Below are positions 1-54,340 of a stretch of 54,340 nucleotides of DNA, in pieces; the stretch's first letter is position 1; each line of letters opens with the position of its first letter. The position numbers and the translations under genes are program-made. The notes beneath the pieces are model-generated. The model was not told the origin of the DNA. It saw only the letters and a program-made list of their open reading frames with translations, and made no database searches. Source of the stretch: Candidatus Paralachnospira caecorum (GTDB lineage Bacteria > Bacillota > Clostridia > Lachnospirales > Lachnospiraceae). The stretch covers positions 1 to 54,340 of the forward strand of contig CAJFHG010000014.1 in NCBI GenBank assembly GCA_904379015.1, given 5' to 3'.

Positions 1-1
1 C

Positions 2-3000
2 TTTGAGGAGGGTACGACACGGATCGCGAGGAGGCTGTTTGACAGCTGCAGTACGCTGGAGGAGATCGAGCTGCCGGAGAGCGTGACCCAGATCGGGGAA
101 TACGCCTTTGCATCCTGTACAAATCTTGCTGTCATGAGTCTTGGACGGGAGCTCACCCAGATCGACGCCCATGCTTTTGACGGCTGTTCCAATCTGCGGT
201 TTTATGTAGAATACGGGACAAAAAGTCATATATGCGCAATAGAAAACAGACTGAAGCCTAATTTGACATCCTTTGGATATGAGGATTATACAGACCTTGC
301 CATTCAGCCCGGATGTACCTATTATGCGGATTTTGGATCTCTGAGCAGCAGCGGTTATGTGAAGGTCAGTCTGCATTATGAGCTGTCGGAGGAAAAATTC
401 AGCCAGTCCGGTCAGCATTATATTCGTTTTTACCTGCCGCAGGGGTCTGAAATTTTCCGGGAGACGATCAAAGCGGACGGGGAGATTGTCACGGAATATA
501 CAGAAGAGGACGGCGTTTTTCTGATTCCGATTGAAAAGCCGCAGGGAGATATCAGCTATGGTTTTTCACCTGCGGAGGTCTCAGATTTGGTTACGGCTGC
601 CATATATGAGTATCAGAGCGGAGGCCGGACAAAAAAAGAAGTGCTGGGCTATGACAACAGTTCCCGTTCGATTTTAACGGTCAGCTGTGATGATCAGGTT
701 GCTTCCCCGGAGTTTACAGTAACAGGGCTGGGAGAGCCTTCAGCTGAAATCCGGCTTTATCTGAATGGTACGCTTCTGACGACAGTGACGGCATTGAAAA
801 ACGGAACATACAGAGCGGCCGTGACGATCCCGGATCCGGTGAGCGGCGCCGCATATATTCTGGAGGCCAGGAACGGGGCGGATGAAAGCCAGAGGGCACA
901 GACTGTATTCCGGTACGACGATACGGCGCCTGAGCTTACGGAATTCAAACTGTATTACAATAATCACAGAGACACAGAGCTGGATTTGCTGAATGCTCAG
1001 ACAAAGCAGTATGTGTCGTTTAATCCGAAGGTGCCGTTTACCTTTACTGTCAGATTCGATGATGCGGAGGCGGTCGAACAGGTGTATATTGTCAGCACGA
1101 GGAATAATGAACGGAAGCTTATGGAGGCGGAGTATGACCCGGCTTCGGATCAGTTTATCGCGAGCGGATATTTTGACGAATCGAATCGATCTTATGTACC
1201 GGGGACGCTGAGTGTAGAATACAGGCCTGTGCAGGACGAGGTGAAGGTCGGACAGGATGTGGACTGGGACAGCATGTATCAAAGTCTCTCCGCCGATATG
1301 AAAAAGACCAAGATTACAACCGTGACAGAAGGAGGTCAGCAGCGGTACCAGTTTGATTTTTCCGGCGTTCATGAGGGGCTGCGTAATACGGGGATTGACC
1401 TGATCATTTCGTCGATCGACAATGCGGTCGGGACGGAGCTGGATGAATGGAAAAGCCTTGGAGAAACTCTTTACCAGTTCGGCGGATATTTTGTTTCCGG
1501 ATTAGACGAGGATCGCTATATTGCAGCGTCTCATTCCGATCCTGTGGAGTATACCCTGATGTTCGCGAAGGATTCAGCAGATCTGAGCAAAGGAGCAGTG
1601 AAGGTGCAGATCAGGCTTCAGAAGGATTCTGAATGGACGAAATGGGATGATGCGGCGGAGCAGCTGAGTCTTGTGAGCTCCGGACTGTCTGCGGCATCGG
1701 ATATTTACGGATTTGCCCAGGAGAGAGAGGAACTGGTCCGGGAGATTTATCAGTCTCCGGACATCAAGGATAAGGAGGAGGCTGTCAGAAAGGCAAACGA
1801 GCTGTTTGAGGATCAGAAAGCGTATACGATTTTGATGACGCTCCTTCCTATGCTTGTGACATCCGTGGGCGTTACCGGTCCGGTCGGAATCGGATTTACC
1901 GGGCTGGTTGCCGTGATCGGCACGCTTTCGGCCCTCCTCTGGCAGTATCGCGTCAATCATATTAAGGGCGAGGAGGTTGAGATCCGGTGGGCGATCGACC
2001 CCAGCGGCTATGTTTATGAAGCGGTGGAGAGCAACCGTCTCAGCGGTGTGAAGACTACGGCATATTACAAGGAAAAACCGGAAGATACGGAGGCGATCCT
2101 CTGGGACGCGTCAGAATATGATCAGAAGAATCCCCTGTATACGGACGGGAATGGCGAATATGCCTGGGATGTACCGGAGGGATATTGGCAGGTGAAGTAT
2201 GAGAAAGAAGGCTATGAGACCGTATACAGCGACTGGCTGCCTGTTCCGCCGCCCCAGACAGAGGTGAATATCGGGATGGTGTCAAAGGAGAAGCCGGTAC
2301 TGGAAAGCGCCGTGATCTACGCGGATCATGCGGATCTTGTGTTCTCAAAATATATGGCGCCGGATACGGTTTCCGCCCTGAAGCTTACGGATGAGGCAGG
2401 AAACAGCATTCCCTATACGCTCGTTTACGATACGTCAGAGACGAATGCCGACGGCGTCAGATATGCGAAGCGCTGCAGACTTCAGTTTGCGGCCGGTACG
2501 GTCCTGGTACCGGGGAGCGCCTGCGTCCTTACGATCACCGGTACGGAAAAAAGCTACGCGGATGTGGCGATGGATTCGGCTGTGATTCCGATGGCAGTCC
2601 GGAAGAACGTGGAAATTATCGCGCCGGAGGCGGTGACAGTCGCCATGGGTGAAACGGCCGCGGTTCCTGTGCAGATTGTGAACTGGGAAGGCGGGACGGC
2701 AGTGGAGGCTGTTTCAGAAGCAGAGGCGATCGCTTCAGTGGAACCGGCGGAAGAGGGAAGGATTCTGATCACAGGGCGGATCTATGGAGAAGTCAATGTT
2801 GTGGTTCGGATCCCCGGAACCGATGTGACGAAAACGATCCGGGTTACGATCGGAAAACAGACAGAGATTCCGCCGGCAGCTCCTCTGGTTGTTCTGCCCC
2901 AGTCCGTTTACAGGATGACGGAAGGAGAATCGCTGACGATCGAACCGGAAATTTATCCGGACAGCACACTGGCGGGCAGCTGGAGCGTGACTGACGGCGC

Positions 3001-3697
3001 CGGAATCGTGGCGCTTGAGGGAAATACGGTTACGGCGCTGGCGGAGGGAGAGACCGTACTGCGCTATACGCTGGCAGACCATGAAGAGATTTATGCGGAA
3101 TGCACGATTATCGTCATGGCGGACGGGGCGGCGGTAACGCTTCCATACAGTGATGTAAAGGAAGACGACTGGTTCTATGGCGAGGTAAAATATGTATATG
3201 TGAATGGAATTATGACGGGGTATGGAGACGGGAGCCAATTCGGCCCCTATAATAACCTGGCCCGCGCGGAGTTTGCCCAGATCATCTATCGCCTGGAGGG
3301 AGAGCCTGTGCCCGGGGCGCAGAACCGCTTCCCTGATGTGGGAGAGGCGGACTGGTACAGAAATGCAGTGGTATGGGCCTATAATGCGGGAGTCGTGACC
3401 GGATATTCCAACGGGAACTTTGGTCCTGCGGACAAGATCACGAGAGAACAGATGGCGGTCATGATGTATCGTTACGCGGAAATGAAGGGGTATGACGTGC
3501 GGGAATCCGCAGATTTCAGCCATTATCAGGATGCGGCCAATGTCAGTCCTTTTGCCGGGAAAGCCATGAGCTGGGCCGTGGCCGTGGGCCTGATCAGCGG
3601 GAAATACGGCCAGACACGGCTGGATCCCCAGGGGAGCGCGAGCCGCGCCGAGTGCGCGATTATCCTTACACGATTTATGCAGATTTACAATCTGTAG
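2..3697 (+). CDS. Large secreted LRR / Ig-like / SLH surface protein, 5' end missing
   Basis: The frame is open to the left edge, so this is the C-terminal 1231 residues of a larger protein; the first in-frame GTG at 83 is not a believable start. The first residues are a BspA-type LRR_5 repeat (hydrophobic LPESVTQIGEYAF and DAHAFDGC units). Then come beta-rich regions, a hydrophobic glycine-rich stretch at about residues 606-650, a carboxypeptidase-regulatory-like fold near 665-760, a SbsA/Big_5-like region, two Big-type Ig domains (about 860-1040) and three SLH repeats (about 1046-1231) with the usual ITREQMAVMMYRY-type helices. Family knowledge: SLH triplets bind pyruvylated secondary wall polymer, so the protein probably sits on the cell surface with LRR and Ig domains outward. 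The ligand is unknown. It shares the LRR plus SLH plan with the CHAP protein at 18636-20867. The architecture is certain; the function is only inferred. Confidence 0.88.
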   Translation, partial: FEEGTTRIARRLFDSCSTLEEIELPESVTQIGEYAFASCTNLAVMSLGRELTQIDAHAFDGCSNLRFYVEYGTKSHICAIENRLKPNLTSFGYEDYTDLAIQPGCTYYADFGSLSSSGYVKVSLHYELSEEKFSQSGQHYIRFYLPQGSEIFRETIKADGEIVTEYTEEDGVFLIPIEKPQGDISYGFSPAEVSDLVTAAIYEYQSGGRTKKEVLGYDNSSRSILTVSCDDQVASPEFTVTGLGEPSAEIRLYLNGTLLTTVTALKNGTYRAAVTIPDPVSGAAYILEARNGADESQRAQTVFRYDDTAPELTEFKLYYNNHRDTELDLLNAQTKQYVSFNPKVPFTFTVRFDDAEAVEQVYIVSTRNNERKLMEAEYDPASDQFIASGYFDESNRSYVPGTLSVEYRPVQDEVKVGQDVDWDSMYQSLSADMKKTKITTVTEGGQQRYQFDFSGVHEGLRNTGIDLIISSIDNAVGTELDEWKSLGETLYQFGGYFVSGLDEDRYIAASHSDPVEYTLMFAKDSADLSKGAVKVQIRLQKDSEWTKWDDAAEQLSLVSSGLSAASDIYGFAQEREELVREIYQSPDIKDKEEAVRKANELFEDQKAYTILMTLLPMLVTSVGVTGPVGIGFTGLVAVIGTLSALLWQYRVNHIKGEEVEIRWAIDPSGYVYEAVESNRLSGVKTTAYYKEKPEDTEAILWDASEYDQKNPLYTDGNGEYAWDVPEGYWQVKYEKEGYETVYSDWLPVPPPQTEVNIGMVSKEKPVLESAVIYADHADLVFSKYMAPDTVSALKLTDEAGNSIPYTLVYDTSETNADGVRYAKRCRLQFAAGTVLVPGSACVLTITGTEKSYADVAMDSAVIPMAVRKNVEIIAPEAVTVAMGETAAVPVQIVNWEGGTAVEAVSEAEAIASVEPAEEGRILITGRIYGEVNVVVRIPGTDVTKTIRVTIGKQTEIPPAAPLVVLPQSVYRMTEGESLTIEPEIYPDSTLAGSWSVTDGAGIVALEGNTVTALAEGETVLRYTLADHEEIYAECTIIVMADGAAVTLPYSDVKEDDWFYGEVKYVYVNGIMTGYGDGSQFGPYNNLARAEFAQIIYRLEGEPVPGAQNRFPDVGEADWYRNAVVWAYNAGVVTGYSNGNFGPADKITREQMAVMMYRYAEMKGYDVRESADFSHYQDAANVSPFAGKAMSWAVAVGLISGKYGQTRLDPQGSASRAECAIILTRFMQIYNL

Positions 3698-3709
3698 CTT
3701 ACACTTTCC

Positions 3710-3789
3710 GCGGGATCCCACTGCGGCGGAGCGGAATAGACCGCTGAAGCGATCCGCCGCAGGCGGAGAATCCCGCAAAGCATCTTTTT
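3710..3789 (+). terminator. Multi-part stem-loop terminator after the surface protein gene
   Basis: Nested inverted repeats follow the stop codon. GCGGGAT (3710-3716) pairs with ATCCCGC (3770-3776), CTGCGGCGGA (3721-3730) pairs with TCCGCCGCAG (3753-3762), and a small inner AGCGG/CCGCT hairpin lies between. A T5 run at 3785-3789 follows. It lies between convergent genes; the T-run supports termination on the plus strand only. Confidence 0.7.
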
Positions 3790-3822
3790 GATTGATAAGA
3801 AATGCTTCCGGTTCGCGCGCTT

Positions 3823-5277
3823 TCAGGCAGGAGTTTCGAAAATCCCCGCGAAAAGCAGAGAACCCTCGGAAGAGACGATGCCATAGAGGAAGGGGCGGTT
3901 CAGGATCATTTCGGCCCGTCCTTCCGGCATGGCCGCGCCTGCGTAATCGATCTTTGTGAAAGCGGAGGCTTCTACACCCTTTTCATCGATGCCGATACAG
4001 GTTTCCTGCGTGATGCCGGAGATCCAGATATCATAGTCTGTGATTTCCGAGAAATCGGCATCGCCGCCGAAGGCAGAGTCAATGCCGGCGGCCTGAAGCA
4101 TTTCATTCAGATTCATGGCGGAGGAAAAACGGAATTTTGGAATCTGCCAGACGACCTCGCCGGAATAGTCCTCGCCCCCCTCAAAGGCTTCCTGCAGCCT
4201 CTCAGGGGTAGCTGCCAGCTCCTGAGGGGATATGGTTTCATCCGGCAGGATGAAGATCATGCGGCCTCCGTTTTTCAGTCCCAGACTGGCGCGGGTGAAT
4301 CCGTTTCCCACCGAAAACGAGGCGGAACCAAAGGTCTGGTTCATAAAGTCGCAGGATACAGAGGAGCCGTCCGCCAGATAGAAGCTGTCCGGTTCTGTGC
4401 GGGATTCAGAAAACCGGGTGACCCATTCGTCGTGGAAATAAACGGTGTTGAGGATGGAGAGGACAGACTGGGAGTCCGGCGTGAAGGAGGGCGTCAGAGT
4501 TCCCTCTGTCTGGCCGGCGATCCAGTGTGCCATGGCCTCTGCCGTCTCCTGTGCCTGAAGATCCATGGAGAAGGATTCCGCGTAAAAGTTCCGGGCCGCG
4601 TTTTCGAGAAAGCCCTGTTTCAGCTGGATGGAATCATCCATCCAGAGAGAGCTGGCGATTTTCTGGCTGCCGATCTCATTTTCCAGATAAAGGAGCCGGT
4701 ACAGGTTTCCGCACTGGAGGGACAGATCTTCCGCGTTATCCATGCCCAGAAGGGACAGGAGTTCTTCTTGTGTTTCTCCGCCGGCTCCGGAGGCGGTCAG
4801 CGCCAGCGCGTAATAGAGGGAGAGCGGAGAATAATTGAGATTGTCTCTGCTTCGGGAGAGGAGCGCGGAGGCGGTTTCATAGGAAAAATTCCGGATGGCT
4901 TCCGTAAAATCCTCACTTACCGGATTGGCTTCGCGGATGCTCCGCTCTGTATCAAAATCAGAAAATTCATAGGTGTCCGGCATGGATACCTGGACCAGAG
5001 GAGCGGCGGAAGATGATCCGGACAGGGGCGGGACCGCGGTCCTGACGGCCAGAAAGATGCCGGCGCCCAGGAAAAGAACGGCACAGGCGGCTGCGGTGAT
5101 CCGGCGCCATTTTCCTGCGGGACGGAGAATGGAAGCGGCGTTTTTGCCGCGGCCGTTTTCCTTTCCGAAATCGGGATATTCTGCTTCTGATATCAGATCG
5201 TCGGGTACATTGGTGACCGCGTCCATCAGCCTCCGCTCTTTTTCATAGCTGCTGTCTGAGTGAACTGTTTTTTTCAT
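3823..5277 (-). CDS. Membrane-anchored serpin-family protein
   Basis: 484 residues. The ATG at 5277 overlaps the stop of the upstream sigma factor gene (ATGA), so the two are translationally coupled; longer in-frame starts would run through that gene and are rejected. Residues 1-58 are a charged cytoplasmic tail, 60-78 a single transmembrane segment, and about 105-484 an extracellular serpin fold (NYSPLSLYYALAL, NTVYFHDEW, FILPDE, final NRPFLYGI). The reactive-centre region starts at DEKGVEASAFT (about 431-441). Counting from the conserved Glu places P1 near Ala447, suggesting an elastase-like target, but Phe at P9 and Lys at P7 are bulky for an insertion hinge. Family knowledge: inhibitory serpins trap serine or cysteine proteases covalently. 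Inference: in the place usually held by an anti-sigma factor, this protein could report extracellular protease activity to the sigma factor. The serpin call is firm; inhibitory activity and a regulatory role are unproven. Confidence 0.88.
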   Translation of the reverse strand: MKKTVHSDSSYEKERRLMDAVTNVPDDLISEAEYPDFGKENGRGKNAASILRPAGKWRRITAAACAVLFLGAGIFLAVRTAVPPLSGSSSAAPLVQVSMPDTYEFSDFDTERSIREANPVSEDFTEAIRNFSYETASALLSRSRDNLNYSPLSLYYALALTASGAGGETQEELLSLLGMDNAEDLSLQCGNLYRLLYLENEIGSQKIASSLWMDDSIQLKQGFLENAARNFYAESFSMDLQAQETAEAMAHWIAGQTEGTLTPSFTPDSQSVLSILNTVYFHDEWVTRFSESRTEPDSFYLADGSSVSCDFMNQTFGSASFSVGNGFTRASLGLKNGGRMIFILPDETISPQELAATPERLQEAFEGGEDYSGEVVWQIPKFRFSSAMNLNEMLQAAGIDSAFGGDADFSEITDYDIWISGITQETCIGIDEKGVEASAFTKIDYAGAAMPEGRAEMILNRPFLYGIVSSEGSLLFAGIFETPA

Positions 5278-5846
5278 AGCGTGATTCCCTCCTTTTCCAG
5301 AAATATTTTCAGGGATTTCCGGAGGCGGAACATACGTCCGGCCAGCCTGCCGGCGGGGATGCCGCAGGCTTCTGCAAGCTCGGAAAGGCTGTCGCCGTAC
5401 CAGTAGCGGCGCAGAAACAGGACGCGGCTGCCGGCGGGCAGGCCCCGGAGCCAGCTGACGAGTGTCTCCGTCAGGAATGTTTCGTCTGTTTCGTGTTCTA
5501 CAGTGCGAGGGGACGGAATACATTCGGAAAGCTCGGAAAGCAGCAGGCAGTTCGCCGGGCCGCCCCGCTTTTCCGCCCGGTTTTTCTGCCAGCGGTTCAG
5601 AGAAAGATTCCGGATGATCCGGCCCAGATAGGCGAACAGACAGCCGGGCCGCTGCGGCGGAATGGATGTCCAGGCTTTCATGTAGGTATCGTTCAGACAT
5701 TCTTCACTGTCCTCATGACTGGACAGAATACGGAAGGAAATCCGTTTCAGAGGAATACCGTATTTCGCGTGGCTGCCGGAGATGGCAGCCTCATCTCTTT
5801 TCCAGAAAAGCTCTATGATCTGCTGATCATCCATGATTTCGTTCAT
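5274..5846 (-). CDS. ECF-type RNA polymerase sigma factor
   Basis: 190 residues. The chosen ATG at 5846 follows an AGGGAGGGG Shine-Dalgarno; an upstream in-frame start at 5912 lacks one. Region 2 is at about 20-85 (SEECLNDTYMKAW, then LFAYLGRIIRNLSLNRW), a short linker follows, and region 4 is a helix-turn-helix at about 130-185 (LPAGSRVLFLRRYWYGDSLSELA, LRKSLKIFLEKEGI). This is the compact two-region ECF plan, and no C-terminal extension is present. The stop overlaps the start of the serpin gene by four bases, which ties the two products together. The usual ECF partner is a membrane anti-sigma factor; none is present here apart from the serpin, whose cytoplasmic tail could play that part. 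A short palindrome TGTCC-C-GGACA lies upstream at 5897-5907. Target promoters cannot be read from the sequence. Confidence 0.9.
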   Translation of the reverse strand: MNEIMDDQQIIELFWKRDEAAISGSHAKYGIPLKRISFRILSSHEDSEECLNDTYMKAWTSIPPQRPGCLFAYLGRIIRNLSLNRWQKNRAEKRGGPANCLLLSELSECIPSPRTVEHETDETFLTETLVSWLRGLPAGSRVLFLRRYWYGDSLSELAEACGIPAGRLAGRMFRLRKSLKIFLEKEGITL

Positions 5847-5912
5847 ATGCTCACCCCTCCCTTTACTGATATAGACAGGAATCAGAGGAAAATATTTGTC
5901 CCGGACAGACAA

Positions 5913-6443
5913 TTATTTTAAAAAGCCCGGGTTTTTCACCGAAAAAATGATATGAGGCATATCCATTCCATAATAATGCTTTACAAAGCTGCCGTTCGGC
6001 GTCATTCCGTTCCGTTCTGCTACCTTCCGGGAGGGCAGGTTCTGATCCCGGATGATCGAAAAGACTTCTTTGGCGCGGAGGGTATGGAACGCGTATTCTC
6101 TGCAGGCAATGGCGGACTCTGAAGCGTATCCCTGGTGCCAGAAGGCTTTTTCAAACAGATATCCGATTTCCAGGACAGGCTGTTCCCGGCCGCAGTCCTG
6201 CATGGTGAGGCCGCATTGTCCGATCATTTCCTTCGTTTCTTTCAGGATGACGGCCCACAGACCAAAGCCATATTCCCGGTAGCGGGCAAGCTGCTTCTCC
6301 ATCCATGCCCTGGCTTCTTCATCGCTGAAGGCATGTTCATAGGCATACATCACGTCTGGATCTTTCAGCATCCTGCACAGGGCAGGATAATCATCCCAGG
6401 TCATTTCACGCAGACAGAGCCTGGGCGTTTCCAATATGTTCAT
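5913..6443 (-). CDS. GNAT acetyltransferase, RimJ/RimL type
   Basis: 176 residues, starting at an ATG behind AAAGGAG. The N-terminus reads ETPRLCLREMTWDDYPAL, the classic opening of RimJ/RimL-like GNATs. The acetyl-CoA pyrophosphate loop region is around WHQGYASESAIA (about 110-122), and the C-terminal strand contains NLPSRKVAERNGM (about 137-149), typical of the family. Members transfer acetyl from acetyl-CoA to an amino group on ribosomal protein N-termini, antibiotics or small metabolites. The substrate here cannot be told. The gene lies on the same strand upstream of the sigma/serpin pair with a 66-base gap, so read-through is possible. No membrane segment or signal is present. Confidence 0.88.
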   Translation of the reverse strand: MNILETPRLCLREMTWDDYPALCRMLKDPDVMYAYEHAFSDEEARAWMEKQLARYREYGFGLWAVILKETKEMIGQCGLTMQDCGREQPVLEIGYLFEKAFWHQGYASESAIACREYAFHTLRAKEVFSIIRDQNLPSRKVAERNGMTPNGSFVKHYYGMDMPHIIFSVKNPGFLK

Positions 6444-6599
6444 AGAGATTTCTCCTTTCTTTTGCTTCCATGCTTCTCTTTGACACCTCCGGCATTGAGG
6501 TCTGGGTTAAGGCTATTATACGACCTTGGTGTGCCCTTCGTCAAAGGGAGGATTTTCCGCCAGCCGCTTGATCAGCCGCTCCGCCACCAACTCTGAGAC

Positions 6600-7118
6600 G
6601 TGGCGGCTTATCTGGATATCTTCAAGCGGTTGTTTATTACAGACAATCAGCCGCCCTTCTTCTCTGGCATCCGCTCTTCTGTGCGGGTGAAGCAGGCGGA
6701 GAAGCGGCACTTTGCCGACCCTTCTCTGGCCTGCGCCCTGCTGAAGGCCACGCCTGCCGGGCTGCTGGGGGATCTGGAAACTCTGGGTTTCCTTTTTGAG
6801 GCTCTGTGCGAGCGGGATCTGCGAATTTATGCCGAGTCCTTCGGAGCGCATCTCTATCACTATCAGGACTACAAAAATCAGGAGATCGACGCGGTGATCG
6901 AACTGCCTGACGGCCAATGGTGCGCCTTTGAGATCAAACTGGGGGCCAACCAGATCGACGCCGCAGCGGAGAACCTGCTGGAGATCAAAAGGCAAATTGA
7001 GGCGGACCCAAAAGGCAGGCCGCCAGCGGTTCTGTGCGTTTTGTGCGGCATGGCTCATGCGGCCTATCAGCGGCCGGACGGGGTGTTTGTGGTGCCCGTG
7101 ACGGCGTTAAGAGAGTAA
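6600..7118 (+). pseudogene. C-terminal remnant of an AAA_14 / DUF4143 ATPase
   Basis: 172 codons encode only the DUF4143 part (YLDIFKRLFITDNQPPF, then the endonuclease-like core EIDAVIELPDGQWCAFEIKLG). Intact relatives run to roughly 400-450 residues with an N-terminal Walker-type ATPase, which is missing here. An in-frame TGA lies just before the GTG at 6600, and no Shine-Dalgarno is seen. The reverse strand at 6516-6596 reads as an unrelated helical C-terminus, which suggests a deletion or rearrangement joined two unrelated ends near 6595. Family members are common accessory ATPases of uncertain role. It is probably non-functional, though the truncated domain could still be expressed. Confidence 0.72.
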
Positions 7119-7211
7119 TAGAAAAGCCGATACGTTGAAGGATGCCATATTTATACTGGAAGAAAGATCGAGACACACTGCCGCCGGCAAACGTCAGTAA
7201 AAAAATAAGAC

Positions 7212-7240
7212 TTGACAAATCAGAAAAGACTCCATATACT
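7212..7240 (+). promoter_or_regulatory. Sigma-A promoter of the fatty-acid operon
   Basis: TTGACA (7212-7217), a 17-base spacer, then TATACT (7235-7240): a near-perfect vegetative promoter about 50 bases upstream of fabH. Confidence 0.88.
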
Positions 7241-7252
7241 TTTGTTGTAAAA

Positions 7253-7271
7253 TAGTTTGATATTCAAATAA
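7253..7271 (+). promoter_or_regulatory. FabT-type operator
   Basis: The palindrome TTTGA-TAT-TCAAA (7256-7268) lies just after the predicted transcription start and matches the known FabT box (AGTTTGATTATCAAAT type) of lactic acid bacteria. A FabT homologue is encoded at 27730-28194. Binding here would repress the fab operon when long-chain acyl-ACP is abundant. Confidence 0.78.
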
Positions 7272-7289
7272 TAAGGAATTAAAAATATT

Positions 7290-8369
7290 ATGGCGGATAT
7301 AATGGCGGCGAAAATTATCGGGACCGGGAGTTACGTCCCGGATCAAGTGATTACCAATGACGATCTGTCAGAAATGGTGGATACCAGCGACGCCTGGATC
7401 AGGGAGCGGACGGGGATCCGGGCCCGAAGGATCACAGAGACGGGAACTGCGGACATGGCCGCGCGGGCGGCTTTGAAGGCAATGGAAAACGCGGGAATTT
7501 CCGGGGATGAGCTGGATCTGATCATTGTGGGGACTTCTACCGGAGACTGGCTGTTTCCGAGCACGGCCTGTGAAGTACAGGCGGCAGTGGGGGCCGGCCG
7601 GGCGGTATGCTTTGATCTGAGCGCGGCATGTTCAGGATTTTTGTTTTCACTGAACACGGCGGCAGTTTATCTTGATTCCGGCGCGTACCGGACGGCTCTG
7701 GTCGTCGGCGCGGACAGTTTGTCGAAAACGGTAGACTGGAAGGACAGGAGTACCTGCATTCTCTTTGGGGACGGCGCGGGAGCGGCTGTGCTCAGGAGAG
7801 AAGAGTCTGCGGCCGGTACGGAAAAGACCCGGCGGGGAAATTCGGAAGATCCGGCAGGCCCGGACAGTCCGGGAGCGCCGGAGAGTTTGGAATCCGGAGG
7901 GATCGGCCCCTTTTTTATGGGTTCTGACGGAAACCGGAGCGAATATCTGACCAGTCCGTCCACGAGCCTGCGCAATATGTTTGTGGAAGAAAAACCTACC
8001 GGATATATGGCCATGAACGGTCAGGAGGTTTTTAAATTCGCGGTGAAGACCGTTCCGGAGGCCATCGGCCATGTGCTTGCGCAGGCAGGGCTTGCGCCGG
8101 ACGATATCAAATATTTTGTTCTGCACCAGGCCAATGAGCGGATCATCGCCTCTGTCGCGAAGCGGATGAAGCAGCCCATGGAGAAATTTCCTGTGAACCT
8201 TGACAGGTACGGGAATACCTCCGGCGCCAGCATTCCGATCCTCTTAGATGAGCTGAACCGAAAGGGAATGCTCAGGACGGGAGACCGGCTGGTGCTGTCC
8301 GGATTCGGCGCAGGACTTACATGGGGCGCGTCTGTTGTAACCTGGCAGGCATCTGCCGGATCAATATAA
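7290..8369 (+). CDS. fabH: Beta-ketoacyl-ACP synthase III
   Basis: Starts fatty-acid synthesis by condensing acetyl-CoA (or a branched acyl-CoA) with malonyl-ACP in the cytoplasm. The catalytic triad is visible: Cys114 (LSAACSGF), His279 (VLHQANERI) and Asn309 (RYGNTSGAS). At 359 residues it exceeds the usual ~320 because of a Gly/Ser/Pro/Glu-rich insertion at about residues 170-203. That insertion sits in a loop after the GDGAGAAVLRREE segment and does not disturb the motifs. AAGGAAT at 7272-7278 serves the ATG at 7290; an alternative ATG at 7302 has no better site. It is the first gene of the operon, directly behind the FabT box, as in S. pneumoniae. Confidence 0.95.
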   Translation: MADIMAAKIIGTGSYVPDQVITNDDLSEMVDTSDAWIRERTGIRARRITETGTADMAARAALKAMENAGISGDELDLIIVGTSTGDWLFPSTACEVQAAVGAGRAVCFDLSAACSGFLFSLNTAAVYLDSGAYRTALVVGADSLSKTVDWKDRSTCILFGDGAGAAVLRREESAAGTEKTRRGNSEDPAGPDSPGAPESLESGGIGPFFMGSDGNRSEYLTSPSTSLRNMFVEEKPTGYMAMNGQEVFKFAVKTVPEAIGHVLAQAGLAPDDIKYFVLHQANERIIASVAKRMKQPMEKFPVNLDRYGNTSGASIPILLDELNRKGMLRTGDRLVLSGFGAGLTWGASVVTWQASAGSI

Positions 8370-8414
8370 ATGAATACAGCTTATAAAATAAATGATTTAA
8401 AGGAGAATGAGAAA

Positions 8415-8648
8415 ATGCTGGAAAAAATGAAAGAAATTATCGCGGATCAGTTAAATGTGGAAGCAGACGAAATTACAGAGGCAACTTCCTTTAAGGATGA
8501 TCTGGGAGCGGATTCTCTCGATCTGTTTGAGCTTGTGATGGCCCTTGAAGAAGAATACAATGTGGAGATCCCCTCCGAGGATCTGGAAAATCTCACAACG
8601 GTGGGCGCCGTTATGGATTATCTGAAAGAGAAAGGTGTAGAAGCGTAA
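8415..8648 (+). CDS. acpP: Acyl carrier protein
   Basis: 77 residues, acidic. The motif GADSLDLFEL contains Ser34, the site for 4'-phosphopantetheine attachment, so all chain intermediates of the pathway ride on this protein. The start chosen is the ATG at 8415 behind AAAGGAG (8399-8405), not the in-frame ATG at 8370 directly abutting the fabH stop, because ACPs begin with the helix-1 sequence seen here (LEKMKEIIADQL). It lies between fabH and fabK with only three bases to the latter, guaranteeing co-expression. No phosphopantetheinyl transferase gene (acpS) lies in the window. Confidence 0.96.
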   Translation: MLEKMKEIIADQLNVEADEITEATSFKDDLGADSLDLFELVMALEEEYNVEIPSEDLENLTTVGAVMDYLKEKGVEA

Positions 8649-8651
8649 ATT

Positions 8652-9602
8652 ATGAAGAATATGAAGACGAGGATTACAGAGCTTTTGGGAATCGAATATC
8701 CGATCATCCAGGGCGGTATGGCCTGGGTGGCGGAGCATAACCTGGCGGCGGCTGTTTCCGAGGCTGGCGGTCTGGGACTGATCGGAGCCGCCAACGCGCC
8801 TGCCGAATGGGTCAGGGATGAGATCAGAAAAACAAGAGAAATGACAGATAAGCCCTTCGGCGTCAATATTATGCTGCTGAGCCCCCACGCGGAAGAAGTG
8901 GCGAAGATCGTGGCGGAAGAGAAGGTTAAGGTGGTCACCACAGGTGCCGGAAATCCGGAAAAATATCTGGAAATGTGGAAAGCGGCGGGAATCAAGGTGA
9001 TCCCCGTGGTAGCCTCCACCGCCCTGGCCAGGAGAATGGAGCGCTGCGGCGTAGACGCTGTGGTGGCGGAGGGCTGTGAGTCCGGCGGCCACATCGGGGA
9101 GCTGACGACCATGGCGCTGGTGCCTCAGATCGCGGACGCGGTGGAGATTCCTGTGATCGGAGCCGGAGGCGTCGGCGATGGAAGGGGCATGGCGGCCATG
9201 TTCATGCTGGGCGCGGAGGCGGTCCAGATCGGAACCCGCTTTGTGGTATCCAATGAGTCCATCGTCCATGAAAATTACAAACAGCGGATCATTTCCGCCA
9301 AGGATATCGACAGTGTGGTGACAGGAAGAAGCACGGGACATCCGGTGCGCACCATCCGCAATAAGACCACCAGAGAATACCTGAAGCTGGAAAAGGAGGG
9401 CGCTTCCTTTGAAGAGCTGGAGCACCTGACCCTCGGCGGCCTGAGAAAAGCCGTGGTGGAAGGCGATGTGGCTTACGGCAGCGTGATGGCAGGGCAGATC
9501 GCGGGTCTGATCAGCAAAGAGCAGTCCTGCAAAGAGATCATTGAAGAGCTGATGACAGAGACAGAAGCACTTTTCAGGAGATGCGGCACATGGGTAAATT
9601 AG
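8652..9602 (+). CDS. fabK: FMN-dependent enoyl-ACP reductase II
   Basis: 316 residues of the FabK/nitronate monooxygenase TIM-barrel family. It carries the N-terminal IQGGMAWVAEHNLAAAVSEAGGLG, the central EGCESGGHIG and the phosphate-binding IGAGGVGDGRG segments that hold FMN. It performs the last reduction of each elongation round with NAD(P)H. No short-chain-dehydrogenase-type FabI is present in the operon, so this enzyme is the likely sole enoyl reductase; FabK enzymes are naturally insensitive to triclosan. The operon position (acpP-fabK-fabD) equals that of S. pneumoniae. The 3' end overlaps fabD by 13 bases. It differs from the second family member at 16740-17801, which lacks close similarity around the active site and has a cysteine cluster. 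Confidence 0.93.
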   Translation: MKNMKTRITELLGIEYPIIQGGMAWVAEHNLAAAVSEAGGLGLIGAANAPAEWVRDEIRKTREMTDKPFGVNIMLLSPHAEEVAKIVAEEKVKVVTTGAGNPEKYLEMWKAAGIKVIPVVASTALARRMERCGVDAVVAEGCESGGHIGELTTMALVPQIADAVEIPVIGAGGVGDGRGMAAMFMLGAEAVQIGTRFVVSNESIVHENYKQRIISAKDIDSVVTGRSTGHPVRTIRNKTTREYLKLEKEGASFEELEHLTLGGLRKAVVEGDVAYGSVMAGQIAGLISKEQSCKEIIEELMTETEALFRRCGTWVN

Positions 9603-10519
9603 CGTACATATTTCCCGGACAGGGCGCTCAGAAGGCCGGGATGGGAAAGGATTTTTACGAGAACAGCGCGGAATCCAGAGCCGTCTTTGACCGGGCGCAG
9701 GAGCTGCTTGGCCTGGACATGAAAGCGCTCTGCTTTGAAGAGAACGATAAACTGGACATTACAGAGTACACGCAGGCGGCCATGGTGACTGTCAGCCTTG
9801 CCATTCTGGCGGAAATGGAAGCCAGAGGAATCAGAAAGCCGGATGTGACGGCCGGACTTTCTCTGGGAGAATACGCGGCGATGGCGGCCGCAGGCGTTAT
9901 GAGCGCGGAGGACGCCATCTGGACGGTCCGTCAGAGAGGAATCCTCATGCAGGAGGCAGTTCCTCCGGGAAAGGGCGCCATGGCGGCGATCCTGGCCATG
10001 AAAGCCGGGGAGATCGAAGCGGTCCTTTCCGGAATGGAGGATGTACAGATCGCCAATTACAACTGTCCCGGACAGATTGTGATTTCCGGAAGGACAGAGG
10101 CGGTGGAGGCAGCCTGTGAAGCGCTTTTAAAGGCGGGAGCCAGACGGGCGGTGAAACTCAACGTCAGCGGCCCCTTCCATTCAGCGCTTTTGAAGGAAGC
10201 CGGTGAGAAGCTGGCGAAGGTGCTGGAAAAGGCGGAAATAAAAGAGCACGAAATCCCTTATGTGGCCAATGTGACTGCCGAATATGTGACAGGGACAGAG
10301 GAAGTCAGGGAGCTGCTGAAGCAGCAGGTGTATTCCTCTGTAAAATGGCAGCAGAGCGTGGAGACGATGCTGGCGGACGGCGTCGATACCTTTGTGGAGA
10401 TCGGGCCGGGACGCACGCTGACCTCTTTTATCAGGAAAATTTCCAGAGCCGCCAGGGTGTACAATGTGGAAACCTGGGAGGATCTGGAGAAGCTGCAGCA
10501 GGACTGGAGCAGGAATTGA
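9590..10519 (+). CDS. fabD: Malonyl-CoA:ACP transacylase
   Basis: 309 residues. It loads malonyl groups from CoA onto ACP. The nucleophile Ser91 is in GLSLGE, the conserved Arg in RQRGILMQ (about 114-121), the His in GPFHSALL (about 200), and the N-terminal FPGQGAQ oxyanion-hole motif is present. The start is the ATG at 9590: the AGGAG at 9576-9580 is nine bases away, whereas it directly abuts the alternative ATG at 9581. The start lies inside the fabK end (13-base overlap). The C-terminal EIGPGRTLTSFI is typical of the family. Confidence 0.95.
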   Translation: MGKLAYIFPGQGAQKAGMGKDFYENSAESRAVFDRAQELLGLDMKALCFEENDKLDITEYTQAAMVTVSLAILAEMEARGIRKPDVTAGLSLGEYAAMAAAGVMSAEDAIWTVRQRGILMQEAVPPGKGAMAAILAMKAGEIEAVLSGMEDVQIANYNCPGQIVISGRTEAVEAACEALLKAGARRAVKLNVSGPFHSALLKEAGEKLAKVLEKAEIKEHEIPYVANVTAEYVTGTEEVRELLKQQVYSSVKWQQSVETMLADGVDTFVEIGPGRTLTSFIRKISRAARVYNVETWEDLEKLQQDWSRN

Positions 10520-10543
10520 GGAGTCAGAACGAGGATTCAGGAT

Positions 10544-11332
10544 ATGGAAAAGGTTCAGAATACGGAAACGATTCAGAATGAAAACGGACATCATGACAGA
10601 GAGAAGATCGCGCTGGTGACCGGCGCCGCAAGAGGCATCGGCCGGGCTATCGCCCTGGCGCTGGCAGAGGCGGGCGCGGCTGTCATTGTAAATTACAACG
10701 GATCCGCCGGGCGGGCCGCCTCCGTCGTGGCCGAAATTGAAGCCATGGGCGGAAAGGCCGAAGCGGTTCAGTGTGATGTGTCAGACTTTGAACAGGCAGG
10801 AGAACTGATCGGCGCAGTGATCCGGAAATACGGACGGATCGATATACTGGTCAATAACGCGGGCGTGACAAGAGACGGACTGCTGATGAAGATGACGGAA
10901 GAGGATTTTGACAAAGTGATCGACATCAATCTGAAGGGCTGTTTTAACTGTATCCGCCATGTGTCCCGTCAGATGCTGAAGCAGAGAAGCGGAAGGATCA
11001 TCAGCATTTCTTCCGTATCCGGCGTTATGGGGAACGCGGGGCAGGCAAATTACAGCGCTTCCAAGGCAGGCATCATCGGACTGACCAAGGCGGCGGCCAG
11101 AGAGCTGGCATCAAGAGGCATTACCGTCAACGCGGTTGCCCCCGGATTTGTGGATACGGAAATGACGCAGGTCCTGTCTGAGAAGGTGAAGGAGCAGGCA
11201 GTATCCCAGATCCCCATGGGAGCGTTTGGAAAACCGGAGGATGTGGCACAGGCCGTTGCTTTCCTGGCATCGGAACAGGCGGGATATATCACCGGGCAGG
11301 TGCTCTGTGTGGACGGCGGAATGGCCATGTAA
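10544..11332 (+). CDS. fabG: 3-oxoacyl-ACP reductase
   Basis: 262 residues of the classical short-chain dehydrogenase fold. The cofactor motif is TGAARGIGR, followed by NNAG, and the catalytic set is Ser (ISSVSG), Tyr and Lys (YSASK). It reduces 3-oxoacyl-ACP with NADPH. About 18 residues (MEKVQNTETIQNENGHHD) precede the normal beginning; no other in-frame start exists before the Rossmann strand, and the Shine-Dalgarno is weak, so translation may depend on coupling to fabD, which ends 24 bases upstream. The C-terminus ITGQVLCVDGGMAM is the usual FabG ending. Confidence 0.94.
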   Translation: MEKVQNTETIQNENGHHDREKIALVTGAARGIGRAIALALAEAGAAVIVNYNGSAGRAASVVAEIEAMGGKAEAVQCDVSDFEQAGELIGAVIRKYGRIDILVNNAGVTRDGLLMKMTEEDFDKVIDINLKGCFNCIRHVSRQMLKQRSGRIISISSVSGVMGNAGQANYSASKAGIIGLTKAAARELASRGITVNAVAPGFVDTEMTQVLSEKVKEQAVSQIPMGAFGKPEDVAQAVAFLASEQAGYITGQVLCVDGGMAM

Positions 11333-11363
11333 AGCATCGTATAAAGGAGATTGAACTGAGAGT

Positions 11364-12602
11364 ATGAGCAGGAGAGTAGTCGTGACCGGACTGGGAGCCA
11401 TTACCCCAATCGGAAACAGTACAGAAGAATTCTGGAAAAGCATCAGGGAGAACAAGGTGGGGATCGGTCCCATTACCCGGTTTGATACAACAGATTATAA
11501 GGCAAAGCTGGCAGCAGAGGTGAAAGGCTTCAATGCCAAGGATTATATGGATTTTAAGGCGGCAAAGCGGATGGAGCTGTTCTGCCAGTACGCGGTAGCC
11601 GCGGCGGGCGAGGCGGTCCGGGATGCCGGGATCGATACGGAGAAGGAGGATCCTTACCGGATCGGCGTCAGCATCGGTTCAGGGATCGGAAGCCTTCAGG
11701 CTCTGGAGCGGGAGCATGAGAAGCTGCTGACCAGGGGACCGGGCCGGGTCAACCCCCTTCTGGTGCCGCTGATGATCAGCAATATGGCTGCCGGCAATGT
11801 AGGGATCCAGCTGGGGCTTAAGGGCAAGAACATCAACGTGGTGACGGCCTGCGCCACGGGTACTCACTCCATCGGAGAGGCTTACCGTTCCATTCAGTGC
11901 GGAGACGCGGACGTGATGCTGGCGGGGGGAACGGAAGGTTCCATCTGTCCCATCGGCATCGCGGGGTTTGCGGCGCTGACAGCCCTCAGCACCTCAGAAG
12001 ATCCGCTGAGAGCTTCGATTCCCTTTGACAAAGAACGAAACGGCTTTGTCATGGGAGAGGGGGCCGGCGTGGCCGTTCTGGAGGATCTGGAGCACGCGCT
12101 GAAGCGGAACGCCCGCATTTACGCGGAAGTGGCCGGGTACGGCGCGACCTGCGACGCTTATCATATCACCTCTCCCGCAGAGGACGGGAGCGGAGCGGCC
12201 AGAGCCATGACCGAGGCCATGAGGGAAGCCGGCATCACGCCGGAACAGGTGGACTACATCAATGCCCACGGCACAGGAACCCACCACAATGATCTGTTTG
12301 AGACAAGGGCGATCAAGCTGGCTCTGGGCAGCGCGGCCGGAAAGGTGAAGATCAGCTCCACCAAATCCATGATCGGCCATCTGCTCGGCGCGGCAGGCGG
12401 CGTGGAGTTTATCACCTGTGTCAAATCGATTGAAGAGGGATACATCCATCCCACTGTGGGGCTGAAAGTACCCGACGAGGAGTGCGATCTGGATTACACA
12501 GCGGGGGAAGGCGTTTCCATGAATGTAGAATATGCCATGAGCAATTCTCTTGGTTTTGGCGGACACAACGCCACAATCCTTCTGAAGAAATATCATGGCT
12601 GA
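11364..12602 (+). CDS. fabF: Beta-ketoacyl-ACP synthase II
   Basis: 412 residues of the thiolase-fold condensing family. The active-site Cys163 is in VTACATGTHS, and the two His are in NAHGTGTHHND and KSMIGHLLGAAG. It extends acyl-ACP by two carbons using malonyl-ACP and is the only elongating synthase in the operon (no FabB). AAAGGAG at 11344-11350 precedes the ATG. Without fabA or fabM in this window, unsaturated fatty-acid synthesis must rely on other loci, if it occurs. The stop is followed within 30 bases by accB. Confidence 0.95.
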   Translation: MSRRVVVTGLGAITPIGNSTEEFWKSIRENKVGIGPITRFDTTDYKAKLAAEVKGFNAKDYMDFKAAKRMELFCQYAVAAAGEAVRDAGIDTEKEDPYRIGVSIGSGIGSLQALEREHEKLLTRGPGRVNPLLVPLMISNMAAGNVGIQLGLKGKNINVVTACATGTHSIGEAYRSIQCGDADVMLAGGTEGSICPIGIAGFAALTALSTSEDPLRASIPFDKERNGFVMGEGAGVAVLEDLEHALKRNARIYAEVAGYGATCDAYHITSPAEDGSGAARAMTEAMREAGITPEQVDYINAHGTGTHHNDLFETRAIKLALGSAAGKVKISSTKSMIGHLLGAAGGVEFITCVKSIEEGYIHPTVGLKVPDEECDLDYTAGEGVSMNVEYAMSNSLGFGGHNATILLKKYHG

Positions 12603-12630
12603 GGAAAGAGCAGAAAAAGGAGGAATTCCC

Positions 12631-13182
12631 ATGGAATTTGATCAGATCCTTCAGCTGATCAGCGCGGTGTCCGACTCAAAGCTGGCCAGCTTTGAAATCG
12701 AGAAGGACGGAACGCGGCTTTTTATGACAACCGACAAGATGCCGGCGGCTGACCGGACGGGAAGCGGAATGCCGATACCCGCGGCTGTTTCCGTACAGAC
12801 CGGAAATACGGGAAGCAGCGCGGCCGGTACAGAGAAAACGGCCGCTGTGAGTCAGGCAGAAACAGACCAAGCAGCGGAGAGGGAGACAACGCCGGAGCAT
12901 GCTGCGGCGGACAGTCAGAGGGCAGCCCATGGGAGTCTGGAGGAGCAGATTGTCAGAGCGCCTCTGGTGGGAATTTTCTACGCGGCGCCCTCAGAAGGAG
13001 CCGAACCCTATGTAAAAGTGGGAGATCCCGTAAAGAAGGGGCAGGTCATCGGCATCATCGAGGCGATGAAGCTGATGAATGAGATTGAATGTGAATATGA
13101 CGGCGTGGTGGACGCGGTCCTGATCGAAAATGAACAGGTTGTCGAGTACGGGCAGCCGTTGTTCCGGATCCGTCAGGCATAG
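12631..13182 (+). CDS. accB: Biotin carboxyl carrier protein of acetyl-CoA carboxylase
   Basis: 183 residues. The C-terminal biotinyl domain carries the IIEAMKLMNEIE motif, with Lys147 as the biotin site. A flexible Ala/Thr/Glu/Gln-rich linker (about 45-105) joins it to an N-terminal helix that contacts the carboxylase complex. The start at 12631 has AAAAAGGAGG eight to ten bases upstream; the in-frame ATG at 12595, overlapping the fabF stop, has none. The protein shuttles carboxyl groups from AccC to the AccDA transferase encoded downstream. No biotin ligase (birA) is in the window. Confidence 0.95.
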   Translation: MEFDQILQLISAVSDSKLASFEIEKDGTRLFMTTDKMPAADRTGSGMPIPAAVSVQTGNTGSSAAGTEKTAAVSQAETDQAAERETTPEHAAADSQRAAHGSLEEQIVRAPLVGIFYAAPSEGAEPYVKVGDPVKKGQVIGIIEAMKLMNEIECEYDGVVDAVLIENEQVVEYGQPLFRIRQA

Positions 13183-13235
13183 GGCCGCGACGGTCTGTTC
13201 ACTGGGTATCTGAAGGCAGAGAAAGGAAATAAAGT

Positions 13236-13661
13236 ATGATGTTGGGTATTAAAGAAATCGAAGAGATCATTCCCCACCGGCATCCATTTCTTCTGATCGA
13301 CTGCATTGACGAGCTGGAGCCCGGGGTGAAGGCTGCGGGATACAAATGCGTGACCTTCCATGAGGATTTTTTCAGAGGACATTTTCCCCAGGAGCCGGTG
13401 ATGCCGGGAGTCCTGATCGTGGAGGCGCTGGCCCAGGTAGGAGCGGTGGCCATTCTGAGTCTGGAAGAAAACAGAGGAAAGGTTGCCTATTTCGGCGCCA
13501 TCAACAACGCGAAGTTCAGAAAAAAAGTGGTTCCGGGAGATAAGCTCCGTCTGGAATGTGAGCTGATCAAACGGAAAGGGCCGGTAGGCGTGGGAAAAGC
13601 GACTGCGACAGTGGACGGCAAGGTGGCGGTAACGGCAGAGCTGACCTTTATGATAGGATGA
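13236..13661 (+). CDS. fabZ: 3-hydroxyacyl-ACP dehydratase
   Basis: 141 residues, the normal length of this hotdog-fold enzyme. Catalytic His49 ([12 protein letters not shown]) and Glu63 (VLIVEALAQ) are in place. It dehydrates 3-hydroxyacyl-ACP to trans-2-enoyl-ACP, the substrate of FabK. It is inserted between accB and accC, the same interleaving found in streptococcal fab operons. AAAGGAAAT precedes the ATG; two consecutive ATGs leave a one-codon uncertainty. Seven bases separate it from accC. Confidence 0.95.
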
Positions 13662-13668
13662 GAGTATC

Positions 13669-14988
13669 ATGTTCAATAAAATTTTGATCGCAAACAGAGG
13701 AGAAATCGCGGTGCGGATCATCCGCGCCTGCCGGGAGATGGGCATTCAGACTGTTGCTGTTTATTCGGAGGCGGACAGCGAGGCGCTTCATACGCTGCTG
13801 GCCGACGAGGCCATCTGCATCGGGCCGGCAAAGTCTTCCGAAAGCTATCTGAATATGGAGCGGATCCTGTCGGCGGCGGTGGCGCTGGGCGCCGACGCCA
13901 TTCATCCGGGGTTTGGATTCCTTTCGGAAAACGCCAGGTTCGCGGAGCTGTGCGCTCTATGCAATATTAAATTCATCGGGCCGGACAGCCGGGTGATCGC
14001 CTGCATGGGCGACAAGGCTCAGGCAAGAAACACCATGATCAGGGCAGGCGTTCCCGTTGTTCCGGGAAGCGAAGAGCCGGTGAGGGACGTTGCGGCCGCC
14101 AGAGAGGCCGCGGCCCGGATCGGGTATCCTGTTATGATCAAGGCAGCCCTGGGCGGCGGCGGAAAAGGCATGCGGGTGGCGGAATCCGAGGAGGAGCTCG
14201 AGACGAATTTTCTCAATGCCCAGCGGGAAGCCATGAAGGGCTTTTCCGACGACACCATGTATCTGGAACGGTATGTGAAAAATCCCCGCCACATTGAATT
14301 TCAGATCCTTGCCGATGAGCACGGGAATGTGATCCATTTAGGAGAGCGGGACTGTTCCGTCCAGAGAAATCATCAGAAGCTGATCGAGGAAGCCCCCTCC
14401 TCCTCGCTTTCCCGGGAACTCAGAAGAAAAATGGGAGAGACGGCGGTACGGGCGGCGAAGGCTGCCGGATATGTCAACGCGGGAACGGTGGAATTTCTTC
14501 TGGATCATGATAATCATTTTTATTTTATTGAGATGAATACCCGGATCCAGGTGGAGCATCCGGTGACTGAGGCGGTGACGGGACTGGATCTGATCAAAGA
14601 GCAGATCCGGATCGCCGCGGGAGAGCCGCTGTCCCTTTCTCAGGAGGATGTCCATATTTCCGGACACGCCATAGAGTGCAGGATCAATGCGAAAATGGCG
14701 GGAAAGATCACCAATGTGCTGGTGCCCGGCGGGTTTGGAGTGAGGGTGGACACGGCGGTGTACAGCGGCTGCGATGTTCCGCCCAACTATGACGCGATGC
14801 TGATCAAGCTGATCGTCCACGACAGAGACAGAAAGAGCGCCGTGCGGAAGATGCAGTGTGCTCTGGGCGAGCTGGTCGTGGAAGGTGTGGAGACCAATCT
14901 GGAAGATCAGTATGAGATTTTTACCCATCCTGTGTATGAAGCCGGACCGGTGGATACCGGGTTTATGGAGGAATATGGATTATGCTGA
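13669..14988 (+). CDS. accC: Biotin carboxylase subunit of acetyl-CoA carboxylase
   Basis: 439 residues, normal for the stand-alone bacterial subunit. It opens with FNKILIANRGEIAVRIIRA, has the ATP-grasp glycine loop KAALGGGGKGMRV (about 160-172) and the Mg/ATP site FYFIEMNTRIQVEHPVTE (about 284-301). It carboxylates biotin on AccB with ATP and bicarbonate. The stop overlaps the accDA start (14982-14988), so the carboxylase and transferase are translationally coupled. Confidence 0.96.
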   Translation: MFNKILIANRGEIAVRIIRACREMGIQTVAVYSEADSEALHTLLADEAICIGPAKSSESYLNMERILSAAVALGADAIHPGFGFLSENARFAELCALCNIKFIGPDSRVIACMGDKAQARNTMIRAGVPVVPGSEEPVRDVAAAREAAARIGYPVMIKAALGGGGKGMRVAESEEELETNFLNAQREAMKGFSDDTMYLERYVKNPRHIEFQILADEHGNVIHLGERDCSVQRNHQKLIEEAPSSSLSRELRRKMGETAVRAAKAAGYVNAGTVEFLLDHDNHFYFIEMNTRIQVEHPVTEAVTGLDLIKEQIRIAAGEPLSLSQEDVHISGHAIECRINAKMAGKITNVLVPGGFGVRVDTAVYSGCDVPPNYDAMLIKLIVHDRDRKSAVRKMQCALGELVVEGVETNLEDQYEIFTHPVYEAGPVDTGFMEEYGLC

Positions 14989-16730
14989 AGCATCTGTTTA
15001 AGAAAACGCCGTCCAACTCCTATATCAAGATCGAGATGCCGGCAAAAAAGGGAAAGGCCCAGCCGGAGGTGCCGAAGGGAATGTGGCGCAAATGCAATAA
15101 ATGCGGCGCGCCTATTTTTACCGAGGATGTGATCCGGGGCAGCTATATCTGTCCGAAATGCGGCGGATATTTCCGCGTCCATGCCTACCGCAGGATCGAA
15201 ATGCTGGCCGATGAAGGCAGCTTTGAGGAATGGGACAGGAACCTTCCGGAACATAATCCGCTGTCCCTTTCCGGATATCCGAAAAAGCTGAAGGAGACCA
15301 GAGAGAAGACCAGGCTGGATGAGGCGGTGGTCACCGGAAAGATTTCCATAGACGGTATGGAAACCGTGATCGGCGTCATGGACGGACGGTTTATCATGGG
15401 CAGCATGAGCTATAACGTAGGAGAAAAGATCACCAGGGCGGTGGAGAGGGCCACAGAGGAAGGGCTTCCCGTGATTCTGTTCTGCTGCTCGGGCGGCGCC
15501 CGGATGCAGGAAGGGATCGTTTCTTTAATGCAGATGGAAAAGACCTCCGCGGCCTTAAAAAGACACAGTGACGCGGGGCTTCTTTATATTTCCGTGCTGA
15601 CGGAGCCGACCATGGGCGGTGTGACTGCGAGCTTTGCCATGCTGGGCGATCTCATCCTGGCTGAGCCGGGGGCCAGAGTGGGATTTGCGGGACCCAGGGT
15701 CATCGAGCAGACCATCGGGCAGAAACTGCCGGAGGGATTCCAGAGCGCGGAATTTCTGCTGGAGCACGGATTTGTGGACCGGATCCTGAAGCGGGAGGAA
15801 TCAAAGGAGATCTTAAGCCGGATCCTGAAATTCCACCGGAAGAATCCGCGGGCGGAGGAATATACCGGAGAACGCGCGGCAGCAGATGCAGCAGAGGCCG
15901 GGGCGCCGGAAGAGCAAACAGGCAGTTCTGATCAGTCCGTTAAAAAGGATATGACGGCCTGGGAGAGAGTGAAACTTTCCAGAAAGCCGGGCCGGCTTAC
16001 GGGACTGGACTATATTGACGGAATTTTCGACGAATTTATGGAATGCGCCGGAGACCGTTATTACCGGGACGACAAATCCATCGTGGGCGGCATTGCGCTT
16101 TTTGAAGGCCGTCCGGTGACGGTGATCGCCCAGCAGAAGGGCCGGAATACAAAGGAAAACATTGAGCGGAACTTTTCCATGCCGTCTCCGGAAGGCTACC
16201 GGAAGGCGCTCCGTCTCATGAAGCAGGCGGAAAAATTCGGCCGTCCGGTGTTCTGCTTTGTGGATACGCCCGGCGCCTTCTGCGGCATGGAAGCGGAAGA
16301 ACGGGGGCAGGGAGAGGCCATCGCGAGAAATCTGTATGAGCTGTCGGCGCTGAAGGTTCCGGTGCTTTCCCTGGTGATCGGAGAGGGCGGAAGCGGGGGC
16401 GCCCTCGCCATGGCGGTAGCCAATGAAGTGTGGATGATGGAAAACGCCATTTATTCTATTCTTTCTCCGGAGGGATTTGCCTCGATCCTCTGGAAGGACA
16501 GCAAGCGGGCCGCCGAGGCGGCTTCCGTCATGAAAGTGACGGCGGAGGAACTTCTGGGTCTCGGGATCATCGAACGGATCATCAGGGAAGAGGAGCCTGC
16601 CTGCAGGCAGAACGCGGAGCAGATCTGCGGCGTACTGAAGGACGGTTTCAGGGACTTTTTGAACAGATACGGCGCCATGCCGGGAGAGGCTCTGGCAGAG
16701 CAGCGCTATGAACGGTTCAGGAAAATGTAG
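14982..16730 (+). CDS. accDA: Fused acetyl-CoA carboxylase carboxyltransferase, beta plus alpha in one chain
   Basis: 582 residues in one uninterrupted frame. Residues 1-285 are AccD-like, with the four-cysteine zinc ribbon C38-x2-C41...C57-x2-C60 and the CCSGGARMQEG and MGGVTASFAMLGD crotonase-fold motifs. Residues about 288-318 are an Ala/Glu/Gly/Ser linker. Residues about 320-582 are AccA-like, with PGRLTGLDYID, FVDTPGAFCGMEAEERGQ and GEGGSGGALAMAVA. Most bacteria make these as two genes (S. pneumoniae accD, accA at the same place). The junction is in the linker, so this reads as a real fusion, not a sequencing accident. It transfers carboxyl from biotinyl-AccB to acetyl-CoA. The start overlaps accC by seven bases. 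Confidence 0.94.
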   Translation: MLKHLFKKTPSNSYIKIEMPAKKGKAQPEVPKGMWRKCNKCGAPIFTEDVIRGSYICPKCGGYFRVHAYRRIEMLADEGSFEEWDRNLPEHNPLSLSGYPKKLKETREKTRLDEAVVTGKISIDGMETVIGVMDGRFIMGSMSYNVGEKITRAVERATEEGLPVILFCCSGGARMQEGIVSLMQMEKTSAALKRHSDAGLLYISVLTEPTMGGVTASFAMLGDLILAEPGARVGFAGPRVIEQTIGQKLPEGFQSAEFLLEHGFVDRILKREESKEILSRILKFHRKNPRAEEYTGERAAADAAEAGAPEEQTGSSDQSVKKDMTAWERVKLSRKPGRLTGLDYIDGIFDEFMECAGDRYYRDDKSIVGGIALFEGRPVTVIAQQKGRNTKENIERNFSMPSPEGYRKALRLMKQAEKFGRPVFCFVDTPGAFCGMEAEERGQGEAIARNLYELSALKVPVLSLVIGEGGSGGALAMAVANEVWMMENAIYSILSPEGFASILWKDSKRAAEAASVMKVTAEELLGLGIIERIIREEEPACRQNAEQICGVLKDGFRDFLNRYGAMPGEALAEQRYERFRKM

Positions 16731-16739
16731 AGGAACCAT

Positions 16740-17801
16740 ATGAAAAGAAAACCATTGAAAATAGGAGATCTGACTGCGAAATTTCCGCTGATCCAGGGCG
16801 GAATGGGTGTGGGGATCAGTCTGTCCCGCCTTGCGGGAGCCGTGGCGGCAGAGGGCGGTGTCGGGATCATATCCACTGCCCAGATCGGGTTCAGAGAGCC
16901 GGGGTTTGATGAGAATCCCATTGAGACCAATCTGGCCGCGATCGGAAAGGAAATCAGAAAGGCCAGGGAAATTGCGCCCAAAGGGATCATCGGCTGCAAT
17001 ATCATGGTGGCTACAAGGCGGTATGAGGACTATGTGCGGGCCGCGGCAAAGGCGGGAGCGGATCTGATCATTTCCGGCGCGGGGCTTCCCGCGAAGCTGC
17101 CGGAGCTGGTAAGAGGCTTCGGCACCAGGATCGCGCCTGTGGTCTCGTCCCTTAAATCGGTCTCAGTCATTTTAAAGCTCTGGGACCGTCATTACCAGAC
17201 CGTGCCGGATCTGGTGGTCGTGGAGGGGCCGGAGGCGGGCGGTCATCTCGGATTTTCAGAGGAAACGCTGGAAACGCTCACACCGGCGGCTTACGACGAG
17301 GAAATCAGAAAAATATCTGCCAGAGTGAAAGAATACGGCGACAGATACGGGAGAAAGATTCCTGTGATCGTGGCAGGCGGTGTCTACAGCCGGCAGGATG
17401 TGGCGCACTGTATGGATGAACTGGGGGCCGACGGCGTGCAGGCGGCTACCAGATTTGTGACCACGGAGGAATGCGATGCGCCGGAGTCTTATAAACAGGC
17501 TTATATCGATGCAAAAAAAGAGGATATCGTGATCATCAAAAGCCCGGTGGGCATGCCCGGACGGGCCATTCGGAATCGGTTCCTGGAGGAAGCAAAAGCT
17601 GGGAGAAAACCGCCGGTCAAATGTCATCAGTGTCTGGAAAAGTGCAGTCCGAAGGAGATCCCCTACTGTATTACGGACGCGCTGGTCAACGCGGCGAAGG
17701 GAAAGATCGAGGACGCGCTTTTATTCTGCGGCTCCAACGCGTATCGGGCAGAACGGATCGAGACAGTCCATGAGGTTGTGGAGGATCTGATGACAGTCTG
17801 A
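16740..17801 (+). CDS. FabK / nitronate monooxygenase-family flavoprotein with C-terminal cysteine cluster
   Basis: 353 residues. The FMN-binding TIM barrel resembles FabK and 2-nitropropane dioxygenase (LIQGGMGVGISLSRLAGAVA, EGPEAGGHLGF, VIVAGGVYSRQDV). Near residues 288-303 it has CHQCLEKCSPKEIPYC (C-x2-C-x3-C-x7-C), absent from the fabK at 8652, which could bind an iron-sulfur cluster or zinc. It starts nine bases after accDA and is the last gene before the operon terminator, so it is co-transcribed with the lipid genes. Candidate roles are an auxiliary enoyl reductase, a nitronate detoxifier, or a redox enzyme for unusual acyl chains. The family is certain; the substrate is unknown. Confidence 0.82.
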   Translation: MKRKPLKIGDLTAKFPLIQGGMGVGISLSRLAGAVAAEGGVGIISTAQIGFREPGFDENPIETNLAAIGKEIRKAREIAPKGIIGCNIMVATRRYEDYVRAAAKAGADLIISGAGLPAKLPELVRGFGTRIAPVVSSLKSVSVILKLWDRHYQTVPDLVVVEGPEAGGHLGFSEETLETLTPAAYDEEIRKISARVKEYGDRYGRKIPVIVAGGVYSRQDVAHCMDELGADGVQAATRFVTTEECDAPESYKQAYIDAKKEDIVIIKSPVGMPGRAIRNRFLEEAKAGRKPPVKCHQCLEKCSPKEIPYCITDALVNAAKGKIEDALLFCGSNAYRAERIETVHEVVEDLMTV

Positions 17802-17848
17802 CGGCGGTCAGGCGGAAAATCCGGAAGGATCGAATCTGTGAAAACATG

Positions 17849-17875
17849 CGGACAGAATAACTTCTGTCCGTTTTT
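17849..17875 (+). terminator. Rho-independent terminator of the fab operon
   Basis: A perfect nine-base stem CGGACAGAA / TTCTGTCCG with loop TAAC is followed by T5. Confidence 0.93.
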
Positions 17876-17917
17876 CATATGGTGAAATAAACAGGCAGAT
17901 TGGGGTGTGATCAGGAT

Positions 17918-18559
17918 ATGCTGAATCACCTTTGGGGCGTGATGGTAATCCTGGGGGTTGTCTGGGGGGTTGTTACAGGAAAGCCCCAGGAGCTGACGGA
18001 CGGGATTCTGAACGGCGCCGGGGACGCGGTCTCTCTGTGCATCACCATGGCGGGCGTTATGGCCTTCTGGTGCGGGATGATGGAGGTGGCGCAGAGGGCG
18101 GGGGTGATCGAGAAGATCAGCCGTTTGCTGAGACCCTTTATTGGGTTTATGTTTCCCGGAATTCCTGAGGGGCATAAGGCGAGAGATGAGATTTCCACCA
18201 ATATTGTGGCCAATGTGCTGGGCCTCGGATGGGCGGCTACGCCTGCGGGGCTGAAGGCCATGGAGAGTCTGGAGGAACTGGAGGAGGAAAGGCGCGGCGG
18301 CGCGGAAAGAGGGAAGACAAAACGGCCCGGCGGCAGAGCGCGGAGAGGGGTCAAAAAGGGGACGGCCAGCAATGAAATGTGTACGTTTCTGATTCTCAAT
18401 ATTTCGTCGCTTCAGCTGATCCCCATCAATATGATTGCCTACCGGACTCAGTACGGAAGCCAGAATCCGACCGCGATCGTGGCGCCGGCCATACTGGCTA
18501 CACTGGTGAGCACAGTGGCCGCGGTCGTGTTCTGCAGGGCAATGGACAGAAGACATTAA
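17918..18559 (+). CDS. spmA: Spore maturation protein A
   Basis: 213 residues; membrane protein of the nucleoside-recognition (GATE) family, with hydrophobic helices at about 4-20, 35-55 and 170-205. Conserved blocks are NGAGDAVSLCITMAGVMAFWCGMM, FPGIPEGHKARDEISTNIVANVLGLGWAATPAGLKAM and the C-terminal NPTAIVAPAILATLVST. In B. subtilis SpmA acts with SpmB in dehydration of the spore core. Here spmB is not next door: the next gene is convergent. A basic Arg/Gly/Lys-rich insertion at about residues 121-148 replaces the usual short loop. The start is ATG 17918; an in-frame TTG at 17900 is less likely. The Shine-Dalgarno is weak (TCAGGAT). Confidence 0.88.
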   Translation: MLNHLWGVMVILGVVWGVVTGKPQELTDGILNGAGDAVSLCITMAGVMAFWCGMMEVAQRAGVIEKISRLLRPFIGFMFPGIPEGHKARDEISTNIVANVLGLGWAATPAGLKAMESLEELEEERRGGAERGKTKRPGGRARRGVKKGTASNEMCTFLILNISSLQLIPINMIAYRTQYGSQNPTAIVAPAILATLVSTVAAVVFCRAMDRRH

Positions 18560-18567
18560 CGGAATAA

Positions 18568-18593
18568 GGGGCTGTCGGTTTTCCGGCAGCCCC
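18568..18593. terminator. Strong hairpin between convergent spmA and the CHAP gene
   Basis: An eleven-base stem GGGGCTGTCGG / CCGGCAGCCCC (one G-T pair) with loop TTTT. There is little T-tract on either side; it probably separates the two convergent transcripts. Confidence 0.6.
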
Positions 18594-18635
18594 CTGGAGT
18601 GAGAACCGTTATCCGTTCCCGGCATTCTGACAGGC

Positions 18636-20867
18636 TCAGGGATAGATATTCTGGTTGACATAGACAAGGTGTTTTCTGCAGAAGCGCTCCAGCATGACGG
18701 CGCATTCCGCCCTGGTGGCGGTTCCGTGAGGATCCAGCTGTGTCTGATCGTATTTGCCGCTGATGATGCCGTCTGCCACGGCCCATTCCATGGCTTCCAG
18801 CGCGTATTCGCTGACACTGCCGCAGTCCTGATAGGAGGACAGATCCGCGCGGCCGTAGGCGCCGTAGAGACAGTTCTCTGTGTACCGGAACAGCATGACG
18901 GCCAGCTGTTCTCTGGTGATGCTGTCCGCGGGACAGAACAGACCGGTATCCTGGAAGCCTGTAACGATCTTGTTCTGATTGGCCCATATTACAGCGTCGG
19001 AGTACCATTCTGCGGAGGGCACATCCGGGAACGGGGAAGAACCGCTGACCTTCGGCTCCCCTTCCAGCCGGTAGAGGATCAGAGCGAACATGGCTCTGTT
19101 CAGAGGCTGATAAGGCGAGAAGGTAGTCTCGTCAGTGCCAGTCATGATCCCCTGTTTATAGACAAATTTTACACTGCTGTAATACCAGTCGTCCAGAAAG
19201 ATATCGGAAAAAGGCGTCTGATTGGGCTCCTGCCCAAGGGAGACGAATTTGTAGTCATGCTCCGCGGCGCAGGATTCCGCCGTGGAACCGTCATATCCGT
19301 ACAGGGTGATATCCGAGCCGTCCGGTACGATCCCGGCGATAAAGCAGTCCGGATTATAAACGTAGATTTTTTCCAGTCCTCCGGCGAGGAAAGCTGAATA
19401 TTCAACGCGGTAGACGCTTTCAGGGAGAACGATTTCCTTCAGGTTCCGGCAGCTGGAAAAGGCGTGGTCATTGATGCTCCCCATCGTGTCCGGCAGCGTG
19501 ACGCTGGTCAGGTTGGGACAGTTTCTGATCGCGAATACGCCGACAGAGGTGACGCCGGAGGTAATGTGGACGGACCGGATATAGGACCGGAGGTCGTACC
19601 AGGGCGCGTACTCCCCGATAAAGTCCTGCATGGGGACATGTTTCTGCGACGGGTCAGCGGGAGAAATCAGAAGAAGTCCGTTGCAGTTGACCTGCCATTT
19701 CAGCGGCTGGTTTCCGTTAAAGGTTCCGCCTGCTTCCACAAGGAGCGTGCAGACGGCTGTCTTTCCGTTGGAGGTTTTGGCGGTGAGCCGGGCGATACCC
19801 GGGGCAACACCGGTGACAGAACCCTTTGACACGGTAGCGGCGGAGGGGTTGTCAACGGACCAGGTAAGGGTTTTGTCCGTGGCGTTTGCCGGAGAAAAAG
19901 AAATATACTGGTTAAAGTTTATGGTTTCGCCCACCGGTACGTAATAGGAGGTTCCGATCATTCCTCCGGTAAACGAAATGGAATCGACCGGGATTCCGGA
20001 GGAACCGGTGGTTTTGAAGGTGGCCTTGCCGGAATAAGATTTTACTCCGTTGACTGTCAGCCACACCTGATAGGTGTAAGTGGTGCCCGGCTTCAGTGTG
20101 ACGCCCAGTTCCGCGTTGATGTCATAGAAGGCATAAGGATAATCCTGGGTAAAATTGACCGATTCCGTTTTTCCGCCCAGTCTGTTTCCGCTGCTGTCCC
20201 ATAAGGTGCAGCCGGCGCCGGTAATATGGACGCCCGCGCCCTGCACCGTGCCTCTGATGACGGCGTTGGTATTGGTTATGCCGCTTACAGAAGGTGTGAC
20301 CGTATAGGAGACGGGAGTGCCGGAGGCGTTCAGGTAAACGAAGCCGAGCCAGGTTCCCTTTCCGTTCTGATAATCATTGGAGAAATAGGAGGTGGGCACA
20401 GAACGGATCACGCAGTAGCCGTGGCCGGCATCACTGTAGTAAGTGGAGCCGCCTTCACTGATGAGGGCAGTGCTGCCGCTCACGGACTCCACCACTGCCA
20501 CATGCCCTTCCCAGCAGGCAAGGGCCTTTGCTTTTACCGCCGATCCGCGCCCCACGGCGCCGTAGCTGTTGTAATAGTGATGATACCAGTTCGTTCCGGA
20601 CCAGATCGGGGAATCCTTTCCGGTCAGCTGGCAGGCTCTGGCGGAGGCGAACCAGGCGCATCCCTGAGTTCCGTAGGCGGCGCTTCCATACGGCTTGGAC
20701 TGATAGGCGGTGTAAGGCGCGGCATTGATGTTGATGGAAATGCCGCCGGTCCCGTTGCCCTGTATGCCGTAGGCGCATCCCGCGGAAGCGGTGACAGAAA
20801 AAAGCCCTGTCATACAAGTCAGGATCAGAACCAGTGACAGGACATGGAACCATTTCAGCTTTTTCAT
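18636..20867 (-). CDS. Secreted CHAP-domain cell-wall hydrolase with LRR and SLH domains
   Basis: 743 residues. Signal peptide at 1-29 (MKKLKWFHVLSLVLILTC..., cleavage near TASA). CHAP domain at about 45-175, with the presumed catalytic Cys in GTQGCAWFASARA and His in ACWEGHVAVVES. Then an FN3/Ig-like domain (about 190-290), a Big_2 domain (about 293-380), BspA-type LRR_5 units (about 395-540) and three SLH repeats (about 551-735). CHAP enzymes are amidases or endopeptidases of peptidoglycan; SLH repeats would hold the enzyme on the wall. The start has GGAGGGAAT upstream, and a promoter lies at 20916-20944. It is not obviously an operon member. Like the protein at 2-3697 it joins LRR and SLH. 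The catalytic type is sure; peptide specificity is not known. Confidence 0.9.
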   Translation of the reverse strand: MKKLKWFHVLSLVLILTCMTGLFSVTASAGCAYGIQGNGTGGISININAAPYTAYQSKPYGSAAYGTQGCAWFASARACQLTGKDSPIWSGTNWYHHYYNSYGAVGRGSAVKAKALACWEGHVAVVESVSGSTALISEGGSTYYSDAGHGYCVIRSVPTSYFSNDYQNGKGTWLGFVYLNASGTPVSYTVTPSVSGITNTNAVIRGTVQGAGVHITGAGCTLWDSSGNRLGGKTESVNFTQDYPYAFYDINAELGVTLKPGTTYTYQVWLTVNGVKSYSGKATFKTTGSSGIPVDSISFTGGMIGTSYYVPVGETINFNQYISFSPANATDKTLTWSVDNPSAATVSKGSVTGVAPGIARLTAKTSNGKTAVCTLLVEAGGTFNGNQPLKWQVNCNGLLLISPADPSQKHVPMQDFIGEYAPWYDLRSYIRSVHITSGVTSVGVFAIRNCPNLTSVTLPDTMGSINDHAFSSCRNLKEIVLPESVYRVEYSAFLAGGLEKIYVYNPDCFIAGIVPDGSDITLYGYDGSTAESCAAEHDYKFVSLGQEPNQTPFSDIFLDDWYYSSVKFVYKQGIMTGTDETTFSPYQPLNRAMFALILYRLEGEPKVSGSSPFPDVPSAEWYSDAVIWANQNKIVTGFQDTGLFCPADSITREQLAVMLFRYTENCLYGAYGRADLSSYQDCGSVSEYALEAMEWAVADGIISGKYDQTQLDPHGTATRAECAVMLERFCRKHLVYVNQNIYP

Positions 20868-20915
20868 AATCTTATTCCCTCCGAAATCCGATATTTTTCT
20901 GAATTCTATAAGAAT

Positions 20916-20944
20916 ACTATACTATGCCGCAGACCGATTGGCAA
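20916..20944 (-). promoter_or_regulatory. Promoter of the CHAP surface hydrolase gene
   Basis: On the minus strand: TTGCCA, a 17-base spacer, TATAGT, about 50 bases upstream of the start codon. Confidence 0.65.
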
Positions 20945-21060
20945 GAGAAGGGCAGAAAATCGGCCGCGGCGGTTTCACATATTTTTCACAAAATGGTTTC
21001 ATATTAGGCACAATTTTTTTCTAAAATGGAAAAAGATTATTGCCTAAAGGAGGAGCAGCT

Positions 21061-22119
21061 TTGATAGAGGTAAAAAACCTGGTGAAGCGATACGGCAGCC
21101 ATCTGGCGGTCGATCATCTGAATTTTACTGTGGAAAAAGGACAGATCTATGGATTTCTCGGTCCCAACGGCGCGGGAAAGTCCACGACAATGAACATCAT
21201 TACCGGCTACATCGCGTCTACGGAGGGAACCGTGACGGTGGACGGCCATGATATTCTGGAGGAACCGGAGGCCGCGAAGCGATGTATCGGCTATCTTCCG
21301 GAGCAGCCGCCTTTATATATGGATATGACGGTGACAGAGTATCTGAGATTTGTGGCGGAATTAAAGAGGATCAGGAAGACGGAACGGAACGAGATGCTGG
21401 ATCATGTGATGGAGCTGACCGGGATCCAGGATGTGAAAGAGCGCGTGATCAAGAATCTTTCTAAAGGATACAGGCAGAGAGTCGGACTGGCCCAGGCGCT
21501 GGTGGGGATGCCGGAGATCCTGATCCTGGATGAGCCCACAGTGGGACTGGATCCGAAGCAGATGATCGAGATCCGGGAACTGATCCGTTCCCTCGGCAGG
21601 GATCATACGGTTATTCTCAGTTCTCATATTCTGTCGGAGGTCAGCGCGGTCTGTGACTATATCATGATCATTTCCAAAGGAAAGCTGGTGGCCAGCGATA
21701 CGCCGGAAAATCTGAGCCGGGCCATGGCCGGCGCTCAGAAGCTTTCGCTGCTGGTCAAAGGTTCAACGGAAAAAATGGAGACGGCCTTTGGGATGCTCAC
21801 GGGAATTTCCCAGTATCACTGTGAACAGTCGGAGGAGGACGGCGTTCTCCGGGTTGAGCTGGAGGCAGAGCCGGAAACAGATGTCAGGGAGGCTGTCTTT
21901 TTCAGAATGGCAGAAGCGGGGCTTCCCATTCTGGAAATGAAGACGACGAACATGAGTCTGGAAGACGTATTCCTGGAGCTGACGGAGGGCGAAGCCGTTT
22001 CGGATCCCGAGGCGGATTCTGAAGTGGATTTCGAAGCAGATTCTGAGGCGGATCCGGAAGCGGATTCCGGGGCAGATCCCGGGGCTGAGTCCGCGGACCA
22101 GGAGGAAGGAGAGGAGTAA
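21061..22119 (+). CDS. ABC transporter ATP-binding protein, GldA-like
   Basis: 352 residues from a TTG start at 21061 behind AAAGGAGGAG; an earlier in-frame TTG at 21040 has no site. Walker A GPNGAGKST (34-42), signature LSKGYRQRVGLAQAL, Walker B ILILDEPT and the H-loop ILSSH are intact. The last ~40 residues are an unusual acidic tail made of degenerate D/E-P/S-E-A-D units. It powers the membrane partner encoded six bases downstream. With the GldG-like and DUF4340 genes it forms a four-gene module found in many Bacteroidota and clostridia, named from gliding motility genes though most carriers do not glide. The cargo is unknown. A 7-base inverted repeat (TTAGGCA 21004-21010 / TGCCTAA 21041-21047) ends at its Shine-Dalgarno. 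Confidence 0.88.
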   Translation: MIEVKNLVKRYGSHLAVDHLNFTVEKGQIYGFLGPNGAGKSTTMNIITGYIASTEGTVTVDGHDILEEPEAAKRCIGYLPEQPPLYMDMTVTEYLRFVAELKRIRKTERNEMLDHVMELTGIQDVKERVIKNLSKGYRQRVGLAQALVGMPEILILDEPTVGLDPKQMIEIRELIRSLGRDHTVILSSHILSEVSAVCDYIMIISKGKLVASDTPENLSRAMAGAQKLSLLVKGSTEKMETAFGMLTGISQYHCEQSEEDGVLRVELEAEPETDVREAVFFRMAEAGLPILEMKTTNMSLEDVFLELTEGEAVSDPEADSEVDFEADSEADPEADSGADPGAESADQEEGEE

Positions 22120-22124
22120 AAATC

Positions 22125-22988
22125 ATGCTGGCAATTTATAAAAGAGAAGTGAAGGCGTATCTGACTTCCATGCTGGGCTATGTGTTCATTGCCCTCAATC
22201 TGCTCCTGGTGGGCATTTATTTTACGTTTTATAACCTTCAGTACGGCTATCCTTATCTGGATTACACGCTTTCCGGCGTGAGCTTTGTTTTTCTTGTGAC
22301 GACGCCGATCCTGACCATGAAGGTGATGGCGGATGAAAGGAGACAGAAAACGGATCAGCTGCTTTTGACCGCGCCCATTACGCCGGGCACGATCGTAGCC
22401 GGCAAATATCTGGCGCTGGTGACCATTTTTCTGATCCCTATGGCAATTATCTGCTGCTATCCGCTTTTGCTGTCCTCATTTGGGGAAGTATCTCTGAAAA
22501 TGGCCTATACAGCGCTGCTCGGCTATTTTTTATCCGGCTGTGCCTATCTGGCGCTGGGGATGTTTCTGTCGTCCATTACGGAAAGTCCGGTGCTGGCCGC
22601 GGTCATTACATTCGGCGCGTGTTTTCTGTGTTATATGGCAAGTTCGCTGTCATCCTTTATTTCGGGCACAACCTTTGCCACTTACGTGGCTCTGATCGCG
22701 GTGGCGGCGCTGGTCTGCCTTCTGATTTATTCCATGACAAAGAGCTCAGTGATCGCGGGGCTTGTGTTTCTTCTGGCGGTAGCGGTGCTTACAGTCTGCT
22801 ATTTTGTGGGTTCTTCCTGGATGGCAGGAGGCATTCAGAGGATCATAGGAGCCTTTGATTTTATGTCGCCCTTCAACAGTTTTCTGAACGGGATCCTGGA
22901 TCTGAAATCAGTGCTTTATTATATATCGGCTGTGGCTGTGTGCGGCTGTCTGACTGTACAGTCTGTTCAGAAGCGCCGCTGGAGCTAG
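22125..22988 (+). CDS. ABC-2 type permease, GldF-like
   Basis: 287 residues with about six transmembrane helices (near 18-38, 55-72, 100-125, 135-160, 170-215, 220-245, and a last one near 262-280). It opens with MLAIYKREVKAYLTSMLGYVF, typical of ABC-2 permeases of the Gld type, and has the conserved MADERRQKTDQLLLTAPI segment facing the ATPase. It starts six bases after the ATPase gene, so the two form one transporter. Substrate unknown; the partners (GldG-like periplasmic/extracellular protein and DUF4340) suggest an envelope-linked export or anchoring role. Confidence 0.87.
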   Translation: MLAIYKREVKAYLTSMLGYVFIALNLLLVGIYFTFYNLQYGYPYLDYTLSGVSFVFLVTTPILTMKVMADERRQKTDQLLLTAPITPGTIVAGKYLALVTIFLIPMAIICCYPLLLSSFGEVSLKMAYTALLGYFLSGCAYLALGMFLSSITESPVLAAVITFGACFLCYMASSLSSFISGTTFATYVALIAVAALVCLLIYSMTKSSVIAGLVFLLAVAVLTVCYFVGSSWMAGGIQRIIGAFDFMSPFNSFLNGILDLKSVLYYISAVAVCGCLTVQSVQKRRWS

Positions 22989-23003
22989 GAAGGAGCAAAT
23001 GTC

Positions 23004-24599
23004 ATGAAAAGACCGACTATCAAATGGAACAGAAAACATCTGAAGCATGGCTCCTACAGCCTTGCCTGGACGGCAGCCATCATTGCCATCATCATTGTGG
23101 TCAATCTGATCGCGGGAGAGCTTCCTTCCAGACTGACCAGTTTTGATATGACGCAAAATCAGTATTATTCCCTGACGGATCAGTCTGTTGAGCTGCTCAG
23201 GAATCTTACGGAGGATGTGACCATCTATGAGCTGACTCAGGACGGTACGGGAGATGCCATGACGGAAAATCTGCTGGAACAGTATACGGGATATTCCGGA
23301 CATATCCGGGTGGAACAGCAGGATATTGTACAGAATCCAAACTTTGCGTCCAATTATACGGACCAGACACTGGAGGCCGGCAGCCTGATCGTGGTATGCG
23401 GAGACGTGAGCCGTGTGATCTCGGCTTCGGATTTATATGAATATTCTTATAATTCCTATTATCAGGCCACTCAGTCAGGCTTCGACGGCGAGGGCCAGAT
23501 CACCAGCGCCATTGCCTATGTAACTTCTGATGATATTCCAAAGCTGTATGTGCTGGAGGGACACGGGGAATGGGAGCTGAGCTCAGATCTGACTGATCAG
23601 ATTGAAAAAGAAAACATCGAGGTGGAATCTCTCAGCCTGTTTTCCCAGAGCGCGGTGCCGGAGGACGCGGCGGCGATCATGATCAATTCGCCCTCCACAG
23701 ACCTGTCTGCTGAGGAGGCGCAGATGATCCTGACTTATCTGCAGAACGGAGGAAAGGCGTTTATTACCAGTACTTATACGGAAGAGGATATGCCCAATTT
23801 CAGATCCATTCTGGAATATTACGGCGTATCAACGAGAACGGGCGTTGTGGTGGAAGGAGATTCTTCTTACTATTATCCGCAGAGCGCGCTGTATCTGCTG
23901 CCGGAAATCGAGAGCACGAATCTCACCACATCTCTGACCGGCGGAAACAGATACGTGATCATGCCCATCAGCCAGGGAATCGATACCCTTGACTCGGCGC
24001 GGGATACTCTGAATATCACGTCGCTTCTGACAACGACCTCTTCGTCTTATGAAAAGGCGGACGCGGCGAATATGACGACTCTGGAACAGGAGGACGGCGA
24101 CGCGCAGGGACCCTTCAGCATCGGCGTGTATATTACGGAAACCCTGAACGAGGAAGAGACAGAAACGGAGACGGATGAAGAAACAGAGGCAGCCGAAAGC
24201 ACGGAACAGGCGGAGGAATCTGCGGCAGAAACTGAAACGGAAACTGCAGTATCAGAAGAAACTGCGGAGCAGGAGACATCTTCGGCTTCGGAGGACGGAG
24301 AGACCGCAGAAGAGACTGCCGCGGAGACAAAGATCGCGTATTTCAGCTCCGGCTATATTATGGATGAGCAGATGGACGCGGCTGTCTCAGGCGGGAATTA
24401 TGAGCTGGTCATGAACTGCATCAGCGATCTGGTGGATCATGAATCCTCAGTTTCCATCCCCGTCAAGAGTCTTGAGGTGACTTATCTGACCCTGCCGGCA
24501 GCCAGTGTCAACTGGTGGAGCATTATGCTGGTGGCTGTCGTTCCCATCGCGGTCGCGGCAGTCGGAGGCGTGATCTGGTACAGAAGGAGGAAACGATGA
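23004..24599 (+). CDS. GldG-like ABC transporter-associated membrane protein
   Basis: 531 residues. One N-terminal helix (about 21-41), a large outside domain beginning LTSFDMTQNQYYSLTDQSVELL (the GldG/ABC_transp_aux signature), and a C-terminal helix (about 503-523) ending in basic YRRRKR. Between about 385 and 445 there is a long Glu/Thr/Ala-rich stretch with repeated ETE and AEE units, which relatives lack or have shorter. It probably acts as the extracytoplasmic partner of the permease. The stop overlaps the next start by four bases (ATGA), giving translational coupling to the DUF4340 gene. Confidence 0.85.
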   Translation: MKRPTIKWNRKHLKHGSYSLAWTAAIIAIIIVVNLIAGELPSRLTSFDMTQNQYYSLTDQSVELLRNLTEDVTIYELTQDGTGDAMTENLLEQYTGYSGHIRVEQQDIVQNPNFASNYTDQTLEAGSLIVVCGDVSRVISASDLYEYSYNSYYQATQSGFDGEGQITSAIAYVTSDDIPKLYVLEGHGEWELSSDLTDQIEKENIEVESLSLFSQSAVPEDAAAIMINSPSTDLSAEEAQMILTYLQNGGKAFITSTYTEEDMPNFRSILEYYGVSTRTGVVVEGDSSYYYPQSALYLLPEIESTNLTTSLTGGNRYVIMPISQGIDTLDSARDTLNITSLLTTTSSSYEKADAANMTTLEQEDGDAQGPFSIGVYITETLNEEETETETDEETEAAESTEQAEESAAETETETAVSEETAEQETSSASEDGETAEETAAETKIAYFSSGYIMDEQMDAAVSGGNYELVMNCISDLVDHESSVSIPVKSLEVTYLTLPAASVNWWSIMLVAVVPIAVAAVGGVIWYRRRKR

Positions 24600-25219
24600 A
24601 GGGAAAAAAACTGATACTGGTGCTGGTACTGCTGGTCCTGTGCCTGGCTGCTTACTTCGGTATCCGGCAGATGGATCTGGATGAATCAGGCAGCGAAGAA
24701 CAGGAAACAATCTATATCAGTCAGACAGAGGGCGACAGCATTACCGTGTTTTCCTTTGTGAGCGGAGGCGAAACCCTGTCCTTTACAAAGGACGGTGAAA
24801 CATGGACCTATGACGGAGACGGAACCGTCGATCTGAACCAGACTTCTATTACATCTATGGTGTCCATGCTGGAAGAGATCACGGCGGAAAGCCGGCTGGA
24901 TGAACCGGAGGCTCTTTCTGAATACGGTCTTGACGCTCCCTCCAATACCATTTCCTTTACCGGAGCGGATGGGACAAAAACACTGCTTATCGGCAATGAA
25001 AATGAGGCTGCCGGAGGATATTATGCCATGCTGGACGGGGAAAGTACCGTGTACCTGATCTCTTCTTCCCTGCCCGATAAATTCAGCTGCACGCTGGATA
25101 CGCTGGAAGAAACGGAGGAAGAAACCACCACAGAAGCGGCCGCAGAAACCACCGCGGAAACCACGGAAGATCAGTCCGCGGAGGAAAGCGGAGGAGACAG
25201 CGGGGAACAGACGGAATAG
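24596..25219 (+). CDS. DUF4340-family lipoprotein-like or membrane-anchored protein of the Gld-type ABC module
   Basis: 207 residues. The ATG at 24596 has AAGGAGG upstream and overlaps the previous stop. There is one N-terminal membrane helix (about 5-23; no lipobox Cys in the expected place), then a beta-rich domain with the DUF4340 pattern (SLSEYGLD-type ALSEYGLDAPSNTISF, then LLIGNENEAAGGYYAM). The C-terminal 35 residues are Glu/Thr/Ser-rich. DUF4340 proteins are regularly encoded after GldG homologues and are thought to be surface or periplasmic subunits of the same complex; no activity is known. Confidence 0.82.
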   Translation: MKGKKLILVLVLLVLCLAAYFGIRQMDLDESGSEEQETIYISQTEGDSITVFSFVSGGETLSFTKDGETWTYDGDGTVDLNQTSITSMVSMLEEITAESRLDEPEALSEYGLDAPSNTISFTGADGTKTLLIGNENEAAGGYYAMLDGESTVYLISSSLPDKFSCTLDTLEETEEETTTEAAAETTAETTEDQSAEESGGDSGEQTE

Positions 25220-25248
25220 TTGACACTGTGTCTTCTGTTTTTTATACT
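25220..25248 (+). promoter_or_regulatory. Promoter of the P-type ATPase gene
   Basis: TTGACA (25220-25225), 17 bases, TATACT (25243-25248). The -35 box touches the stop of the DUF4340 gene. Confidence 0.85.
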
Positions 25249-25259
25249 GGAACCAGTAT
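25244..25259. promoter_or_regulatory. Palindromic operator overlapping the -10 box
   Basis: ATACTGG-AA-CCAGTAT: two perfect seven-base arms with a two-base centre, covering the -10 box and the transcription start. Its placement suggests a repressor or metal-sensor site; the regulator is not identified. Confidence 0.6.
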
Positions 25260-25313
25260 GAAAATGAGATACGCGGAGCCGGTGATCCGCGCCGCGGAAC
25301 ACAAGGCGCTGCC

Positions 25314-27662
25314 ATGGAGGACAGAAACGTGAACGGACTTACGGAAGAACAGGTAAAAAAGAGAAAAAGGGAAGGGCTGCAGAATCTGCCTGTGGACGCG
25401 CCGTCTGAGTCAGTGGGCCAGATCATTGCGGGTAATCTGTTTACCTTTTTCAACCTGATCTTTGTGGTGCTGGCGTTTTGTCTGATTCTGGTGGGGCATT
25501 ACAAACAGATGCTGTTCCTGATCGCTGTGGCAGTGAATGCTGTCATCGGGATTGTCCAGCAGCTTCGCTCCAAGCGGGTGGTGGATCAGCTGTCCCTGAT
25601 GTCGGCCTCCTCTGTCACAGCCGTAAGGGACGGAAAAGAGACGGAGCTGCATCAGGATGAGCTGGTTCAGGATGATGTGGTCATATTGAAGGCCGGATGT
25701 CAGATCCCCGCCGACGCGGTTGTGCTGGACGGGACGATCCGGGTCAGCGAGGCACTGATCACCGGAGAGGCGGACGCGGTTTACAAGAGACGGGAGGACG
25801 CCCTCAGGTCCGGGAGTTATGTCCTTTCCGGAAAATGTCACGCGAAGCTGACGGCAGTGGGAGCGGAATCCTATGTGTCAAAGCTGACTATAGAAGCAAA
25901 GAAAAAGGGTCTGAGGAAAAAATCGGAGATGATGAAATCTCTGGACAAAATCCTCCATGTGATCGCGGTGCTTCTGGTCCCCATGGGACTTCTCTTATAC
26001 TGGAAGCAGCACTGGATCATGGATCTGAGTGTTCCTGACTCAACAGTGGCCGTGATCGCGGCGCTGGTGGGCATGATACCGGAGGGACTTTATCTGCTGA
26101 CCAGCGTGGCGCTGGCACTCAGCGTGCTGCGCCTCGGAAAAAGCGGAACGCTGGTCCATGAAATGAGCTGTATCGAAACGCTGGCCAGGGTGGATGTGCT
26201 GTGCGTAGACAAGACCGGAACGATCACCGAGCCGGCCATGCGGGTCAGTCAGGTGATCTGTCTGGATGAGAACCGGTACAGCGAAGCCTTTGTGAAGGAG
26301 CTGATGGGCGCTTATTACACGGAGATGGAAGCGGATAATGAGACGGCCATGGCCATGAAGCGGTATTTCGGCCAGACAGCCGGATGGAAGGCCGATCGGG
26401 TGATCCCTTTCCAGTCTGCTTCAAAATGGAGCGCGGTTTCTTTTGCGGAGAAAGGAATCTTTGTGGTGGGGGCGCCGGAAATCCTGCTGAGAGAGCAGTA
26501 TCCGGAGCTTCTGGAGAGAATGGCGCAGCATCAGAAAAAAGGAGAGCGGGTGATCCTGGCGGGAGAGTATCAGGGGACCCTTCTGGAAGGACGGCCGCTG
26601 ACCGGCCGCCTGTTCCCCTGCGCGCTGATCATGATCGCCAACAATATCCGGGCAGAGGCGGCGGAAACCTTTCGCTTTTTTGAGAAGCAGGGGGTCGCGG
26701 TCAAAGTGATTTCCGGCGACAATCCGGCTGCGGTGTCGAGGATTGCCGCGAAGGTGTCCATACCGGAGGCGGACAAATATGTGGACGCGGGAACCCTGAA
26801 AACAGAAGAACAGCTCACAGAGGCCGCGGAGCGGTATACGGTCTTCGGAAGAGTGACGCCGGAGCAGAAACGGACCCTGGTAAAGGCGCTTAAGAAAAAC
26901 GGACATACTGTGGCCATGACCGGAGACGGGATCAATGACGTGCTGGCGCTGAAGGACGCGGACTGCGGCGTGGCTATGGCGTCGGGCAGTGACGCGGCCT
27001 GCCACGCGGCCCATCTTGTGCTGCTGGATTCTGATTTTTCGGCTATGCCCAGGGTGGTGGCGGAGGGACGCCGGGTCATCAACAATATTGAGAGAGCCGC
27101 GGCGCTTTTCCTGGTCAAAAATATATTTTCTTTCCTGCTGACCCTGATTCTTTTGTTTGCGCCTCTTACCTATCCGCTGACGCCGATCCAGCTTACCATG
27201 ATCAGTACCGTCACCATAGGAATTCCTTCTTTTCTGCTTGCTCTGGAGCCCAATGAGGAGCTGATCAGAGGAAAGTTTATCCTGAATGTGATGACAAAAG
27301 CCTTTCCCGGCGGGCTGACCAATGTCTGCGCGGTTCTGGCAGTGTCGATCCTGTGCGCGGTTTTCGGCTATTCTGTGGACGTTATGAATACCATGGCCGG
27401 AATTACTGTGGGATTTGTGGGACTTCTGGTGCTGGCGCAGGTCTGTTTTCCCTTTGACAGGAAACGGTTTTTCATCTGGGCCGCCATGTGCGCGGCGCTG
27501 GTGGCCAACATTCTGTTCCTCGGAAGGGTCCTGTATTCGCTGGTGCCGCTGACCTTTTTCCAGCTGGTGCTGCTGGCGGCCGTGATGGCTGCTTCCTATC
27601 CGTTTTTTATGGCGGCGACAAAGCTGGTGCCGTATCTTGCCGGCAAATGGAAGCGCTTGTGA
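25314..27662 (+). CDS. P-type (E1-E2) cation-transporting ATPase
   Basis: 782 residues. The actuator motif is TGEADAV (about 149), the phosphorylated Asp299 is in CVDKTGTITEP, the hinge is TGDGINDVLALKDADCGVAM, and there are membrane helices near 41-80, 222-272 and in the C-terminal third. It has no heavy-metal CXXC domain and no CPC, so it is not a copper/zinc P1B pump. The layout fits the shorter P-type ATPases near the Ca/Mg group found in Firmicutes. The ion is not determinable by eye. An alternative start is the GTG at 25329, which has GGAGG eight bases upstream, better than the ATG at 25314. It sits alone behind a palindrome-covered promoter and 67 bases before fabT. Confidence 0.87.
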   Translation: MEDRNVNGLTEEQVKKRKREGLQNLPVDAPSESVGQIIAGNLFTFFNLIFVVLAFCLILVGHYKQMLFLIAVAVNAVIGIVQQLRSKRVVDQLSLMSASSVTAVRDGKETELHQDELVQDDVVILKAGCQIPADAVVLDGTIRVSEALITGEADAVYKRREDALRSGSYVLSGKCHAKLTAVGAESYVSKLTIEAKKKGLRKKSEMMKSLDKILHVIAVLLVPMGLLLYWKQHWIMDLSVPDSTVAVIAALVGMIPEGLYLLTSVALALSVLRLGKSGTLVHEMSCIETLARVDVLCVDKTGTITEPAMRVSQVICLDENRYSEAFVKELMGAYYTEMEADNETAMAMKRYFGQTAGWKADRVIPFQSASKWSAVSFAEKGIFVVGAPEILLREQYPELLERMAQHQKKGERVILAGEYQGTLLEGRPLTGRLFPCALIMIANNIRAEAAETFRFFEKQGVAVKVISGDNPAAVSRIAAKVSIPEADKYVDAGTLKTEEQLTEAAERYTVFGRVTPEQKRTLVKALKKNGHTVAMTGDGINDVLALKDADCGVAMASGSDAACHAAHLVLLDSDFSAMPRVVAEGRRVINNIERAAALFLVKNIFSFLLTLILLFAPLTYPLTPIQLTMISTVTIGIPSFLLALEPNEELIRGKFILNVMTKAFPGGLTNVCAVLAVSILCAVFGYSVDVMNTMAGITVGFVGLLVLAQVCFPFDRKRFFIWAAMCAALVANILFLGRVLYSLVPLTFFQLVLLAAVMAASYPFFMAATKLVPYLAGKWKRL

Positions 27663-27685
27663 TTTTCCGGGAATTATGTTAATCT
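27657..27685 (+). promoter_or_regulatory. Possible weak promoter of fabT
   Basis: TTGTGA, 17 bases, TAATCT; the -35 box overlaps the ATPase stop. Weak match; read-through from the ATPase promoter is equally possible. No TTTGA-n3-TCAAA operator is present here. Confidence 0.3.
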
Positions 27686-27729
27686 GATGTCAGAGAACGT
27701 CGGATGCGCAGGGAAGAGAGGCGGCGGGG

Positions 27730-28194
27730 ATGGACAGCTACGATACCTTCAACCATATACTGGTGGAATTGTTTCATGATATCATGGATATAGAGGAAAA
27801 GGCGATCATTACAGACAGCTTCAAAGACATTACCAACAATGATATGCATGTGATCGAGGCCATCGGAATGGGAGCGCCGAAAAACATGTCTTCCATCGCC
27901 CGGCAGCTTCATGTGACGACAGGGACACTGACGATCGCCATGAACAGTCTGGTAAAAAAAGGATATGTGAAACGGGAGCGGAGTGAACAGGACAGACGGG
28001 TGGTATATATCATGCTGACCTCAAAGGGCAAGCTGGCATACCGTCATCATGAAGCCTTTCACAGAAAGATGACAGAGGCGCTGGTGGAAAATCTGAGCCA
28101 GGAGGATACTGAGCTGCTGGTGCGGGCCATGACCAATCTGAAGAATTTTTTTGAAAGTTATCGGAAAAACGAATCAGAATCACAGAGAAAATAA
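27730..28194 (+). CDS. fabT: MarR-family fatty-acid regulator FabT
   Basis: 154 residues. The winged helix-turn-helix spans about 45-110 (MSSIARQLHVTTGTLTIAMNSLVKKGYVKRERSEQDRRVV), with dimer helices at both ends. Aligned from memory to streptococcal FabT it shares the IEE..., FKDI...MH.I..IG, VT.GT.T...N.L..KGY, RSEQDRRVV, LT.KG and R.H..FH..M blocks, a closer match than to generic MarR proteins. FabT binds acyl-ACP and then represses fab genes. A matching operator lies before fabH at 7253-7271. In streptococci fabT sits next to fabH; here it is about 19 kb downstream, behind a P-type ATPase. No operator is seen at its own promoter. Confidence 0.82.
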   Translation: MDSYDTFNHILVELFHDIMDIEEKAIITDSFKDITNNDMHVIEAIGMGAPKNMSSIARQLHVTTGTLTIAMNSLVKKGYVKRERSEQDRRVVYIMLTSKGKLAYRHHEAFHRKMTEALVENLSQEDTELLVRAMTNLKNFFESYRKNESESQRK

Positions 28195-28229
28195 ATCAGA
28201 AACAGACGAAAAGACAGTGGAAATAAACG

Positions 28230-28267
28230 ATGCCGTCTGTCCGGAGCGCATACCGGGCAGGCGGCAT
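28230..28267. terminator. Bidirectional terminator between fabT and glgB
   Basis: A fifteen-base stem (ATGCCGTCTGTCCGG with CCGGGCAGGCGGCAT, two G-T pairs), loop of eight. The minus-strand exit is T-rich (CGTTTATTT), fitting termination of glgB. Confidence 0.72.
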
Positions 28268-28282
28268 TGTTGACTGAGTGTG

Positions 28283-30160
28283 TCAGTATTTGAAAATGGC
28301 GACGCCGTAGGCGGGAAGAGGATAGGCAAAGGAATACTTCCTGTCATCGCAGGACTGCTTCTCTGCCATGATCACCTGCTGTTTATTTTTCGGCAGCAGG
28401 CCGTCTTCATTGAAGAGCAGAGTGTATTTCTTCTTTTTCGGCACGCCCACCCGGTAGTCAGGTCTTGCTACAGGCGTAAAATTGCAGATGAAAAGAAGAT
28501 TGTTCCGTTTGCTGTAATTTTTCCGCACAAAGCTGAAAATGCTTCTGTCCGCGTCGTTGCAGTTGATCCATTCAAAGCCGTCCCAGTTATAGTCCTGGGA
28601 GTAGAAGGCAGGATATTTCTTATACAGGTGCAGCAAGTCCCGGTAAAAGGACTGAAGCTTCTGATGCTCCGGTTCTTTCAGAAGGAACCAGTCCAGCTCC
28701 CGCTCTTCGCTCCATTCCCGCAGCTGTCCGAACTCCTGTCCCATAAACAGGAGTTTTTTGCCGGGATGTCCCATCATGAAGGTATATCCCACCTTCAGGT
28801 TGGCGAACTTATCCGACAGATAGCCGGGCATTTTGTTGAGCATGGAACATTTCAGATGAACTACCTCATCATGGGAGAGGACCAGGATAAAGTTCTCGCT
28901 GCAGGCGTAAGTCATGCCGAAGGTCATTTTCTGGTGGTTGAATTTCCTGAAATAGGGATCCAGCTTCATGTATTCCAGAAAGTCGTGCATCCATCCCATA
29001 TTCCATTTGAAGGTGAAGCCGAGGCCGTCGTATTCCGGCGGCTCTGTGACTCTGGGCCACGCGGTGGATTCTTCGGCAATGATCATGCTTCCCGGATTTC
29101 TCTGCTTCATGATGCTGTTCAGGTGTTTGAAAAATTCAATGGCCTCCAGATTTTCATGGCCTCCGTATATGTTGGGGACCCATTGTCCGTCCTGTTTGCC
29201 GTAATCCAGATATAGCATGGATGCCACAGCGTCCACCCTCAGACCGTCTACATGGAAATTTTCCACCCAGTAGAGGGCGTTGGCGATCAGAAAGTTGGAA
29301 ACCTCGTGTCTGCTGTAGTCAAAGATTTTGGTTCCCCAGTCAGGGTGTTCTCCCTTGCGGGGGTCGGCGTATTCATAAAGGGGCGCGCCGTCAAAGTCGG
29401 CAAGTCCGTGGGCGTCTCTGGGGAAATGGGCAGGAACCCAGTCCAGGATGACTCCGATACCTTTCCGGTGCAGATAATCGACAAAATATCTGAAATCCTC
29501 CGGTGATCCGTAACGGGAAGTAGGCGCGTAGTAACCGGTGACCTGGTAGCCCCAGGAACCATCGAAGGGATGCTCCAGAAGTCCCATGATTTCCACATGA
29601 GTATATCCCATGTCCTTTACATAGGACACCAGCTCTCTGGCCAGTTCCCGGTATGTAAGGAAGTCATCGCCGTCCTTTTTCCAGGAACCGAGATGGATCT
29701 CATAAATGGAAAGAGGCCCCAGTGTGGGGAAGGAGGAATTCCTCGCGTCCATCCATTTTTGGTCTTTCCACTGGAACGAGGAGTCCGCGCAGATCCTGGA
29801 GGCGGTTCCCGGACGGAGCTCGGACCAGGAGGCATAGGGATCTGCTTTCATCAGAACCTGGCCGGTCTGGGTGGTAATGGCAAACTTGTACAGATCGCCG
29901 GGCCTGGCGTCTGTTGTGAAAAGCTCATGGATGCCGGAGGTCGCGACCGGCGTCATAATGTGCGTATCCTGCGACCAGTTGTTGAAATCTCCGGCAACTG
30001 CCACAGAGGCGGCGTGAGGAGCCCACACGGCGAAATAAACGCCGGTCTTTCCGTCAAGCCGGGCCGGGTGCGCGCCCAGCTTCCGGTAAATTTCATAATG
30101 AGTGCCTTCACCGAACAGATAACAGTCGGTGTCCGTAATAAACCCCGTAGTTTTTTCCAT
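28283..30160 (-). CDS. glgB: 1,4-alpha-glucan branching enzyme
   Basis: 625 residues. A CBM48 domain at about 25-115 (GVYFAVWAPHAASVAVAGDFNNW) precedes a GH13 barrel. Catalytic residues read as Asp310 (GLRVDAVASMLYLDY), Glu363 (IAEESTAWP) and Asp431 (LSHDEVVH). It moves glucan chains from alpha-1,4 to alpha-1,6 linkage in glycogen or in dietary alpha-glucan processing. It starts four bases after the stop of the neighbouring GH13 gene, so both are one transcript. No glgA, glgC, glgD or glgP lies in the window, so synthesis genes must be elsewhere. The length is typical of branching enzymes lacking the extra N1 module. Confidence 0.95.
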   Translation of the reverse strand: MEKTTGFITDTDCYLFGEGTHYEIYRKLGAHPARLDGKTGVYFAVWAPHAASVAVAGDFNNWSQDTHIMTPVATSGIHELFTTDARPGDLYKFAITTQTGQVLMKADPYASWSELRPGTASRICADSSFQWKDQKWMDARNSSFPTLGPLSIYEIHLGSWKKDGDDFLTYRELARELVSYVKDMGYTHVEIMGLLEHPFDGSWGYQVTGYYAPTSRYGSPEDFRYFVDYLHRKGIGVILDWVPAHFPRDAHGLADFDGAPLYEYADPRKGEHPDWGTKIFDYSRHEVSNFLIANALYWVENFHVDGLRVDAVASMLYLDYGKQDGQWVPNIYGGHENLEAIEFFKHLNSIMKQRNPGSMIIAEESTAWPRVTEPPEYDGLGFTFKWNMGWMHDFLEYMKLDPYFRKFNHQKMTFGMTYACSENFILVLSHDEVVHLKCSMLNKMPGYLSDKFANLKVGYTFMMGHPGKKLLFMGQEFGQLREWSEERELDWFLLKEPEHQKLQSFYRDLLHLYKKYPAFYSQDYNWDGFEWINCNDADRSIFSFVRKNYSKRNNLLFICNFTPVARPDYRVGVPKKKKYTLLFNEDGLLPKNKQQVIMAEKQSCDDRKYSFAYPLPAYGVAIFKY

Positions 30161-30164
30161 AGCG

Positions 30165-31523
30165 TTACCCCACTATTTTTAATATTTTGCTTTCGCAGCC
30201 CTCAAGCTGCAGGGACAGCTGTCCGTTTTCCACTGAAACAGGTTCCCCTGTCTGAAGATCCACGGCTTCTGATCCTCCCGACGGAAGCCGGAAATTCAGA
30301 AGCGCGGCCCCATCGTCTATGTTCACGGCAGTGATGATCTGCTCACTGTCCGATAAACGGGCATAAGCGTACTGACGGTTGGTCAGAAGAAGCTCCCGGT
30401 ATTCTCCGGTGCAGAGCGCCGGATGTGCTTTGTGGATGTGTGCCAGATCCCGCACATGGCTGCTGATATCCTGATGAAGCTCATTCAGCTCGCTGATCTG
30501 TTCCGGAGAAACAGCCGGACGCAGCATGTCGTCACAGTAAGGAGTCCTGGCGCCTTCGATCCCCCATTCGGAGCCGTAGTAGACAGAAGGGATCCCGGGC
30601 AGGGTAAAGAGCATGGTGTAGACCGTGAAAATATGTTTTTTGTTTTTCAGCTTGCTCATGATCCGGTCTTCATCATGGTTGTCCACAAATGTATAAAGAT
30701 TGATCCCCCGGTAAATGCCGCCGTTTTCGTCGGACTGACGGCGGATGGTATGGGCGATCTCAAAGCAGTTGTAATCATTGTGTCCGGAATAAAGTCCTTT
30801 ATGAAGCTCGTAATTGGTCACGGAATGCAGCATGGAGGAATTGGCCCAGCGGCTGTAGTCACCGTGGATCACTTCGCCCATCAGCCAGAAATCCGGCTTC
30901 AGCCGGTCGCAGTGGGCGCGCAGGGCTTTCATAAAATCAAAGTCCAGCACATTGGCGCAGTCCAGACGGATGCCGTCGATGTCAAATTCCTTTACCCAGA
31001 AGGAAACCGCGTCCAGCAGATAAGAGCAGACCTCGGGATTCTTAAGGTTCAGGGCCGCCAGCTCAAAATGGCCCTGCCAGGCTTCGTAGGAAAACGAGTC
31101 GCCGAGAGGACTGCCCTGCCAGAAATTCACATTTTTGTACCAGTCTCTGTAGGGAGAATGCTCCCGGTTTTCCTGAATATCCCGGAAGGCGAAAAATTCT
31201 CTTCCGGTATGATTGAACACCCCGTCCACAACGACCCGGATGCCGGCGTCATGGCAGAGACGGACAAAATTCCTGAAATCTTCGTTTGTACCGAGCCGTC
31301 TGTCCACGAGACGGAAATCTCTGGTATCATATCCGTGCTTGGTCGATTCAAAAAGAGGACCGATATAGAGCGCGGAAATCCCGAGTCTGACGAGATGGGG
31401 AATCCATTCATCCAGCTGGCGGAACCGGTCCGCTGCTGCCTCCGCGTGATTTTCCTTCGGCGCGCCGGTCATCCCAAGCGGATACATATGATAAAAAACG
31501 CTGTTGTCATACCAGGCAGACAT
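30165..31523 (-). CDS. Cytoplasmic GH13 alpha-glucan hydrolase (maltodextrin glucosidase / cyclomaltodextrinase type)
   Basis: 452 residues, no signal peptide and no N-terminal CBM, so shorter than classical neopullulanases. Barrel motifs are VVVDGVFNHTG (I), GIRLDCAN with nucleophile Asp188 (II), LMGEVIHGD with acid/base Glu217 (III) and FVDNHDEDR with Asp284 (IV). The Met-Gly-Glu and HDEDR versions resemble enzymes acting on maltodextrins. AGGAGG precedes the ATG. Downstream glgB follows after four bases: a two-gene unit remodelling intracellular alpha-glucan. Exact specificity (alpha-amylase, cyclodextrinase or isomaltase-like) cannot be fixed from motifs. Confidence 0.9.
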   Translation of the reverse strand: MSAWYDNSVFYHMYPLGMTGAPKENHAEAAADRFRQLDEWIPHLVRLGISALYIGPLFESTKHGYDTRDFRLVDRRLGTNEDFRNFVRLCHDAGIRVVVDGVFNHTGREFFAFRDIQENREHSPYRDWYKNVNFWQGSPLGDSFSYEAWQGHFELAALNLKNPEVCSYLLDAVSFWVKEFDIDGIRLDCANVLDFDFMKALRAHCDRLKPDFWLMGEVIHGDYSRWANSSMLHSVTNYELHKGLYSGHNDYNCFEIAHTIRRQSDENGGIYRGINLYTFVDNHDEDRIMSKLKNKKHIFTVYTMLFTLPGIPSVYYGSEWGIEGARTPYCDDMLRPAVSPEQISELNELHQDISSHVRDLAHIHKAHPALCTGEYRELLLTNRQYAYARLSDSEQIITAVNIDDGAALLNFRLPSGGSEAVDLQTGEPVSVENGQLSLQLEGCESKILKIVG

Positions 31524-31562
31524 CCTATATACCTCCTGTGTTTCTGAAATTTGATACGCAAG

Positions 31563-31585
31563 CGGCGCGGCCTGAGACCGCGCCG
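31563..31585 (-). terminator. Hairpin between DUF2508 gene and GH13 gene
   Basis: A perfect eight-base stem CGGCGCGG / CCGCGCCG with a seven-base loop and no T-run. It lies 40 bases before the GH13 start, so it may be a partial terminator or leader hairpin. Confidence 0.45.
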
Positions 31586-31601
31586 GTATGCCTTTATTTT
31601 A

Positions 31602-31838
31602 TCAACTGCAGGAAGTAAGGTCAAGATACTTTGCCTGTTTTAAAAGAAACTGATAGCGGATGCCCGCTGCTTTGATCGTATAGCTGTAGTAGTCTATGAG
31701 GAGCGGGTCTGTCACCTGATTGAAATTATCAAGGGCGCTGTCCAGAACCGTTTTGGTCTGCTGAATATCCTCCCAGAGCTCCTGGAGGGAGAAAGGGGTA
31801 TCCGGTGAATCCTGGGCGCGCCGGTACGGTTTTTTCAT
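31602..31838 (-). CDS. DUF2508 (YaaL-like) small protein
   Basis: 78 residues from the ATG at 31838 behind AAAGGAG; a longer in-frame start at 31979 is rejected as it has no site. The core TKTVLDSALDNFNQVTDPLLIDYYSYTIKAAGIRYQFLLKQAK carries the ID-Y-Y-x-Y-x-I/L-K-A signature of DUF2508. In B. subtilis the homologue yaaL sits in dnaX-yaaK-recR-yaaL-bofA. Here it is detached from those genes and precedes the alpha-glucan pair. Function unknown; soluble, helical, acidic to neutral. Confidence 0.8.
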   Translation of the reverse strand: MKKPYRRAQDSPDTPFSLQELWEDIQQTKTVLDSALDNFNQVTDPLLIDYYSYTIKAAGIRYQFLLKQAKYLDLTSCS

Positions 31839-31957
31839 TTTTGAACTCCTTTCTGCAATGTGCCGCCGGTTTGGAATTTCAGTACAAGTATGGCAGAAAT
31901 TGGATGATTCTATACATACCGGCTGGAAAGATCCGGGTAAAAAAGCAAAAAAACTGC

Positions 31958-31986
31958 TTGACAATCTGACAGCTTTCATGCATAAT
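31958..31986 (+). promoter_or_regulatory. Promoter of the Tad pilus operon
   Basis: TTGACA (31958-31963), 17 bases, CATAAT (31981-31986). It leads a ~85-base leader before the first tad gene. Confidence 0.8.
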
Positions 31987-32076
31987 TAGAGTCACCAATT
32001 CAAATCAGCCCGTTTTCAGGGCGAATTTCCCCATTTACAGAAACAATGTGCAGTGAAAAAGAACAGGAGTGTGAAT

Positions 32077-32577
32077 ATGCCGGACAGATGGCTGCTTCTT
32101 ACAGTCTGCGGAGCTGCCGCGGTGACAGACATTTTCTGGAGGAGAGTACCGAATCTGTGGCTTTTGTCTGCGTTTTTCACAGGTATGTGCCTGGCGGGAG
32201 CAGAGGGGTGCGCAGTCTATCTCCTGCGGGCGGCGGCGGTGTTCGCGGCGCTTTATCCGGTGTGGAGACTTGGGATGACAGGGGCGGGAGACGTAAAGCT
32301 GTGCTCTGTGATGGCCGCGTGGATGGGGATCCGGTCTTTCGCGGCCTGTCTGGTTTTCAGTCTTTTCTTCGGCGGCCTGATGGCAGCGGTCCACATGCTG
32401 CGCCGCAGGAATTTCCGCAGGAGATTCTCTTATTTCTTTGCCTGGCTCAGGCAGTGTATTTCCAGCAGAATGTGGGTTCCATACATGCAGATGACGAGAC
32501 CGGAAAAGGACAGTACGATTCCTTTTTCAGCGGCGCTGTCCGCGGGGTGTCTGCTGTGGGTGTGGAAACTCTTGTGA
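32077..32577 (+). CDS. A24 prepilin peptidase, CpaA/TadV-like (first copy)
   Basis: 166 residues; the ATG at 32077 has AGGAG seven bases upstream, better than the GTG at 32053. Membrane aspartyl protease with the two catalytic Asp in VTDIFWRRVPN (about 20) and TGAGDVKLCSVMAAW (GxGD, about 76). It would cut the leader of the Flp pilin and pseudopilins encoded downstream. A second copy lies at 39514-39945, which is unusual for one operon. The lead position in the operon suggests early production. Confidence 0.85.
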   Translation: MPDRWLLLTVCGAAAVTDIFWRRVPNLWLLSAFFTGMCLAGAEGCAVYLLRAAAVFAALYPVWRLGMTGAGDVKLCSVMAAWMGIRSFAACLVFSLFFGGLMAAVHMLRRRNFRRRFSYFFAWLRQCISSRMWVPYMQMTRPEKDSTIPFSAALSAGCLLWVWKLL

Positions 32578-32593
32578 AGAAGGGAGGAGTTTT

Positions 32594-33658
32594 TTGAAGA
32601 GAGGAAGATTTCGCCTGGGGATTTATGACCGGGATGCCTGGTACGCGAGAAGGCTGGGCAGCTATATCCAGAGGAGCTGCCGGGGGCAGCTGGAGATTAT
32701 GGTTTTCACAAGGCTCGAGACCCTCGGGGCGTGTCTTGCCTGCCGGGGAGCGGACCTTCTGCTGGCAGGGATGGATGCCCGCGGGATCTGCGGAGATTCT
32801 CCCGCGGTGCAGACTGTGTTTCTCACAGAAACGGCGGAGGAAGAGCAGCTTCCGGGTATTTTGAAAACGGCCCGGTATCAGTCTGCGGAGCAGATCTGGA
32901 AGGACCTGCTGGAGCTGGCGGGAGAACGGATCGGACAGGGCGCGCTGTTTCCGGAGAAACGGAGCGGAACGGCTTTTATCGGGATCTGCGCGGTTCCCCA
33001 TGTTCACGGGGATACGGTGCTGGGACTGGTCATGAGCAGGATTCTGGCGGAGACATCAAAAAAGAGAACGCTTTTTGTGACGCTGGAGGAATTTTCGCCG
33101 CTGGATGTGCTGGCCGGGCAGGAGAGAGACGGAGCGGGGCCGGAGCTGTCGGAGCTGTATTATTACTACAGCCAGGAGGAGCTGACAGGGGCGAGGCTCC
33201 AGTCCGCCGTCTGCCGATGGGGAGAAGCGGAATATATTCTCCCGGTCAGAATGCCGGAGGATCTGTACCGGGACGGAGATGCCTATGAGGCAGAATTCTT
33301 CCGGAGGCTGGCAGAGCTGGGCTCCTATGACCGGGTGATCATGGATATGGGAAACAGTATATGGGGAAAGGAAGGCGCGCTGAGATTGTGCGGAACGGTT
33401 TTTGCTCCGGCGGATGCCGGACCTGCGGGAGAGGTTTGCGTGACGCGTTTCCGGCAGTGGATGCGGGAGAAAGGCATGGAGGACTGCGTGGTTCCGGTCT
33501 TGATGGATCCGGATCTGAGAAAAACGGCAGGACAGCGGTCCGGCGCGGAGCAGGCCTGCCGCGGCCGGATGGGCCGGCTGGCGGAGGAACTGCTGGAAAG
33601 GAGCGGATATGGTGCTGGAAGAAATCAGGAGGAGACTGCTCGCGCGGCTGGAGCATGA
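32594..33658 (+). CDS. TadZ/CpaE-like localisation factor with degenerate ATPase site
   Basis: 354 residues from a TTG start behind GGGAGGAG. The N-terminal ~110 residues look like an atypical receiver-like domain (RLGIYDRDAWYARRLGSYI), followed by a MinD/ParA-like fold (AFIGICAVPHVHGDTVLGLVMSRILAE, then VTLEEFSPLDVL, YDRVIMDMGNSIW). The Walker A loop is degenerate: HVHGDT stands where GGxGKT is expected, so nucleotide binding is doubtful. TadZ proteins place the pilus machine at a cell pole or focus. The 3' end overlaps the TadA ATPase gene by 50 bases. The family call rests on context plus the fold pattern. Confidence 0.75.
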   Translation: MKRGRFRLGIYDRDAWYARRLGSYIQRSCRGQLEIMVFTRLETLGACLACRGADLLLAGMDARGICGDSPAVQTVFLTETAEEEQLPGILKTARYQSAEQIWKDLLELAGERIGQGALFPEKRSGTAFIGICAVPHVHGDTVLGLVMSRILAETSKKRTLFVTLEEFSPLDVLAGQERDGAGPELSELYYYYSQEELTGARLQSAVCRWGEAEYILPVRMPEDLYRDGDAYEAEFFRRLAELGSYDRVIMDMGNSIWGKEGALRLCGTVFAPADAGPAGEVCVTRFRQWMREKGMEDCVVPVLMDPDLRKTAGQRSGAEQACRGRMGRLAEELLERSGYGAGRNQEETARAAGA

Positions 33659-34784
33659 GGGGCAGGCAGAGGAGGAACGGCTGCTTGAGATGATCGACGA
33701 GGAAATCGTAGAGGAGAACAGAAGAACCCCCATTCCCCTTTCCGGGAGACTGAAGCTCAGGACCTCGCTTTTCAACGGACTCAGAAGGCTGGATGTGCTT
33801 CAGGAATTTCTGGATGACGGATCTGTCACAGAAATTATGGTAAACGGCTTCGACCGCATTTTTCTGGAAAAGGAGGGAAAGCTGATCAAAAGTGCGGCAT
33901 CCTTTTCCTCCAGAGAAAAGCTGGAGGACGTGATCCAGCAGATCGTGGCGAAGGTCAACAGGACCGTCAATGAAGCGAATCCGATCGTGGATGCCAGGCT
34001 TGAGGACGGTTCCCGGGTCAACATCGTGCTGCGGGCGGCGGCGATCAACGGGCCGGCAGTGACAATACGGAAGTTTGGAAAACGGCATTTTTCCATGGAA
34101 CATCTGACAGAAGGAGGAAGTCTGACGGAAGAGGCGGCTGAGTTCCTGAAGTGGTGCGTGAGAAGCAGGAAAAATGTATTTGTATCAGGCGGCACGGGGA
34201 CGGGAAAGACCACGCTTCTGGGAGCGCTTTCAGCCTGGATTCCGGAGGATGAAAGGATCATCACCATAGAGGATTCAGCGGAGCTTCAGATCCAGTCCGC
34301 GGAGAACCAGGTGCGTCTGGAGGCCAGGAGAGCCACAGGGGAGGGCGAGAAGGAAATCACCATTCGGGATCTGATCAGGACCGCGCTGCGGATGAGGCCG
34401 GACAGGATCATTGTGGGCGAGGTGCGGGACGGCGCCTGTCTGGACATGCTCCAGGCGATGAATACGGGACATGACGGGTCGCTTTCTACCGGACACGGCC
34501 GTTCTGCCAGAGATATGATGGCAAGACTGGAGACGATGGCCATGATGGGAGGAGATCTGCCCCTGGCGGCGATCCGGCAGCAGATCGCGTCGGCGATTGA
34601 CATTATGGTACATCTGACACGGACAAGAGACGGGCAGAGACAGGTGGAGACGATTTTGGAGGTAAACGGATATGAGCAGAGCAGGGGAACATACCGGTTC
34701 AATATTCTGTACCAGAGAGAAGCAGAAACGGGGGCGCTTTCGGCCACGGGGAACCGGGTCCTTGGAAAGCTGTTCTGTCCGTGA
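33609..34784 (+). CDS. Tad pilus assembly ATPase, CpaF/TadA type
   Basis: 391 residues. The secretion ATPase core has ITEIMVNGFDRIFLEKEG (N-terminal domain), Walker A SGGTGTGKTTLL (about 192-202), the Asp box ITIEDSAELQI and Walker B RMRPDRIIVGEVRDGA, then the His box STGHGRSARDM. It drives Flp pilus extension (and possibly retraction) with ATP at the inner face of the membrane. The start at 33609 has GAAAGGAG, embedded in the previous gene. The next gene starts inside its 3' end. Called TadA of the pilus system, not to be confused with the tRNA deaminase tadA at 51512. Confidence 0.94.
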   Translation: MVLEEIRRRLLARLEHEGQAEEERLLEMIDEEIVEENRRTPIPLSGRLKLRTSLFNGLRRLDVLQEFLDDGSVTEIMVNGFDRIFLEKEGKLIKSAASFSSREKLEDVIQQIVAKVNRTVNEANPIVDARLEDGSRVNIVLRAAAINGPAVTIRKFGKRHFSMEHLTEGGSLTEEAAEFLKWCVRSRKNVFVSGGTGTGKTTLLGALSAWIPEDERIITIEDSAELQIQSAENQVRLEARRATGEGEKEITIRDLIRTALRMRPDRIIVGEVRDGACLDMLQAMNTGHDGSLSTGHGRSARDMMARLETMAMMGGDLPLAAIRQQIASAIDIMVHLTRTRDGQRQVETILEVNGYEQSRGTYRFNILYQREAETGALSATGNRVLGKLFCP

Positions 34785-35487
34785 CAGCGCGGCGGCGCTG
34801 TTCAAGGGAGCGGCGCTGACGGCAGTTTTTTCTTATTTGTTCTACAGGAGCATTGCAGCGTTTTTTGTTCTGATCCCGCTGACCCTGGTTCTGTCCCGCC
34901 GGTTCGCCGGAAAGCAGAGGAAAAAGGAGAAAGACCGCCTGCTGTTCCAGTTCAAAGATGGGATCCTGGCGCTGGCGGCCTCTCTGAGGGCAGGCCATTC
35001 CGCGGAAAATGCCTTTGTGGACGCGGCTGAGGAGCTGGCGCTTCTTTACGGACGGGAAGCGCCGATGACGAGAGAATTCAGGCGGGTGGAGGCGCGGACC
35101 GGCATGAATGTTCCGCTGGAACAGGCGGTGGCCGAGATGGCGGGACGCTGCGGACTGCAGGATATCCGGACATTTTCGGAGGTGTTCGCGGCAGCCAGAA
35201 GGACCGGCGGGGAACTGGGACGGATGATCCTGGATACGGTTCAGACGATCAGCGGCAGGATTGAAGTGCGGGAGGAAATTGAGACCTTGCTCCGGGGCAG
35301 GCAGTATGAACAGATGGTTATGAAAATGGTCCCCGTGTTTCTGCTGATCTATATGGATCTGACCTCGCCGGGATACTTTTCCGTGCTTTATGAGACCGTA
35401 TTTGGAAGAAGCGTGATGACCATATGCTTTGCTCTGTATATAGGAGCCTGGTTTCTGGCGGACCGGATCGCGGACATACAGGTTTAG
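34672..35487 (+). CDS. TadB-like inner-membrane platform protein
   Basis: 271 residues if read from the ATG at 34672, which has GGAGG nine bases upstream but lies 113 bases inside the ATPase gene. The first ~35 residues then have no family look, and a TTG at 34762 would give a more usual protein. The T2SSF (GspF) domain is at about 105-235 (ALAASLRAGHSAENAF, MTREFRRVEARTGMNVPLEQAV, VFAAARRTGGELGRMIL), with membrane helices at about 43-75 and two at the C-terminus. It forms the platform with TadC. Which start is used is open. Confidence 0.85.
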   Translation: MSRAGEHTGSIFCTREKQKRGRFRPRGTGSLESCSVRDSAAALFKGAALTAVFSYLFYRSIAAFFVLIPLTLVLSRRFAGKQRKKEKDRLLFQFKDGILALAASLRAGHSAENAFVDAAEELALLYGREAPMTREFRRVEARTGMNVPLEQAVAEMAGRCGLQDIRTFSEVFAAARRTGGELGRMILDTVQTISGRIEVREEIETLLRGRQYEQMVMKMVPVFLLIYMDLTSPGYFSVLYETVFGRSVMTICFALYIGAWFLADRIADIQV

Positions 35488-35535
35488 GGCCGCGGATTCC
35501 TGGTCCGGGAGGAGAACAGAAAAGGAAGTGGATCA

Positions 35536-36888
35536 GTGGGGAAGATCGGACTCTGGATTGTGGACAGGTATCGGGCAGTTCGGAAAAAATGTGGAAAACC
35601 GCCGGTCTCTCCGGTGAGACTGCGCAGATGCAGGCAGCTGTATCCGGGGGAAGAGCCGGAGCAGATGCTGCGCAGTCAGGACGGAGCGTTGATTTCCCGG
35701 GCGATTCTGATCTTTGCCGGAGGAGCGGTGCTGTGGACTGTCTTTTGGCTGACCCGGGAGCGGCCGGAGGCGCTTGTTTCTCTGGAGCGCCCTGATTATG
35801 GAGAAGAGGCGGTTTATTACAGCCTGGAGGTACTGCGGGAGAAAGGAGACACGGTCTCGGTTGAAGTTCCGGTGCGGGAGAGGGCGTGTACAGAAGCGGA
35901 GGCGAGGGAGCGGATCAGCCAGGCTTATGAAGAGATCAGCCGGGCCATGCTGGGGGATAATGAGTCGGCCGCGCGGGTCACATCTGATCTGAATCTGCCC
36001 GGCAGCGCTCAGGACGGCACGGTAGAGGCCGAGTGGATTTCCCGGACAAGGGAGCTTTTGGATGACTGGGGCATGATCCTGAAGGAGCCGGGAGAGATCA
36101 GCGAAGAAGGGGAAGAGGGCAGGTATTCTCTGGAGCTTTCCTGCGGGACGGTCTCCTGTCTATATGAAATTTCTGTGACGGTATATCCGCCGGAGCGGTC
36201 AGAGCAGGAACAGCTTGCCGATATGACGCTCCGGGAGATCGCGAAGCAGGAGGAAACGCAGGGACAGTCCGTGACGCTTCCTGCCGAATATCAGGGAGAA
36301 CAGCTGAAATGGTATGAGAAACAGGACCAGAGTCTGGAAGGTCTGCTGCTTGTGCTTCCGATGCTTCTGCCGGCGCTGCTGTTCGCGGGAAGGCGGCAGA
36401 GGCAGAAAGAACGGATGCGGCTCCGCGAACGGGAAATGCTTCTGGATTATCCGGAGCTGGTTTCCAGGTTCGCCGTATTGATCCAGGCGGGGATGACCAC
36501 AAGAAATGTGTGGGAAAGGATGGTGAGAGAATATGAGGAAAAAAAGAAAGGGGGAGGAAGCTTCAGATATGCGTATGAGGAGATGAAGCTTACGCTGAGC
36601 CAGCTGAAAAACGGCGTATATGAAAGTGTGGCCTACGGAGAATTCGGACGGCGGTGCGGGCTGCATCCGTATCTGAAATTCGGCGCGCTTCTGGAACAGA
36701 ATCTGAAACAGGGGAACGGAGGGCTTGCCGCGCAGCTGGAGGCTGAAGCAGGGGCGGCCTTTGAAGAACGGAAGACAACGGCCAGGAGACTGGGCGAGGA
36801 AGCGCAGACGAAGCTGATGCTTCCCATGTTCATGATGCTGGCAGTGGTGCTGGCGGTGGTTATGATTCCTGCATTTTTGTCCTTTTGA
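35536..36888 (+). CDS. TadC-like platform protein with large extra ectodomain
   Basis: 450 residues from a GTG behind AAAGGAAG. An early membrane helix (about 51-71) is followed by about 190 residues predicted outside the membrane, acidic and rich in charged helices, then a second helix (about 270-288) and the T2SSF-type domain (DYPELVSRFAVLIQAGMTTRNVWERM, about 310-430) with a final helix ending AFLSF. Classical TadC proteins are ~300 residues without this external domain. The extra region may contact the pilus or wall in a bacterium that has no outer-membrane secretin. It lies between tadB and the pilin gene. Confidence 0.82.
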   Translation: MGKIGLWIVDRYRAVRKKCGKPPVSPVRLRRCRQLYPGEEPEQMLRSQDGALISRAILIFAGGAVLWTVFWLTRERPEALVSLERPDYGEEAVYYSLEVLREKGDTVSVEVPVRERACTEAEARERISQAYEEISRAMLGDNESAARVTSDLNLPGSAQDGTVEAEWISRTRELLDDWGMILKEPGEISEEGEEGRYSLELSCGTVSCLYEISVTVYPPERSEQEQLADMTLREIAKQEETQGQSVTLPAEYQGEQLKWYEKQDQSLEGLLLVLPMLLPALLFAGRRQRQKERMRLREREMLLDYPELVSRFAVLIQAGMTTRNVWERMVREYEEKKKGGGSFRYAYEEMKLTLSQLKNGVYESVAYGEFGRRCGLHPYLKFGALLEQNLKQGNGGLAAQLEAEAGAAFEERKTTARRLGEEAQTKLMLPMFMMLAVVLAVVMIPAFLSF

Positions 36889-36912
36889 GGACGCAGGGGA
36901 AAGGAGCGGCGT

Positions 36913-37083
36913 ATGAGTGAACTGAAGAATTTCTGGAAAGAAGAAACGGCAGTGGGAGTAGTGGAGATCATTCTGATCCTTGTGGTATTGATTTCACTGG
37001 TCATTGTTTTCAAAAAGCAGCTGACTTCCCTGGTCAATACCATTTTTTCAAAAATCAGGAGCAAGGCCGGTGATGTTTATTGA
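36913..37083 (+). CDS. Flp-type (type IVb) major pilin
   Basis: 56 residues, the shortest gene in the operon; the ATG at 36913 has AAAGGAG. The sequence runs MSELKNFWKEETAVGVVEII, then a hydrophobic helix and a short basic tail KKQLTSLVNTIFSKIRSK. This is the layout of clostridial Flp1 pilins: charged leader, cleavage site, hydrophobic helix with Glu at +5. Counting back from Glu18 puts cleavage between Ala13 and Val14, so the -1 residue is Ala, not the usual Gly. Its stop overlaps the start of the DUF5702 gene. It should polymerise into the pilus after processing by one of the two prepilin peptidases. Confidence 0.9.
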   Translation: MSELKNFWKEETAVGVVEIILILVVLISLVIVFKKQLTSLVNTIFSKIRSKAGDVY

Positions 37084-38537
37084 CAGAAAGAGGCGGCGCG
37101 GGCAGCATAACCGTTTTCTTTGCCCTTCTTCTGACGCTGGTGCTCGCGGTGATCTGCACTGCCGTGGAAGCCGCCCGCGCCGCTGCTCTCTCCTATCTGA
37201 CAGCCCAGGCTCAGGAAGCGGCGCTGGAATCCGTATTTGCCGCGTATTATCTGCCCCTTTGGGAACGGTATCATCTGCTGTTCATGGCAGACGGCCCGGG
37301 CCTGATTGACGACGCGGAGGCGGGAATGTCCCGGTATGGAGACAGTGAGCTGTTCTCGTTCCGCGCGGAATCGGTACAGGTTCTGGAGACAGTGACCGCG
37401 GTGGATGAAGGAGGACGGCCCTTCCTGGAGGAAATCTGTCTGGATATGGAGCAGCACAGCACGGAGCGGTGGATTCCCGGATCCGCCGGCCTCCAGAATC
37501 AGATGAAACGAATCCGGAACGCGGAGCTTGACGTGGAATATCTTCTGGATCACACGCAGTCTGAAGAGTGGAAGACAGCAGAGCGGCAGGACAGTCCGGA
37601 GGAGGGAGAGCAGCAGACGGAGGGCCGGGAAACGGAGAAAATGGAGCTGGAGGGAAGCGCCATGGCAGCGGCTTTTGGGGATTTTCGGGAATGGAAAAAC
37701 CAGAAGATCCTGGGGCTGGTCCTTGAGGACCCGGGATGCATATCGGAGGCGGTCTGTCCGGGAGAAAGCGGTCCCTCCGGACGCGTGGAAGGAGCAGCGC
37801 TTTCGTGGAACCTGGCTCAAAAGATGGCGGCGGTCAGGTATATGGCGGAGCATTTTGGATGCTGGGAAAATCAGCAGGAAGGTTCTGTCCTGTCATATGA
37901 GCTGGAGTATGTGGCAGGAGGTCAGAAAACAGACAGAGAAAACCTGGCGGACACAGCGGAAAAAATTCTGGGGATCCGGATCGGGGCAGATTTTCTGTAT
38001 CTTCTTACGGATCAGGAAAAGATGCTTGAGGCGGAGCTCTGGGCCGGAGTCATATGGGGGCTGACGGGCATGACAATACCGCGGACGCTGATTGCCAGAG
38101 TGATCATGGGCGGGTGGGCTGCTGCGGAAGCCGTTCATGATACCCGGAGACTGTTCGCGGGGGAGACGGTGCCGCTCATGAAAAGCGGCGGGGACTGGAA
38201 AATTTCGTTAAAAGAAGCGCCGGCACTGCTCATGGGGATGAGCAGCGGTCCCGGATTGGAAACGGGGAAAAACGGCGGAAAGGAAAAAACGGAGGAATAT
38301 GCGGATCCGGACCGGGAACAGTGGAATTATCAGAGTTATCTGTATCTGCTGCTGCTCCTGGAGGATCTGCAGACCCTTCTGTTTCGGGCCATGGATGTGA
38401 TCGAATGGAACCTCAGGACAGAGGACAGGGGATTTTTTGCAGAAAACTGTCTTTCCTACGCAGAACTGGAGACGACATTCCGGGCAGGGCGGTACAGGTT
38501 TACCAAAAGAGCGGCATATGGTTATCAGCCGTCATGA
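37080..38537 (+). CDS. DUF5702 Tad-locus protein
   Basis: 485 residues from a TTG overlapping the pilin stop. After a short leader (TERGGAGSITVFFALLLTLVLAVICTAVEAARAAAL) there is one membrane helix, then a long extracytoplasmic helical and mixed region (AQAQEAALESVFAAYYLPLWERYHLLFM is the family hallmark), and a C-terminal helical bundle near 420-450. DUF5702 proteins occur almost only in clostridial tad operons and resemble TadG-type pseudopilins in topology (SITV/SVTV start). The probable role is a minor pilin or tip/assembly subunit. No enzyme motif is visible. Confidence 0.82.
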   Translation: MTERGGAGSITVFFALLLTLVLAVICTAVEAARAAALSYLTAQAQEAALESVFAAYYLPLWERYHLLFMADGPGLIDDAEAGMSRYGDSELFSFRAESVQVLETVTAVDEGGRPFLEEICLDMEQHSTERWIPGSAGLQNQMKRIRNAELDVEYLLDHTQSEEWKTAERQDSPEEGEQQTEGRETEKMELEGSAMAAAFGDFREWKNQKILGLVLEDPGCISEAVCPGESGPSGRVEGAALSWNLAQKMAAVRYMAEHFGCWENQQEGSVLSYELEYVAGGQKTDRENLADTAEKILGIRIGADFLYLLTDQEKMLEAELWAGVIWGLTGMTIPRTLIARVIMGGWAAAEAVHDTRRLFAGETVPLMKSGGDWKISLKEAPALLMGMSSGPGLETGKNGGKEKTEEYADPDREQWNYQSYLYLLLLLEDLQTLLFRAMDVIEWNLRTEDRGFFAENCLSYAELETTFRAGRYRFTKRAAYGYQPS

Positions 38538-38559
38538 AAGAGAAAGGAGGTGGAGGCGG

Positions 38560-39513
38560 ATGCCCTTTTCTGTCAGGCAGATCATCTATCAAACAAATCA
38601 AGACTCTCATAATATCCAATCAGCTGCTTTCTGTTTTTTGCCCCGGGAAGCATCTTTAAACAAACCAAAACCTCTCCAAGAAAAATGTAAGCCAAGTCAA
38701 AAACTGAATCATAAATTACAGGATTGTCTGGAGGAAAGGGTATCTGCCTGCGCTTCTTTTCAGGAAAAGGCGGTATGCGGAGAGGAAGGCAGCATGACAG
38801 CGGAAGCGGCGCTTGTCATGACGCTGTTTCTGCTGGCATCCTATGTGCTGTTTTCTCTGTTCTTTCTGATCGAGTTTCAGGTGGAATTGCAGTTTTCTCT
38901 GGAGAAAGCGGCGCGGGAAGCGGCGATCCTGTGTCTGAACGAGCAGGAGGGACGGTCCAGGATCCGCGCCGCCGTATTAGAAGAGATGGAAGATAAAACG
39001 GATTTGCTGGACTTCGGCGGGACAGACGCCGTGTTTTCCGTATACAAAAAAGGCGAGTATCTGGAGGCGGCAGTTACTTATCAGGCAGGCCCCGTCTTTC
39101 ATTTGTTTGGGAGTCTGAAGGGAATCTGGACTCAAACGTGCGCAAGACGGCTGTGGAGCGGCGAACGGTATATCAGCGGAGCCGATTCAGAGGAAGGAGA
39201 AGAAGAGTCCGTTTATGTTACCCAGAACGGCAGCGTATATCACCGGCAGCGAAGCTGTACATATCTGACGCTGTCGGTTCGGACAGCGGCATTCAGTGAG
39301 CTGGAGGAACTGAGAAGCAGCGATGGAAGCCGGTACCGGCCCTGCGGCAAATGTGCGGGAAAGGGCGCTGTGCCTGGATTGGTGTATCTTACAGAGGACG
39401 GAACAAAATATCATGGGAGCAGAGGCTGCAGCGGGCTTTGCCGCTGGATTATCAGAATCCCCTTTTCAGAGGCGGGGGAAAGACTGCCCTGCAGCAGATG
39501 CGGAGGAGGATAA
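38560..39513 (+). CDS. TadE-like pseudopilin with N-terminal extension and paired Cys motifs
   Basis: 317 residues from the ATG at 38560 behind AAAGGAGG. The pseudopilin segment GSMTAEAALVMTLFLLASYVLFSLF begins only at about residue 77; an ATG at 38794 could be the real start, giving the normal layout. The 5' part (about 38580-38730) is visibly AT-richer than the surroundings. The C-terminal ~100 residues carry two repeats, VYVTQNGSVYHRQRSC and VYLTEDGTKYHGSRGC, each with a later C-x2-C (CGKC, CSRC), so a zinc-binding or disulfide-bonded tip domain is likely. Tad minor pilin by context. Confidence 0.78.
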   Translation: MPFSVRQIIYQTNQDSHNIQSAAFCFLPREASLNKPKPLQEKCKPSQKLNHKLQDCLEERVSACASFQEKAVCGEEGSMTAEAALVMTLFLLASYVLFSLFFLIEFQVELQFSLEKAAREAAILCLNEQEGRSRIRAAVLEEMEDKTDLLDFGGTDAVFSVYKKGEYLEAAVTYQAGPVFHLFGSLKGIWTQTCARRLWSGERYISGADSEEGEEESVYVTQNGSVYHRQRSCTYLTLSVRTAAFSELEELRSSDGSRYRPCGKCAGKGAVPGLVYLTEDGTKYHGSRGCSGLCRWIIRIPFSEAGERLPCSRCGGG

Positions 39514-39945
39514 ATGGATCAAAAATGGATGCTGCTGGTGTTTCTGGCATTGTGCGCCGCCTGGGACCTGCATTCCGGGAAAATCCCGTTATGGCTTCCT
39601 CTGGCGGAAATTTTGACGGGAGCCTTGAGTGCGGCTGCCGGGTTCGGCGCGGAACAGAGAGAAATCGGGGATTTTCTGTGGGGAATGGTCCCTGGAGGTC
39701 TGATCTGTGCGGTGTCCTGGCTTTTGAAGGGCCAGATCGGAACAGGCGACGGATGGATCCTGATGGCGGTCGGCGCGGTGAGAGGCTGGAAAGAGAGCGC
39801 GGCGCTGTTGGGATCCAGTCTGATCCTGATCTTTCCTGTGGCCTTTTTCTGGAGCGTGATCCGGAAGAAAAGAGAGAAAAAGCTGCCCTTTGCGCCTTTT
39901 ATTATGGGAGGATACATATGGCGGATGTTATGCGGAGGATTCTGA
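39514..39945 (+). CDS. A24 prepilin peptidase (second copy)
   Basis: 143 residues, about five membrane helices. Catalytic Asp in AAWDLHSGKIPLW (about 17) and in GTGDGWILMAVGA (GxGD, about 88). The start abuts the previous stop with GGAGGAGG ten bases upstream. It is shorter and clearly different in sequence from the copy at 32077. The two may be specialised for the Flp pilin and the pseudopilins. Its 3' end overlaps the next gene by 28 bases. Confidence 0.85.
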   Translation: MDQKWMLLVFLALCAAWDLHSGKIPLWLPLAEILTGALSAAAGFGAEQREIGDFLWGMVPGGLICAVSWLLKGQIGTGDGWILMAVGAVRGWKESAALLGSSLILIFPVAFFWSVIRKKREKKLPFAPFIMGGYIWRMLCGGF

Positions 39946-40361
39946 AGCGAAAGCTTCAGGCAAGTTATACGGCGGAGGCGGCGGTTCTGATACCGGTGGG
40001 ATTTGCGGTGGTGCTCCTGATCGTTTCATTTACTCTGATCTGTTATGACAGAACGGCGCTCTGCGCCGGAATCCATGAGGCGGCACAGAGGGAGGCGTTT
40101 CAGAAGATGCGGGACGGGGACAGAGAAGAGACAGAGATGCCGGCTGCCGTATCGGAGGTCTTCCTGACCACAGAGGACAGCCAGCGGCATATCTCTGTGA
40201 GAGGCGAGGCAAGAAGCCGCTTCCTTTCGGATCTGATCGCTTCGGTATTTTTTCTGCCGGAGGCGGGGTATGAAAATGAGGAGACTGTTTTTCTGATCTA
40301 CGGGGAAAATCAGGTCAGGCAAAACAGAGCCGGAGAAAACGAGATCGGGGAGAGCGACTAG
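39918..40361 (+). CDS. Second TadE-like pseudopilin
   Basis: 147 residues; the ATG at 39918 has GGGAGGAT upstream. A short basic leader (RRILKRKLQ) is followed by ASYTAEAAVLIPVGFAVVLLIVSFTLICY, the classic TadE/TadF start, then a small outside domain. The longer frame reading upstream is only overlap with other genes and is rejected. It is probably a minor pilin needed for assembly. The stop is immediately followed by the FHA gene. Confidence 0.8.
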   Translation: MADVMRRILKRKLQASYTAEAAVLIPVGFAVVLLIVSFTLICYDRTALCAGIHEAAQREAFQKMRDGDREETEMPAAVSEVFLTTEDSQRHISVRGEARSRFLSDLIASVFFLPEAGYENEETVFLIYGENQVRQNRAGENEIGESD

Positions 40362-41519
40362 ATGAAAGGAATTTACAGGCGGGAACGGGGACATAATTAT
40401 CTTCTGCTTTTTTCAGAAGAAAACGGCGGTGGAGAGGATGAGGGCAGGCATACGCAGACGGAGATGGTCAGAAGGAACCAGATCCGGGGCATGGCATCTC
40501 TCCGTACAGGCTGGGAGGATAACCGGAGGTATTACGAATATGACATCACCGGGATGCAGCCGATGGCGAGAGTAGCTGAATTCCGGGAACTGACAGGTAC
40601 AGACGTCAGGACACTGCTGGAGCAGCTGGCAGAACTCCTGCTGAGAATGGAGCCCTACCTTCTGAACCGGGACGGGCTGGTGCTGGAGCCGGAATTCCTG
40701 TATCTGCGTCCGGACCGGATGGAATACGCGTTTTTCTTTTATCCGGACCAGAAAGAAGGATATCGTGCGCATATGCGGGATCTGGCCCGATATCTTCTGG
40801 AACATTCCAATGGAGAGGATCGGGAGCTGATGGAACTGACGGTTCGCTTTTTCCGGATCTGTGCCGGAGAGGGACCTGAGCCGGAACAGATTTTTTCCTG
40901 CCTGGACGGATACAGGGAAGCGGACGCACATCCTGAGACAGGTTTTCCGGAACTGCAGGCGGAGCATGATGAAAAGCAGGAACCAGATACTGGAAAGCAT
41001 CCGACAGAGCGCGGAAAACGGTTTGGAAAAATCAGAGAACTGCTGAAACGAATATTTGCCGCAAAGCCATATCCGGAGGAGGAAATGTGGGATGAGCTGG
41101 ATCCCTGTGATCAAAGGGTACCGGAACTGTCAGAAGGAATGTCCGGAAAGATCCGGACAGAAAGAGCGGATCCAAGGACGGAGCTTCTGTATGTGGAAGA
41201 AACAGAAGGCGGAGGTCCGGCGCTTTATGAAAAGGGGAGCGGACAGAGAATCCTTCTGGACCATGTTCCGTTTTATGTAGGAACCGGAAGAGATGCAGAT
41301 TACAGCCCGCAGTCCTGCAGCGTCAGCAGAATGCATTTGAAGATTGACAGAGGGGGAGACGGCTATCGGATCACAGATCTGAATTCCACCAACGGGACGA
41401 GGCTGAACGGCTGCAGTCTCAGGCCAAATGAGCAAAGAACTCTGAGGTCCGGTGATGAAATCTGGGCAGCAGGCATTTTATATGAGTTCCGTGAATTTGA
41501 CACAGGAGAAAAATCGTGA
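40362..41519 (+). CDS. FHA-domain protein of the Tad locus (DUF6382-like N-terminus)
   Basis: 385 residues, soluble. The N-terminal ~190 residues have the pattern of the DUF6382 domain found in clostridial tad operons (LNRDGLVLEPEFLYLRPDRMEYAFFFYPD). A charged linker follows, then an FHA domain at about 300-380 with phosphothreonine-binding residues in VGTGRDADY...SVSRMHLKI and DLNSTNGTRLNG. FHA domains bind phospho-Thr, so assembly or switching of the pilus may depend on a Ser/Thr kinase that is not encoded here. The start abuts the previous stop. It is the last gene of the tight operon. Confidence 0.87.
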   Translation: MKGIYRRERGHNYLLLFSEENGGGEDEGRHTQTEMVRRNQIRGMASLRTGWEDNRRYYEYDITGMQPMARVAEFRELTGTDVRTLLEQLAELLLRMEPYLLNRDGLVLEPEFLYLRPDRMEYAFFFYPDQKEGYRAHMRDLARYLLEHSNGEDRELMELTVRFFRICAGEGPEPEQIFSCLDGYREADAHPETGFPELQAEHDEKQEPDTGKHPTERGKRFGKIRELLKRIFAAKPYPEEEMWDELDPCDQRVPELSEGMSGKIRTERADPRTELLYVEETEGGGPALYEKGSGQRILLDHVPFYVGTGRDADYSPQSCSVSRMHLKIDRGGDGYRITDLNSTNGTRLNGCSLRPNEQRTLRSGDEIWAAGILYEFREFDTGEKS

Positions 41520-41564
41520 TACGCTCAAGGTCAGTACAGAACAGAATGAAAGAAAGGAAAACTT

Positions 41565-42173
41565 ATGGATTACGAAACCGTATCTGGCAGAAAACGTCTT
41601 CCATATGCGACGGCTGTGCTGACTGCGCTGAACGTGATGTATTTTTTCTATCTGCTTGTCAGCGGAGCCGTCGGTTCGTCGGAGGACATGATCAATAAAG
41701 GCGCGCTGTTTATTTATGACGGAGTGTATATGGGCGGGATCCATCAGCTGTTTACCGCCATGTTCATGCATTTTGACATTTATCATCTGGGCAGCAACAT
41801 GCTGGTGCTGGTCATTCTCGGAGATCTGCTGGAGGTCCGGCTGGGCAGCATCCGTTTTGTGATCGCTTATCTGGCGACCGGTGCAGCTGGAAATCTGGCG
41901 ACGATTGTTATGTACGGGTTCTGGGGCTGGACGGCCGTTTCAGCAGGAGCGTCCGGCGCTGTATTCGGACTGGTGGGCGTTCTGGCCTGTCTGGTGTTCC
42001 GGAACAGAGGATCTGTGCCGGGATACAGCAGAAACAGAATCCTTGTGATGCTGTTTCTGCTCTTCTATAGCGGATTCAGAAACGCGCAGGTGAATACAGT
42101 GGCTCATGCGGCGGGATTTCTGACAGGCATTCTGTTTGGCTTTTTATTCAGCAGGGCCTGGAAATCGCGGTAG
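41565..42173 (+). CDS. Rhomboid-family intramembrane serine protease
   Basis: 202 residues, six membrane helices. Catalytic Ser130 in GASGAVFGLVG and His181 in NTVAHAAGFLTG, with the conserved HLGSNMLVLVILGDLLE helix. GAAAGGAAAA precedes the ATG. It cuts membrane proteins within the bilayer. It lies 45 bases after the FHA gene, so it may belong to the tad transcript and could process a pilus or signalling protein, but that is inference. Its 3' end overlaps the convergent kinase gene by 30 bases. Confidence 0.92.
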   Translation: MDYETVSGRKRLPYATAVLTALNVMYFFYLLVSGAVGSSEDMINKGALFIYDGVYMGGIHQLFTAMFMHFDIYHLGSNMLVLVILGDLLEVRLGSIRFVIAYLATGAAGNLATIVMYGFWGWTAVSAGASGAVFGLVGVLACLVFRNRGSVPGYSRNRILVMLFLLFYSGFRNAQVNTVAHAAGFLTGILFGFLFSRAWKSR

Positions 42174-42905
42174 GAGCACAGTGAAGACAGAACCTTTATG
42201 GGGAGCTGACCTGACCAGGATGGTTCCGCCGTGGGCCTTTATGATATCGAGGGCGATGGGGAGGCCCAGTCCGGTTCCTGAGGGCTTGCTGGTGTAGAAA
42301 GGACGGAAAATTTCTTCCTGCTGTTTGCTGGTAAGTCCGATTCCGGTATCTTTGATCTCGATGGCAGAGGCTTCCGTTCCTGTATACGCCGCCTCTTCCG
42401 GAGTGACGTTTCTGAGGCGGAGAGAAACGGTGCCTTCGCTGTCCAGCGCCTCCAGACCGTTTTTGATCAGATTCGTGATGGCCTGATAAAGCTTGGGCGC
42501 ATCCGTGTAGGAGGTAAAAGGAATTTCCGGGGCGGAAAAAACCAGCTGCCTGTGGGTGCCGTCGAACCAGGAGCTGCAGTTGTGGCAGATATCCTGCAAA
42601 AATGCCGTCAGGTCGCAGAGGCAGCAGTTCAGTCTGGTGAACTGAAGTGATTTGTAGGAAGAAAGATCCTGAAGGAACAGCTGCATGTGGTCCAGGTCAG
42701 AACGGATGCTCGACCAGTCCCGGACAGAAGCAATTTCCGGGTGATCCTGCTCGATCAGCTGCATGGAGCCGATGATCAGGGTCAGGGAGTTGCGCAGTTC
42801 GTGAGAGATTGCCGACAGTGAGGTCTGCATGTCTTTTTTCGTCTGGGAAAGCAGATGCTTTAGCTTTTGATTTTCTTGTTCCAAAGAAGAAATCCGGGTA
42901 TTCAT
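42144..42905 (-). CDS. Soluble histidine kinase without sensor domain
   Basis: 253 residues. An N-terminal coiled coil (about 1-28) leads into the HisKA box SHELRNSLTLI with His35. Then come the N box (NLIKNGLEAL), G1 (DTGIGL), F (FRPFYTSKPSGTGLGL) and G2, so the ATPase domain is complete. There is no membrane helix, PAS or GAF domain, and no response regulator is nearby. It may take its input from another protein through the coiled coil, or act in a phosphorelay. AGAGGAG precedes the ATG. The 3' end overlaps the rhomboid gene. Confidence 0.9.
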   Translation of the reverse strand: MNTRISSLEQENQKLKHLLSQTKKDMQTSLSAISHELRNSLTLIIGSMQLIEQDHPEIASVRDWSSIRSDLDHMQLFLQDLSSYKSLQFTRLNCCLCDLTAFLQDICHNCSSWFDGTHRQLVFSAPEIPFTSYTDAPKLYQAITNLIKNGLEALDSEGTVSLRLRNVTPEEAAYTGTEASAIEIKDTGIGLTSKQQEEIFRPFYTSKPSGTGLGLPIALDIIKAHGGTILVRSAPHKGSVFTVLLPRFPGPAE

Positions 42906-43025
42906 AGTCTCCTCTTATATTCACAGCCTTTCTGAATATAAATTCTCATATTTAAAGTAACATTCCCCGGACAATATGGCAAATGAATTCGCTCGACAAA
43001 ATCAGACAGTAAAGCGGGAAAAAAC

Positions 43026-43055
43026 TTGAAAACAGAGGGTCTGTGGTGTTACACT
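43026..43055 (+). promoter_or_regulatory. Promoter of the HIT-family gene
   Basis: TTGAAA, an 18-base spacer, TACACT; about 90 bases upstream of the start. Confidence 0.55.
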
Positions 43056-43063
43056 GTAAGGCA

Positions 43064-43105
43064 GGACCGGCTGCAGGACTGCGGAATCTGCTGTCCGGCC
43101 GGTCC
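43064..43105 (+). promoter_or_regulatory. Stem-loop at the start of the HIT mRNA leader
   Basis: GGACCGGC (43064-43071) pairs perfectly with GCCGGTCC (43098-43105), with an inner GCAG/CTGC stem. It begins close to the predicted transcript start and has no T-run, so it is a leader structure (stability or regulation), not a terminator. Confidence 0.5.
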
Positions 43106-43149
43106 GGAAGCAAAGCAGTGAAAAATGGAATGGATGGGAGATGTGAAGA

Positions 43150-43569
43150 ATGAAAGACGATACCTGTATTTTCTGTAAGATCGCAAACGGAGAGATTCCG
43201 TCAGCCACTGTTTATGAAGATGAGATGTTCCGTGTTATTTTGGATATGGGTCCCGCGTCCAGGGGACACGCGCTGATCCTGCCGAAAAATCATTTTTCAG
43301 ATGTCTGTGCGCTGGATGAGGAAACTTCCTCAAAGGTGCTGGCTCTGGGAGCGAAAATCGGAGCGGCAATGAAGAAAAGCCTGGGCTGTGACGGCTTTAA
43401 TCTGGTCCAGAATAACGGAGAAGCAGCAGGGCAGACGGTATTTCATTTCCATATGCATGTCATTCCCCGATATGCGGGCGGTCCCGATATGGTCAGCTGG
43501 AAACCGGGAGAGGCTTCTGCGGAAGAGCTGGCAAAGACTGCGGAATGCATCAGGAAAGAACTGGAATGA
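43150..43569 (+). CDS. HIT-family nucleotide hydrolase
   Basis: 139 residues. The family motif HFHMHV gives His99, His101 and His103. The N-terminal CIFCKIANGEIPS has the two Cys typical of Hint/HinT proteins that bind zinc. Such enzymes cleave phosphoramidate bonds of nucleotides (AMP-lysine and similar). GGGAG upstream of the ATG. Monocistronic by all signs: own promoter, structured leader, terminator hairpin after the stop. Confidence 0.93.
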   Translation: MKDDTCIFCKIANGEIPSATVYEDEMFRVILDMGPASRGHALILPKNHFSDVCALDEETSSKVLALGAKIGAAMKKSLGCDGFNLVQNNGEAAGQTVFHFHMHVIPRYAGGPDMVSWKPGEASAEELAKTAECIRKELE

Positions 43570-43582
43570 GTATCATGATCAA

Positions 43583-43618
43583 TCTCCCATAAGCAGGTTT
43601 TGTCCTGTTTATGGGAGA
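43583..43618. terminator. Hairpin after the HIT gene
   Basis: A fifteen-base stem (TCTCCCATAAGCAGG with CCTGTTTATGGGAGA, one G-T pair), loop TTTTGT. No T-run; lies between convergent HIT and murG. Confidence 0.55.
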
Positions 43619-43621
43619 AGG

Positions 43622-43648
43622 AAAGCCCGCGGCCTGCCGCTCCGCGGG
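43622..43648 (-). terminator. Terminator after murG
   Basis: On the minus strand: CCCGCGG, nine-base loop, CCGCGGG, then CTTTCCTTC, a moderately T-rich tail. Confidence 0.5.
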
Positions 43649-43666
43649 GAGATACAGCTGTGAAGT

Positions 43667-44734
43667 TCATGAGTTTGCAGCATCCTCGATCAGCCGGGTA
43701 ATGATGGTAATGGCGTCGGAGGTCTTGCTGCGGTTCATGGCATTGATATAATCATATTTGTGAGTAAAAACCTTTTCTATCATCTCTTTTAAGGATTCAT
43801 CCGTCAGATTTTCTTCTTCCAGCACTTCGCTGAACCCCTGTTTTTGGAATGAACGCGCGTTCAGGATCTGGTCCCCCCGGCTGGCAGCCGCAGAAAGCGG
43901 GATCAGGAGATTGGGTTTGCGGAGCGCGAGAATCTCACAGATGGAATTGGCGCCGGCGCGGGAAATGATCATGTCGGACATGGCAAAGAGATCCTTCAGC
44001 TGGGCGCTTATGTATTCATACTGCACATATCCCTTCAGGGATTTCAGAGATTTATCCAGATTGCCCCTGCCGCACAGATGAATAACCTGATATTTTTCCA
44101 GCAGAGCCGGAAGGATATTTCTGACTGCAGTGTTGACCTTTACAGATCCGAGGCTGCCGCCGATCACCAGGATCACTGGCTTTTCGGAGGACAGACCGGT
44201 GAATTTGAGCCCGGACAGCACGGAACCGTTCAGAAGCTCCCGGCGGATCGGGGAACCTGTCAGGACAGCTTTGTCAGCCGGGAGATAGTTCAGCGTTTCA
44301 GGAAAGTTGCAGCAGACGTTTCTGGCGGAAGAGATACAAAGCCTGTTTGCCAGTCCCGGCGTCATGTCAGATTCGTGAATGATGACCGGAATATGGCGCT
44401 GTTTCGCCGCCAGGACAACGGGAACGGCCACGAAGCCGCCTTTGGAGAAGATAACATCCGGCTTTTCCCGTTTCAGGATCTTTTTTGCCTGAGCGAGGCC
44501 CTTTAAGATCCGGAAAGGATCGGAGAAGTTTTTCAGGCTGAAATACCGCCTCAGTTTTCCGGAAGAAATACCGTCATATGGAATCCCCGCTTTTTCGATC
44601 AGTTCTTTTTCAATTCCATTATAAGAACCAATATATCGTATTTCATAGCCCAGTTCCCTGAGAGCGGGAACCAGTGCCAGATTGGGCGTAACGTGTCCGG
44701 CAGTGCCGCCGCCGGTCAAAATGATCTTTTTCAT
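43667..44734 (-). CDS. murG: UDP-GlcNAc:undecaprenyl-PP-MurNAc-pentapeptide GlcNAc transferase
   Basis: 355 residues of GT28. Opens [21 protein letters not shown], has [13 protein letters not shown] (about 119-131) and [12 protein letters not shown] (about 193-204), and the C-terminal donor site around [23 protein letters not shown]. It makes lipid II at the inner face of the membrane. The usual mur/fts neighbours are absent: the upstream gene is the TSCPD protein 25 bases away, so the two are likely one transcript from the promoter at 45033-45062. Confidence 0.95.
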
Positions 44735-44759
44735 GATTGGTTTTATACTCCTGGACAGT

Positions 44760-45008
44760 TTAGTGAGATGCTTTATATTCCTTCAGAGCCTTCGCGAGCT
44801 GGTCGGGACATGAAGTGCCGCGGCCCGCGCAGTCGATGCCGTCGATTCTTTTAATGGCTTCATCCACATCCATTCCCTCAATGAGCCGGGCAACTCCCTG
44901 TGTGTTTCCGGAACATCCGCCGACAAACTGCACACTTTTGATCCGGTTGCCTTCAATATCAAATTTGATTTCACGGCTGCATACGCCGCGTGTCTTATAA
45001 GTCATCAT
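44760..45008 (-). CDS. TSCPD-domain protein (TIGR03905 type)
   Basis: 82 residues, ATG at 45008 behind AAAGGAGG. The C-terminal [17 protein letters not shown] is the family signature; [19 protein letters not shown] is the other conserved block, with several Cys that could bind metal. The domain also appears as the C-terminal part of some ribonucleotide reductases. Function of the stand-alone form is unknown. It precedes murG in the same direction. Confidence 0.85.
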
Positions 45009-45032
45009 GATTCTATTACCTCCTTTTACGCA

Positions 45033-45062
45033 AGTATACCATACCGCGGATGCCGTCCGCAA
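45033..45062 (-). promoter_or_regulatory. Promoter of the TSCPD-murG transcript
   Basis: On the minus strand: TTGCGG, 18 bases, TATACT. It predicts a very short leader, starting at or just before the Shine-Dalgarno. Confidence 0.55.
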
Positions 45063-45084
45063 CCCGGGAAGAGAGGAACCTGTC

Positions 45085-45113
45085 TTGATTTGGCCGGGCT
45101 GCGCGGGTATAAT
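45085..45113 (+). promoter_or_regulatory. Promoter of mtnN
   Basis: TTGATT, 17 bases, TATAAT (45108-45113). Diverges from the TSCPD promoter. Confidence 0.8.
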
Positions 45114-45162
45114 AAAGGCGAACATGAAGGCTGACACAGTCAATTTTCAGGAGGACAGACAT

Positions 45163-45858
45163 ATGATAGGAATCATCGGAGCGATGGAAGAAGAAGTGAA
45201 TCAGTTAAAGGAAGCCATGAAAGACGTTTCAGCGGAAACGAGAGCTTCTATGGAATTCTGCAGAGGAAAGCTTGAAGGAGCAGATGTGGTGGTCGTGAGG
45301 AGCGGGATCGGAAAGGTGAATGCCGGTATTTGCGCCCAGATCCTGGCGGATGTCTATCATGTGGATCAGATCATTAATACAGGCATAGCGGGATCTCTTC
45401 AGGCAGAGATCAATATTGGCGATATTGTGCTTTCCACAGATGCTCTTCAGCATGATATGGATGCCAGGGCCTTTGGGTATCCGGAGGGGCAGATCCCCAG
45501 GATGGAGACGCTGTCCTTTCAGGCAGATGAAAGGCTGATTGCCTGTGCCGGGGAGTGCTGCCGCAGGGTCAATCCGGATATCGGGGTTTTTCAGGGCAGA
45601 GTTTTGAGCGGAGATCAGTTTATTGCAGACCGGAAAAAGAAGGAGTGGCTCAAGGAGACCTTCGGAGGCTGCTGTACTGAAATGGAAGGAGCGGCGATAG
45701 GCCAGGCTGCCTATTTAAACGGAATTCCCTTCCTGATCATACGCGCGATTTCCGATAAAGCGGACGACAGCGCTTCCATGGATTATCCGGAATTTGAAGC
45801 GAAAGCCATCGCGCACACCACTGCGCTCGTGAAGGCCATGGTGAAGGAGCTTCATTAA
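45163..45858 (+). CDS. mtnN: 5'-methylthioadenosine / S-adenosylhomocysteine nucleosidase
   Basis: 231 residues; ATG at 45163 behind CAGGAGG. MIGIIGAMEEEVNQLKEAM at the start holds the catalytic-site Glu; NTGIAGSL, EMEGAAIGQ (substrate ribose contacts) and AISDKAD (catalytic Asp) follow. It clears MTA and SAH from SAM-dependent reactions and feeds methionine salvage and, where luxS exists, AI-2 synthesis. Own promoter at 45085-45113. A longer upstream in-frame reading is rejected because it crosses the promoter. Confidence 0.94.
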   Translation: MIGIIGAMEEEVNQLKEAMKDVSAETRASMEFCRGKLEGADVVVVRSGIGKVNAGICAQILADVYHVDQIINTGIAGSLQAEINIGDIVLSTDALQHDMDARAFGYPEGQIPRMETLSFQADERLIACAGECCRRVNPDIGVFQGRVLSGDQFIADRKKKEWLKETFGGCCTEMEGAAIGQAAYLNGIPFLIIRAISDKADDSASMDYPEFEAKAIAHTTALVKAMVKELH

Positions 45859-46034
45859 AGGTTTAAGATGTTAAGGGATTTTTCTGTCGAAAGAAAGCGA
45901 ACGATTTTTCTTCTCATCCAGACTTTTTGTGGTATACAATGTCTGTACATCGCAAAGCTCCGTCGGTTGCGCGCGGATAGACCGGAGTATGCCGAAATAT
46001 CCGGACCGGGTCCGGAAGAGAAAGGGGAATCACC

Positions 46035-46919
46035 ATGTTATTACAGTTTTTAATGACAGGAAACGTGTTTTATATCATGCTGGCAGTCTGTGTGCTGGGA
46101 ATGTTCAGTAAGCTGCTGGCAAACGGAAAGTACAGAAGACTGATCAGACAGTCTGAGAACATGGGAACAGCGAAGGATAAGTATCTGAAGCAGTGGAAGG
46201 TAAAATTTGAAAATACTTACCGTTCCAGCAGCGGGATCCATAATATCCCTGTATATGTGGAAAGAAACCTCGAGCAGTACAGATTTATGGGAATGCGCCT
46301 TGGCAGTTTGTCCCGTCTTAACCGTCTGGCGGCGCTGTTTCTCTGCCTGGGCGGGGCAGCCGTTTCCTTTCTGGCCTACTGGTATGGGGGAAGCGGCAGA
46401 ATAACGGCCATGTACGCGGTGACAGGAATTCTGCTGGGCGGAGTGATGATCCTTTGGGAAAGTATATGCGATACGCCGGGAAAAGCAGAAACGCTTCTGC
46501 TCCAGATCCGGGATTATTTTGAAAATACTTTAGTAAAGCGCCTGGAAACCGGACAGGCAGTGGATTTGATGCCGGCGGCGGAAGCCGCCGTGACGGGAAG
46601 CGGCATATCAGGGCCGGATCATGCGGAAGCGGAGGCCAGTCTGACGGCAGAGGCCGAAATTCAGGAGCAGTCCCATTCAGGCGGCGGCAGAGTCAGAAAA
46701 AGAGAGCATGCAGATCCGCCGGAGGCCGTGGACGGGCAGAGGGCAGACCTGCTGAGAAAAAGCGAAGAGGCCGCCGGAAAGGAACAGGACGCGGCACTTC
46801 TGAGAAAACGCCTGGAGCGGATTGCGTCAGGCCGCCGGACGGGCGGCCAGGGGAGAAAGCTGACGGCAGAGGAGGAGCACCTGATCGAGGACATTATCCA
46901 GGAATATTTGTATGAATAA
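46035..46919 (+). CDS. Two-to-three-helix membrane protein with charged cytoplasmic tail, function unknown
   Basis: 294 residues; AAAGGGGA precedes the ATG. Helices at about 5-27, 95-118 and 122-143. The block between them (LANGKYRRLIRQSENMGTAKDKYLKQWKVKFENTYR) is basic and looks conserved in style with other clostridial membrane proteins. The C-terminal 120 residues are charged and low in complexity, ending in a helical LTAEEEHLIEDIIQEYLYE that could be a docking peptide. A hairpin CCGGAC-CGG-GTCCGG (46001-46015) lies just before the Shine-Dalgarno, and an extended -10 (TGG-TATACA, 45930-45938) is the best promoter candidate. I do not recognise a named family. It precedes pgi but each has its own promoter. 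Confidence 0.7.
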   Translation: MLLQFLMTGNVFYIMLAVCVLGMFSKLLANGKYRRLIRQSENMGTAKDKYLKQWKVKFENTYRSSSGIHNIPVYVERNLEQYRFMGMRLGSLSRLNRLAALFLCLGGAAVSFLAYWYGGSGRITAMYAVTGILLGGVMILWESICDTPGKAETLLLQIRDYFENTLVKRLETGQAVDLMPAAEAAVTGSGISGPDHAEAEASLTAEAEIQEQSHSGGGRVRKREHADPPEAVDGQRADLLRKSEEAAGKEQDAALLRKRLERIASGRRTGGQGRKLTAEEEHLIEDIIQEYLYE

Positions 46920-46939
46920 TGTAAAAAATGCGGGAAAGC

Positions 46940-46967
46940 TTGAAAAAAACTGTGGATTTTGTATAAT
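46940..46967 (+). promoter_or_regulatory. Promoter of pgi
   Basis: TTGAAA (46940-46945), 16 bases, TATAAT (46962-46967). Confidence 0.72.
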
Positions 46968-47014
46968 AGATGTAAGTGCCTCGCGGTATAGAAATTACAA
47001 AAAGGAGAAGAAAT

Positions 47015-48358
47015 ATGCAGGTGACGTTTGATTACAGTAAAACAGCATCATTTATTTCCGATGAAGAAATCAAAAACATGAAAAAGCTGGCTTTGGACGC
47101 CAAGGATGTCCTTGTGTCCAGAACAGGGGCGGGCAACGATTTTCTGGGATGGATTGATCTGCCGGTAGATTATGATAAAGAAGAATTCGCGAGAATCAAA
47201 AAGGCGGCGGCAAAGATTCAGTCTGACTCGGACGTACTGCTTGTGATCGGTATCGGCGGCTCTTATCTGGGAGCGAGGGCCGCGATCGAGTTCCTGAAGA
47301 ACAATTTTTATAACTGTATGTCCAAAGAGGACAGAAAGACTCCTGAGATCTATTTCGTGGGGAATAATATCAGCACGACTTATATGAACGATCTGATCCA
47401 TCTTTTAAAGGGAAAGGATTTTTCCATTAATGTCATTTCCAAATCCGGAACGACAACGGAGCCCGCAATTGCCTTCCGTATTCTGAAAAAGCTTTTGACA
47501 GAGAGGTATGGCGCAGAGGCGGCAAAGGAGAGGATTTATGCTACCACGGACAAGGCGCGGGGCGCGCTTAAGACCCTGGCTGATAAAGAAGGGTACGAAA
47601 CCTTTGTGGTTCCCGATGACGTGGGCGGACGTTTTTCAGTTCTGACGGCAGTCGGCCTGCTTCCTATCGCAGTCAGCGGAGCAGACATTGACGCGCTGAT
47701 GGCGGGAGCTGCGTCAGGAAGAAAGAGAGCGCTCGAAAATGAGTTTGAATCCAATGACGCCCTCCAGTACGCGGCGGTACGAAATATTCTCCTGAGAAAG
47801 GGAAAATGCATTGAGATCACGGCAAATTATGAGCCCAGCCTTCATTATGTGGCTGAGTGGTGGAAGCAGCTCTACGGTGAGAGCGAGGGAAAGGATCAGA
47901 GAGGCATATTCCCGGCTGCCGTGGATCTGACTGCTGATCTGCATTCTATGGGACAGTTTATCCAGGATGGTTCCAGAAATCTGATGGAGACCGTGATTTC
48001 CATTGATCAGCCAGCTGCTGAGATTGTGATCGAAGCAGAGGAGGAGGATCTGGACGGCCTCAATTATCTGGCCGGAAAGACCATGGATTTTGTCAATAAA
48101 AATGCTATGAACGGCACCATACTGGCTCATACGGACGGACAGGTTCCAAATATGAAGATCTGTGTTCCGGAGCAGAATGAATTTTATCTGGGCGAGCTGT
48201 TTTACTTCTATGAATTTGCCTGCGGTGTCAGCGGATATATTCTGGGTGTGAATCCATTCAATCAGCCTGGTGTGGAAAGTTATAAGAAGAATATGTTTGC
48301 GCTGCTTGGAAAACCCGGCTATGAAGAACAGAGAGAAGCTCTTCTGAAACGGCTGTAG
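47015..48358 (+). CDS. pgi: Glucose-6-phosphate isomerase
   Basis: 447 residues, the short Gram-positive form. ATG at 47015 behind AAAGGAG; a longer start at 46976 is rejected. Motifs: [17 protein letters not shown] (about 71-87), [14 protein letters not shown] (sugar-phosphate loop, about 137-150), [15 protein letters not shown] (about 192-206) and the C-terminal [14 protein letters not shown] with the active-site Lys. Interconverts glucose-6-P and fructose-6-P. It has its own promoter and terminator, so is monocistronic. Confidence 0.96.
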
Positions 48359-48380
48359 GCGCGGGAAACATAATCTGTGT

Positions 48381-48417
48381 GCCGGTCTCCGTCAGGGAGA
48401 CCGGCAGGCGGATTTTT
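48381..48417 (+). terminator. Terminator of pgi
   Basis: A perfect ten-base stem GCCGGTCTCC / GGAGACCGGC with a five-base loop; T5 lies 7 bases after the stem. Confidence 0.75.
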
Positions 48418-48453
48418 CAGAGATTCTTTTTTCAGTTCCCGAAATTTTCAGGA

Positions 48454-48726
48454 TTATGAATCTTCTTCAATCACCTGTATTTCAAGGTAATCAAAATCGA
48501 TATGTTCTATAAAATTATCCTGTGTGAAACGGCATTTGGAATGCCGGCGAAACTCCTCAATTGTGGAATCAAGCCAGATTGGAACGCTTAAGTCGAAAGC
48601 GACGCAGATTTCTTCCAGACTCTTGAAGATCTTGCGTGTGCGATTCAGCGTCCGGTCGTCGTTTTCAATGACAATGTCTTTCAGCAGGTGGTTATTCTGC
48701 CATTTTTTACCCCAAATCCTGAACAA
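48454..48726 (-). CDS. Conserved-looking small protein, function unknown
   Basis: 90 residues from a TTG start at 48726 with GGGAGG seven bases upstream. It is soluble and rich in aromatic and acidic residues, beginning MFRIWGKKWQNNHLLKDIVI and ending FDYLEIQVIEED. I recall similar small proteins in other Lachnospiraceae, but no domain name or function. No membrane helix or metal motif. It is convergent with pgi. Confidence 0.65.
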   Translation of the reverse strand: MFRIWGKKWQNNHLLKDIVIENDDRTLNRTRKIFKSLEEICVAFDLSVPIWLDSTIEEFRRHSKCRFTQDNFIEHIDFDYLEIQVIEEDS

Positions 48727-48827
48727 TTCAATTCCTCCCGGCTATCATTGTTTTTGCGGTACTGGTCCGCGCCATGCTCCCATCTTACCACGGATGGGGG
48801 AGAAAGAAAAGATGGGAATCAAAAGGC

Positions 48828-48856
48828 TTGCGGGGCAGAGTAAAGTGGTGTAAACT
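48828..48856 (+). promoter_or_regulatory. Promoter of the coiled-coil membrane protein gene
   Basis: TTGCGG, 17 bases, TAAACT; a moderate match about 35 bases upstream of the start codon. Confidence 0.5.
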
Positions 48857-48892
48857 AATACAGAGAGTCAGGTTATACACAGGAGGACGGCC

Positions 48893-49981
48893 ATGGCACG
48901 CGATATACAGGACAATGTGGGTTTTCTGAAGGAAGCAAAAGCCGCTCTTGCGGAAATGGAAGCGGAAAGGGCGAAAAGCAGCCGCCTGCAGGCAGAGGAG
49001 AAGCGGCTGACGCGCACCCTGGAAGCGGAGAAAAAAGCAATTGAAGATGAGATCACTTCTACCGTCAGTAAACGGAAAGAAGAAATCACGTTGAGCTATG
49101 ACAGAGAGATCACCAAGACCCAGGATAAGCTGAAAAAGGCCAGAGGACGCAGAGAGCGGGCCAAGGAGCAGGGGGTCAGGGAGCGGATCGATAATGAAAC
49201 GGCGCAGCTGCGGGAAGAAAACCGCCAGCTGAAGCTTCAGAATTCTACGGTGTTCCATCAGAATGGAGTTCCCTTTTTCTGTAATACAAAATTCTATTTC
49301 GCATTATACTTTACCAAGGGATTTTCGGAAGTCTGCATTTTTCTTCTGACGTTTATCATAGGCTTTCTCGTTCTTCCGTGCGGTATATACTGGCTGATCC
49401 CGCACCGCGAGCTCTGGATGCTGATTCTGATCTATGTGGCGGTGATCGTGGTGCTCTGCGGCGCTTATATCCTTCTCAACAATAAGACAAAAGTGAATCA
49501 TCTGGAGCTGATGAAGGATGTGCGGAAAAACAGGGATATGATCGATGCCAATAAAAGAAAGATCCGGGTGATCATCAAAGCCATCAAGAAAGACAAGGAT
49601 GAAGAGGTTTATAATCTCGGGAAATACGATAAAGAAATATCCGATGTGGAGGATGAGCTGGCGGAGGTTGCCAGAAGAAAGCAGGAAGCCCTTGGGATAT
49701 TTGAGAATCAGACCAAGGAAAAGCTGGAACAGGAAATCCTTGAAAATAAAAGAGAAAAGCTGGAGGCTCTGGCAAAACAGCTGAAGCAGGTCATCAGAGC
49801 CGGCGCGGAGATGGAAAGCAGCGTGCAGCAGAAGACCATCGCGTTTACAGATGAGTATGGGCCTTATATCGGACAGGAGTTTATGAGCCAGGAAAAACTT
49901 GACAAACTGATCGATATTTTAAATCAGGGGCTGGCTTCCAGTATTACGGAAGCGCAGCAGATTTACAGAAATGTAAAATAA
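48893..49981 (+). CDS. Coiled-coil membrane protein, function unknown
   Basis: 362 residues; ACAGGAGG precedes the ATG. A long N-terminal coiled coil (about 8-118; heptads in EAKAALAEMEAERAKSSRL and onward), two adjacent membrane helices (about 145-170 and 175-197), then a second coiled coil (about 205-305) and a short C-terminal domain (EYGPYIGQEFMSQEKLDKLIDIL). Both ends should face the cytoplasm, with a very short outside loop, giving a hairpin with two long cytoplasmic arms. This could be a membrane scaffold or curvature/division factor. No enzyme motif; I do not recognise a named family. Confidence 0.72.
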   Translation: MARDIQDNVGFLKEAKAALAEMEAERAKSSRLQAEEKRLTRTLEAEKKAIEDEITSTVSKRKEEITLSYDREITKTQDKLKKARGRRERAKEQGVRERIDNETAQLREENRQLKLQNSTVFHQNGVPFFCNTKFYFALYFTKGFSEVCIFLLTFIIGFLVLPCGIYWLIPHRELWMLILIYVAVIVVLCGAYILLNNKTKVNHLELMKDVRKNRDMIDANKRKIRVIIKAIKKDKDEEVYNLGKYDKEISDVEDELAEVARRKQEALGIFENQTKEKLEQEILENKREKLEALAKQLKQVIRAGAEMESSVQQKTIAFTDEYGPYIGQEFMSQEKLDKLIDILNQGLASSITEAQQIYRNVK

Positions 49982-50029
49982 CAGCGTATATCGGTAAATG
50001 AATGATTCACGGAGACAGTGATCCAGGAG

Positions 50030-50051
50030 GCTCCTGCCCGGAAGCGGGAGC
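50030..50051 (+). terminator. Weak hairpin after the coiled-coil gene
   Basis: GCTCCTGC / GCGGGAGC (one T-G pair), loop CCGGAA; no T-run follows, so termination is uncertain. Confidence 0.3.
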
Positions 50052-50078
50052 AGATTACGGTAAGGTGTTTATGCGTTT

Positions 50079-51398
50079 ATGATAAAAAGATGGAAAAAAA
50101 TAGCTGTGCTGCTGATGCTTGCGGCGGCGGTTCTGGGGGAGACAGTTACAGTTGTCCGCGCGGTATCGGCAGACAGCGGTCTGGCCGGAAGTCAGGCAGA
50201 AACAGAGAAGCCCTCCGGATTACGGATCATGCCTTATCAGGAGGTGCTGGTCGGTCCCGTGGAAATTGATGATTCTGCGGGCGAAAATGAGTCTTTTGGG
50301 ACTGCGGACCTGGATATGCTCTATCAATATATCCTGGATAAGGAAGCAGAATGGAAGGAAGCTGTGGCGCAGCAGCTGGAAGAAAATGGGATTCCCAGAG
50401 ACCAGCAGTATTTTGTGTACGGGAAGGATTATCAGGACGCCTCCAGGCAGATCCTGGCCATGACGGCAGTATTCCGCGGCTATACATTTTATAATCGGGT
50501 TGTATGCCAGTGGTATGCGGATCATCTGTGGAATGAGACATATACGTATCAGATCATGGATGCCGCCTCACAGCAGCCGATCTCAGATTTGCTGCTGAAT
50601 GCCGCGGGAACGGCGGCGGACTGGCTGGGGACAGGCGGTTCCAGCCTGATACCGGCTGTGGAGGGACTGGAAGAGAATTTAAGCGGTCAGTATAAAACTG
50701 TGGTAATTCTGAATACCCGTGCCAGAGAAGAGATTTATGATACGGATGATTTTTCCGCGAGCATTCCCATTGTGTGGGAGGGCTGGACGGAAGAGAAAAG
50801 ATCAGAATGCGAGGCGCTTCTTGTCATGGATGATGATACGTTCAAGCAGGAGCTTCTGAACAGGCAGCAGGCCAGTCTTCTTGACTCGCCGGTCCCGTTC
50901 TACAAGCAGGGCGCGGCTGAATGGGGAAGTCAGGCATTCGGCGGCGGAACTCTGGCAAGCGATGCCTGCTGTCCGGCTTCGATTGCCATGGTTCTGTCCT
51001 ATTTCAAAAACACGCGGATCACTCCGGCGGAGGTCGCGGCAAGGTATGACAATGATTTGTACCGCAGCCGGGAGGCAGGATCCTATGGAGCGAAAATGTG
51101 CGCGGCCGCTGCCATTGATTACGGCCTGCAGGCAGAAACCGGAACAGAGGCGCTTTCGGCAGATAAGATACAGCAGGCGCTTTCAGTGGGCGGAAAAATC
51201 GTAATGTCCATGAGGCCGAATGACGGCGGAGGCAGATATGCAACCGTATATCATTATGTGGTGCTGGCCGGGCTGACGGAAGACGGACGCGTGATCGTCA
51301 ATAATCCGGGCATCAATACGGATATTACCTACGATGATATGGCGGTGATTTTGAACAATCAGTCAGGAAGAGGATATGGAATCTTTTATGGTTCCTGA
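50079..51398 (+). CDS. Secreted C39-like papain-fold peptidase
   Basis: 439 residues. Signal peptide at about 1-28 (basic KRWKK, then hydrophobic, cut near VRAVSA). The middle region (about 85-270) resembles the Slt-independent exported helper part of clostridial secreted proteases. The C39-like domain is at about 283-439: catalytic Cys in ASDACCPASIAMVLSYF, His in VYHYVVLAGL, Asn in IVNNPG. The typical motif is GCGPTS; here it is ACCPAS, with a second Cys directly before the nucleophile. The peptidase is not joined to an ABC transporter, so it is not a bacteriocin exporter; such enzymes act on the wall or on secreted peptides. Shine-Dalgarno weak (AAGGTG). Confidence 0.8.
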   Translation: MIKRWKKIAVLLMLAAAVLGETVTVVRAVSADSGLAGSQAETEKPSGLRIMPYQEVLVGPVEIDDSAGENESFGTADLDMLYQYILDKEAEWKEAVAQQLEENGIPRDQQYFVYGKDYQDASRQILAMTAVFRGYTFYNRVVCQWYADHLWNETYTYQIMDAASQQPISDLLLNAAGTAADWLGTGGSSLIPAVEGLEENLSGQYKTVVILNTRAREEIYDTDDFSASIPIVWEGWTEEKRSECEALLVMDDDTFKQELLNRQQASLLDSPVPFYKQGAAEWGSQAFGGGTLASDACCPASIAMVLSYFKNTRITPAEVAARYDNDLYRSREAGSYGAKMCAAAAIDYGLQAETGTEALSADKIQQALSVGGKIVMSMRPNDGGGRYATVYHYVVLAGLTEDGRVIVNNPGINTDITYDDMAVILNNQSGRGYGIFYGS

Positions 51399-51403
51399 CG
51401 CAG

Positions 51404-51437
51404 AATTCCCCAGTCGGAATGACGGCCGGGGAATTTT
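51404..51437 (+). terminator. Terminator of the C39-like peptidase gene
   Basis: AATTCCCC pairs with GGGGAATT (16-base loop), followed by TT and an A; AT-rich base and T4 within the stem end. Confidence 0.6.
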
Positions 51438-51511
51438 AGTTCAGGGACGGGCTGTTCCGGAACGCGTTCGTGAAAGAAGAAACAGAAGGGCAGGAAGGTT
51501 AGAAGTGAGAA

Positions 51512-52018
51512 ATGGCTGATCAGGAATATTATATGAAGGAGGCCATTAAACAGGCCAGAAAAGCTGCCTCCATCGGAGAAGTTCCGATCGGGTGCGTGAT
51601 CGTTTATGAGGATAAGATTATTGCCAGGGGGTATAATAGAAGGACGACGGATAAAAATACACTGGCGCATGCGGAGCTCCAGGCGATCAAAAAAGCCAGC
51701 CGAAAGCTGGGGGACTGGAGGCTGGAGGGGTGCACCATGTATGTGACGCTGGAACCCTGCCAGATGTGCGCGGGAGCGCTGGTTCAGGCAAGGATCACGG
51801 AAGTGGTGATCGGCTGCATGAATCCGAAGGCGGGGTGCGCCGGATCGATTCTGAATCTTCTGGAAATGCCGGAATTCAATCATCAGGTCAAGGTGGTCCG
51901 CGGAGTCAGAGAGGAAGAATGCTCGCAGATCTTAAAGGATTTTTTTAAAGATCTGAGACTGCGGCTGAAGGAGGAAAAGGCAGCCCGGAACAGTCAAAAA
52001 CAGAGGGATCAAGAGTGA
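51512..52018 (+). CDS. tadA: tRNA-specific adenosine deaminase
   Basis: 168 residues. Zinc/catalytic motifs HAE (TLAHAELQA) and PCQMC (LEPCQMCAGAL). It converts A34 to inosine in tRNA-Arg(ACG), an essential step for codon reading. The C-terminal tail is basic and charged (KEEKAARNSQKQRDQE). It is followed directly by the SRP RNA, the same order as B. subtilis tadA-scr; but dnaX, next in Bacillus, is absent here. GGAAGG-type Shine-Dalgarno is about 17 bases upstream; AGAAGTGAGA nearer gives only weak pairing. Confidence 0.95.
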   Translation: MADQEYYMKEAIKQARKAASIGEVPIGCVIVYEDKIIARGYNRRTTDKNTLAHAELQAIKKASRKLGDWRLEGCTMYVTLEPCQMCAGALVQARITEVVIGCMNPKAGCAGSILNLLEMPEFNHQVKVVRGVREEECSQILKDFFKDLRLRLKEEKAARNSQKQRDQE

Positions 52019-52032
52019 TAAGGCGAAAGCAT

Positions 52033-52061
52033 TTGACAAATAAGCGCTGACAGGGTATACT
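52033..52061 (+). promoter_or_regulatory. Promoter of the SRP RNA
   Basis: TTGACA (52033-52038), 17 bases, TATACT (52056-52061): near consensus, as expected for a highly expressed stable RNA. Confidence 0.88.
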
Positions 52062-52085
52062 TGTTAAGCATGATCAAGACATAAA

Positions 52086-52335
52086 ATTTCCGCACAGCCG
52101 GGGAGTTGGCGGTGTCCTGTACCTGCAATCCGCCATAGCAGGGGTGATATCCTGCCGAGGATTACAAACTGCGAAGCTGCCCTTTATAAGCGGCGTTGAA
52201 GCCTGGGTCTCGCGCAACAGGACCCTGTGAACCGTGTCAGGCCAGGAATGGAGCAGCACTAAGCAGGATCTCCTGTGTGCCGTGAGGCAGCCTGGGCCGA
52301 GCAGGCTGTAAAGGTAACGTTTGCGGTGCGTTTTT
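52086..52335 (+). ncRNA. ffs: Signal recognition particle RNA, large Gram-positive type
   Basis: About 250 bases (ends approximate). The 5' Alu-domain text GCCGGGGAGTTGGCGGTGTC and the run CCTGCAATCCGCCATAGCAG match the large bacterial SRP RNA pattern of clostridia and bacilli. The S-domain apex GTGTCAGGCCAGGAATGGAG, then CAGCACTAAGC, carries the GGAA tetraloop and the Ffh-binding internal loop. It binds Ffh and guides nascent membrane proteins to FtsY. A near-consensus promoter lies upstream. The 5' and 3' tails pair only partly by eye, so exact ends need mapping. Confidence 0.9.
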
Positions 52336-52367
52336 CGACGCAGGATGTGCGGATTAAAATAAAAGCA

Positions 52368-52398
52368 ACAGGCGTCCTGGAGACGCCTGTCTTTTTTT
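52368..52398. terminator. Bidirectional terminator between SRP RNA and ade
   Basis: A perfect nine-base stem ACAGGCGTC / GACGCCTGT, loop CTGGA, then C and T7; the minus side exits into TGCTTTTATTTT. Confidence 0.9.
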
Positions 52399-52420
52399 GT
52401 TACAGAGACTTAATGAAATC

Positions 52421-54220
52421 TTATTTTGAATCTGTTTTCAAAGGAACAAAACGGAAAGCGGTGCAGTCGACCAGTCCGCGGTCTGTCAGGCGCAGCTCCG
52501 GAAGGCAGGCCAGAGGGATGAGAGCCATGGTCATAAAGGGCGAGGGCATGGAACAGCCGATCTGCCTCCAGGCATTTTCCAGTTTTTCTACCATCCGGCT
52601 CATTTCTTCGGCAGACAGATCATTCATCAGTCCGGCGATGGGAAGGGCGACCGTGCCAAGGACCTTGCCGTTCTGCACTGCCGTCATGCCGCCGCCGCAT
52701 TGGATGAGCGTGTTGGCGGCCAGTGCCATATCGTCATCATTTGTTCCGATGACCAGAAGGTTATGGGCGTCGTGCGCGACGGTAGATGCCATGGCGCCGC
52801 AGGTGATCCCAAATCCTCTGACAAATCCGAAGCCTTTCTTTCCAGTGTTGTGATGGCGCTCAAAAACAACTGTCTTCAGTACATCCTGGGCAGGATCTGA
52901 CTCCAGGAATCCCTTTGAAGACCGCAGGACGGCATGCCTTTCGAGGGATCCGACTTTCGCCGGAATCACTTCTATCACACGGACCGTTTCTTCTGACTTG
53001 TCCGCGGGAATCCTGAACGTATCTTTTGTGATCGTTTCTCCTATGTGCATCGAGTGGGTTGCCCAGTCAGGATAGGCGTAAGGGGGCATATCCTTCAGCA
53101 TCACACCGTTTTCCGCGGTAAGTTCGCCGTCGATCCACACTTTGGTGACATTGAGATCTGTCAGATTGTCAATGAGCACCAGGTCCGCGCATTTTCCGGG
53201 AGCGACACTTCCAAGGTCATGATCCATCTGAAAACACTGGGCACAGTTGATCGTGACCATCTGGATTGCCGTGATGGCATCGATTCCCTCCTCTGCGGCA
53301 CGCCGGACAATATGATCAAGATGTCCCTGGGACAGCAGCGTGTGAGGATGCGCGTCGTCAGAAACCAATACGGCGAAACGGGTGTCGATCTGATGTTCGG
53401 TTATACATCTGGCAACTTCTTTCAGATCATGCCAGGCAGAGCCTTCGCGGAGCATGGCATACATGCCGAGGCGCATTTTCGCCAGCGCGTCTTCCATCCG
53501 GGTAGATTCATGGCAGCACCGGACTCCGGAAGCGATGTAGGCGTTCAGTCCTTTTCCTGTTTCGGGAAGGGAATAATGGCCTGTGACAATTTTTCCTGCT
53601 TTCAGAGTCGCGCCGATGATGTCATGGGCATGATCGGATGAGGAAAGAACACCGGGAAAATTCATCATTTCTCCCAGTCCTACACAGGCTTTCCAGTTCA
53701 TGGTTTCAGCTATCTGTTCCGGTCCGATCGAAGAGCCGGTATCTTCAAAGCCGGGAACGGCAGGAACACAGGAAGGCGTTGTGAGCATGGCTTTCAGAGG
53801 AGTTCTCGAAGCGTCTTCCAGCATACATTTCACACCATCAAGTCCAAGCACATTGCATATTTCGTGAGGATCCATATAAATTCCCACTGTGCCATGGGGG
53901 ATCACTGCCCGGGCATACTCCCCGACGCTCATCATGGAAGATTCAACGTGAATATGGCCGTCAAGAAAACCGGGCGCAAGATATTGCCCTGCAGCATCGA
54001 CCACCTCGGTGGCTTCTCCGACGCAGTGGTCCGCATTTCCGACCAGGGCAATACGGCCGCAGGATACGGCTACAGAAATATCCTCCATAATTTCATGGGT
54101 GCAGACATTTACGAGATTTGCGTGGGTGATCACAAGATCTGCCGGCTGAAATCCGCCGGCTACGGCGGACAGCGTCCGGCTGGCTTCCCAGAGTGGTGTC
54201 CTGCAAAAAGTATTGATCAT
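52421..54220 (-). CDS. ade: Adenine deaminase
   Basis: 599 residues; ATG at 54220 behind AAGGAGG, preferred over ATG 54238. The amidohydrolase metal motif is GHIHVESS (about 94-101). HGTVGIYMDPHEICNVLG, VLVSDDAHPH and the C-terminal HDAHNLLVIGTNDDDM block are the AdeC-type signatures. It converts adenine to hypoxanthine plus ammonia in purine salvage. It is convergent with the SRP RNA and shares its terminator. No purine-riboswitch pattern is seen in the ~120 bases upstream, which hold only a small GGTATT/AATACC palindrome near 54319-54332. Confidence 0.95.
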   Translation of the reverse strand: MINTFCRTPLWEASRTLSAVAGGFQPADLVITHANLVNVCTHEIMEDISVAVSCGRIALVGNADHCVGEATEVVDAAGQYLAPGFLDGHIHVESSMMSVGEYARAVIPHGTVGIYMDPHEICNVLGLDGVKCMLEDASRTPLKAMLTTPSCVPAVPGFEDTGSSIGPEQIAETMNWKACVGLGEMMNFPGVLSSSDHAHDIIGATLKAGKIVTGHYSLPETGKGLNAYIASGVRCCHESTRMEDALAKMRLGMYAMLREGSAWHDLKEVARCITEHQIDTRFAVLVSDDAHPHTLLSQGHLDHIVRRAAEEGIDAITAIQMVTINCAQCFQMDHDLGSVAPGKCADLVLIDNLTDLNVTKVWIDGELTAENGVMLKDMPPYAYPDWATHSMHIGETITKDTFRIPADKSEETVRVIEVIPAKVGSLERHAVLRSSKGFLESDPAQDVLKTVVFERHHNTGKKGFGFVRGFGITCGAMASTVAHDAHNLLVIGTNDDDMALAANTLIQCGGGMTAVQNGKVLGTVALPIAGLMNDLSAEEMSRMVEKLENAWRQIGCSMPSPFMTMALIPLACLPELRLTDRGLVDCTAFRFVPLKTDSK

Positions 54221-54340
54221 AAAACGCCTCCTTGACAAGTGTATTTAGTGTCTGCTGATTAACCATAAACGCTTGATTTTACTGCTTTTCCAGTGGGTTT
54301 CTGGTAAAATAATTGCAAGGGTATTTCAATACCTGCTTGA

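Follow-up and report, generated by a model that had tools for sequence, protein, structure and literature searches.

In Bacillus subtilis, the membrane anti-sigma factor RsiV holds SigV, binds the active site of lysozyme, inhibits this enzyme and signals its presence; signal peptidase and a site-2 protease subsequently cleave RsiV (cited sections of PMC5014341 and PMC6066255). In Clostridium thermocellum, membrane anti-sigma factors of the RsgI type are encoded beside their sigma factors, here SigI, and the cited part of the source proposes them as sensors of ligands outside the cell, with polysaccharides as the signals (PMC3990059). Serpins are known from bacteria through tengpin, the siropins and the Bifidobacterium longum serpin. 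The N-terminal tail of tengpin stabilizes its native state, and the role of serpins in many prokaryotes has been called enigmatic (PMC8233489). This article mentions no sigma partner for these serpins, and the word sigma is absent from its text. In the open-access full-text literature, we found no description of a pairing between a serpin and an ECF sigma factor, nor of a membrane-bound or sensor serpin.

Here we describe a two-gene unit of Candidatus Paralachnospira caecorum in which the gene for an ECF sigma factor is directly followed by the gene for a membrane-anchored serpin. Positions refer to the whole 54,340-nucleotide stretch of DNA that was analyzed (the window), and all features of the unit lie on its minus strand. 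We interpret this unit, with a probability of roughly 0.6, as an ECF sigma factor and a membrane anti-sigma factor bearing a serpin as its protease sensor, with the sigma factor freed by proteolysis of the receptor. By analogy, the unit would share with RsiV-SigV a membrane anti-sigma factor with an ectodomain that inhibits an attacking enzyme and also acts as its receptor, as well as the release of an ECF sigma factor. It differs in that the ectodomain of RsiV, as the cited sections describe it, binds lysozyme and is not a serpin, and DUF4179 has no Pfam match in the window protein. The resemblance to SigI-RsgI would lie in a sensory membrane anti-sigma factor beside its sigma factor, whereas the proposed signals and the type of sigma factor are different there. 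With tengpin, the siropins and the B. longum serpin, the window protein shares the serpin itself.

The sigma factor gene (190 aa; 5274..5846) was assigned using Pfam and NCBIfam. Its product matches Sigma70_r2 (E = 1.2e-7; 31.9 bits, above the cut-off of 24) and sigma70-ECF, TIGR02937 (E = 5.4e-15; 55.4 bits, cut-off 42.9), and it matches the region 4 family Sigma70_r4_2 below its cut-off (E = 1.2e-4; 22.1 bits, cut-off 25.7). The protein is an ECF sigma factor with regions 2 and 4, and SigW is the closest solved relative of its profile (E = 4.8e-19). Bases 5274-5277, ATGA, are common to its stop codon and to the start of the serpin gene (484 aa; 3823..5277), an overlap that the initial annotation had placed at the right coordinates. 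The same annotation had put the serpin in the position of an anti-sigma factor, and this assignment holds, given a gene directly behind the sigma factor gene, the ATGA overlap and a pairing kept in relatives (see below). The pair is flanked by genes for a GNAT acetyltransferase and a convergent SLH/LRR protein, with no separate anti-sigma factor among these neighbors.

The second protein carries a complete serpin domain (residues 127-482; 3832..4899), matched by PF00079 over profile positions 2-369 of 370 (E = 3e-68; 231 bits, cut-off 27). Serpin is the sole domain in its Pfam scan, and the protein is the sole serpin found in this genome (2.59 Mb, 55 contigs). A 19-residue hydropathy scan places a single membrane segment at residues 60-78 (5044..5100), which leaves a cytosolic tail of 59 residues (residues 1-59; 5101..5277). 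The tail, one membrane helix and full serpin fold expected from the first inspection, which had counted about 58 tail residues, are therefore all present. The net charge of +5 in the 20 residues preceding the membrane segment, against +1 in the 20 residues following it, fits a tail on the inside. Within the tail, whose putative role in sigma binding is considered below (module profile A1), the core ERRLMDAVTNVPDDLISEA covers residues 14-32 (5182-5238). Between the membrane and the serpin domain lies a juxtamembrane segment (residues 79-121; 4915..5043; alignment A9) in which P100 is invariant across 19 aligned serpins bearing the tail module, and in which the structural model has two isolated bridges, at residues 95 and 102. 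This segment is kept in the serpin group of the window protein and, by eye, also in some lipoprotein members.

In an AlphaFold model of the protein (mean pLDDT 74.6), the serpin domain is modeled well, with 10-residue pLDDT means mostly above 80, and the tail poorly. Foldseek comparison with serpins gave a TM-score of about 0.9 by target length. Several of the low-rmsd matches (2.2-2.6 Å) among the best 50, including miropin, carry titles that call them cleaved or protease-induced, and latent and native antithrombins have larger rmsd. The model is consistent with a loop that can insert. Among solved structures, tengpin (2pee) is closely related (E = 3.2e-35).

A family-level search found serpins in 140 of 397 genomes. 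From this family we assembled 135 loci (L001-L135, not every match) with 150 distinct serpin ORFs, 20 of which have a sigma-like ORF directly upstream; one of these 20 loci is a fragment (L038) and one a chimera (L104). The proposal in the initial annotation had been made to depend on conserved pairing in relatives, and such pairing is present. At 11 of the 20 sigma-serpin junctions the genes overlap by four bases (ATGA or GTGA), as in the window. A strict pattern for the tail is found in 11 of the 20 serpins with an adjacent sigma factor and in 0 of the 130 without. Six of the remaining nine (L037, L038, L039, L095, L104 and L108) have a looser form of the tail by eye, the exceptions being L009, L074 (first serpin) and L114.

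Seven close relatives were used to scan named genomes, which contributed 67 further loci, partly from the same genomes. A complete sigma-serpin pair is also present in Cohnella sp. AR92 of the Paenibacillaceae (L202). Pooling gave 202 distinct serpins with 1 kb or more of upstream sequence. A sigma ORF lies directly upstream of 37 of them, or of 36 without L233, which by eye has a SpoIIA-type sigma factor and operon and was rejected as an ECF pair. Sigma factor and tail occur together in 30 of the 202, the sigma factor by itself in 7, the tail module by itself in 4 (L201, L219, L232 and the second serpin of L074) and neither in 161 (Fisher 7e-25), counts that do not represent prevalence, because part of the set was retrieved by homology to the window serpin or its tail and part of it served to build the tail profile. 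Leaving out the named training loci gives 19, 7, 4 and 161, with near-copies of some training loci remaining. The family, tail-search and pooled counts reject chance pairing. The idea that serpins are general partners of ECF factors was likewise rejected, as 165 of the 202 pooled serpins are without an adjacent sigma factor.

The tail itself follows a consensus of about L..AI..I.DDLIEEA. A profile of 17 tails (A1) has three strong matches in this genome (E = 2.6e-15, 4.3e-13 and 1.3e-9), and a profile of the sigma factors (A2) has three strong matches (E = 1.1e-20 or better) and four weaker ones. Each strong sigma match is the gene directly upstream of one of the three strong tail copies, two of which carry non-serpin ectodomains. 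A fourth A1 match (9e-4) begins at profile position 28 and thus misses the tail core. A search of 61 genomes with the tail alone gave 44 matches at E = 1e-6 or better, spread over 25 of the genomes. From the 44 matches listed, we examined 31 distinct tail proteins, a few of them truncated at contig or locus boundaries. Among these 31, 8 are serpins, and 29 have a sigma factor of the A2 clade directly upstream. L193 and L183 lack this arrangement; L183 is the third gene of a unit in which a sigma factor is followed by a secreted serpin and then by a tail-bearing serpin (L074). When all loci up to L260 are counted, an A2-clade sigma factor directly precedes 63 of 68 distinct tail proteins, a count that includes the 17 proteins from which the tail profile was built. 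Serpins make up 31 of these 63, or 32 with the second L037 unit, a serpin ending at the locus boundary (E = 3e-8). In Pfam, ten non-serpin tail proteins yielded one beta-propeller, one Ig-like domain and five proteins without a match, along with weaker signals for DUF4179 in one (L193, E = 8.4e-6, below cut-off), a propeller in one and DUF2283 in one.

No solved structure related to the tail was matched, and no Pfam family was convincing for the 17 tails. DUF4179 is matched weakly by 5 of the 17 (best E = 0.028), and class I anti-sigma domains (zinc-finger or ASD) are absent from both the Pfam matches of these tails and the window serpin. An NCBIfam anti-sigma model is matched by 7 of the 17 (best E = 0.005), which we regard as noise level because one of the tails matches an unrelated flagellar model at 9e-4. 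Folding sigma factor and tail together, with one stop in L195 read through and an alignment without tail rows, was a weak test and left the tail unplaced (pLDDT about 30, pTM 0.50). Since the tail tracks this clade of sigma factors also where there is no serpin, it is probably a little-described anti-sigma module and, judging from sequence, a putative sigma binder.

Two unusual units bear on where such binding might occur. In L104, the regulator fuses a DNA-binding domain of the XRE type to sigma region 4, and the sigma factor in the C37 unit of this genome is recognizable only at profile positions 104-186. Both units keep their tail partner, which suggests, though it does not prove, that region 4 is the main tail-binding site of the sigma factor. 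Distances between tails correlate with distances between their sigma factors (r = 0.58 over 58 pairs; 0 of 500 permutations), a relationship confounded by shared descent. When the sigma factor is divided into parts, the correlation is 0.57 for region 4, 0.44 for region 2 and 0.39 for the linker (0 of 500 permutations each).

We further placed the serpin-bearing units on a sigma factor tree with 63 rows, 58 from units with this tail and 5 from units with other tail types. The window sigma factor belongs to a clade (support 98/96) whose 14 rows all have serpins; the bootstrap of the tree was not yet stable, and the L104 chimera forms a long branch. The serpin label changes 11 times on this tree, at least five of these changes being forced by well-supported branches, compared to 21 times for shuffled labels. 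The number stays at 11 after relabeling one L037 row and becomes 10 without the five rows of other tail types. These numbers indicate that serpins were recruited to, or replaced at, the position behind the sigma factor several times. A second tail type occurs in L009, L114 and L236 and a third in L231, L238 and L253. All of these except L253, for which a script found no sigma match upstream, are serpins behind more distant ECF factors. When the second and third tail types were searched for in the genomes that carry them, the known copies came back along with two weak matches; one of these, L286, is without a sigma match. With three loci each, these tail types may be separate recruitments. The serpin is thus probably one swappable ectodomain on the tail, repeatedly recruited or replaced. 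Our first reading is retained in its anti-sigma position and conserved pairing and is revised in that a general anti-sigma-like tail carries the serpin as one ectodomain among several.

What the serpin does at this position depends in part on its reactive loop. In the window protein, the stretch from the hinge to the predicted P1′ residue (DEKGVEASAFTKIDYAGAA, residues 431-449; 3931..3987) includes the hinge GVEASAFT. Counting from G434 as P15, which may be off by one, P1 is predicted to be Ala448 and P1′ Ala449. By its residues, the loop is of the inhibitory type, with Gly at P15, small residues at P12-P10 and Thr at P8. These features recur in the 29 readable loops of the 30 module serpins (P15 Gly in 29, P12 Ala or Gly in 29, P10 Ala in 27, P8 Thr in 27). 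The predicted P1 residue is small in 27 of the 29 (Ala in 18, Gly in 4, Thr in 3, Ser in 2, other in 2), and the predicted P1′ is Ala in 21. Small P1 residues are associated with elastase-like proteases. A small P1 is also found in 105 of 154 other serpins, where the hinge is common too (34 of 188 were unreadable), so the loop speaks for an inhibitor rather than for a sensor. An aromatic residue at P9 is commoner in module serpins (26 of 29) than in the others (57 of 154).

The generality of these loop features lends some weight to a different account, in which the tail is a true anti-sigma factor, the serpin reads another ligand or is simply an anchored inhibitor, and general envelope stress frees the sigma factor. 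Hormone-binding serpins, after all, read a ligand, and since the same tail bears beta-propeller, Ig-like and unassigned ectodomains, its relay needs no protease. We nevertheless consider this account unlikely, as the inhibitory hinge is largely kept among the module serpins and the label changes on the sigma tree, whether 11 or 10, suggest that it was an inhibitor function that was recruited.

Some units encode their serpin separately. The order sigma factor, serpin-less tail protein and serpin is found in L094, L083, L090, L031, L071 and L110; a separate serpin lies about 0.8 kb further on in L223 and L056 and upstream in L011. By eye, the separate serpins of these nine loci have a lipobox-like cysteine, except in L090. 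Serpins thus belong to these ECF units in two ways, as separate products and, in units of the window type, built into the anti-sigma protein. The six loci with a serpin one gene downstream make it conceivable that the window serpin, too, is a mere output gene of the sigma factor, with a membrane tail unrelated to it. This is very improbable given that the three-gene units carry the tail on their middle protein, that the tail is also found on non-serpin proteins directly behind A2-clade sigma factors, and that the strict tail pattern is confined, in the family set, to serpins with an adjacent sigma factor (11 of 20 versus 0 of 130).

Returning to the reading of the unit as sigma factor and serpin-bearing sensor, its relatives keep the sigma-serpin pairing, and the serpin therefore probably tells the cell of protease attack. 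The cytosolic tail would hold the sigma factor at the membrane, while the serpin would present outside the cell a bait loop with small residues at its predicted cleavage site. A protease with elastase-like preference would cut this loop and be trapped as the serpin passes from its stressed to its relaxed form. The relaxed form, perhaps by releasing the juxtamembrane segment, would expose the receptor to site-1 cleavage, and subsequent site-2 (M50) cleavage inside the membrane would free the sigma factor. The freed sigma factor would activate its own promoter, yielding more sigma factor and more serpin, the latter also serving as a defense. The juxtamembrane segment is suggested as the place where the state of the receptor is read: its conservation, together with the stabilizing tail of tengpin, raises the possibility that a contact lost upon loop insertion could expose the receptor. 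This genome has one gene for an M50 protease, and so do 14 of 14 control genomes. By the precedent of RsiV, regulated proteolysis of the receptor seems likelier than a direct push through the membrane. A purely mechanical route, the form suggested by the initial annotation, in which the stressed-to-relaxed change passes through the helix and loosens the tail of an uncut receptor, could draw on the large conformational change of serpins and on a model resembling loop-inserted serpins, but it is very improbable, with little leverage to be had from one helix and a 59-residue tail and with regulated proteolysis described in the cited sections for RsiV, the best-studied analogue.

The self-activation in this scheme is in line with a motif upstream of the sigma factor gene. 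With a threshold of at least 13 of 16 letters, GAATAT-N12-CCTGTCTATA is found before the sigma factor gene in 13 of 28 serpin-type regions and 0 of 27 others (13 of 29 and 0 of 26 with the second L037 unit as a serpin, if the L037 region is among the 55). As the motif was read from these same sequences, its controls matter more than the count itself: shuffles average 0.06 matches (at most 1), and other spacers give at most 7. The 13 motif-bearing regions correspond to the 14-row clade that contains the window sigma factor, each distinct upstream region being counted once. The fourteenth row, L169, is missing from the motif list, presumably as a repeat of the L032 region. In the window, the putative ECF promoter of the sigma-serpin unit, (G)AATAT-N12-CCTGTCTATA (5870..5897), has one mismatch to this clade motif and is the only match in this genome with fewer than two. 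A wider regulon was rejected; at up to three mismatches there are 12 matches in this genome versus 6 for the reversed pattern, so that only the window copy stands out.

Across 11 genomes of the genus, allowing up to two mismatches, we found nine matches in seven genomes. Five of the nine precede a unit with sigma factor, tail and serpin (L261, L273, L275, L276 and L278), and the match in L277 corresponds to the motif of the L032 unit, 52 bases ahead of its sigma ATG. No sigma-tail-serpin unit is found at the matches in L262, L274 and L279. These data fit an autoregulated promoter whose main target would be its own unit. In Bifidobacterium breve, serpin expression is reportedly autoregulated as well, through a two-component system (Alvarez-Martin 2012, as referenced in PMC8201313); the window unit would resemble it in its autoregulation and differ from it in the kind of regulator.

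A further, tentative proposal, which we hold with rather less confidence than the sensor reading itself, is that the protein acts as a suicide receptor. One receptor would be spent for each protease covalently trapped, and the dedicated promoter, with its single near-exact copy in this genome, would refill exactly what was lost, such that the cell counts proteases and restores its protection with a single two-gene unit; units of this kind would have arisen repeatedly through the placing of serpins on an anti-sigma tail.

The principle of an inhibitor acting as sensor is known. What appears to be new here, as far as comparison of genes and domains can indicate, is a membrane anti-sigma factor with a serpin as inhibitor and sensor, and with a tail outside the recognized class I domains. 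The analysis exposes an anti-sigma-like tail with swappable ectodomains that has no convincing Pfam family. If our interpretation is correct, bacterial serpins would have a regulatory function, and gut bacteria would have a route by which to sense host or competitor proteases directly. The principle seen in RsiV, where inhibitor and receptor are one, would also be extended from lysozyme to proteases.

The sigma-serpin unit takes several forms among loci from related genomes. The tail, the short cytosolic N-terminal module that serves as the putative anti-sigma, can lie on a separate protein, with the gene order sigma factor, tail protein, serpin in L094, L083, L090, L031, L071 and L110; within this arrangement, L083 carries two consecutive serpins. 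Two serpins per unit are also found in L074 (1127-4858, + strand), where the sigma factor is followed by a secreted serpin and then by a tail-bearing membrane serpin. At L217, a tail-bearing serpin precedes a lipoprotein-like one, and L037 (3-4012, - strand) holds a tandem pair of sigma-serpin units, the second serpin being interrupted by the end of the locus.

Reduced sigma factors also keep a tail-bearing partner. In L104, an XRE-type HTH and sigma region 4 form one fused protein lacking region 2 (3160-3627, - strand), with a tail-bearing serpin directly downstream. On contig C37 of the window's own genome (G000:C37:18183-18643; L137, L161), the sigma factor is reduced to positions 104-186 (region 4) of the profile built from sigma factors of such units, and it adjoins a tail protein with an ectodomain other than a serpin. 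A Tissierella praeacuta locus (L232:2965-4196), probably a decaying unit, contains a tail-bearing serpin broken across two frames, without an adjacent sigma factor.

In two alignments of joined tail and sigma chains (A5, A6), the aligner placed the tail onto the sigma N-terminus, matching M.D..II.LYW.RDE.AI.E with M..E.LLDAI..IDDDLIEEA. This placement may reflect mere end anchoring, or mimicry.

Within the window, a large SLH-domain protein with a weak BspA-type repeat match (83-3697, + strand) is convergent to the serpin; an ORF of similar look lies on contig C5 (L262). A DUF4143 ORF (6600-7118, + strand; E = 9.6e-24, profile positions 48-159 of 160) may be what is left of the C-terminal part of an ATPase gene. 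In the window (7290-8369) and in two genus relatives (L275, L278), inspection by eye places a FabH-like ORF close to the sigma-serpin unit, a position that may be conserved genus-wide.
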